A stretch of 32,336 bases of DNA, from positions 1-32,336 of the IMG/VR virus record IMGVR_UViG_3300022858_000140; one strand, written 5' to 3'. The stretch comes from a virus. Below the pieces are notes generated by a model that saw nothing but the letters and a program-made list of their open reading frames with translations, was not told where the DNA came from and ran no database searches. Of the stretch, positions 1 through 32,336 are shown piece after piece; the first letter of the stretch is position 1, and each line of letters starts with the position of its first letter. The position numbers and the translations under genes were made by a program.

Positions 1-65
1 TAGCAGGAATTGCAGGAATTGCAGGAATTGCAGTTAATTAAATTGTTTGAATTTTTATTTTCCAT
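1..65 (-). CDS. Partial Cys-Asn-Ser repeat protein, runs off left edge
   Basis: An ATG at 65-63 opens a frame that is still open at base 1, so only the first 21 residues are visible. After a polar start (MENKNSNNLIN) it becomes a run of Cys-Asn-Ser triplets, so a cysteine recurs every third residue. The repeat is encoded by a 9-bp tandem DNA unit. The start is preceded by AACTAAATTT, the A/T-rich leader type seen at other starts here. Function is unknown. Regular cysteines suggest metal binding or a cross-linked solenoid, but that is inference. It would be the last gene of the replication operon in this window. It could also be non-coding repeat DNA at a contig end. Confidence 0.4.
   Translation of the reverse strand, partial: MENKNSNNLINCNSCNSCNSC
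3..33. repeat. 9-bp tandem repeat (GCAGGAATT)
   Basis: Three perfect copies of GCAGGAATT at 3-11, 12-20 and 21-29 are followed by a partial copy (GCAG, 30-33). The array begins at the very edge of the window, so its true length is unknown. On the minus strand it encodes the Cys-Asn-Ser repeat of the partial gene. Confidence 0.85.
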
Positions 66-123
66 AAATTTAGTTCTTATGTTTTAAGTAAATTATTTCG
101 TAGGTTGTCATAGGGGTATTTTT

Positions 124-567
124 TTAATTTCCAAATAAATTTGTCTGCACACGCTCTCTAGCATATTCAGACCTTTGTTTATAAGCTGTTTCGTCTATGT
201 CAAAAATAAATGCTTTGGTTCTCTTGCCGGGATGTGTTGCCCAGGCCTCGTGCTCGTCTGATAGTATTTTACTATTCATCATTGCAACCGGTGTCTTTAC
301 TCCAACCTCTCCGTGTATAAATTTTATTCCTGTTGTTGTTGGAACCCAACCCTCCGGGATGTGTTTTGCTAGGTCAAAGTATTGTAGGTGACAAAAGTTC
401 GTAAATTGGCTTGTTGATAAATTTAGATCTCCAAGGGCAACCGCGCTTCTTGTTATTTCATACTTATCAACCAATTTTCTTAGTGATTTTATTTTTCCTA
501 CATTTAATGAAAATGTATAGGCTGTGTCTTGATGTCCGCAGTGATCACATGTTTTTGAATACTTCAT
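124..567 (-). CDS. Conserved-type phage protein with N-terminal CxxC, function unknown
   Basis: A 147-residue protein encoded directly after the DnaD-like gene. It opens with CDHCGHQ (Cys7, Cys10), half of a possible zinc knuckle. There is no clear second Cys pair, although His residues follow. The middle is a soluble alpha/beta-looking region containing LSTSQFTNFCHLQYFDL and GWVPTTTGIKFIHGE. In my recollection this type of protein recurs beside replication genes in environmental phages without an assigned role. The C-terminus is charged and helical. No catalytic motif is recognisable. Its place in the operon, 11 bp after the replication gene, suggests a DNA-metabolism accessory, but that is inference only. 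Confidence 0.75.
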   Translation of the reverse strand: MKYSKTCDHCGHQDTAYTFSLNVGKIKSLRKLVDKYEITRSAVALGDLNLSTSQFTNFCHLQYFDLAKHIPEGWVPTTTGIKFIHGEVGVKTPVAMMNSKILSDEHEAWATHPGKRTKAFIFDIDETAYKQRSEYARERVQTNLFGN

Positions 568-578
568 TTGATTATTTA

Positions 579-1229
579 TTACTCTTTAATTCCATGATCG
601 GCCATTAATTCATCTACTGTTCTATAACTTGGCCCGGTGTCTGCTTTTTTTATTTCATCTTGGCTTCTACTCTCCCAGGTTCTAACACACGCCTTCCAAT
701 CCTTCATTTTGTTTTTTCCAACCATCCATCCCTTTGACTGATAAAAGTCTATAAAGTTTTGAGGGTTAATCGTGTTTTTTCGTTCTTGACAATAGTTTTT
801 AATTTCTTCTAGAGAGGGAGGGGTGAAAGCCCCTCTCTTATTAACTATACTAACCTTATCTAATCTAACCTGTGGTGACAAATTGTTAACATTTTCAGTA
901 TATGCCTTATTTTTATTGAAGGTTAGAGATTTTTTCTGATTAATATAAACAGTTTCTTGATAAAAATCTTTTCTTATAAGATTGTTGATTTTCCAATGCT
1001 TAATTACTATAACTCCATTTTCAAATGTTAAAACAAATCTTTTAGCAATTAATAATTTTAAGTCATCACTACTTGATCCTATCATTCTCATTATTTTCTT
1101 AGGATTAACAAATCCATCATCGTCTGAGTACATTCCTAAGTGAAAATATAAGGCTTGAGTTGAGAGTGGCATATCTAAGAATGCATCACTCGATACTATT
1201 TTTAAACTGAACATGCGACGTTGGGCCAT
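579..1229 (-). CDS. DnaD-like / phage replication organizer protein
   Basis: A 216-residue protein that probably binds DNA or recruits the host helicase at the phage origin. The N-terminal ~85 residues (SSDAFLDMPLSTQALYFHLGM, then SDDDGFVNPKKIMRMI) match the winged-helix pattern of phage replisome-organizer/DnaD-N proteins. A C-terminal segment around 135-190 (PSLEEIKNYCQE, FIDFYQSKGWMVGKNKMKDWKACVRTW) resembles the short C-terminal domain of DnaD-like phage initiators. A lysine/asparagine-rich linker joins the two. It is the first protein gene after the promoter at 1486-1514, and its transcript would begin with the structured RNA at 1254-1461. No helicase or polymerase gene is present in the window, so host functions are presumably used. 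The family assignment comes from motif reading only. Confidence 0.75.
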   Translation of the reverse strand: MAQRRMFSLKIVSSDAFLDMPLSTQALYFHLGMYSDDDGFVNPKKIMRMIGSSSDDLKLLIAKRFVLTFENGVIVIKHWKINNLIRKDFYQETVYINQKKSLTFNKNKAYTENVNNLSPQVRLDKVSIVNKRGAFTPPSLEEIKNYCQERKNTINPQNFIDFYQSKGWMVGKNKMKDWKACVRTWESRSQDEIKKADTGPSYRTVDELMADHGIKE

Positions 1230-1253
1230 AGATTTAATTATTATTTATTAAGG

Positions 1254-1461
1254 CCAGCGAGCAAAGGACTTCCACCCTCACACGGTACTTCTGGGTTGTC
1301 ATCTCTACCTTCGCTTAACCTAGGTCTACCCCTGCAGGCCGGTAGAGCCTAGACGTTGGTGAACGATGCTAACTAGCCGTTTTATGGGTCATAGTGACTT
1401 GAATTGGCTCCCCGTTGTGTACCTTATCTTATTAGCGTCTTTACGATTCCGCCATCGCTGG
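1254..1461 (-). ncRNA. Candidate structured RNA with tRNA-Leu-like ends (leader of replication operon)
   Basis: The 341 bases between the DnaD-like gene and SSB hold no convincing ORF but much secondary structure on the minus strand. A 7-bp perfect terminal helix joins 1455-1461 (CCAGCGA) with 1254-1260 (TCGCTGG). Directly stacked on it, 1308-1314 (GCGAAGG) pairs with 1261-1267 (CCTTTGC). Inside are a long hairpin at 1320-1352 (11 bp, one bulge), one at 1362-1381 (AACG...CGTT) and a small one at 1388-1398. After the 5' strand of the terminal helix comes TGGCGGAATCGTAAAGACGC, close to the D-arm of tRNA-Leu. Near the 3' end, GTGAGGGTGGAAGTCC resembles a T-arm. A promoter ends about 18 bp upstream. 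The RNA could be a free ncRNA or a cis-acting leader. No known class was recognised. Confidence 0.5.
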
Positions 1462-1485
1462 GATTAATAAACAATTCTTAGTTTC

Positions 1486-1514
1486 ATTATACCAACCCGT
1501 CGTTATCCCTGCAA
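1486..1514 (-). promoter_or_regulatory. Sigma70-type promoter for structured RNA and replication genes
   Basis: Reading the minus strand, a perfect -10 TATAAT (1486-1491) is preceded by TGG, giving an extended -10. It lies 17 bp from a weak -35, TTGCAG (1509-1514). The predicted start near 1479 lies about 18 nt before the terminal helix of the structured RNA. The spacer contains the block shared with the promoter at 3950-3978. Confidence 0.65.
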
Positions 1515-1532
1515 GTCGATTACAGGGATAAC
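1502..1532. promoter_or_regulatory. Inverted repeat overlapping -35: likely operator
   Basis: A perfect 10-bp inverted repeat (GTTATCCCTG at 1502-1511, CAGGGATAAC at 1523-1532) with an 11-bp centre overlaps the -35 box. No T-tract follows in either direction, so it is not a standard terminator. Its position fits a repressor or activator site; a cruciform or origin element is also possible. Confidence 0.55.
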
Positions 1533-1536
1533 ATGT

Positions 1537-1570
1537 GGGTATCTTTACCTTTCTAATTTAGTCTATACCC
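1537..1570. other. Inverted repeat directly after SSB stop codon
   Basis: GGGTAT (1537-1542) and ATACCC (1565-1570) form a 6-bp inverted repeat immediately past the SSB gene. On the minus transcript it would be a weak hairpin with a 22-nt loop and no U-tract. Possible roles are mRNA 3'-end protection or a second regulatory site next to the operator; the evidence is slight. Confidence 0.3.
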
Positions 1571-2005
1571 TTAAAATGGTATATTCTCAATCTGAATTTC
1601 GTCTTGAGCTGCTTGTTGAGGAGGTGGCATCACGTCTGTTTGTGACATTCTCTGTTCTTCGTGTTGCTCGTTTCCGTTATCTCTCTTTGATCCGAACCTT
1701 ACGTTTTCTGCTACAATTTCAGTCTTATATTTCTTTACTCCGTCAGTCTCCCAGCTATTTGTTTTCAATCTTCCCTCTACTAGCATTTCGCTACCTTTTG
1801 TCATATACTGAGCCACTGTGTCTGCCATTTTTCCGAAGATAACAATGTTATGGTATTCAACTTCTGTCTGCTTTTGGCCTTCGTTATTTTTCCAGGTTCG
1901 GTTTGTCGCAATTGCTAGGTTACAAACATTTCCGCCACTTGGCATCGATTTTAGTTCCGGGTCGCGAGTTAAATTTCCCACGACGATTGCTTTGTTATAA
2001 TCCAT
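1571..2005 (-). CDS. ssb: Single-stranded DNA-binding protein
   Basis: This 144-residue OB-fold protein coats single-stranded DNA during phage replication and recombination. It begins MDYNKAIVVGNLTRDPELK, the classic SSB first strand. It continues with YHNIVIFGKMADTVAQYM, GSEMLVEGRLKTNSWE and KYKTEIVAENVRFG, all typical of bacterial-type SSB. A Gln/Pro-rich linker leads to an acidic hydrophobic tip ending ENIPF, the partner-binding tail. I chose the ATG at 2005 rather than a TTG at 2023 because GGTAAAAATATG matches the start context used across this genome and the protein then starts like other SSBs. It follows the nuclease gene by only 4 bp, so the pair is probably translated from the same mRNA. 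Confidence 0.93.
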   Translation of the reverse strand: MDYNKAIVVGNLTRDPELKSMPSGGNVCNLAIATNRTWKNNEGQKQTEVEYHNIVIFGKMADTVAQYMTKGSEMLVEGRLKTNSWETDGVKKYKTEIVAENVRFGSKRDNGNEQHEEQRMSQTDVMPPPQQAAQDEIQIENIPF

Positions 2006-2009
2006 ATTT

Positions 2010-2801
2010 TTACCAAGCTCCAATTAATTTATTATATTTCTTCAAGTTGTGCTTTGTGGCCACCAGCGCTTCAAATGTGCTGACTGCTTCTTTTAGGTTA
2101 GTTACGTCTATTGCATCGAAGTTACCGTCTTCCTTGTTGAAGTGAAGTATCTTTGCTCCGGTTAGCTGTAGTTCCTTGTGTTCTTCGTTCCACATTTTAA
2201 GATATCCGGCTGCTTGGTAGTGGTGTTCAGAGTATACTCCTTTTGATGTCTTGTAGTCGATCAGGACGTGCTCGCCATTTACTGATGCTACCGCGTCGGC
2301 TGTTCCTACTACCTTTAGCTTCTTCGAGTACACAAGGCCCTCTGTGGCGTGAAAATGCACCTCGTTGGCGTTAAACCACTCTAGGAAGGCACTTATACCC
2401 TGTAGCACCTGTTCTGGCCATTCTGAGTCAATTTCAGGCGCCTCGGTGCCATCCATAACGCTCTTTGCGAACCTTTCAGCGTAATCGTGTACCATACTTC
2501 CATTTGTCGCAGCTTCTTCTTTTTTCTGATTATGTTTTTTCTTGGCCTCTTCGATGATTGGTTCTAGTTCTTCAAGCGTGAATTTCTGCCCGGCTCTGTC
2601 TTCAAGATATTGTTTAATGTGTCCGATATCCATGTTGACTGCCCATCCGATCAATGCTGGCTTGTCTAGTATTCCTGTTACTGCTGTTACTGAGATTAAG
2701 AATGTTTTTTCTCCTTGAAGTTTATACCTATGTGAGTTTGGGTAAAAGTCGATTTTTACTCTTCCGTTGTATAGTTTATGAGTTGTTTTTTCAGCTGGCA
2801 T
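2010..2801 (-). CDS. PD-(D/E)XK (RecB/Cas4-like) nuclease
   Basis: A 263-residue nuclease of the PD-(D/E)XK superfamily. Numbered from the ATG at 2801, the active site is visible as GTAD (Asp169), IDYKTS (Asp182, Lys184) and HYQAAGY (Gln196), with an upstream His105. This order matches phage-type RecB-family exonucleases. The likely role is resecting DNA ends so that an annealing or recombinase protein can act. The start at 2801 overlaps the last 11 bases of the ATPase gene, which suggests translational coupling. An upstream in-frame start at 2891 would lengthen the overlap to about 100 bp and add a basic, non-conserved-looking tail, so I rejected it. With the ATPase and SSB it makes a compact recombination module. 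Confidence 0.85.
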   Translation of the reverse strand: MPAEKTTHKLYNGRVKIDFYPNSHRYKLQGEKTFLISVTAVTGILDKPALIGWAVNMDIGHIKQYLEDRAGQKFTLEELEPIIEEAKKKHNQKKEEAATNGSMVHDYAERFAKSVMDGTEAPEIDSEWPEQVLQGISAFLEWFNANEVHFHATEGLVYSKKLKVVGTADAVASVNGEHVLIDYKTSKGVYSEHHYQAAGYLKMWNEEHKELQLTGAKILHFNKEDGNFDAIDVTNLKEAVSTFEALVATKHNLKKYNKLIGAW

Positions 2802-3651
2802 TTTGTTTTGCTCCTTTTTTGGCTGCCTTCTGTGATAGTTTTTTAGCTTTGTCTGCTGTTGCTGGCTTCTTAGGTTCAGTTTTTGGATCATCTTTCATTG
2901 AATCATTCATTAATGCTTGAGTGCTACTCCATTTATAAACTTTGTTTCCTTGGCAGGCATCTACTATTTTTGTGAAGTCCGGCTCGATTATTCTTCCAAG
3001 TTGTCCGGTTCTATCTTTGGCCGTGTATTTATCGTTGCTTGGATCTACAATTATGACTCTTTTGGTTACTCCTTCATCTTGTATCATTGTCATGTATCCT
3101 ACTACATCTACCATTGTGACTAAGTCGTCTGATAACTTAGTTTCAATCTTTGGCCTCTTAATCATTCTGTCTTCGTCTGATTTTTCTTCTATGTGAGCTA
3201 TCAAGATGATGTGCTTGCCTGAATCTCTTAATACCTTGATATAATCTCGCATTGTTTTCTTTAACCATCCCCATCCGGCCATTGTTGGTGATCCATCTTT
3301 TTGAACCAGTTTGCTGTCGCTCAAGGCTACCATGTAGCGCTTTAGCTTATCCATCAGCTCCCCGATTGGGTCAATGATAATTGTGTCGTGAGTTTCTCCT
3401 TTAGCTACGTCTAGAACTCCCTTCATCTCGCTCCATGTTTTCACTTGGGCCACGTCTACTTTGATTCCTCTTAGGCCAAAGTATTTGGCTCCGCCTTCGC
3501 AATCAATTATCAATGGCTTTGGCGCGGTGCTTGCAAATGTTGTTTTGCCAACTCCACCTTCTCCATAAACTAGCATGACGAGTGATGGTTTGACTTGTGA
3601 TTCAGCCGTGTTGTGAATTTGTAGTCCGGCTGGTTTTGTTGCTTCTGTCAT
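2791..3651 (-). CDS. Sak4-like RecA-fold ATPase (AAA_24 type)
   Basis: A 286-residue P-loop ATPase. Walker A is GEGGVGKTT (about residues 30-38) and Walker B is DTIIIDPIGE with Asp94. HIILIAHIEEK follows, as in single-domain RecA-like phage ATPases of the Sak4/AAA_24 group. These proteins assist single-strand annealing and recombination together with SSB. The C-terminal ~40 residues are Lys/Ala-rich (TADKAKKLSQKAAKKG) and probably disordered or nucleic-acid binding. The gene lies between the 55-residue membrane protein and the nuclease, with short or overlapping junctions, under the promoter at 3950-3978. Related phage proteins are sometimes annotated simply as nucleotide-binding protein; the exact subfamily is my inference. 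Confidence 0.85.
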   Translation of the reverse strand: MTEATKPAGLQIHNTAESQVKPSLVMLVYGEGGVGKTTFASTAPKPLIIDCEGGAKYFGLRGIKVDVAQVKTWSEMKGVLDVAKGETHDTIIIDPIGELMDKLKRYMVALSDSKLVQKDGSPTMAGWGWLKKTMRDYIKVLRDSGKHIILIAHIEEKSDEDRMIKRPKIETKLSDDLVTMVDVVGYMTMIQDEGVTKRVIIVDPSNDKYTAKDRTGQLGRIIEPDFTKIVDACQGNKVYKWSSTQALMNDSMKDDPKTEPKKPATADKAKKLSQKAAKKGAKQNAS

Positions 3652-3657
3652 TTTGAT

Positions 3658-3825
3658 TTAAGTTAATAATTTAAGTATGAATTGTGCTTGAGCATACCAA
3701 AACGGCGCCCAGTTTCCTGTGCGCCCTTCGATAGCTATTTGAGCTAGGCCGATCATTACGATTGTTAGGTCTAGCGTTATTAGTACCAAGAGCGCTGTGA
3801 GAATGTTTTTTGTTACTTTCCTCAT
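3658..3825 (-). CDS. Small membrane protein, first gene of early operon
   Basis: A 55-residue ORF starting with ATG at 3825 and ending 6 bp before the ATPase start. It begins MRKVTKN, then has a long hydrophobic stretch (ILTALLVLITLDLTIVMIGLA, about residues 8-28) consistent with one membrane helix. A short amphipathic tail containing GRTGNWAPFWYAQAQ follows. It is the first frame after the consensus promoter, with a leader of about 120 nt. The role is unknown; early phage membrane peptides often alter the host or affect superinfection, but nothing in the sequence proves this. Tight spacing to the ATPase and the clear N-positive/hydrophobic design support it being real. Confidence 0.6.
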   Translation of the reverse strand: MRKVTKNILTALLVLITLDLTIVMIGLAQIAIEGRTGNWAPFWYAQAQFILKLLT

Positions 3826-3949
3826 GGTTGTTTCGTTTAGTTTGTTAATTTCTCAGTTGTAATGTTCGACCTTTAGGAGCAGTGGTGTTTTACTTGGCTC
3901 AAGGTTTTATTCCTTTTTTGCCTTTCTGAACTCTTACTCCTTGCTATTT

Positions 3950-3978
3950 AGTATATACCAACGGGTCGCTATTGTCAA
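3950..3978 (-). promoter_or_regulatory. Consensus sigma70 promoter of early recombination operon
   Basis: On the minus strand TTGACA (3973-3978), a 17-bp spacer and TATACT (3950-3955) form a near-perfect sigma70 promoter just past the HNH stop codon. The spacer carries ATAGCGACCCGTTGG, closely matching the promoter at 1486-1514. The predicted transcript begins near 3943 and has a leader of about 120 nt before the membrane-peptide gene. Confidence 0.8.
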
Positions 3979-3980
3979 GC

Positions 3981-4472
3981 TTACTTATCCCCAGCTTTAC
4001 TTTTTCTCATTTTATCTCTGTATCCAGGCAAATTTAAGTGACATTTATGACATAATGTTACCATATTCTCTGCCTCTGTTAATAAATTATCTATTTGTCT
4101 TGTTTTCAACGAGTCTTCATCTAAATGATGAACATCAAATCTCCTTTCTCCTTTATTCCAGATTCTTCCACAAATTTGACAGGTATATTTATCCCTAATT
4201 CTAATGAGTTCCCTATATTGATCTCTACTGCATGATTTTATATTTGTAATTTTATATAAATCTCCATCTGGTAGATTTTTAAAAATCACTTCTTTAATCT
4301 TTTTTAATTTAATTTCTGATTTATTTGATACCCTCTTAAAATACCCAGGAGATTTATATCCACTTAAAATCTGATGAATACGTTGTCTAGAAATACCAAA
4401 TAATTTGCCTATTTTAGCATAAGACATTCTGTTATCTTTAAGTCGTTTAATTTGTTCAAATCTTGTTTCCAT
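3981..4472 (-). CDS. HNH endonuclease with N-terminal helix-turn-helix (homing-type)
   Basis: A 163-residue protein combining DNA binding and cleavage. Residues ~17-37 (SYAKIGKLFGISRQRIHQIL) form a helix-turn-helix. The C-terminal half is a zinc-stabilised HNH domain: CQICG (Cys98, Cys101), DVHHLDED (His115/His116), ENMVTLCHKCH (Cys141, Cys144). This layout is common in free-standing phage HNH endonucleases that spread by cutting sibling genomes. The gene is visibly more AT-rich than its neighbours, has its own promoter and operator, and sits exactly between the late-operon terminator and the early promoter, all of which suit an inserted mobile gene. The helix-turn-helix could also let it bind its own operator. 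A packaging-linked HNH role is less likely because it lies far from the terminase genes. Confidence 0.85.
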   Translation of the reverse strand: METRFEQIKRLKDNRMSYAKIGKLFGISRQRIHQILSGYKSPGYFKRVSNKSEIKLKKIKEVIFKNLPDGDLYKITNIKSCSRDQYRELIRIRDKYTCQICGRIWNKGERRFDVHHLDEDSLKTRQIDNLLTEAENMVTLCHKCHLNLPGYRDKMRKSKAGDK

Positions 4473-4478
4473 AATTGT

Positions 4479-4507
4479 ATTTTAATCTAATCATTGACGT
4501 TTGTCAA
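4479..4507 (-). promoter_or_regulatory. Promoter with palindromic operator for the HNH gene, probably leaderless
   Basis: TTGACA (4502-4507), a 17-bp spacer and TAAAAT (4479-4484) read toward the HNH gene. The expected start falls on or within a base or two of the ATG at 4472, implying a leaderless mRNA. The palindrome TTGAC-GTTT-GTCAA (4494-4507) covers the -35 box, a natural operator for repression. Confidence 0.7.
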
Positions 4508-4514
4508 GGGATAT

Positions 4515-4551
4515 AAAAAACCCCTTAATATCTACATTAAAAGAGGTTTTT
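4515..4551 (-). terminator. Rho-independent terminator ending the late/lysis operon
   Basis: On the minus strand AAAAACCTCTT and AAGGGGTTTTT form an 11-bp stem (one U-G pair) around a 14-15-nt loop, ending in a run of Ts just after the RlpA-like gene. On the plus strand the same stem has a C-A mismatch, so it should work mainly for the minus operon. Confidence 0.85.
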
Positions 4552-4559
4552 ATTTTGTA

Positions 4560-5042
4560 TTATTTAATCTCCTGAATGGTGACTGTTATCAGTCCCCAGT
4601 CTAGCGGAGCTAATTGTTGGAATGCATGACTGCTTAAATCTATTGCTCTGCCGGTTGATATCTCCGGGCCATAGTCGTTGACTCTACAAATTACAGAGTT
4701 GTCTAGATTGTTTTTCTGATAGCTTACTTTTAGCATTGATCCTCTAGGATAGTCCCGGCTAGCACATGTGTCTGTTCGCTGGCTGTAGCATGGCTCACGA
4801 TCTAGTATGCATTTTTGATTCTCATATCCTAGTGAATAATCATACCATGATGCTATTAATTGTTCGCAGTATGGTTTTTCTTCGCTATAAAGTTTTTCTG
4901 ATTCAATGTTACTGTCTTTTGTTTGTTCAGCATTGTCGCTCGTCTTGCTGATTCCATAGCTAGATACTATTAAGATTATAAGCATTAACCAAATAATAAC
5001 AGAATAACGCTTTAATCTTTTAGTGAAGTTTGTTAATTTCAT
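4560..5042 (-). CDS. RlpA-like double-psi beta-barrel protein, membrane-anchored
   Basis: A 160-residue protein with a basic N-terminus and one hydrophobic helix (about residues 13-30, SVIIWLMLIILIVSSYGI), so it is a signal anchor or uncleaved signal. A double-psi beta-barrel follows: ASWYDYSL (start of the RlpA fold), TDTCASRDYPRGSMLKV, VICRVNDYGP and the hallmark TGRAIDLSSHAFQQL, containing the Asp of RlpA/MltA-type lytic transglycosylases. Four or more Cys may form disulfides outside the cytoplasm. It is the last gene of the lysis cassette, after endopeptidase and holin and before the terminator. The expected role is peptidoglycan cleavage or disruption at the envelope during lysis. RlpA itself is a bacterial septal enzyme acting on denuded glycan; a phage copy in this position is unusual. 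Confidence 0.8.
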   Translation of the reverse strand: MKLTNFTKRLKRYSVIIWLMLIILIVSSYGISKTSDNAEQTKDSNIESEKLYSEEKPYCEQLIASWYDYSLGYENQKCILDREPCYSQRTDTCASRDYPRGSMLKVSYQKNNLDNSVICRVNDYGPEISTGRAIDLSSHAFQQLAPLDWGLITVTIQEIK

Positions 5043-5043
5043 A

Positions 5044-5292
5044 TTAATTACCTATTAATGATTTACTTCCTGACCAAAGTCCTGATGCTGCAAGGCCGAC
5101 TATAAGTCCTTGAGCGATTGTTGCCTGCCAACTTAGTTCCGGTAGTAATGCAATTAATCCAATACCAATCACTAGAGATGCAAGTGGAGCAAATTTTGAA
5201 GGAAGTTTTAAGGCCTTGATGACCTGGACCAGTCCTAGAGCAACAGGGATGGCTGCAACTACTAGTGGGCTGAATGCAAATAATGTTTCCAT
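5044..5292 (-). CDS. Holin
   Basis: An 82-residue, almost wholly hydrophobic protein with two to three membrane helices: residues ~5-25 (FAFSPLVVAAIPVALGLVQV), ~34-50 (FAPLASLVIGIGLIALL) and ~57-75 (ATIAQGLIVGLAASGLW). It ends in a short polar tail. Size, composition and position directly after the endopeptidase gene and 1 bp before the RlpA-like gene fit a small phage holin that permeabilises the inner membrane and times lysis. No dual-start motif is evident. The family was not identified by search, but the role is well supported by context. Confidence 0.82.
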   Translation of the reverse strand: METLFAFSPLVVAAIPVALGLVQVIKALKLPSKFAPLASLVIGIGLIALLPELSWQATIAQGLIVGLAASGLWSGSKSLIGN

Positions 5293-5312
5293 GTGTTTTT
5301 ATTATTAATTTA

Positions 5313-6047
5313 TTAATCTATACTTCGCTCTGTCCATACCATAGTTCCTCCTGGTAGGTATGATGACATTTCTGCTACGGTGATGACTGTGACTGCTGGT
5401 TGCTTAAGTGATTCTAATGTCGGCATGTCGATCAGTTTAATTTTATACTTATTGTCATCACTCAATAAATAAATACTTGGAGAATTGTCTGTCTTAATTA
5501 GTTTCATGTTTTTTTTCATTAATAATAATTGATTGAAATATCCTTTATAGCCATTATCTTTATTAATTGCTAACCATCCACCATTACTTTGTTTTTGTGT
5601 TACGCGCCATCCTTCGTGGCAGTGAGCGCCAGTGGTATATTTTCCTGTGTTACCAGAGATACAACATTCCTCACCTTGCTTGTATGTTTTTCCTATAATT
5701 ATTCCAGGAAAGAATCCTGAAAGATGAGCCATGACAATCTCTATAGCATATAAATTATTTTCAATTTTAAATTCCTTACTCCTTAACCATAATGCTCCGC
5801 CATAGTCAGGGCTTTGAACTTCATTATAAAAATTGCTCACGGTTACATCTATTGGAGCTATTAATTTTGTTCCAATTCTGCAACCATAATCTAAGCCGTT
5901 ATGTCCTAACATTCCCATTGAAGTGTACCAATGCAAAATTGCCTGGAATGTATTCTCTACTCCAAACCCTTGGCTTACACGATGAGTTGTTATTGGTACT
6001 GGTTCTTGGCCGATTCCCTCTCTTATCTGTTTTATTGTTGGTATCAT
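5313..6047 (-). CDS. M23-family zinc endopeptidase (endolysin)
   Basis: A 244-residue cell-wall hydrolase. All zinc-ligand motifs of the M23 (lysostaphin/LytM) family are present in order: HNGLDYG (His49, Asp53), AHLS (His108) and AHCHEGW (His142, His144). The catalytic domain spans about residues 20-165. The C-terminal ~70 residues (SIYLLSDDNKYKIKLIDMPT onward) form a separate small domain of the kind attached to phage and bacterial wall hydrolases, perhaps for wall binding. No signal peptide is seen, consistent with holin-dependent release; the holin gene follows 20 bp later. It would cut peptide cross-bridges. The start is the only suitable ATG, in the context GAAAAAAATATG. Confidence 0.92.
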   Translation of the reverse strand: MIPTIKQIREGIGQEPVPITTHRVSQGFGVENTFQAILHWYTSMGMLGHNGLDYGCRIGTKLIAPIDVTVSNFYNEVQSPDYGGALWLRSKEFKIENNLYAIEIVMAHLSGFFPGIIIGKTYKQGEECCISGNTGKYTTGAHCHEGWRVTQKQSNGGWLAINKDNGYKGYFNQLLLMKKNMKLIKTDNSPSIYLLSDDNKYKIKLIDMPTLESLKQPAVTVITVAEMSSYLPGGTMVWTERSID

Positions 6048-6058
6048 ATTTTTTTCAC

Positions 6059-6067
6059 TTATCCACA
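6059..6067 (+). other. Perfect DnaA-box-like 9-mer
   Basis: TTATCCACA matches the strict bacterial DnaA box and lies just upstream of the endopeptidase start. Related but imperfect 9-mers occur next to the early promoter (TTATCCCCA, 3985-3993) and in the operator (TTATCCCTG, 1503-1511). One exact match in 32 kb is not significant by itself. Confidence 0.3.
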
Positions 6068-6084
6068 GTTTTAGGCTGTTCCTG

Positions 6085-6112
6085 CGGGTCGCTATGTGTT
6101 ACTCTTATAGTA
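6085..6112 (+). promoter_or_regulatory. Shared CGGGTCGCTAT motif and possible -10 in the only divergent gap
   Basis: CGGGTCGCTAT (6085-6095) is identical to 3962-3972 inside the early promoter. On the plus strand TATAGT (6107-6112) could be a -10 box for the small membrane ORF beginning at 6115, but no good -35 is present. On the minus strand a promoter for the lysis genes could also lie here, with TACTAT preceded by TGA as an extended -10. Direction is uncertain. Confidence 0.3.
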
Positions 6113-6114
6113 TC

Positions 6115-6279
6115 ATGAATATGAAAATAAAACACCCATGGATAGCATTCTGTATATTCTTCATAATGTCAATCCTATTATATCAGTATGGAATGAATGA
6201 CGGATCACTTCTATTCTTCGATCTGTTTGCTGGTATTATTATTTACAAATTTATTACTTACCGCCAAAGGCAGACTTAA
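6115..6279 (+). CDS. Possible small plus-strand membrane protein
   Basis: A 54-residue frame on the strand opposite to every other gene, filling the 260-bp gap between the endopeptidase and transglycosylase genes. It starts MNMKIKHPW, has two hydrophobic segments (about residues 9-25 and 34-48, FDLFAGIIIYKFI) and a basic tail (TYRQRQT). The positive ends and aromatic edges look like a true membrane protein rather than a chance frame, and no minus-strand ORF competes. The possible -10 at 6107-6112 is so close that the mRNA would be leaderless; initiation at the second ATG (6121) is possible. It might be a moron-type gene. Chance remains a real alternative. Confidence 0.38.
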   Translation: MNMKIKHPWIAFCIFFIMSILLYQYGMNDGSLLFFDLFAGIIIYKFITYRQRQT

Positions 6280-6307
6280 TGTTTCTTTGGTCTTTTTTTT
6301 GTTGAGC

Positions 6308-8323
6308 TTACAACATCTTAATAAAAGTGTTATTTTTTTTATTTATTGTCTTGCTAGGTGTTTTTTTTGGAGAGAATGCTGATGGTTTACTACTTCCTGC
6401 TGGGAGTAGTTTTTTTATATCACCAGGCTTGGCTTTTAATAATGCCTTAGTCGGAGTAAATCCAAGTTCCTCGACTAGCTCTTTATATATTTTTGGGTCT
6501 GTTTTTTTAATGCCTTCCAAAAACCTACTAACAACTTCTGGCGTTCCTCTAGTAATTCTTGCTATTGCTTTTTTTAGCAAAGGATTACCTGCCGATAACT
6601 CGGTAAGTATTTTTGCTATTTTATTTCCTAGTTCTGATCCAACTATAACACCAACTGGACCACCAGCAGTTCCTCCAGCGACAGCTCCGACTGTTCTACC
6701 AAAGTATTGGCCAAGTCTACCTCCCTTAGCTGCATTGCCGTGAACCTTCTCTAGCATTCTGATTGAGTCATAATGTTCACCAATAAAAGCATTTAGCTTC
6801 GCGAGAGGAGTCCCCTTAAGGCTTTTTTCTATATTACGTCTAGCTACCTTACTGATTTGATAGTTTACATCTTGCGCCCATTTTGGTTTTGTTGAATCAA
6901 AAATGCCTGACACTTTTGCCTGAGCTACCTTAACTTCATTTAAATTAGATAAATTAATTTTATTACCATAAGCCTTGCGAAATTCTGCAAAGATTTTCTT
7001 TGTTTCTTTTATTCTAGATGTCACTGTTCCTTCAGCTTTATTAGTAGCATTATCTAATTTATCGATTGTTTCTTTTTCAAGTTGTTTTAATGACACCTTT
7101 ACTTTCGATGTTCTAAGCTTGCTCGATATTAATTTATTCAAAGGATCAAGGTCATCTTTCAATTTACCAACCACCTTAGTTGTGTCTATTTTAGATTGTT
7201 TTATATCAATAAAATATCCCTTCTCTGATAAGAATTTAGAAGGATTTTTCCCAGCGGACCGACTCTTTGTGAGTGCCTTTGTGCCAGACTTTGTTGATCT
7301 AAATATATTGTTATAAATACTTTCAAGTTCTTTTGTAGCATTTCCAGCTCCAACTTTTCGAGCGCCACTTGTAACACCTTTGAAACCTTTTGATAAAACT
7401 GACCCAGCAACTGGAATTGCCGCACCTGCTGCAAGTCCAAATGCTGTTCCTTTTGCTGTAGTTTTTATTGCTTCTGGCAATGGTTGATTCTCTCTTATGG
7501 CAGTACCTGCTCCATATAATCCACCGGATATTCCACCAACCTTTGCACCAGTTTTAATAGCTTGCCCAAAAGCTCCTTTTAAAAGTCCCTTACCAACAGC
7601 ACTAGCTTTTCCGGCTGGAACAAGATAGGAACCAACTTCAAATCCTGTTCCTATCCCTTCTCTAATGTTTTGAACAGCTTGCTGGCCAAATAGAGGTTTT
7701 TTAACTGTTTCAGCAGTATCAAATATAGTATTTTTGGCAGATTCTTTGTCTCCACCTAATGCTTGCAAACTAGCTTTTCCTAATCCAAAAGCTCCCTGTG
7801 TAGAACGAACAGCACTCGCCGCTGTTCTAGTAAATGGGCTAATTATAGATTCCAAAAATCCTTCTTTTTTTTCTGGCTCTACTGAATTTGGTACAGGTGT
7901 ATAATTTAGTCCTTCATGTTCTGCCGGAATGGGTAGCGTCTTTTTTACTGTTTTACGTTTTTGATATTCTGCTCCTACCTTTTTAACATATCCGGGAACG
8001 TCATATTTAACACCAGCTGAGTTTGTTCCAACATTACCTTCCCAGTTTGGTTTTCCGGAGTTCCACATTGAGGCTATTTGGTCCGGGCCTAGGCCACTAT
8101 CCTTCCAATCTTTAATTTTTAAATATGTTGCCTTGTTTTCATTCTCTAGTGTTAATTCTGCATTTGCGTCTCCTAGATATTTTTGAGCCGTAGACTTCCA
8201 TGTCGCTGGCATATATTGATATCTAGAAGCTAATTCTCCAGAGGCACCACTAACAGGCCGGTTGCCTGTTTCAACCTGCCTTATTGATTTTGCTAAATTT
8301 ACAACTTGCTGATCTAGTCCCAT
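6308..8323 (-). CDS. Large virion protein with N-terminal lytic transglycosylase domain (ejection protein)
   Basis: A 671-residue protein. Residues 1-125 form a lysozyme-like/SLT-type transglycosylase domain: IRQVETGNRPV with the likely catalytic Glu18, GELASRYQYMPATW (about 29-42) and IASMWNSGKPNW near the end of the domain. The rest is Ala/Gly/Lys-rich and mostly helical, with glycine-rich hydrophobic stretches near 290-308 and 555-585 (VGAVAGGTAGGPVGVIVG) that could insert into membranes. This architecture matches internal virion proteins of short-tailed phages, which enter the host envelope and open a local hole in the wall for DNA. It follows the LysM protein by 5 bp and precedes the lysis cassette. 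It is a less likely endolysin, since a dedicated one lies downstream and the size is excessive. Confidence 0.8.
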   Translation of the reverse strand: MGLDQQVVNLAKSIRQVETGNRPVSGASGELASRYQYMPATWKSTAQKYLGDANAELTLENENKATYLKIKDWKDSGLGPDQIASMWNSGKPNWEGNVGTNSAGVKYDVPGYVKKVGAEYQKRKTVKKTLPIPAEHEGLNYTPVPNSVEPEKKEGFLESIISPFTRTAASAVRSTQGAFGLGKASLQALGGDKESAKNTIFDTAETVKKPLFGQQAVQNIREGIGTGFEVGSYLVPAGKASAVGKGLLKGAFGQAIKTGAKVGGISGGLYGAGTAIRENQPLPEAIKTTAKGTAFGLAAGAAIPVAGSVLSKGFKGVTSGARKVGAGNATKELESIYNNIFRSTKSGTKALTKSRSAGKNPSKFLSEKGYFIDIKQSKIDTTKVVGKLKDDLDPLNKLISSKLRTSKVKVSLKQLEKETIDKLDNATNKAEGTVTSRIKETKKIFAEFRKAYGNKINLSNLNEVKVAQAKVSGIFDSTKPKWAQDVNYQISKVARRNIEKSLKGTPLAKLNAFIGEHYDSIRMLEKVHGNAAKGGRLGQYFGRTVGAVAGGTAGGPVGVIVGSELGNKIAKILTELSAGNPLLKKAIARITRGTPEVVSRFLEGIKKTDPKIYKELVEELGFTPTKALLKAKPGDIKKLLPAGSSKPSAFSPKKTPSKTINKKNNTFIKML

Positions 8324-8328
8324 TTTAT

Positions 8329-10119
8329 TTACCAGCTAAATCCACCCTCTGCTGCTCCTCCGCTAGTTTCCGGTTGAGCTGCTTGATTTAGGACATTTAT
8401 TAGATTTGTGAAATGTTTTTTTACCTTGTTTAAATTTGCTGTCAATTGTTCTGAGCTTTGTCCGATGTCTAGTGAGGCTAGTGTTGACTGTAAGAGTCTA
8501 TTTTCCATTTCAGATACTTGACCCAAGGCTCCACCTGTTGGTGAGGCTGCTCTCATTGCTTGCAGTGCTGAAAATCCAACGACTGCTTTAACGGTGTCAA
8601 TCTTTTTATCTAAGTTGAATGCCGGGGTGCCTGGTATCTTGGATGTTGCTGCTCCAGCTATTCCAGTTGTCAAACCGTTAATCATTGGGGTCATTTCATC
8701 GATGGTACTCATAACGACTCCTGCTTGTTTGATAGCGTCCTTACCTAGCTTTGTTAGACCTCCGAGGATTGTCTGAGCTTTTGCTACGTCAGTTCGTAGG
8801 TCTTGAGGCACATCTGACAATTTTGCCTTTCCTGCATTAATTAAACTTGACCAGTAGGATGCGTCAGCGCTTACGATGTTTGAGTCTCCACCTCCTGCTA
8901 GTCCAGCGTTGGATGCGATAATGTTTCCAGTCGCATCATATCTAACTTGGTCTTTTCCTAAAGTAAAGTCATCAGCGCCTGCTGTCTCTGGTGCCTGAAT
9001 AAATGATTTTGTTGTTGGATCGTAGAATGATGTTCCTGAAATTGGAGCTTTAGCAGCGTCTTCCCTGGCCAACTTGGCTTCTTCAACACCAACCATAAAT
9101 TTGCTACCCTCTAATGCAGCCGTCCTTTTGGCCTGTAATAAAGCCGCCTTGTCTGCCAATGGTTCTGCAAGGTCTAATTTCCTTTGTTCTAAGTGTTGTT
9201 GTCTTCCTGTTATAAATTCCAAAGGAATTGGTCTGTTACCCTCTCCTGTATATGCTTTGCTGAATGATTCTTGAAGTTTATTTATTTCTTCCTGGTTAGC
9301 AATTTCTTCCGGTGTCAAATTTAGGTTTGATTGAAAACTACTAATTGCTGAATCATATCCAGGTGTTGCACTTACTCCTGATGTTCCTGGTGCAGACGGA
9401 GTTGCCGACGCACCATATGTTGATGATGCTGGTGTTGCTGGAACCGATGGAGTGGCCGAAGGAGCTACTGTTCCTCCTGTTGCCGTATTTATAGTTTCTC
9501 CGCTTGACGTTCTTGGTGCTACTGGAGCAACTGGCGCCGTTGGAGCGGATGGTACAGGAGTATAATTTGGAGCTTGACTATAATTTATTTGATCAGCCTG
9601 TGGTACTGGAGTAAATGCCTGCGATGGGTCTTGTGTGAAGTTTTGTCCTGCCAGTGGTTCCTGTGTGTAATTCTGACCAGCTAATGGGTCTTGTGTATAG
9701 TTTTGTCCACCATTATTACTCAATGTTATTGCTTCTCCGGGTCTTATCAAATTTGGATTTGCTTGATACTGAGGATTTAGTTCTAGCAAATCTTTTAGTG
9801 ACATTCCGTTCTGACTTGCAATCGCTGAAAGAGTATCTCCATTTTTTACTGTGTACGGAGCTTGAGCAGATTGTTGTGATACTTGTGGCTGTGCTGGAGT
9901 ATAATTCAAAGCACCCGACGATTGGTTCATCGCTGGAGTTGGTGTATAGTTTTGCTGGCTAGAGTTTATTGGAGAATAGCTAGTTGTTGGAACTGCCGGG
10001 GAACTCATTTGTGTTGTCTGACCAGTAGTTTGGCCAGGAGCAAAAGCTTGGCTTGCTCCAGACAATCCAGAGAATGCTTTTTTGAATGGATCAAGAAGTG
10101 ATGGTGTTGCTGGAGTCAT
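8329..10119 (-). CDS. LysM-domain virion protein (presumed ejection/internal protein)
   Basis: A 596-residue protein. A Gln/Thr/Pro-rich N-terminus leads to a LysM domain at ~88-133 (YTVKNGDTLSAIASQNGMSL, LNPQ, LIRPGEAITL), which binds peptidoglycan glycan. Next is a low-complexity region with three GQNYTQ(D/E)PLA-type repeats and Ala/Pro/Thr-rich spacers up to about residue 255. The C-terminal half is helical (EEINKLQESFSKAYTGEGNR, later KLDLAEPLADKAALLQAKR) and ends in a Gly-rich tail. Placement between the adaptor and the transglycosylase protein suggests the two enter the host together at infection, the LysM anchoring to the wall. No enzymatic motif is seen. A structural role in the tail tip is an alternative. 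Confidence 0.72.
   Translation of the reverse strand: MTPATPSLLDPFKKAFSGLSGASQAFAPGQTTGQTTQMSSPAVPTTSYSPINSSQQNYTPTPAMNQSSGALNYTPAQPQVSQQSAQAPYTVKNGDTLSAIASQNGMSLKDLLELNPQYQANPNLIRPGEAITLSNNGGQNYTQDPLAGQNYTQEPLAGQNFTQDPSQAFTPVPQADQINYSQAPNYTPVPSAPTAPVAPVAPRTSSGETINTATGGTVAPSATPSVPATPASSTYGASATPSAPGTSGVSATPGYDSAISSFQSNLNLTPEEIANQEEINKLQESFSKAYTGEGNRPIPLEFITGRQQHLEQRKLDLAEPLADKAALLQAKRTAALEGSKFMVGVEEAKLAREDAAKAPISGTSFYDPTTKSFIQAPETAGADDFTLGKDQVRYDATGNIIASNAGLAGGGDSNIVSADASYWSSLINAGKAKLSDVPQDLRTDVAKAQTILGGLTKLGKDAIKQAGVVMSTIDEMTPMINGLTTGIAGAATSKIPGTPAFNLDKKIDTVKAVVGFSALQAMRAASPTGGALGQVSEMENRLLQSTLASLDIGQSSEQLTANLNKVKKHFTNLINVLNQAAQPETSGGAAEGGFSW
9625..9708. repeat. Internal coding repeats (GQNYTQDPLA units)
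   Basis: Three consecutive imperfect ~30-bp units within the LysM protein gene encode GQNYTQDPLA, GQNYTQEPLA and GQNFTQDPSQ. Shorter NYTP echoes occur elsewhere in the same linker. They form an extended, probably flexible spacer between the LysM domain and the helical half. Confidence 0.75.
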
Positions 10120-10123
10120 ATTT

Positions 10124-11053
10124 TTATAAACTAATCGTTAGGTTTGGATTTATATAATTATTCTGATCTGTGCCGTCGTCAATAACCATGCTTGTATTTG
10201 TTGATGACCATGTCTTCACTAAGTCAGCAATTCGTCCTGTTGGGAGCCCTCCTCCTTGTCCGAAGTTTCCGTGTTGTGATAAATAAGCAGCTCCTCTTGC
10301 ATCAGCTTCTTTTGCCCAGTATGTTCCGGCTGCATGTAACCATGGGAGTTCTTGGTATGCCTCTGGCAATAATGGCATTTGACCTATTGTATAAGAAGCC
10401 GATCCGGCTACTATTCCTGTTCCACCATACGCTCGAGTCAATGTCATTGTAGTTGTGCTTGGTACTGCTGAAATTTCATACCACAGACCGTCTCCGGTAT
10501 TAGTAGTATTTGAATAAGTAATGCGTATATAACGGCCTACCATCTGAGCTGTCCAGCTAGTGCCGAATCCGACGATTGCAGTCGTGCCATTCGTTGCCGT
10601 TAGAATTGTACCAGTAGTATAGTCAGCTACACTAAGATCAATGACCCTAGATTTTTGAGTGACGTTTATAGTGTTACTAGCGCTGGCAGGAGTTGGCCAC
10701 AAGTAAAGTTGGCCGCTAAATACGAAATACCACTCAGGGTAGTCAGAAGTATAGCTTGTTTCGTTTAATCTATCCCAATGATCCTTGCTTGGAGACATTT
10801 TTGCAACATATGTTTTGTCAGAAACTTCAACAGAGACTGCTCTGACTTGATCGCAGTCATAAGGTAATGAATAAGATTGCTGATCTGCAACAGTTGTCAG
10901 TTCTCTCTCCCTTTCAAGAAATGGCCAATCTTTAACAGCACAAATCGACCTATAGTCATCGTTTGCTAGTTCGTCTCCTATAGTTAAGTTAGCCGCACTT
11001 GAGTTTTTTGTTAAGACGCCATATAATGTGCGCCCTTGAGTATAACTTTTCAT
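10124..11053 (-). CDS. Head-tail adaptor / tail tubular-like protein
   Basis: A 309-residue protein with the layout of short-tail adaptors (T7 gp11/P22 gp4-like). A helical N-terminus (residues ~8-35) runs into VKDWPFLERERELTTVADQQ, then YSLPYDCDQVRAVSVEV and YPEWYFVFSGQLYLWPTP, the alternating beta pattern typical of such adaptors. A Thr/Gly-rich beta insertion spans about 135-225 (TGTILTATNGTTAIVGFGTSW). A final helical part (LLPEAYQELPWLHAAGTYWAKE) closes the fold. It would dock below the portal and carry the tail. The absence of tail tube and tape-measure genes supports a short tail. It is assigned by motif and context; sequence identity with known adaptors is likely low. Confidence 0.7.
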   Translation of the reverse strand: MKSYTQGRTLYGVLTKNSSAANLTIGDELANDDYRSICAVKDWPFLERERELTTVADQQSYSLPYDCDQVRAVSVEVSDKTYVAKMSPSKDHWDRLNETSYTSDYPEWYFVFSGQLYLWPTPASASNTINVTQKSRVIDLSVADYTTGTILTATNGTTAIVGFGTSWTAQMVGRYIRITYSNTTNTGDGLWYEISAVPSTTTMTLTRAYGGTGIVAGSASYTIGQMPLLPEAYQELPWLHAAGTYWAKEADARGAAYLSQHGNFGQGGGLPTGRIADLVKTWSSTNTSMVIDDGTDQNNYINPNLTISL

Positions 11054-11060
11054 ATTTTTA

Positions 11061-11603
11061 TTATACCACTGTTAGCTCAACCTTAACAGTTACGTTTGCA
11101 ACTGATGTGAGTGTCCCTGTATCTTCAAGCGCCAACCTGTCGCCTGCGATCAGAGATCTATTTGATAATGTTGAAGAAAGCACTCCGGTTTGAGTTGTGT
11201 TGGCCGTAGATTTTAATGATAATTCTGTTGACAAAACACTATCCCCTGATCCGAGAGCTTCTGTTCCTGAAAGCTTCTCTATTCCTATTGTTACTGCTCC
11301 CGCGTCATCTCCGGCTGTCTGATGAACTTCCATGACACTAATTACTACACAGGCCACTGGTACTATGTAAAATACCCCATAATTCGTTGCTGTGGCTGCG
11401 TCTGTGCCATAGATAGTATGATTTATGTATAATGTCTTGTTTTCAATGTTTGCGTACTGAATATAGCTAGAATCGAATCCATCGTGGAAATGATCAACTA
11501 ATTCTGGATTTTTCTTCTGATTAGAAATATAAGAATTAATTATATCAATTTGAGACTGTAATTCTTCCGGTGTTTTATTCTTTTGTTTTGTCTTATCTAT
11601 CAT
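11061..11603 (-). CDS. Structural protein with helical N-terminus and beta-sandwich
   Basis: A 180-residue protein. The N-terminal ~40 residues are charged and helical (EELQSQIDIINSYISNQ). A short HFHDGFDSSYIQYANI segment (residues ~39-54) is a pattern often seen in small phage tail/fibre attachment proteins. The remainder is Thr/Ser/Ala-rich beta, ending VANVTVKVELTVV. Its start overlaps the stop of the preceding gene by 4 bp (ATGA), so the two are probably translationally coupled. It lies just before the adaptor and likely belongs to the tail or head-tail interface. Function was not identified. Confidence 0.7.
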   Translation of the reverse strand: MIDKTKQKNKTPEELQSQIDIINSYISNQKKNPELVDHFHDGFDSSYIQYANIENKTLYINHTIYGTDAATATNYGVFYIVPVACVVISVMEVHQTAGDDAGAVTIGIEKLSGTEALGSGDSVLSTELSLKSTANTTQTGVLSSTLSNRSLIAGDRLALEDTGTLTSVANVTVKVELTVV

Positions 11604-13363
11604 GGGTATAGTCTTACTTCTGCAAGTTCCATTTGAACCACGCCAATTGCTCCATCATTCATTTCAACCTGAATTTGTATGTTATCTAAATCTATTAATC
11701 CTATATCCGGTGTTGAAAAAATATAGGTTGAACTGTCAGCAGCGTATGAATCAATTTCAACAAATGAGCTAGTCAAGTCTTTACGATAGCTAATTTTTAT
11801 ATTGCCATCTGTTGCTGGATTGGCCAACACCACTTCAATGTGAGAGTATGTTGCCTTACCTACTTTTGTTGCAACTTTATAAAGAGGTGATTGAACAACT
11901 GTCTCGAGTGAAGTATATAGAATTGATCCATACTGAACTGAATTAAATGAATCTGCTCCTCCAGCATATCCCATTATATAAAATTCATCTTTTGCCCATA
12001 TGGCGGTTGCATTTGTTTGCCCTGTTGATGGAGTATTATCAACTGAAAGTCTGCCATCTGGCCACACTCTCCATACTCCACTATTTCCACCTGCTCCACT
12101 AACTCCAACCAATAGAGATCCATTCACTCCAGCTATTCCTCCCCATGTTATTGGATTAGATGATATTGTATGAGTATTTCCAGCTGCATATGTAGGTATC
12201 TTTTTAAAATTTTTGACATATGATCCTTGTGTAATATAAATATCTCCCCATGTCCCGGCTAAGATATAGACTGTTCCTCCGATATTTTTCATCTTCTTGA
12301 TTCCAGTTTCTGGAACTGCAATTGGCAAAGTAAATGAATCACTGATTCTATTCCAAGGATATATTTTATTGAATGTATCTCCACCAATAAGTAGATTGGT
12401 TCCTAGCTCTTCTAGGCATTCAGCTTTCTCGCGCGGTGGCAGGTCAAGCGCTTGGTTATTATAAGTACAGGTTTCATTTCCTGATTCAGTTGCTCCTGGA
12501 ACGAATACCTCATCAACTTTTTCAATAATACTTCCAACATACCGATCATCACAAAAGTAAATCGCAGCGTCTTGGGCTTCAATAGCTTCATGACTATTAC
12601 TTGATCCTGCTGCTGAATTTAATGATGCCCATCCGTTAGCCCACGCCAATGCTTCAATTGCTGTTGAATCATAAACATCAATCACATCAATAAGTGCATT
12701 TCTAAATACAAATAAAAATGTTGAGGTTGTACTTGAAAATGGTGTAATTGCAAGTCCATCCCCATTTGCATTTGTTACCGAAGAAGACCCAGTGTCAATC
12801 GCTGAATTATGAAGCAAATAGGCCCTGGTATTACTTGGTATAAACCAAATCCTACCCTTAGAGCAAACCATGTATTTATTGTTTGCCCTAGTATCTTCTA
12901 CTATATGTTTAATAGTTCCTATCGGTACTTGGTGCATTGTGTGAACTCCTGTACCTGTATCTGTTATGTCAATTTCAGTGCCTGATGCTGATCCAACTGA
13001 ATTTTTATAACTTGTTGCTACTTGAAATGTTTTAGTAGTTACTTTTATTAAAAAATATATAGTATTAATTGCTAATCCAGCCGGCAGGGTATCTGTTGTT
13101 GTAAAATATACAGCCGCACCTCCAAAATTCTGCGCATTTCCTTCAACGTCTGACACTGTAGTACAGACATCAGTTCCGGCATCAGCCGTGAATGTCTGTT
13201 CTGTTATTAAGTGAAATAATGTTCCTGGCTTTTTACCTACTCTGACTGCTCCTGGGAAGCTATCAATATCTGCATTACGAAAAAGTCCGAATCCCTTGTG
13301 AGGAGAATCAGCCATTGCTTGATCGAAGTCTTTTATTATTAATGGTTCTTGTACGCTACTCAT
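11600..13363 (-). CDS. Large beta-rich tail hub/stopper-like protein
   Basis: A 587-residue, almost entirely beta-rich protein. It begins with KDFDQAMADSPHKGFGLFRN, then DSFPGAVRVGKKPGTL, a beginning I recall from environmental phages beside adaptor genes. Repeated blade-like segments follow (IRDVDIYDS-type, GGTVYILAGTWGDIYI, NSVQYGSILYTSLETV), suggesting a beta-propeller, as in the P22 gp10/T7 gp12-like hub or stopper group. It would seal or extend the tail below the adaptor. Four-base ATGA overlaps link it to both neighbours, the coiled-coil membrane protein upstream and the 180-residue protein downstream. The propeller call is inference from strand periodicity; no enzymatic motif was noticed. 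Confidence 0.6.
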   Translation of the reverse strand: MSSVQEPLIIKDFDQAMADSPHKGFGLFRNADIDSFPGAVRVGKKPGTLFHLITEQTFTADAGTDVCTTVSDVEGNAQNFGGAAVYFTTTDTLPAGLAINTIYFLIKVTTKTFQVATSYKNSVGSASGTEIDITDTGTGVHTMHQVPIGTIKHIVEDTRANNKYMVCSKGRIWFIPSNTRAYLLHNSAIDTGSSSVTNANGDGLAITPFSSTTSTFLFVFRNALIDVIDVYDSTAIEALAWANGWASLNSAAGSSNSHEAIEAQDAAIYFCDDRYVGSIIEKVDEVFVPGATESGNETCTYNNQALDLPPREKAECLEELGTNLLIGGDTFNKIYPWNRISDSFTLPIAVPETGIKKMKNIGGTVYILAGTWGDIYITQGSYVKNFKKIPTYAAGNTHTISSNPITWGGIAGVNGSLLVGVSGAGGNSGVWRVWPDGRLSVDNTPSTGQTNATAIWAKDEFYIMGYAGGADSFNSVQYGSILYTSLETVVQSPLYKVATKVGKATYSHIEVVLANPATDGNIKISYRKDLTSSFVEIDSYAADSSTYIFSTPDIGLIDLDNIQIQVEMNDGAIGVVQMELAEVRLYP

Positions 13364-13671
13364 TTATTTGTTTTTATAAATTCAAGTATGCTTTTATTAA
13401 CTTCATTAGAACTTTTCATTTCATCTTTAAGCTCACGGATTGCTCCTAGATGTTTTCCCTGCATCTCTCTATCTTGAGTTCGCTGATGATTAATAGTGTC
13501 AGTAAATTTTTCAGTATTAGATTGATTTTGGCAAACTAATGTTTCAATATATTTAGATTTTTCTTGTGCAGTTTTTATAAAATAATTAATTATTACTTTT
13601 AATAGCCAACCAAGCAGCCCGGTTACGGTTACTAATATCGCAATAAATTCTACAGTTGTTTCCCCTACCAT
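13360..13671 (-). CDS. Membrane-helix plus coiled-coil protein (holin-like or tail-associated)
   Basis: A 103-residue protein with one strong membrane helix at residues ~8-32 (EFIAILVTVTGLLGWLLKVI), followed by a charged coiled-coil to the end (HLGAIRELKDEMKSSNEVNK). This topology resembles small phage proteins such as XhlA/UviB-type holin accessories, but it lies in the fibre/tail block, not in the lysis cassette. It overlaps the next gene by 4 bp. It may be an ejected membrane peptide, an assembly factor or a second holin. A family cannot be assigned from sequence alone. Confidence 0.65.
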   Translation of the reverse strand: MVGETTVEFIAILVTVTGLLGWLLKVIINYFIKTAQEKSKYIETLVCQNQSNTEKFTDTINHQRTQDREMQGKHLGAIRELKDEMKSSNEVNKSILEFIKTNK

Positions 13672-13672
13672 T

Positions 13673-14326
13673 TTATATGATTGTTATTTTAGGTACAAAT
13701 GATGATATGGTATCGCTAGAGACAAAAGATACTATATTTGTTGTATTTATGCCAGAAGATACAGATGTTTGAGTCATACTTACCTGTCCTGCTGGTGTCT
13801 TTGGGTTAGATGAATAAGCATACATTACTCCACCTGCACTATCATCAGTTGAAATAGCAGTTGAACCTGTTCCAGCGTTTGGTTTTACATTACCAGAGTT
13901 CCAACAAATAACAAAACAGTTATCAGATACTGTAGTTAGAAGTGAAGCATAAGAAGTTACATTACCAGTATTATATGATTCTTCTGCGTCTGGTTGTGAT
14001 GTCTGCTCAGCCCCAGTATAAGATACAATAACTAAGTCAGATAAAGATGCTGGTGAATAAGATACTACTACATTATTTGCTCCAGTTGCAGGAGCAACCA
14101 GCATAAACATTGCAGTCCAATAGTTATTGTCATTCTTAACGCTATTAACTTTTGTCATTGAATCTCCATCGTAAGTTATGCCAGTAATACAATCAGTTCC
14201 ATTAGCTTCACCATAACGAACACCAACAAAAAGAATAAGGTCTGAACCAGTACAGGTATGAGAGACCGTACGGCTTGTTTGACCAGATTGACCAAAATCC
14301 TCTGTCACGCTATCTAGTGTTGCCAT
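13673..14326 (-). CDS. Beta-sandwich virion protein of unknown function
   Basis: A 217-residue beta-rich protein, mainly Ser/Thr/Val/Gly, with GSDLILFVGVRYGE, ITYDGDSMTKV and NNVVVSYSPASLSDLVIVSYTGAEQ. The alternating pattern and absence of charge clusters are typical of jelly-roll or immunoglobulin-like decoration/fibre domains in phages. Only two or three Cys are present and no catalytic residues stand out. It lies between a fibre gene and the membrane/coiled-coil gene with 1-4 bp spacing, so it is co-transcribed with tail genes. A tail fibre tip or neck decoration is likely but unproven. Confidence 0.68.
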   Translation of the reverse strand: MATLDSVTEDFGQSGQTSRTVSHTCTGSDLILFVGVRYGEANGTDCITGITYDGDSMTKVNSVKNDNNYWTAMFMLVAPATGANNVVVSYSPASLSDLVIVSYTGAEQTSQPDAEESYNTGNVTSYASLLTTVSDNCFVICWNSGNVKPNAGTGSTAISTDDSAGGVMYAYSSNPKTPAGQVSMTQTSVSSGINTTNIVSFVSSDTISSFVPKITII

Positions 14327-14330
14327 ATAT

Positions 14331-16016
14331 TTATTCTCTTACGGCCATATAGACTGTTAGTCCTTTGGCTGCTGTTGTATGAATTGAATCAATATCTATT
14401 GTGATTATATTTCCGACTGCTAAAGCTGTAGTAGTTAGGTCTGGTGGAGTTGCTGCGGTAGTGGTTGTCTTCTCGGTTGTATCAATATCTAATTTGTTTG
14501 TAGTCATTATTGAGGTTCCACCAATACTAATATCAACTACCATAGTTCCTGTAGTTCCAGCCGTGCTATTTGTGGCGTATAAATAAAATGGAGATGAATC
14601 GCTCTGCAAGATTGTTCCGGCGATTGGAGATACAAAATCTCCCGCGATATTACTTGCTATTGCACAGTCGGTTGCGGCTTCAACTAAATTAAAAACCAAC
14701 CATCTTATATTTCTTTTTGATGCTACAAACTGATCAACTGGAATTGCGCGGGTAGTGTCTGTCCCTGTATCAATCTCGGAAGCAATTGCTAATTCAACTT
14801 TTCCGGCTGCCGTACCGCTTGCAGCGCTGACTAGGTCAGTTACGTCTGTATCTACGCTCACAAGGCCTGAATCTGCTCTTATAAGGCCAGTTAGGGCTAC
14901 TGGTAGAGTTACTGCTGTGGTGAACGTCGGAGAGTCTATTGGTGCTTTAGCGTTTATTTGCGATTGTACTGCTGATGTTAGGCCCTTGACATAACTTAGC
15001 TCAGTTAGTGATGGATAAGTCGCTACAGGCGCTGAAACGATGTTTTTTGAAGCATCTGTGATGAGTATTTCTGACGCTGTTAGATAATCTCCATTTATAG
15101 AAGTGTCAACAATCAATGGCATGTCAATTTTCATACCAAGTATGTTTGCATGGCCTTTTGCAATGTGATAATAATCATCAGTGTCGTCTATCTGATGTGT
15201 TATATATTGAGGAGCTGTTCCGTTGGTTAAATATCCCCATAGTTTGAATGTAGGGCTAGTTGTTATATCACTCTCTCCAATGGTGAAGTCAATTGCTCTT
15301 CCAACGGTATCGACATCATATATTTTAAATGCCGTATTGATACATATTATATCTGTTCCCCATGTATATTCAAAACCAGCTTGAGAAGTTACAACGGTTG
15401 GGTCTGCCATTTTAAAGCCTACACTCGATTCTCCAGTTATACCTTTTAGAACAAGAGTATCTGCTTCTATAATTCCTGCATTTGATAATACTGAACCTAC
15501 TGGAGAAAGCATAGAAACATATCCAAGCCCAGAACCAGTAGCATCAAATTCACCAACCGTCCAATTAGAGTTTGCTGTACCAAATACCGAACTAACACCA
15601 CCACTCACTGGTCCTGCTACTGTCAAAGCGTCTGTTGTTTTGTTATATACAATTCCGGCATCCCCACCTAAAACTGAACCGCCATCATTAAATTGTACTT
15701 GAGTGTCGCTTCCTGCTGCTCCAGCTGATACTGTGTCCCATGTTGGATTTGCTCCGGCTCCCTGTGTTTTTAAAAATTTGCCTGATGTCCCTGGTGCCAA
15801 ATTTACCCAGGCTGTTCCGGTATAATAAAGAATATCGCCTTGGGCCTCGGTAGTTAATGTTACGTCAGTTAGGTCTCCCAAGTCTCCTGCTACGGCAGAT
15901 ACAAGTAATCTATGAGTTGTTGGATCTGCCCATAAAACTACAGGAGTCACACTATCAACATTCGATACTGCCAATAATGTTGTTATGCTATTTTGATCAC
16001 GTTTTGCTTCTGCCAT
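14331..16016 (-). CDS. Tail fibre protein
   Basis: A 561-residue fibre. The N-terminal ~45 residues (KRDQNSITTLLAVSNVDSVT, PVVLWADPTTHRLLV) form a module also present in the C-terminal half of the 90-residue neighbour, probably a trimer or attachment segment. Then come typical fibre signatures: GDLGDLTDVTLTTEAQGDIL, YYTGTAWVNLAPGTSGKFLK, TQVQFNDGGSVLGGDAGIVY, and later YVKGLTSAVQSQINAKAPID, SPTFT. The last ~130 residues form a beta-rich terminal domain (GTMVVDISIGGTSIM, NIITIDIDSIHTTAAKGLTV), possibly receptor-binding. No peptidase or glycosidase motif was noticed. It probably projects from the short tail as one of two fibres, with the 1597-residue protein as the other. Confidence 0.8.
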   Translation of the reverse strand: MAEAKRDQNSITTLLAVSNVDSVTPVVLWADPTTHRLLVSAVAGDLGDLTDVTLTTEAQGDILYYTGTAWVNLAPGTSGKFLKTQGAGANPTWDTVSAGAAGSDTQVQFNDGGSVLGGDAGIVYNKTTDALTVAGPVSGGVSSVFGTANSNWTVGEFDATGSGLGYVSMLSPVGSVLSNAGIIEADTLVLKGITGESSVGFKMADPTVVTSQAGFEYTWGTDIICINTAFKIYDVDTVGRAIDFTIGESDITTSPTFKLWGYLTNGTAPQYITHQIDDTDDYYHIAKGHANILGMKIDMPLIVDTSINGDYLTASEILITDASKNIVSAPVATYPSLTELSYVKGLTSAVQSQINAKAPIDSPTFTTAVTLPVALTGLIRADSGLVSVDTDVTDLVSAASGTAAGKVELAIASEIDTGTDTTRAIPVDQFVASKRNIRWLVFNLVEAATDCAIASNIAGDFVSPIAGTILQSDSSPFYLYATNSTAGTTGTMVVDISIGGTSIMTTNKLDIDTTEKTTTTAATPPDLTTTALAVGNIITIDIDSIHTTAAKGLTVYMAVRE

Positions 16017-16026
16017 ATTTTTATAG

Positions 16027-16299
16027 TTAAGTTGATTTTATTAATAGACAACCACTTGAATCGACATAGAGTGGAACTGGTGTTGTGCCATCTGCATTTG
16101 ATGTGGCCAGCATAACTGCTTCGCCATTTTGGTCCCGTTCAGCATTATCTTGGCCAAAATCACTTCCGGTTGCTCCGTCAGCTATGTCAAGAACATGTGT
16201 TCCTGCCGTAGCTTTTACTAATGAAATTGTTTCTCCATCAGTATTTAACACACCTATTAAAGATGATACTAAATTGTTGTCATTTCCTGCTGTTGTCAT
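16027..16299 (-). CDS. Small fibre-associated protein sharing the fibre N-terminal module
   Basis: A 90-residue protein. Its second half, RDQNGEAVMLATSNADGTTP followed by VPLYVDSSGCLLIKST, is clearly related to the first ~40 residues of the 561-residue fibre. The first half, NNLVSSLIGVLNTDGETISL, LKATAGTHVLDI, looks like another short beta module. It sits 10 bp upstream of that fibre gene. It could be a fibre-capping, attachment or chaperone-like piece, or a relic of duplication. Starts with ATG in the context TTAAATAATATG. The homology with the fibre is visible in the sequence; the role is inferred. Confidence 0.65.
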   Translation of the reverse strand: MTTAGNDNNLVSSLIGVLNTDGETISLVKATAGTHVLDIADGATGSDFGQDNAERDQNGEAVMLATSNADGTTPVPLYVDSSGCLLIKST

Positions 16300-16300
16300 A

Positions 16301-17017
16301 TTATTTAATGCCTAGGTGCTCCTTAGCTTGCTCCAGGGCTTTATAGTTACTTCTGAGTGTCTTTTCTCTATTATACAATGTAATGTCTGTTTTGTCTTGT
16401 TCTTCCGATCTAATATCTAATGTTTTTTTAATAGTATTTAACTTCGATTCTATTTCATTCAGCTCTAATGTTTTATCGTTTAATTTAGTAATTGCATTTG
16501 TTACCTTAATCCATTCATCCTTTGCTCTCTCTATGGATTTTTTTGAATCATCTTGTTCTATTATAACACATTTTTCATTCTCAATTATTTTTTCTTCCTT
16601 TTCATCAAGTGACTGCATCTGGTCACGGTTAGCTTCTGCAATTTCTTGCAATTTTTCTCTATCTTTTTCCAAATCTTCTTTTTGTTTTTTAACGTCAATT
16701 TTATCTGTTCTTGCTTCGGCCAAGAGTATCTCAGCTTCTTTTTTAATTTTGTCAATTGGTTTAAGTAATTTTTTGCGTTCATTTTGTAGTTTGTTAATCT
16801 CTTTATTAAGCGTCACTTTTTCAGTTGCTTTTGCTTTTTTATATTCTTCAAGGTCTTCGTTAATTTTTTTAATTTCATTTTCTGAGTTCTCCCTGGCAAC
16901 ATTAATTTGAAGCACGAGTCGATTCTCTTCATCCCTTAACTTATCTGCCCTTTGCTTTGCTTCATCTAGTATTTCAGACTTTTGTTCTTGAATCTCTTTT
17001 TGATTTAAAAGTTCCAT
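16301..17017 (-). CDS. Long coiled-coil protein in fibre block
   Basis: A 238-residue protein that is nearly all coiled coil, rich in Lys, Glu, Asn and Ile with heptad-like spacing from start to end (EIQEQKSEILDEAKQRADKL, ETEKINEDLEEYKKAKATEK-like runs, EKDREKLQEIAEANRDQMQS). No globular domain or membrane helix is seen. It lies between two fibre genes and may be a fibre shaft, whisker or assembly chaperone. The later 160-residue protein has a similar style, so this phage carries two such rods around the giant fibre. Coiled-coil composition can mislead, but the clean gene borders (stop 2 bp before the next start) support a real gene. Confidence 0.72.
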   Translation of the reverse strand: MELLNQKEIQEQKSEILDEAKQRADKLRDEENRLVLQINVARENSENEIKKINEDLEEYKKAKATEKVTLNKEINKLQNERKKLLKPIDKIKKEAEILLAEARTDKIDVKKQKEDLEKDREKLQEIAEANRDQMQSLDEKEEKIIENEKCVIIEQDDSKKSIERAKDEWIKVTNAITKLNDKTLELNEIESKLNTIKKTLDIRSEEQDKTDITLYNREKTLRSNYKALEQAKEHLGIK

Positions 17018-17028
17018 ATAATTAATTA

Positions 17029-17232
17029 TTATTTTTTAAACACGTCAGGATAATCTTCTTTTATTGAAGCTATTTCCTTTTCTAATTTTTCTACTTTTAG
17101 CAATACTGTTTTAGCATCCATTTTGCGTGTATTTGTGGTTACAACTTCATAGCTACCGTCATCTTTTTTAATTATGCTTTTCTTTGTAGATAAATTTCTC
17201 AATGAATCTAAACTTGGTATTTTTATAGTCAT
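17029..17232 (-). CDS. Small coiled-coil protein, unknown function
   Basis: A 67-residue basic protein in the fibre block. The first half is Ser/Lys-rich (IPSLDSLRNLSTKKSIIKKD) with a short beta-like SYEVVTTNTRKM, followed by a helix of heptad type (KTVLLKVEKLEKEIASIKED). It lies 8 bp after the giant fibre gene and 11 bp before the coiled-coil gene. ATG with an A-rich leader (AATAAAAAATATG). It may be a fibre-assembly helper; no homology was recognised. Confidence 0.6.
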   Translation of the reverse strand: MTIKIPSLDSLRNLSTKKSIIKKDDGSYEVVTTNTRKMDAKTVLLKVEKLEKEIASIKEDYPDVFKK

Positions 17233-17240
17233 ATTTTTTA

Positions 17241-20200
17241 TTATTTGCTTGATATTAATCTTGATCCTATTGTGTCTACTTGATAATGAATACCTGTTGT
17301 TTCTAATAAAGCATCGCCAGCGTATTCATTAGCACTCGCAGCAATTCTTTCTAGCGTAAATAAAAATTGATCTCCTATATTAAAGTTAGTGCCTGTAATG
17401 GCCGTGAAGCTACAAATAATAGATTCATATTGTGTGTCGAAGTCACATTCAGCAGTTATGGGGGTGGTCGCGTCTAGTGTAGCTCCCATCTGTGCCAAAG
17501 TATAAGTTAATTGCCACTTAACTTTGTCTGTTCCTGTTGGAGCTGTTTTTCCCTGAAAATGTACATGGAATGTAAAATCACTACCTTCCTTGTAATCATG
17601 TTGCAATTCAAAGCTACCATGCACTTTTTCTCCTACATCAAAAGCTAAAGTTGTTATTCCTGTGTCTGTTCCGGTCTCGTCATCAAATGTGTCTATGTCC
17701 GGCTGTGAACTTGTTGGTCTAGATAATTGTGCCGATCCTAAGTTTATATCTTTCCATACAGCCTGAACAAGCTCAACTGTTTTTTCTGATCCACAATCAA
17801 CCTTTAGGTCATCGTTTGTTACAATTTTTAAATTAGTACCATCGTCTGTTATATAGGAATTAATATCAGCAAAATATATATTTCCAGAAAAAGAAGCATC
17901 CTTCCATCTTAAATCAGAAGAACCTAGATCATATGAATCATCATCTGAAGGATTCCAGTCTAGATCGGCTGTAAAATAAAAATTAGCCAGGTCACATACA
18001 ATTTCGCCTGTTGATGAGAAATCAGTTTTTCCAAATAAAAGATTGCATGTATCCGTGTCAGAATAATCAAAAATAGCAAACCTATCATATGTTCCGATGG
18101 CATAAGGTATTGGTATAACCGGTGAGGATGCCTTTCCTATGAGTAGTGGAATATAAACATGTCCTGCTGAAATTCCTGTCAAATCGAGATCTATCTCACT
18201 GGTCTCTAAATATGTATTATTGACCCCGGTAGTTATTCTTAAATTATCATCAAATAAAAAGTAGTTTTCATCTTCCATCCACGAAAGAGAGCCTGTGTTG
18301 GACGTCCCTATAAACTGTAATGTTACATCTGAATCAGCGGTGGAATTTCTGAAATTAAAATTATTGTCAAAATAAACATCTAGGTCGCCACCATTGTCAC
18401 TACCTATTTTTGTAGTATTTACATTGAATTGAATATATTGTTCAGTATTACCAAGTTTCCAATCATACCCAGTCTCATCAACAATACCATATGCATTAGT
18501 TTGGTCACCAGCCCTTAAATCCCAATCTGAGATTTGTAGACCTACGGCACCAAGTAAGTTGGCTGTTCTTGTAGCATCAACAGATTCTATTGATATCTTC
18601 TGTCCAACAATAAGCATATACAAGTTATTACAAGTCTCTGCTGGAGTTTTGTCCTCTACACTAATGAGTTGGCCTATACTATAAAAAACAAAGTCTGATG
18701 TAGCGTCATTTATTATAGGTGCTACTATTAATTCTGCAACTAGCGGGATGTTACTGATTGACATGTCTTCTGTTCCTGAATACGTAGCATCAACGTTTAA
18801 TCCAAAATAATGAACAGCATTAATCTCTGACTGTCCTGTTGCATAATTATTAATTGTTCCTGTTCTATTAGACTTAACAATCATTGCTGCGTTAGCATAT
18901 GTATTTCCTGCACCAACTGGATCTGAACTATATGTAGCTATATCATATATATTAGAAGAAACATAAAAAGAACCGTCACCTTCCCAATCAAGATAGCCAG
19001 CCGGGTTTGTGCCTTCAATATAAAAACCTTGAGGCATATAAATTAAATTATTTACCCCTGAATTTGAATAGCTTGTAAGCTGATTAAATGTTCCTGTGAG
19101 GTCTCCTGGGTCAACAACTGTGTCTATAGTAAAATTTGTAGTCGCGTTTCCTAGATATGCTTCAGTTGCTATAAAATCTCCACCGACGTGAAGTTTGGCT
19201 GATGGGGAGCCTTCTCCTATTCCAACTGCGCCTCCTACCTTTAACATGATATTAGGGTCGCCACCGTTCCAGTCTCCTATAGCCAAATCATAATAACTTG
19301 ATCCATCATATGGGAGCATTCTGCAAGTGGTCCCGCTTAGTACGTACATTTCAAGATATGCACCTATGCCTGAAGGATGACTTCCTGAGCCATTAGCCAA
19401 CACCATTTCGGTTTGTACTATTCCTGATGCCGTTATATTTTCTACTGATGTTATATCTCCGGTTGTGGCAAAATCTCCAGTACCTATATTCATTGATCCG
19501 TCGGTAGATAGTACAACGCTATCTGTCCACTGAGTGAGCTCTGTGTGCTCTGAGAGGTTTAAATGGTAGTATTGGTCAGTTGTGCCTCCCTGCTTGCCTG
19601 AGGTATCGTTATGGGCCACTGTGGCCGTTCCTGCGACCCATGCTATCCCATTCCAGGTATATTGCTTGCTTTCATCTGTCACTATGATTGCCCATCCATT
19701 AGCAGGAGTCTGAAAAGTCCACTGGACAGCGTCCCATTCAGTCACATCATTAACGTGCCCGGCCCAGTCTCCACTTGCTGCTGGAGATTCCTCCGAACCA
19801 TAAGTTAAAAAAGTAGATGGGTCATCTTGGTTATTATAAGAAGTTTTAATTCTATCTGCCGAACGAGCTGAATCTGAAACTCTAACCTCGTCAACTGTCC
19901 CGCTAAATTGATAATTAGTTCCATCTGCTGACGACCCGAACCTTGTCGGCGTTGTTAAATTTCCATAAGAAGTTAAAGCATACTGTTTATTAAATACTCC
20001 GTTAATATAAACCTTAACAACAGACCCATCCCACGTGGCTGTCATTAAATACCAAGTGCCATAAACTGCCAAAGTTGTTGTTCTACCTGCTGCCCAGCCA
20101 ATGCCTGATTGATTAGCTCCAATGGTGGCAGTTAAATAATCAGTATCATTCACACCGATCCAATAGTCAGAACTTCCAACACTAGAAGCTGACGCTTTAT

Positions 20201-22034
20201 GTAGTGCAGTTTCATAGTTGCTTCCACCAGCTTCTTTTTTAATCCAAGCAGACACAGTTAAGGCCGACGGTGTAGGAAGAAAATTATTATTTACTTTTAT
20301 ATAATCATTAGATCCATCAAACCCTACTGCATATCCATCTTTTCCAGTTGCTCGGTATGTTACTCCTCCTGCTCCTATTCCATCACTGCTATTAGATGTT
20401 GAATCATAGAATGCTCCTGATTCTTCTCCTAAATGCTGAACCATTTTATAATTACTATCCCATGTGTCGGTTACTTCTTGCTGATTACCTGATAGAGCGT
20501 TTCCATAATACATATATATTTCAGTATCTGATGATCCTGACAAATTTCTCTTAACCCATGCCACAAGCTGTTTAGTTGTTGTGGTTTTAATATATTCTAT
20601 TTCATGAGGAATTTTCGTTATACCGTCATCTGTTGTAAATAATATGTCATATCCTGATGCCAAGCAATTGTCAAACAAAGTATTTGCTTGATCTGTTATG
20701 TCTATATAAACAGGGAAGTCGGTCTCGTCATCTTCAACCTTAGTATTGTCTATTGTAATTTTCTGTCTATAATCCCAGTTCACACTGTACCAGTTTGATG
20801 CCGTGCCTGCGACTATATATCTATCTCCCAAGGTTGGCGCTCCAGGAGGTGTTGAAAGGTCTTTGTCTATTACAGGTGCTTGCCATGTGAATCCACTAAG
20901 CAAATCATCAACATATTTTTTCCTGGCTAAGTGATTATCCCCTGTTGGAGTAATTGCACACGTAATAAGGTTATTGTAGGTCCAGTCTCCTTGGATAGTA
21001 TAATTAGACGACGCACTTTGAATAATTGAGTTTACTTTATTGTCAGTATAAAAAAGATTAGTTGATCCCTCTGTTATGTCATCAGTATCATCAACATTTT
21101 TAATAAACCAGTTGTTATGTTCTGCTTCGGTTGCGTGATAGTATTGAACTGCCTCTCCTCCCTGCAAACCAACTAGAGAGTTATGATCAAATGCTGAACC
21201 AATATCTGCCCACTCTGTAGTAGTTCCATTGTATGTATAAAATTTACTATCATCTATATTTTTTAATGCCATATTATTGGCTGCGACAGTTTCAGTCCAC
21301 GCAGAACCACTCCACTCGTAGATGTTATTTTCTGTCCATCCTCCTCCGGTAACATTTGCAATATATCTATTTCCTGTAGCCTGTATTGCATCACCGACAG
21401 CGGCAAACTTTAAAATGGAATCCTGCCAGGCCAATCCTGATATCAATCCATCAACGTATGATTTGTTTGTTGCGTCTGTCCCGGCCGTAGGTGTGGCCAA
21501 TGAAGTTATTTTGTATGAGTTAGCATTTAACTCCTCGCCAAGTTTTGTTGGATATAAAGTTGTGCAGTATAAATTATCTACCCTGTCTGTAGTGTCTGAT
21601 ATATCTCCGGTCATCACTATGCTATTTGTTGCAAGGTTTATGTTGCCTGTTGATGTTAGAGAATCGACGGTTGTGTTTCCGAGGTCACAAGTTCCGGTTG
21701 TTATAATGTTTTCGTTATCAAAATTTACCTCTCCTCCTCCGGCCGTTATTTGTAGGTCACCGCTTGCATCAAGAAGAAGCACACCTTGCTGGTCTGCTTC
21801 ATTTATAAATGTTATGGATGGGCTTGCACCTGATCCGTCATCCAGTATAATGTCACCAATTATTGTCTGAGGATTTGGTTGATTCAATTCTAAGAATATA
21901 CCTGAGGCATCAAAAAATTCCAGCGCTGTTGCCCCGGAATTTACGTCAATTAACTTGTCCTCCTGACCTAAAAAAGAATCAGGGGTATCCCTAAGACCGA
22001 CAAATGTATCTATCCCAGGTTGTTCGATTCGCAT
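17241..22034 (-). CDS. Giant tail fibre / receptor-binding protein with DUF2341 and LamG insertion
   Basis: A 1597-residue modular fibre. The N-terminus contains beta repeats and GDISDTTDRVDNLYCTTLYP, then the pattern NRYIANVTGGGWTENNIYEW (a DUF2793-like module, ~210-280), then LVGLQGGEAVQYYHATEAEH. A second module begins GDRYIVAGTAS (403-413) and resumes with SGDWAGHVNDVTEWDAVQW at 754. Between them is an insertion with a DUF2341 domain (NWDYRQKITIDNTKVEDDE, ~415-500) and a concanavalin/LamG fold (LTVSAWIKKEAGG, LMTATWDGSVVKVYINGV, FSGTVDEVRVSDSARSADR, ~545-745). The last ~145 residues form a beta domain containing HDYKEGSDFTFHVHFQ, a C-terminal pattern common in environmental phage fibres. 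It probably binds the host surface polysaccharide. Confidence 0.88.
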   Translation of the reverse strand: MRIEQPGIDTFVGLRDTPDSFLGQEDKLIDVNSGATALEFFDASGIFLELNQPNPQTIIGDIILDDGSGASPSITFINEADQQGVLLLDASGDLQITAGGGEVNFDNENIITTGTCDLGNTTVDSLTSTGNINLATNSIVMTGDISDTTDRVDNLYCTTLYPTKLGEELNANSYKITSLATPTAGTDATNKSYVDGLISGLAWQDSILKFAAVGDAIQATGNRYIANVTGGGWTENNIYEWSGSAWTETVAANNMALKNIDDSKFYTYNGTTTEWADIGSAFDHNSLVGLQGGEAVQYYHATEAEHNNWFIKNVDDTDDITEGSTNLFYTDNKVNSIIQSASSNYTIQGDWTYNNLITCAITPTGDNHLARKKYVDDLLSGFTWQAPVIDKDLSTPPGAPTLGDRYIVAGTASNWYSVNWDYRQKITIDNTKVEDDETDFPVYIDITDQANTLFDNCLASGYDILFTTDDGITKIPHEIEYIKTTTTKQLVAWVKRNLSGSSDTEIYMYYGNALSGNQQEVTDTWDSNYKMVQHLGEESGAFYDSTSNSSDGIGAGGVTYRATGKDGYAVGFDGSNDYIKVNNNFLPTPSALTVSAWIKKEAGGSNYETALHKASASSVGSSDYWIGVNDTDYLTATIGANQSGIGWAAGRTTTLAVYGTWYLMTATWDGSVVKVYINGVFNKQYALTSYGNLTTPTRFGSSADGTNYQFSGTVDEVRVSDSARSADRIKTSYNNQDDPSTFLTYGSEESPAASGDWAGHVNDVTEWDAVQWTFQTPANGWAIIVTDESKQYTWNGIAWVAGTATVAHNDTSGKQGGTTDQYYHLNLSEHTELTQWTDSVVLSTDGSMNIGTGDFATTGDITSVENITASGIVQTEMVLANGSGSHPSGIGAYLEMYVLSGTTCRMLPYDGSSYYDLAIGDWNGGDPNIMLKVGGAVGIGEGSPSAKLHVGGDFIATEAYLGNATTNFTIDTVVDPGDLTGTFNQLTSYSNSGVNNLIYMPQGFYIEGTNPAGYLDWEGDGSFYVSSNIYDIATYSSDPVGAGNTYANAAMIVKSNRTGTINNYATGQSEINAVHYFGLNVDATYSGTEDMSISNIPLVAELIVAPIINDATSDFVFYSIGQLISVEDKTPAETCNNLYMLIVGQKISIESVDATRTANLLGAVGLQISDWDLRAGDQTNAYGIVDETGYDWKLGNTEQYIQFNVNTTKIGSDNGGDLDVYFDNNFNFRNSTADSDVTLQFIGTSNTGSLSWMEDENYFLFDDNLRITTGVNNTYLETSEIDLDLTGISAGHVYIPLLIGKASSPVIPIPYAIGTYDRFAIFDYSDTDTCNLLFGKTDFSSTGEIVCDLANFYFTADLDWNPSDDDSYDLGSSDLRWKDASFSGNIYFADINSYITDDGTNLKIVTNDDLKVDCGSEKTVELVQAVWKDINLGSAQLSRPTSSQPDIDTFDDETGTDTGITTLAFDVGEKVHGSFELQHDYKEGSDFTFHVHFQGKTAPTGTDKVKWQLTYTLAQMGATLDATTPITAECDFDTQYESIICSFTAITGTNFNIGDQFLFTLERIAASANEYAGDALLETTGIHYQVDTIGSRLISSK

Positions 22035-22035
22035 A

Positions 22036-22518
22036 TTATAATGCTTTTACTAGCTCTTTTATTTTTTCCTCTCTATCATCTAGTTCTTTTCCTTTAACTG
22101 ATAGAGCTTTTTCATAATCGTCTAGTTCTATCTTTCGATCGTTACTATTGATTTCTTTCTCTTCAAGTTCCAATCGTAAGCTATTTAAGTTTTCTTTTAT
22201 ATTATCAATCTTTTTAATCTCAGCTTCGGCTACGGCTTCTCTGTCCTTCTTAGAATTTATGAACATTGTTTTTTCTTTTTTCAATAAAACAACATCATCT
22301 TCTATTTCCTGCTTAATAGCACTTGCCTTTTTAATTAAAGATTCAACATAGTTGAGTGATTCTTTTGCCTGAACAATATCTCTCTCAAGAGATCCTTTAA
22401 TCCTTGAATGGCTTGCTACGTCTGCCTGCAAGATAACAAGATTATCTCTGCACTTTTCAGTTGCTTTTTGTACTTCGTCAGGTACTGCCATGTTTATTGT
22501 TGGTTGTTGAGTTTGCAT
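22036..22518 (-). CDS. Coiled-coil protein next to the giant fibre gene
   Basis: A 160-residue protein with heptad-like Lys/Glu/Leu/Ile spacing through most of its length (DIVQAKESLNYVESLIKKAS, EIKKIDNIKENLNSLRLELE) and a short Thr/Gln start. Like the 238-residue protein it has no globular or membrane segment. It ends 1 bp before the giant fibre start, so translation is closely linked and the proteins may associate. Function is unknown; possible roles are shaft, collar whisker or chaperone. Confidence 0.7.
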   Translation of the reverse strand: MQTQQPTINMAVPDEVQKATEKCRDNLVILQADVASHSRIKGSLERDIVQAKESLNYVESLIKKASAIKQEIEDDVVLLKKEKTMFINSKKDREAVAEAEIKKIDNIKENLNSLRLELEEKEINSNDRKIELDDYEKALSVKGKELDDREEKIKELVKAL

Positions 22519-22521
22519 ATT

Positions 22522-22830
22522 TTATAGTTCGGTTACTGTGTAGCGTGGTGAAGTACCATCTACTGTTATAATTCCTGTATAAATAATACCTTCCATTTGA
22601 CTGAAGATACCACCTAATCCATCATCATTTCCAGTCCCTGCTTTTAAAACTATGTGGAAGACTGTAGTTGATCCGGACGCTCCTAACCTAACAAAAAGCG
22701 GGTTCGTACCCAGATTTTGGATACTCCAACCCGCTCTTGCAGTGTTAGACTCCAAGGCTGTTCCTGCGCTAGCGATTTCAGGTGTATTAGCTGTTTGTTT
22801 AGGGCAGATTATGCCCGATGAGTCTGACAT
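22522..22830 (-). CDS. Small beta-sandwich head or neck protein
   Basis: A 102-residue beta-rich protein. The core ARAGWSIQNLGTNPLFVRLG, then STTVFHIVLKAG and GIITVDGTSPRYTVTEL, is a fold signature I have seen in small structural proteins of environmental tailed phages (decoration or neck). Little charge, no catalytic pattern, no membrane span. Encoded after the 157-residue protein with an A/T-rich leader. The structural role is inferred from composition and position between head and fibre genes. Confidence 0.65.
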   Translation of the reverse strand: MSDSSGIICPKQTANTPEIASAGTALESNTARAGWSIQNLGTNPLFVRLGASGSTTVFHIVLKAGTGNDDGLGGIFSQMEGIIYTGIITVDGTSPRYTVTEL

Positions 22831-22848
22831 AAATTTATAGTTTACTTC

Positions 22849-23322
22849 TTATTTTTTAGTTGAATCTTCTGGTTTATCAGGTTCCTGATAGTCATCTTCT
22901 TCTGTTGGCACAGTACCTATGACCTGAGGTGCTCCTCCTGGCCCGGAAACTGTGTTAACTGATGCATCGTATGGATCTACGGATTCTCTTGGCTTAACAT
23001 TTACATTCATTGAAGGTTCATCAGATGATTGGCCTCCAGTTTCAATGTCTAGGTTATCTTCGTCTGCTACTTCTTCAACCAAGAAAGCCTTTAAGAATAT
23101 ATCCATGAATGCTGGAACTTCGTCTGGCTTTTTAGGAGAAGTGTATATCTCTTGTCCATTTTCAGTCAAGATTTGATTTGTTAAGTGTTTAGCAAAGTGT
23201 CGAGCAATTAAATGTTGATAGTATTTTTTTGCTCCTGGCTTGAATGTGTATGCTTTGCCATTCCAGTATCCTGTGAATGGCTTGTCTGTGAAGTTGTGAA
23301 AAAGATATTTTTGAGTTGTCAT
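22849..23322 (-). CDS. Head-region protein with disordered acidic tail
   Basis: A 157-residue protein. The N-terminal ~80 residues are folded (FHNFTDKPFTGYWNGKAYTF, KPGAKKYYQHLIARHFAKHL, then TNQILTENG and VPAFMDIFLKAFL). The C-terminal half is Asp/Glu/Pro/Ser-rich and probably disordered. This N-terminal pattern (PF-G-W-NGK...FKPG...HFAKHL) recurs beside capsid genes in many uncultured phages as a hypothetical protein. It may be a scaffolding-like, head-vertex or neck factor. The gene follows a strongly structured 103-bp gap that may separate it from the more highly expressed capsid genes. Confidence 0.72.
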   Translation of the reverse strand: MTTQKYLFHNFTDKPFTGYWNGKAYTFKPGAKKYYQHLIARHFAKHLTNQILTENGQEIYTSPKKPDEVPAFMDIFLKAFLVEEVADEDNLDIETGGQSSDEPSMNVNVKPRESVDPYDASVNTVSGPGGAPQVIGTVPTEEDDYQEPDKPEDSTKK

Positions 23323-23337
23323 GTTGTTATTCGCCGG

Positions 23338-23387
23338 TCGGAGAGTCCGGCTGATTAGCTCCGAAGGCTGGCGCGGTGACTCCAGCC
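23338..23387. other. Two tandem hairpins between head genes (possible attenuator or processing site)
   Basis: Two GC-rich inverted repeats lie side by side in a gap with no ORF: TCGGAG/CTCCGA (23338-23343 with 23359-23364) and GGCTGG/CCAGCC (23366-23371 with 23382-23387). On the minus strand no T-run follows, so this is not a full terminator. Read on the plus strand the second stem is followed by GATTTT. A leaky attenuator or RNA-processing structure lowering expression below the capsid genes is plausible. Confidence 0.4.
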
Positions 23388-23425
23388 GATTTTATAAGCA
23401 CCGTTTTTTATTTCAGCGATTGTGT

Positions 23426-24151
23426 TTATAACAATCTTAGGTTTACTGTTGTGTATTCAGCGCTAGTTCCGGCGATCATTGCAGTACCTACTAATGAAAG
23501 TAATTCTGCAGCTCCGTCGGCTACTACTTCTACAGCACCATTTACAGTTGCTGATGCAACTACATCTAGTCCTACGCCTATTGTGTCGTCTGAAAGTACA
23601 GCACAAGGGCCTGATAATTGTAACCAACCATAGTAAGCGGCTGTAATAGCTTTAACGGCTACACCAGCTGGGCTTGAACTGGTTGTGGTTGGGTTTATGA
23701 TAACTGCATCGTAAGGATTTTTGATGATGTCAATTGTTGTTGCCGTAGTTAATGCAACTTCGATTTCGTCATCTAAGTTTAATGTAACTACTGCACCAGT
23801 GGCAGCTGCATGAGAGCTGATTCGATATGTATATCCCTCTCCAGCGTCATCGGCGGTTGTTACGAATCCACCAGCGTATTGGTTGGCAGTGACTGTTACT
23901 GTACCAGTAGTCACGATTGCTTTTGCACCAGCTGAAGCTGCGGCAATTGCCAAATCGTGATCACCAGTGTCCTGAGCAGAAGACTGTTGTAGGTTTCCAG
24001 CTACTAGAGCTGTTCCGCCTGCTTTACAGTATCTAAATGCTCGACCATCATTGCTGTGTACCAATTCACCCAAGTTGTGAAGAGCTGTTACACTTTCTTC
24101 ACGTAGACCTTGAGAGACCACTTGTGGTCCGGTTCCGGTTAATTGTGTCAT
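23426..24151 (-). CDS. Capsid decoration/head protein (Ala/Thr/Val-rich)
   Basis: A 241-residue protein when started at the ATG at 24151 (MTQLTGTGPQVVSQGLREES); an upstream TTG at 24199 is less likely. The sequence is Ala/Thr/Val/Gly-rich with short strands (AIVTTGTVTVTANQYAGGFV, GYTYRISSHAAATGAVVTLN, EVALTTATTIDIIKNPYDAV), typical of beta-barrel capsid cement proteins. It is the second gene after the major capsid protein, where decoration proteins often lie. No catalytic residues were noticed. Its low charge and strand-rich pattern support a structural role on the capsid surface; a second capsid-like protein is less likely. Confidence 0.68.
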   Translation of the reverse strand: MTQLTGTGPQVVSQGLREESVTALHNLGELVHSNDGRAFRYCKAGGTALVAGNLQQSSAQDTGDHDLAIAAASAGAKAIVTTGTVTVTANQYAGGFVTTADDAGEGYTYRISSHAAATGAVVTLNLDDEIEVALTTATTIDIIKNPYDAVIINPTTTSSSPAGVAVKAITAAYYGWLQLSGPCAVLSDDTIGVGLDVVASATVNGAVEVVADGAAELLSLVGTAMIAGTSAEYTTVNLRLL

Positions 24152-24179
24152 GGTTTTATCTGTTAGTTTGTTAGATTGT

Positions 24180-25157
24180 TTATGTGACTGTTGGGGCAAC
24201 TGCTAAACCTAAAGCGTTAGCGGTTGAAGTGTAAGACTGCATCTGAATCCTACCTGATGCTGATGCTTCCCAATCAGTAATTCCAAGTCCTAGGAATGGA
24301 GTACCAGTTACTAGAACGTGGCCGGTAGCAGATTGTGCGGATAAATCCATACAACCAGTTACTGCCTGTCCGTCATTGGTAGAGAAAGCATAGAACGAAC
24401 AGTTCTTGAATTCAACCCAACGATCAATAGCACTTGTTCCAGTAAATAGAACATGATTTTGTGTTCCTGCTGTATCAGCGTGCATTAAGAATCGACAGTC
24501 TTCAAACACGTTACGAGATGCTGAGTTTTCAAACTCTAGAGTAGCGTTTGCTGCGCCTCGAGTGAATGTGTCTGATCCTAATGTACAACCACCAAAGTAG
24601 TTTTCTTGTCCACCGTTAATGTTTAATGCTCTCCATGGAGTTGAGTCAGCAGAAGTGGCATTATATGTTCCCTTGAAGTCTACCCCTAGGAAAGAGTTAT
24701 AATGTCCGGTAATAGATACAGTCTCATCAATGTCAGCAGAACTTGTGAATGTTAAATTTTTCATTATACATCCATTTTCACTAACCACTAATGATCCGCC
24801 AGTACCGAATTCAATTCCAGCTCGATTGTCTTGAGCGACTGGAGCACAACTACCAACTAGATGGGTAAATCTTTTAGCCCATGTAATTGCTGAAGTCTCA
24901 GCTGCTCGTCCTGAGCCACCTGTTGGAGCAATAATGACAGTGTCATGTTTTCCACTTACACATTTTGCGTAAGCTGCGGAAACTGTTGCCAAGGCATCAT
25001 CCTGAGATGTACCACTATTGGCGGTGTCACTTCCTGCTGATGGATCAACATAGAAAATGTTGCCAACATATGGAAGTCCTATCATTCCAGCAATATCTTC
25101 CGGGTGTATTCTAGCACCATATTTCAATGCAGGAACGTAATTGCTTAATTTAGTCAT
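24180..25157 (-). CDS. Parallel beta-helix head protein (pectate-lyase-like fold)
   Basis: A 325-residue protein. After an N-terminal ~30-residue arm (YVPALKYGARIHPEDIAGMI) comes IFYVDPSAGSDTANSGTSQD, a pattern often found at the start of right-handed beta-helix proteins of phages. It continues with short alternating strands carrying N/G turns (LTFTSSADIDETVSITGHYN, NVFEDCRFLMHADTAG). Catalytic carboxylate clusters typical of depolymerases are not evident. Being encoded directly after the capsid protein, it may be a head fibre or decoration rather than a tailspike. The start context AAAGGAAATAATTAAATG is one of the few with an SD-like element, perhaps reflecting high expression. Confidence 0.72.
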   Translation of the reverse strand: MTKLSNYVPALKYGARIHPEDIAGMIGLPYVGNIFYVDPSAGSDTANSGTSQDDALATVSAAYAKCVSGKHDTVIIAPTGGSGRAAETSAITWAKRFTHLVGSCAPVAQDNRAGIEFGTGGSLVVSENGCIMKNLTFTSSADIDETVSITGHYNSFLGVDFKGTYNATSADSTPWRALNINGGQENYFGGCTLGSDTFTRGAANATLEFENSASRNVFEDCRFLMHADTAGTQNHVLFTGTSAIDRWVEFKNCSFYAFSTNDGQAVTGCMDLSAQSATGHVLVTGTPFLGLGITDWEASASGRIQMQSYTSTANALGLAVAPTVT

Positions 25158-25230
25158 TTAATTATTTCCTTTATATTTCTCCCTCTCTTGTAGTTTTTAG
25201 CTCAAGGTAAAAGGCGAAACAATTATTTAT

Positions 25231-26250
25231 TTAGACTCCTGTGATGCCAGTTAATTTACCGTGACGTTTAGGGTTCTTAGTGATGAACTGTCCGCCGAAG
25301 TAGATGTGGCCAACAACGCCTGCTGCGTTAGCTGGAATAATCCAATCACTCCATGAGAATCCTAAGCCCATTGGTGCACTGTAGTCGTTTCCTTCAATCT
25401 GAGATTTGTAAGCTACTGGTTTTGCCATCTTGTATGGTAATGCATACCAATCTAGGTCTTCCTCTCTAACAGCGATCAATGCGCCGGAGGTACATTTTTC
25501 ATCCATTAGAATTGGTTTACCGTTGTAGGATAGAGCTGTGAAGCCAGTTCCACCTTGTAGGCCTTTCATCAATGAAGCGCTCTTTGTGATTCGTTCTTGT
25601 GGTCGTAAAAGTTGACCATAGAAGTTGAAGATTGCTTCTGTGGTGTAGAATGCAGATGGCTTTTGAGCACCTGTTGCTACGTTGATCCACAAAGTATCTA
25701 CTTTAGCTAAGGTTAAAGTACCACCGGAGGCAGTAACAGTTCCTTGTAAAGTATCGTATGTTGATCGGCTTAATCCACCAATAGTTGCGACTGCACTTCC
25801 ATCATCAACTAAAGCTGCAAGACCTAGAGGGTCTTTACTGCTGTTTCCTGTACCGTCTGCATAGAAGATAGTTCCTAAGTCGTCGGCCATGTCTTCTGTA
25901 TCAGATTGAATTGTGAGCTTCATTAAGTCTAGAATTTTATCATCTGTGTCAGCTACTGAAAGCTCATCACCAGGCAATGCACAAGTGATTTGATAAAATG
26001 AAGGAGTAAACTCCATGAACTGTCTGTTGTCAGTTGCTGCGACTGAAAATGTGTCGAAGCCTCTGAATGATTGACCAGTGGTATTCTTTGATACCTTAAT
26101 TGGTGCTCTTAGTGTTCTTCCGCTCCACTTCTTCGCAGCACGCACTACGCGCTGGAATAGAACATTTGATCCGAGAACAGTGTCCACAACGAAAGGTAAA
26201 TAGTCTGTCTGCACTGTGGTCTGTACTCGTTGTCCGTATAATTCTGTCAT
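25231..26250 (-). CDS. Major capsid protein (HK97 fold)
   Basis: A 339-residue capsid subunit. Features: N-arm (MTELYGQRVQTTVQTDYLPF), a helix-rich region with LSVADTDDKILDLMKLTIQS, DTEDMADDLGTIFYADGTGN, and PLGLAALVDDGS then GGLSRSTYDTLQGTV, typical of HK97-fold capsids. Later segments YGQLLRPQERITKSASLM and GFTALSYNGKPILMDEKCTS match the P-domain, and AGVVGHIYFGGQFITKNPKR is near the C-terminus. There is no prohead protease gene nearby and the N-terminus lacks a delta-like domain, so a separate scaffold (the preceding gene) fits. It starts with ATG about 8 nt after an inverted repeat that may regulate its translation. Confidence is high because of motif and position. Confidence 0.88.
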   Translation of the reverse strand: MTELYGQRVQTTVQTDYLPFVVDTVLGSNVLFQRVVRAAKKWSGRTLRAPIKVSKNTTGQSFRGFDTFSVAATDNRQFMEFTPSFYQITCALPGDELSVADTDDKILDLMKLTIQSDTEDMADDLGTIFYADGTGNSSKDPLGLAALVDDGSAVATIGGLSRSTYDTLQGTVTASGGTLTLAKVDTLWINVATGAQKPSAFYTTEAIFNFYGQLLRPQERITKSASLMKGLQGGTGFTALSYNGKPILMDEKCTSGALIAVREEDLDWYALPYKMAKPVAYKSQIEGNDYSAPMGLGFSWSDWIIPANAAGVVGHIYFGGQFITKNPKRHGKLTGITGV

Positions 26251-26257
26251 TTTTTTG

Positions 26258-26301
26258 TAGGTAAGTTATTTAGTTATTGAATATGCTGAGACACTTACCT
26301 A
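26258..26301 (-). promoter_or_regulatory. 9-bp inverted repeat in the capsid-gene leader
   Basis: TAGGTAAGT (26258-26266) and ACTTACCTA (26293-26301) are perfect inverted repeats with a 26-bp spacer in the 59-bp gap upstream of the capsid gene. In the mRNA they form a stem ending about 8 nt before the AUG, which could stabilise the message or present the start codon. Confidence 0.4.
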
Positions 26302-26309
26302 TGAGCTAA

Positions 26310-27122
26310 CTACCAAGGACGATTTTGTTTAAAGTCATTTGTAGTTTTGAAGTTTTTAGGCTTTGTCTCTCCCTTTGATTCTGATGTAGTAGCACCTGCA
26401 ATCTTCTTTTTTTCTGCTGTGTTTGAACTAGAGACTGGTTTGGTTACCTGGCCTTGAAGTATTTTCATACCGGCCCGGTAGTTCCATCGACCCTTTGAGT
26501 CTACCAGTTCATTGTCAATTACAACTTTTAGAAGTTTACTTTGGTTGACCTTTTTTCCTTCTGGATTCAGTTCTTTGTCTTTTTCAATTTTGACAATTTC
26601 GTCTTTCATGTAGGTAGTTGCTTCTTCAACTGCCTTTTGCTCTGCTGTTTTAGTGCCGTTGAACCTTTCAAATGCTTTTTCTTCAGCTGCCTTTAATTCA
26701 GATTCTCTGTCTGTTTGGTAGGCTTCCCATGATGCTTGATCTCCACCGAACCATGATGGAATTGGTTTTGATTTAGTTTCAGCCGGTGGCTTCTTGCTAA
26801 ATTCATCACGCAATGTTTTCACATTATCCTGATGACGGGATTCTTGGTTGTTGAACCTTGTTTCCCATTCTTCTTCACGCTCTAACCATCTTGGATGTTT
26901 GTGAAACGGAGTCTTTTCGTCGACGGTGTCGCCGTCACCGGCATTATCATCGTCGTCGTCTGTATCATCCTGACTATTTTCGTCGTCCCCGTCAGGCGAT
27001 TGGGTGTCTTCCGTGTCGTTGTTTTCGGATGGCGAGTCCGTAGAGGTGTTGTCCTCATCTACACTGTCATTGAAGGTGATTGCACCTTCTTGTTGTGTGT
27101 CTGCCATTGATTCTTCAGTCAT
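26310..27122 (-). CDS. Scaffolding protein
   Basis: A 270-residue protein between portal and capsid genes. The first ~75 residues are extremely acidic (Asp/Glu/Asn/Ser, with DDDDDNAGDGDTVDE), followed by a helical, charged middle (REEEWETRFNNQESRHQDNV, SELKAAEEKAFERFNGT, ATTYMKDEIVKIEKDKELNP) and a short basic tail ending FKQNRPW. This architecture matches internal phage scaffolds, which guide capsid assembly and then leave. The basic C-terminus would contact the capsid protein. No protease triad was seen. The start at 27122 was taken; a second in-frame ATG five codons later is also possible. Confidence 0.8.
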   Translation of the reverse strand: MTEESMADTQQEGAITFNDSVDEDNTSTDSPSENNDTEDTQSPDGDDENSQDDTDDDDDNAGDGDTVDEKTPFHKHPRWLEREEEWETRFNNQESRHQDNVKTLRDEFSKKPPAETKSKPIPSWFGGDQASWEAYQTDRESELKAAEEKAFERFNGTKTAEQKAVEEATTYMKDEIVKIEKDKELNPEGKKVNQSKLLKVVIDNELVDSKGRWNYRAGMKILQGQVTKPVSSSNTAEKKKIAGATTSESKGETKPKNFKTTNDFKQNRPW

Positions 27123-27199
27123 ATTGTTACGATCTATTATTTAGCTACTGCGCCATAGAACGAGAGCGCTTTTATTAATTAACTTTATTATATCATATT

Positions 27200-29173
27200 T
27201 TAAGCAGTTTGGTTGTTTGGTTTAGGTTTGTTAGCTGATTTAGCCGCTTCCTTAATCAATTCTGCCTCCATATCTTTTGCTTTCAAACTATCATTATATG
27301 CGGCGACTGCTTCCGGATGAAGTTGAATGCCTGCCTGCATAGCCATTTGGGCCTGTCCTTCTGGAGGTAGGTCTTTGAAACTGATTGACTTGCTTGGCGG
27401 TTTGTCTTCTACTTGGCCGGCTGATTCTGCTTGTCTTTGCATTACCTGTTTTACTCTTTCATCACTAGTCAACAACATGTCCGGAGCATTTGCCTCGAGC
27501 CATACGTTGGCTGCCATCTCTTCCGGGTTTGGATAGTCTAGGGCTTTATATAAATCTAATAGGGACATTCTGTTTTGTCCGGCCAAATCAATCGCTTGGT
27601 TGGCCATTGTTGTACTATCTTTTGGCAACAGAGACCCTTCCTTTACGCTAATTATTACCTTTGGTTTGTCTCCCTTGAGATATCTATCATCATAAACATA
27701 TAGTAATTGAACGAACCAATTATACACTCCATCGGCCAGCTGTTCTAAGTATTCACTAAAACCTCCACCGATTCTGTCTGTATCAAGCATTCTACTCTGT
27801 AGTTTTCCTCTAACCGTTTGCTCGTTGGATAATCCTGCCGAGCTTGATCCTGCTGTGCCAAAAATATCTCTCATTCTTGTCCTGGTGTCGACTAATTGGT
27901 TATAAACGTCTCCAGGCAGGGATGGAGCACTCATGCGCGCTACAGCGTCAGAAACGGCTCCTGTAGGGATTGTTACGGTTCCACCCTTCCTAAGTGCCTC
28001 AGTTACTCCCTTAGCCTGTTGCTGAGTCAATCCTGATCGTTCCATTGATACCACCATACCACCGTTCATGCTGTCTGCATTCTTATCTATTTGCCTTACC
28101 CTCTTGTTGACGAGGTCTTGGCTGGCTAAGTTCTGGCCTATCAAAGAAGTTTCATCGATTGGTTGTTTTCCTAGGTTAAAAACTGACAATAATAAATATG
28201 GAAGTCTAGGCGAACGAAAATGATTGATTCCTGTGATAGTTTCTGTCTGTGGCTCTGTCTCTACTTCATTGCCTAATTCATCAAACACAGGCTCTGCTTC
28301 CATTTTTACTTCCTCATCATAATTCCAGTGAGGATTTTTCTTTTTAAAAAGTACGTTATCTCTTCCAAGAGTCCAGCACATAAATTCACTACTCCACCAC
28401 TCAATAAATTGTATTTCAGTACCGAGGGCTTCATTTCCTTTGTCATCTTGAGCCAGTTTTTTAATTGCTTCTATTGCTCCTTCTTCCCCACCTACTGATT
28501 CAAGTGTGCTGATTATTTGCTCTGCATTAAGTTTTCTATATTCTCCTATTCTATCCCCGGTGTAGCCTTCTTCGTCAACAGTTGAACCTGGGTCTAGTAT
28601 CAACTTCTGTGGCCTAATTACTTTAGTTGTTGGCATGTCCTTGTTTAAGTCCCAGCCTACCTTTTCTGCTCCCAATAAATATAAAGCCCAATGTCGAGCT
28701 GTTTTTTTCATCTTTAACCTTAGCACAAGTTCATCTGCTATTTCTCCTAATTCTTTTTGTAAATTACTAGCAAATGTTAAATTTTCAGGTGTTTGCTGTT
28801 CCTTGCGTGATAATGTAACCATTGGATCAGGGTTTCTGCGGGTAACCTGTGGGAGGTATGTCTCCAAGGATTCAAAAATGACGTTATCAACCAATGGCCT
28901 TTGACCTCCTGATTTTGGCAAGTTATATTGTTTTCCTATCCAGTATTCTTCGTTTTCTTTTGAATGTTCAAACCATTTAGAATAAACTTCTGATTCCTTC
29001 CATGCTTTCTCCCATTTTGAAGTCAACGATAAAATATCCTCATTAGACATTTCGACTTCTAATTCAGGGAATTTTTCGGACACTACACCCTCGTCTGTTT
29101 CAACATCAAGGCTCTTTCCGACAGCCTTATTGACGTTACGTCCTAAAGAATAAAATGAATCTAGTATAGTCAT
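27200..29173 (-). CDS. Portal protein
   Basis: A 657-residue portal from the ATG at 29173; an upstream TTG start at 29188 is less likely. Characteristic segments: KENEEYWIGKQYNLPKSGGQ, PLVDNVIFESLETYLPQVTR (entry domain), VIRPQKLILDPGSTVDEEGY with the GEYRKLNAEQII repeat region, and ASQDLVNKRVRQIDKNADSM and RSGLTQQQAKGVTEALRKGG (helical stem and wing), as in large podovirus-type portals. The C-terminal part is helical and ends in a Lys/Pro/Asn tail. It forms the 12-fold ring through which DNA is packaged by the terminase, encoded just upstream, and is where the adaptor binds. Size and order are typical. Confidence 0.88.
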   Translation of the reverse strand: MTILDSFYSLGRNVNKAVGKSLDVETDEGVVSEKFPELEVEMSNEDILSLTSKWEKAWKESEVYSKWFEHSKENEEYWIGKQYNLPKSGGQRPLVDNVIFESLETYLPQVTRRNPDPMVTLSRKEQQTPENLTFASNLQKELGEIADELVLRLKMKKTARHWALYLLGAEKVGWDLNKDMPTTKVIRPQKLILDPGSTVDEEGYTGDRIGEYRKLNAEQIISTLESVGGEEGAIEAIKKLAQDDKGNEALGTEIQFIEWWSSEFMCWTLGRDNVLFKKKNPHWNYDEEVKMEAEPVFDELGNEVETEPQTETITGINHFRSPRLPYLLLSVFNLGKQPIDETSLIGQNLASQDLVNKRVRQIDKNADSMNGGMVVSMERSGLTQQQAKGVTEALRKGGTVTIPTGAVSDAVARMSAPSLPGDVYNQLVDTRTRMRDIFGTAGSSSAGLSNEQTVRGKLQSRMLDTDRIGGGFSEYLEQLADGVYNWFVQLLYVYDDRYLKGDKPKVIISVKEGSLLPKDSTTMANQAIDLAGQNRMSLLDLYKALDYPNPEEMAANVWLEANAPDMLLTSDERVKQVMQRQAESAGQVEDKPPSKSISFKDLPPEGQAQMAMQAGIQLHPEAVAAYNDSLKAKDMEAELIKEAAKSANKPKPNNQTA

Positions 29174-29214
29174 AGTTTTATTATACAACTTTTTAAGTTA
29201 GTCAACAACATTTT

Positions 29215-30960
29215 TTATTCACTTCTCCAGTCATCATCTCTCTCTGTCCACCATGGCTCCTCTGGAGTTGAGTCTTTTGATCCGAACAACTCGTCCGGGT
29301 TAAAGTCTACGGTATTGTCCGGGTTAACAACATAGCTATCTGCTTGCCGTATTTCGTCTGCTCCTACAATCGAGCCTGAACTTCCAAATCTTGTTAATCC
29401 AACGTACCAGTATAGTGTTGCGTGAACCCAGTCATCTCTGTTTGAGCGAAGCCATTTGTATTCAACGACTCCTAGAGTATTTTCCTCTGATATTCTATAA
29501 ATATGACTCCAATGTAGCCAGTATTCATGATAGTCTGCTTTGGTTCCACGATAGAGCCTGAACCTCTTGTCTCTCCAAAAATCCACCAATAGCTGTATCA
29601 TTCTGTTTCTATCAACAATTACATTTCCGCTTTCATCCTTTTCTCCCCATCGGATCAACTGCATGGTCTTGCGGTCCCTGGCGTAGTGGCACAGGAACAC
29701 TCGGCCGGGGTATTTGTCTCTTAGTTTCCTGGCTCCGATAATATCTCCTCCTTGGTCTATTACCATTATACTATTTGGAAAGACTTTTAGGAAGTATTCA
29801 AGTGTTTCGTTTGGCGCTAGGTTATTGACCTCGTCCGGGACGTAGTCTGTCATCTCTCCGTAGCCAAGTATTCCTTGCTTATTTCCGTAGACATAGCGCA
29901 GTTTGATGCCGGTGTCTACTCCGATTACTATTCTGCCTTGCATTAAATTCTTTTCAGGTGTTATGGCATTTTTGATCATGTCTTCGGTTACACTATTTCC
30001 TCCTCCTGAATATGGTAGTCCGAGCACCTTATTGTAGAAGAAGTCCATTGTCTGTTTGCCCTCTACGACTTTATTGTGTTTTTTTATGATTTCTTTTGCG
30101 CTTACCCACGGCGCCATCAATAATGAAATGTGATAACCTGAGTATTCAGCATTTTCCTTGCCCTTCCTTGGTTTCCATGTGCCAATTCTTCTGTCCCTGT
30201 TTTCAAGAACACCGTGGCACTTCTTACATTCAAATTGAGCCTTATCAATGTTAATGCTCATCTTTTTAGGGTCTTCTGTATTCCAGGTCAGCATTTGAGA
30301 GTATCCACAATGTGGGCATTTTATGAACCATTCTTTTTTGTCGCTGATCTGCCATTCAATATCAACTCCACTATTTGGAACACTTGGATGGCTGAACACG
30401 TGCGTTTGCTTGAACTTTGAATGCTGTAGCCGGGCCTGATAGTCAGCGATAACATCTTGCTTCGATGAATCCTTTTCATCATGAACCAATCTATCTGCGG
30501 TGACCATGATAGCTGCCTTCTTGCTCCACGTTCCTCTAAAATACACCTGAGACTTGCCTATGCGCTTCTGCTCGATTGTGTCCTTATCCTTTGTCAATAT
30601 CTCCATTGACGGATTGTTGGATATAATACGGTTTACTTTTCCTCCTACAAAAACACCCACGTCTTGATCAGTGGGCAGTGTGTAGATGATATCCATTTTA
30701 TTGGATTCAGCGTCTCGGATAGTTTTAATGATTTCAAGTGTGCTTAGGCCAATCTGAGCTGCCTTCATGACGACTAGGTTCTTGCTTTGGTCGTTGTATA
30801 TGTCTATCTGAAATTGATGGTTGTACCAATCTATCGGGTCGCCTTTTTCATTCTTAATCTTATAATAGTCGACCCAGGCATCCGCGTCCATCTTAGCTAG
30901 TGTCCTTGAAGCTTCATCTGAACTAACCTTCTCAATTTTAGGTATTGCTGGTTTCTCCAT
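29215..30960 (-). CDS. Terminase large subunit, GpA-like (ATPase and nuclease)
   Basis: A 581-residue DNA-packaging motor. The ATPase half shows a variant Walker A (KAAQIGLST, about residues 66-74) and Walker B RLVHDEKDSS (Asp161, Glu162). Four cysteines (CPHCG at 215-219, CKKCHG at 245-250) form a zinc-binding insertion, as in the lambda gpA family. The RNase H-like nuclease half starts with RIVIGVDTG (Asp349) and continues with MVIDQGGD. The C-terminus is acidic and aromatic (EEPWWTERDDDWRSE), a likely portal-docking tail. Its start overlaps the end of the small zinc-protein gene by 23 bp. Lambda-type GpA suggests cos-type cleavage, but cohesive ends cannot be seen. Confidence 0.93.
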   Translation of the reverse strand: MEKPAIPKIEKVSSDEASRTLAKMDADAWVDYYKIKNEKGDPIDWYNHQFQIDIYNDQSKNLVVMKAAQIGLSTLEIIKTIRDAESNKMDIIYTLPTDQDVGVFVGGKVNRIISNNPSMEILTKDKDTIEQKRIGKSQVYFRGTWSKKAAIMVTADRLVHDEKDSSKQDVIADYQARLQHSKFKQTHVFSHPSVPNSGVDIEWQISDKKEWFIKCPHCGYSQMLTWNTEDPKKMSINIDKAQFECKKCHGVLENRDRRIGTWKPRKGKENAEYSGYHISLLMAPWVSAKEIIKKHNKVVEGKQTMDFFYNKVLGLPYSGGGNSVTEDMIKNAITPEKNLMQGRIVIGVDTGIKLRYVYGNKQGILGYGEMTDYVPDEVNNLAPNETLEYFLKVFPNSIMVIDQGGDIIGARKLRDKYPGRVFLCHYARDRKTMQLIRWGEKDESGNVIVDRNRMIQLLVDFWRDKRFRLYRGTKADYHEYWLHWSHIYRISEENTLGVVEYKWLRSNRDDWVHATLYWYVGLTRFGSSGSIVGADEIRQADSYVVNPDNTVDFNPDELFGSKDSTPEEPWWTERDDDWRSE

Positions 30961-31150
30961 TTTTATTAATTTCTAATTCTCCGTTCTCCCAGATTGTTCT
31001 AGTCTCTCCGCATAAAACACAGCCTGACATTGCACCGTATTCATCGTCCCAGCGTTCGGCTACTATATTACTAGTTGAGTTAATGTTACTAACATTCTTT
31101 GATGGTCGTCTGGTCTGTTTAATGTGTTGAAATTGATGTTGACAAGTCAT
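30938..31150 (-). CDS. Small zinc-ribbon-like protein between terminase genes
   Basis: A 70-residue protein. Its CxH pair near the N-terminus (Cys3, His5) and CVLC (Cys44, Cys47) could form one zinc site, followed by GETRTIWENGELEINKN. The gene starts 3 bp after the HExxH gene and overlaps the terminase gene by 23 bp, so it is likely real and co-translated. Its role is unknown; it might aid terminase or DNA binding. Small zinc-ribbon proteins next to phage terminase genes are common. Confidence comes mostly from gene packing. Confidence 0.65.
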   Translation of the reverse strand: MTCQHQFQHIKQTRRPSKNVSNINSTSNIVAERWDDEYGAMSGCVLCGETRTIWENGELEINKNGETSNT

Positions 31151-31152
31151 AT

Positions 31153-31608
31153 TTAGTTTGAATAACTTTTAATTAATAACATTGCACTTCCATAGTCAAT
31201 GGCATTTCCGTATAAATCTCCAGCTAGTATCAATGCTAATCTGTGGAGTATTCTAGTCTGCTCGTTTCGGTCTTTTTTGATTGTCTTTAGTGCTCTCAAT
31301 TGCGCGCCATATGCTTTGGCCTCTTGGTCTATTCTAAACTGTGGATCTCGTAGAAACTTTCCCCACCATAGCGCCGGGGTCATGTCTCCGTCGGTCTGTT
31401 GCTTCATGTGCAGTTTTTCGTGAACAACGACGTCTCCTGTTATCTGAAGTTTGGCCGGGTTGTAGATTGTGTCTCCGTATGTGAAGAATGCTTGAACGTC
31501 TTTGTATCCTAGGAATTGACACACGCTTTTATAAATTGGTGGCTTATCCTCTAATACCTTCATGTCTTCGGGGATTGGTAGAGTTTTTGGTGTTCGTTTT
31601 TTTTTCAT
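31153..31608 (-). CDS. HExxH putative metallopeptidase-like protein
   Basis: A 151-residue protein with VVVHEKLHMKQQ (His63, Glu64, His67), a textbook HExxH zinc-protease motif. A downstream QEAKAYGAQL (Glu96) is a plausible third ligand, as in gluzincins. The N-terminus is basic (MKKKRTPKTL). It lacks a signal peptide and membrane helix, so it acts in the cytoplasm or virion. Encoded between TerS and the small zinc protein with 3-22 bp gaps, it belongs to the packaging operon. The substrate is unknown: head maturation, TerL or a host protein are options, but with no sign of a capsid pro-sequence none is favoured. It could also be a non-enzymatic relative retaining the motif. Confidence 0.7.
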   Translation of the reverse strand: MKKKRTPKTLPIPEDMKVLEDKPPIYKSVCQFLGYKDVQAFFTYGDTIYNPAKLQITGDVVVHEKLHMKQQTDGDMTPALWWGKFLRDPQFRIDQEAKAYGAQLRALKTIKKDRNEQTRILHRLALILAGDLYGNAIDYGSAMLLIKSYSN

Positions 31609-31630
31609 GATGATTGTTAATTATTGATTA

Positions 31631-32131
31631 TTATTCTAGCTCCTTACTTTTGTCCTCTATCCTCTTGCGCCTGGCCGATCGAAGTATTGCCATTGCATTT
31701 TTTTCTTCTTCACTCATCTCTTCGGTTAGGTCCGCTACTTCAACTCTACCTCCGTGCTCAACTTTGCTTGTAGGCATAAAGTCTTTATCTTTTTTCTCCA
31801 ACCAACGCCATGCGTGCTGTGGGTCATTTAATGCAGTTACTATTGTTTGCTGAGCGAGTAGGTCCGGCTTAAGCCTTAATGCCTCCTTTTCTTCAATAAA
31901 CTTAGGGTTAGCATTCTGATAGTTATGTAATGTTGACACGGTTATTCCGGTATAAGCACACGCTTTAACGTCACTTAGACCTATTGAATATGCGTCGTTT
32001 AGTTTTTGTAATGTATCATCTGTCATTACTGTTGGTCTGCCACACATACAATAGCCTTCAAGTCCTTTGAATTTCTTGCCCTTTGGTCTCTTGGGCTTCT
32101 TGCATTTTCCGCATTTTCGTGGTGGTGCCAT
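31631..32131 (-). CDS. Terminase small subunit
   Basis: A 166-residue DNA-recognition subunit, started at the ATG at 32131 rather than the TTG at 32140. The N-terminus holds four cysteines (CGKC at 7-10, CMCG at 28-31) likely forming a zinc finger, with a very basic intervening stretch. A helix-turn-helix follows (GLSDVKACAYTGITVSTLHN, ~51-70). Then comes HAWRWLEKKDKDFMPTSKVE, a signature often found in TerS proteins of environmental phages. The acidic/basic C-terminal helix (EEEKNAMAILRSARRKRIED) would contact TerL. Being first in the late array and upstream of TerL, it presumably binds the packaging site, perhaps the repeats just upstream. Confidence 0.85.
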   Translation of the reverse strand: MAPPRKCGKCKKPKRPKGKKFKGLEGYCMCGRPTVMTDDTLQKLNDAYSIGLSDVKACAYTGITVSTLHNYQNANPKFIEEKEALRLKPDLLAQQTIVTALNDPQHAWRWLEKKDKDFMPTSKVEHGGRVEVADLTEEMSEEEKNAMAILRSARRKRIEDKSKELE

Positions 32132-32140
32132 ATATATCAA

Positions 32141-32336
32141 TTATTTTTTATAAAAGGTGGGAGGAAGCCTTTTGAATTTGACCTACGGATTTGTCCCCGT
32201 AGCTGGTTTTCATAATATGCTCCCTCCCAAGAGCTTAAAGAACTTGCGTCAGTCGCAACCTACGTCTTGTGCTACTAACACTTTCCTTTCTATTCTTGTT
32301 GTGGCGTTCGCCGATTCGTCAAACTTTTGCCACTCG
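32141..32336 (-). promoter_or_regulatory. Structured leader upstream of TerS (possible pac/cos or RNA element)
   Basis: These 196 bases hold no gene other than the micro-ORF at 32148-32213 but several inverted repeats: TGGGAGG/CCTCCCA (32158-32164 with 32223-32229), nested CTACGG/CCGTAG (32183-32188 with 32197-32202), TTGCG/CGCAA (32244-32248 with 32254-32258) and the palindrome GGCGTTCGCC (32303-32312). The position is right for a packaging-site or late-operon leader. A TTGACG near the right edge could be a -35, but no good -10 follows at normal spacing. Confidence 0.4.
32148..32213 (-). CDS. Possible 21-residue micro-ORF with strong SD upstream of TerS
   Basis: ATG at 32213 gives a 21-residue peptide, MKTSYGDKSVGQIQKASSHL plus a final Leu, stopping 17 bp before the TerS start. 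It is preceded by GGGAGGGAG about 6-9 nt from the ATG, by far the strongest Shine-Dalgarno in the window, whereas the phage genes mostly lack one. The same SD pairs with CCTCCC at the end of this ORF, so structure could regulate it. It might be a regulatory leader peptide, or chance within a structured packaging element. Confidence 0.35.
   Translation of the reverse strand: MKTSYGDKSVGQIQKASSHLL

Follow-up and report, generated by a model that had tools for sequence, protein, structure and literature searches.

A phage RNA family with a class II tRNA body, no anticodon arm and a fast-diverging variable arm

The closest described relative in form of the RNA reported here is tRNA-Leu (class II, RF00005), with which it shares an acceptor helix that abuts the T arm, a D arm of the type TGGCGGAA...GACGC, the residues U8, A14, A15, U48, U54 and A58, and a helix at the position of the variable arm. 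Unlike tRNA-Leu, the RNA has no anticodon arm and a variable arm of 30–220 nt; its T stem has 7 bp (in the subclass termed class A below) or 6 bp (in most of class C), in class A the 19-56 pair is swapped and residue 55 is G, the discriminator base varies, as a rule no CCA is encoded, and the acceptor helix often reaches 8–10 bp. Transfer-messenger RNA (tmRNA, RF00023) likewise joins tRNA-like ends to a long replacement of the anticodon arm, and the RNA sometimes adjoins a phage tmRNA gene, but it differs in having a true D stem and a Leu-type core and in lacking the conserved tmRNA sequences; identity with tmRNA was rejected, as no Rfam or ARAGORN tmRNA match was obtained and cores of 31–32 nt are too short for a tag frame and pseudoknots. 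The tRNA-like structures of plant viruses (TYMV type) and the yjdF riboswitch resemble it in rebuilding the tRNA elbow whilst altering the topology elsewhere (PMC4810234, PMC9142559); in contrast to them it is a stand-alone RNA of DNA phages, with an ordinary acceptor helix free of a pseudoknot and no link to yjdF genes or to the 3' ends of viral RNAs. GOLLD and ROOL are large phage RNAs of unknown function that are often found near tRNA genes; they are much larger, and neither a sequence match nor an Rfam match to them is seen at this RNA. Whilst tRNA mimics are already known, neither Rfam 15 nor the open literature searched (bioRxiv was not covered) was found to describe a class II tRNA that lacks the anticodon arm and has an enlarged variable arm.

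The window referred to throughout is the whole stretch of DNA analysed, 32,336 nt of a 32 kb viral contig whose genes lie on the minus strand. The RNA gene (208 nt, 1461 to 1254, minus strand, 5' end at 1461) is placed between the gene for SSB (1571–2023, minus) and that for a DnaD-like helicase loader (579–1229, minus). An earlier note, made from the sequence alone and leaving the strand unstated, had proposed a structured RNA with named elements at 1254–1461; all of these are present and are read on the minus strand, in the layout CCAGCGA-TG-GCG-GAATCGTAAAGA-CGC-(153 nt)-GTGAGGG-TGGAAGT-CCTTTGC-TCGCTGG. The features are as follows.

1254..1461, minus: whole tRNA-like RNA, 208 nt (match to covariance model R1; relatives found by pattern)
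1455..1461, minus: 5' strand of the acceptor helix, CCAGCGA, pairing with 1254–1260 (double changes in 7 of 7 pairs in class A)
1254..1260, minus: 3' strand of the acceptor helix, TCGCTGG (the same class A double changes)
1435..1454, minus: U8, G9 and the D arm, TG GCG GAATCGTAAAGA CGC (U8, A14, A15 and the D stem invariant in the class A alignment)
1424..1434, minus: 11-nt linker TAATAAGATAA where an anticodon arm would be (about 7–20 nt at the equivalent position in relatives)
1419..1423, minus: 5' strand of the P3 helix, GGTAC, in the expanded variable arm (a helix of at least 5 bp is enriched here in classes A and C)
1319..1352, minus: 11-bp hairpin with a palindromic loop (CCTGCAGG) in the variable domain (sequence and fold only)
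1284..1288, minus: 3' strand of the P3 helix, GTACC, stopping 2 nt (GU; U48) short of the T stem (the 2-nt offset is optimal in classes A and C)
1261..1281, minus: T-like arm GTGAGGG-TGGAAGT-CCTTTGC (in class A, double changes in 5 of 7 stem pairs, the other two invariant)
1486..1514, minus: sigma-70 promoter TTGCAG-N17-TATAAT with an extended -10 (TGG) (read directly from the sequence)

What had been claimed for individual elements held. The 7-bp end helix CCAGCGA/TCGCTGG is formed by 1461–1455 and 1260–1254, and the adjacent coaxial 7-bp helix is that of the T-like arm (1281–1261), which abuts the acceptor helix directly and closes a 7-nt loop, U54 G55 G56 A57 A58 G59 U60, that is nearly invariant in class A; the stem covaries in class A, and the proposed likeness of the 3' part to a T-arm holds. 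The likeness of the 5' part to the D arm of tRNA-Leu (TGGCGGAATCGTAAAGACGC at 1454–1435) was also confirmed, as was the absence of a normal anticodon arm, in place of which there is the 11-nt linker (given also as UAAUAAGAUAA) that, with the helix GGUAC/GUACC, is the counterpart of the linker and P3 of the relatives. The 11-bp internal hairpin (CUAGG-C-UCUACC / GGUAGA-CCUAG) is present near 1319–1352; no close homologue of the window core with this hairpin was found, and hence it has no support from covariation. The energy of folding of the minus strand (-60.8 kcal/mol against -56.9 +/- 4.2 kcal/mol for shuffled sequences, z -0.93), the z of the plus strand (-0.70) and the mean z of the family's cores (only -0.81) are unremarkable, and energy was therefore not used as evidence; the case rests on homologues, which are decisive.

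The extended -10 promoter that had been proposed also held, on the minus strand and upstream of the RNA: it reads TTGCAG-17-TGGTATAAT, with the -35 at 1514–1509 and the -10 at 1491–1486, and lies 25 bp from the RNA, the predicted transcription start being near 1479, about 18 nt before it. It was absent from the list produced by a scan for consensus promoters. A 10-bp dyad, GTTATCCCTG-N11-CAGGGATAAC, at 1502–1532 of the window overlaps the -35 and is a possible repressor site; its motif TAYCCCTGYAR recurs free of mismatches only in the RNA hairpin (1327–1337). No obvious terminator follows the RNA in the window, and the start of DnaD, which has no Shine-Dalgarno sequence, lies 24 nt beyond the RNA. 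Since SSB, an exonuclease and Sak4 lie upstream, the RNA heads DnaD and the next gene and not the whole replication operon; the claim that it heads this operon is also weakened by its relatives, which are found in many contexts without a common neighbour gene.

Searches by pattern, by covariance model and by BLAST brought together more than 60 relatives, from IMG/VR contigs, from prophages of Bacillota and from cultured phages that infect Lactobacillus and its relatives. The first lead came from BLAST against the full records of phages with a related terminase, which gave two short matches, correctly ordered and spaced, in one contig, and from it the search pattern TGGCGGAATC-N-AAAGACGC was built. 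In IMG/VR scans, every D-arm motif with an RTT spacer had downstream of it, no more than about 240 nt away, both GGNGGAAGT and the complement of the bases preceding the motif; the remaining D-arm pattern matches, without the downstream T loop and complement, are likely to be due to chance. A wider pattern scan revealed a second subclass with a canonical T loop (class B), covariance model R1, built from the first subclass (class A), revealed a third (class C), with the canonical GG in the D loop and a T loop of UGCAAAU or UUCGARU, and BLAST from class C led to cultured phages of lactic acid bacteria and relatives. Covariance models of different subclasses cross-match. The match of R1 to 1254–1461 is not independent, the window sequence being among its 14 member sequences, but relatives of the window RNA were found independently of R1, by pattern.

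Other searches delimit the family. No relatives were found with SSB as bait or, by sequence similarity, at 80 DnaD loci, two canonical-elbow relatives among which (L017 and L028) were found later by covariance model, and a covariance search of 396 Bacteroidota and 380 Patescibacteria genomes found none. Among 399 Bacillota genomes, R1 matched in 2 and a model R2 gave matches longer than 100 nt in 6, with prophage-like surroundings where these were inspected; the R2 matches of about 80 nt have the length of ordinary tRNA-Leu. The first exact D-arm pattern had given two matches in viral contigs, both within a tape-measure gene and judged to be chance, and the matches to the D-arm pattern in genome_contigs, at least 119, were also dismissed as chance, none having a T loop downstream. 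The Rfam and ARAGORN searches that had been suggested as a check revealed no family, tRNA or tmRNA in the window: 4227 Rfam models at gathering score gave no family for the RNA, relaxed thresholds gave only chance matches in or near it (PVX_3, RAGATH-27, sR5), and ARAGORN at default stringency, with introns on or off, made no tRNA or tmRNA call in the window, where calls appeared only at artificially low thresholds and are noise. The window and class A representatives do not match RF00005 at its gathering cut-off, and at 10 mainly class C loci only the neighbouring tRNAs do so; the Lbab1 copy is an exception, scoring 32.9 bits against a cut-off of 29.

The earlier note had named covariation among homologues as a further check, and an open reading frame conserved in the interval among relatives as grounds for refutation; homologues exist, covariation is seen in both the acceptor and the T stem of each subclass (A, B and C), and no reading frame is conserved in the interval. 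In class A, for which 18 distinct elbow sets were used, 98.4% of cells are paired against at most 48.1% with slid partners, and the covariation score is 0.773 against 0.218 for shuffled and at most 0.15 for slid partners. Double changes were seen in 12 pairs, comprising all acceptor pairs and five of the seven T-stem pairs. Caution is needed in that one site set had been filtered for pairing of the acceptor and T stems; the same pairing, imperfect in L157, is found in 11 RTT sites gathered earlier by motif alone. The D stem is invariant across class A, the tRNA core residues U8, A14, A15, U48 (which precedes the T stem), U54 and A58 are invariant or nearly so, and the RNA meets the criterion of a tRNA tertiary core and elbow (8-14, 15-48, 54-58 and 19-56).

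The link between D loop and T loop at 19-56, which was not imposed by the search filters, is C-G in class A and G-C in classes B and C. A D-loop C is accompanied by G56 in 19/19 members of class A; the D-loop base is G in 30/30 members of class B, of which 27 have C56 and the other three U or A; and class C has a D-loop G with C56. It is possible that this joint change reflects few evolutionary events. The T stem of class A is also two pairs longer, and its D loop 1–3 bases longer, than in class B, and U55 is replaced by G in class A and in most of class C. The 19-56 pair constitutes the flat face that RNase P, T-boxes and the ribosome recognize (PMC4810234), and we infer that a swapped pair could preserve this face, although this is no more than a possibility. 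The altered U55 and C56 of class A, with its swapped 19-56 pair, and the G55 of most of class C argue against recognition by enzymes that read those bases, and against mimicry directed at such enzymes.

Between the D stem and the variable region, the criterion for an anticodon arm (a 5-bp stem and 7-nt loop) is not met, the intervening linker being too short to hold one in most members. At the variable-arm position there is a fourth, covarying helix, P3; in classes A and C, which peak independently at the same offset, exactly 2 nt separate its end from the T stem. A P3 of at least 5 bp is found in 11/18 members of class A (1.6 expected) and 13/23 of class C (2.5 expected), and its mean length (4.9 and 4.8 bp, respectively) is about 7 sd above that in shuffled sequences (2.7 and 2.8 bp, sd 0.3); in class B the P3 signal is not clear. 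The variable arm carries a fast-diverging domain of 30 to 220 nt. The shortest members have a core of 31–32 nt, and in the minimal form, the Sha1 copy, 31 nt comprise the linker and one hairpin. The large cores of LP65 and Bacchae can be aligned and show 4 compensatory pairs against 0–1 with slid partners, albeit in two sequences only. No excess complementarity of cores to their own contig was detected that would indicate antisense pairing, and nothing in the variable core points directly to a target. One class B copy (L363, 1566–2140, plus strand) has an apparent insert of about 505 nt, perhaps including the start of a reading frame.

The settings in which the RNA is found are diverse. No neighbour protein is common to unrelated members, shared neighbour clusters being limited to near-identical contigs and to one group of antisense ORFs overlapping the RNA itself. 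Many members lie within phage tRNA arrays, many having tRNA genes on both flanks, whilst in temperate-type phages of Lactobacillus and relatives and of Brochothrix the RNA follows a regulator of the RinA/ArpU/DUF1492 type or another regulator and precedes HNH or terminase genes where these are annotated; a terminator-like T run lies downstream in three phages. Downstream of the RNA in IMG/VR contigs, the families met most often are those of the terminase large subunit (5 members with phrog_2 and 4 with phrog_38, counts that may overlap; 2 have phrog_2 upstream). The next ORF begins from about 16 to several hundred nt away. Cultured carriers include Lenus, Satyr, Maenad, LP65, Lbab1, Sha1, phiJL-1, LpeD and phages of Enterococcus and Brochothrix, and among the hosts are Lactiplantibacillus, Lacticaseibacillus, Latilactobacillus, Weissella, Enterococcus, Brochothrix and a Tenericutes bacterium. 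In the records of cultured phages the RNA is unannotated or merely grazed by another feature, except in Lbab1 (tRNA-Ser); only 7–15 tRNAs are reported for the Bacchae-group phages (PMC6669764). Over 3 kb, the only similarity between Lenus and Satyr is the RNA itself (108 bp, 99% identity); the RNA is thus transferred and maintained whole, together with its core.

Some phages carry two copies (L158, L363 and L331), in one case in tandem about 18 nt apart, a class B RNA being followed by one with a canonical elbow (L331, 2644–2892). In two unrelated phages the RNA has a phage-encoded tmRNA gene as its direct neighbour, about 10 nt away at most (L354, 9056–9521; L423, Enterococcus phage vB_Edu_21C1, 846–1300). 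A second, different tRNA-like sequence follows the RNA in Lenus (L409, 1606–1690; acceptor GCGGGA.., T arm CTGGTTCGACTCCAG) and is present also in LpeD (L412), LP65 (L415) and ATCC 8014-B2 (L416); it has a 5-bp stem and a loop of about 19 nt at the anticodon position, receives no ARAGORN call in Lenus, and is likely to be the pseudo 'tRNA-OTHER' of LP65. Satyr (L410) has, about 80 nt after the RNA, an uncalled tRNA-like sequence with a long insert (approximately 1700–1800; acceptor GTGGTTG/CAATCAC, T arm GTGTGGTTCGATTCCACAC). Phage tRNA arrays may thus contain several kinds of non-tRNA.

The interval therefore encodes a member of a widespread and hitherto unannotated phage RNA family, as shown by comparison: its fold is a class II (Leu-type) tRNA body that has lost the anticodon arm and whose variable arm is expanded, structured and fast-diverging, and the RNA is a selected, portable unit. 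The suggestion of a tRNA-derived non-coding RNA or new phage RNA class is supported by these comparative tests. What it does can only be inferred. It may be a cis-acting leader, in which the tRNA-like fold switches the translation or transcription of whichever gene follows (DnaD in the window, terminase or HNH genes in other phages). The proposed tRNA-like riboswitch yjdF is a precedent (PMC9142559), and the 6S RNA of phage lambda, a late-operon leader, offers another model. In favour of this are the promoter directly upstream and the position of DnaD, the location between RinA/ArpU-type activators and HNH/terminase genes in temperate phages, with terminators after some copies, and the prominence of the terminase large subunit downstream in IMG/VR contigs. 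However, the downstream gene is not conserved, as membership of such a class would demand, many members are flanked on both sides by tRNA genes, the distance to the next ORF varies and no conserved alternative pairing with an expression platform was seen. A cis role remains possible for the window, but without support from a general downstream gene.

Alternatively, the RNA might be a decoy or inhibitor that binds a nuclease or modifying toxin recognizing the tRNA body, belonging to a tRNA-targeting defence or toxin of the host. The tRNA body is conserved whilst the decoding part is missing, the arm diverges rapidly, and the RNA is frequent in phage tRNA arrays, which have been linked to evasion of tRNA-targeting defences (PMC10264068, PMC13096335); nevertheless we consider a decoy unlikely, since the RNA lacks the anticodon, which such nucleases usually target, class A has alterations in the elbow bases themselves, and the RNA is not accompanied by any defence or counter-defence gene. 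Less credible still is that these are degenerate or intron-bearing tRNA-Leu genes, either remnants of phage tRNAs or genes that regain a normal anticodon arm when an insert is spliced out. The D and T arms of canonical-elbow class C do resemble tRNA-Leu, and the Lbab1 copy is annotated as tRNA-Ser and passes the Rfam tRNA cut-off; but covariation means selection on the stems, the linker cannot form an anticodon arm, P3 is at a fixed place in unrelated phages, and 99% conservation is seen amid otherwise unrelated regions (Lenus/Satyr). The idea of a group I intron or an intron-bearing tRNA was rejected, as Rfam revealed no group I intron and ARAGORN with introns, at default stringency, found no such tRNA in the window. 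A packaging-related RNA or DNA site, such as a motor RNA or a folded element near cos or pac, is equally hard to sustain: terminase genes are near many members and the phiJL-1 copy is at the right genome end, but several members lie inside tRNA arrays far from terminase genes, some phages have two copies, and the carriers belong to different phage families.

The explanation we favour overall, though its chances fall slightly short of even, is that of a trans-acting RNA using the tRNA fold as a chassis; trans action, target and end-processing are inferred, with no expression data. On this explanation the RNA would be a separate molecule acting in trans. The tRNA body would provide compact ends that resist nucleases and are probably cut from the transcript by host RNase P together with a 3' tRNA nuclease, and the variable arm would be an effector that makes contact with a target in the host, the best candidates being a component of the tRNA/translation machinery or of a tRNA-centred defence, and that diverges under an arms race. 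Such an RNA could not decode. It is also probably not aminoacylated, because the position that follows the acceptor varies among members and the acceptor helix itself frequently extends beyond 7 bp; this evidence is indirect, and the absence of charging is inferred. The lack of a terminator in the window and the closeness of DnaD, without a Shine-Dalgarno sequence, also fit a cis role. A bolder reading, against which the balance tips slightly, is that this is a new class of trans-acting RNA, an anticodon-less class II tRNA chassis with a hypervariable arm, which targets the host translation or tRNA-defence machinery and has spread through phages of Bacillota and of uncultured hosts, one lineage having swapped the 19-56 pair and lengthened the T stem and D loop to keep the elbow.

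For the biology of these phages, the finding means that a common and experimentally reachable RNA has been overlooked by phage annotation. It bears on why phages carry tRNA arrays, some members of which may not be tRNAs, and the reciprocal 19-56 swap, with matched changes in the length of the T stem and D loop, provides a natural experiment on the tRNA elbow.
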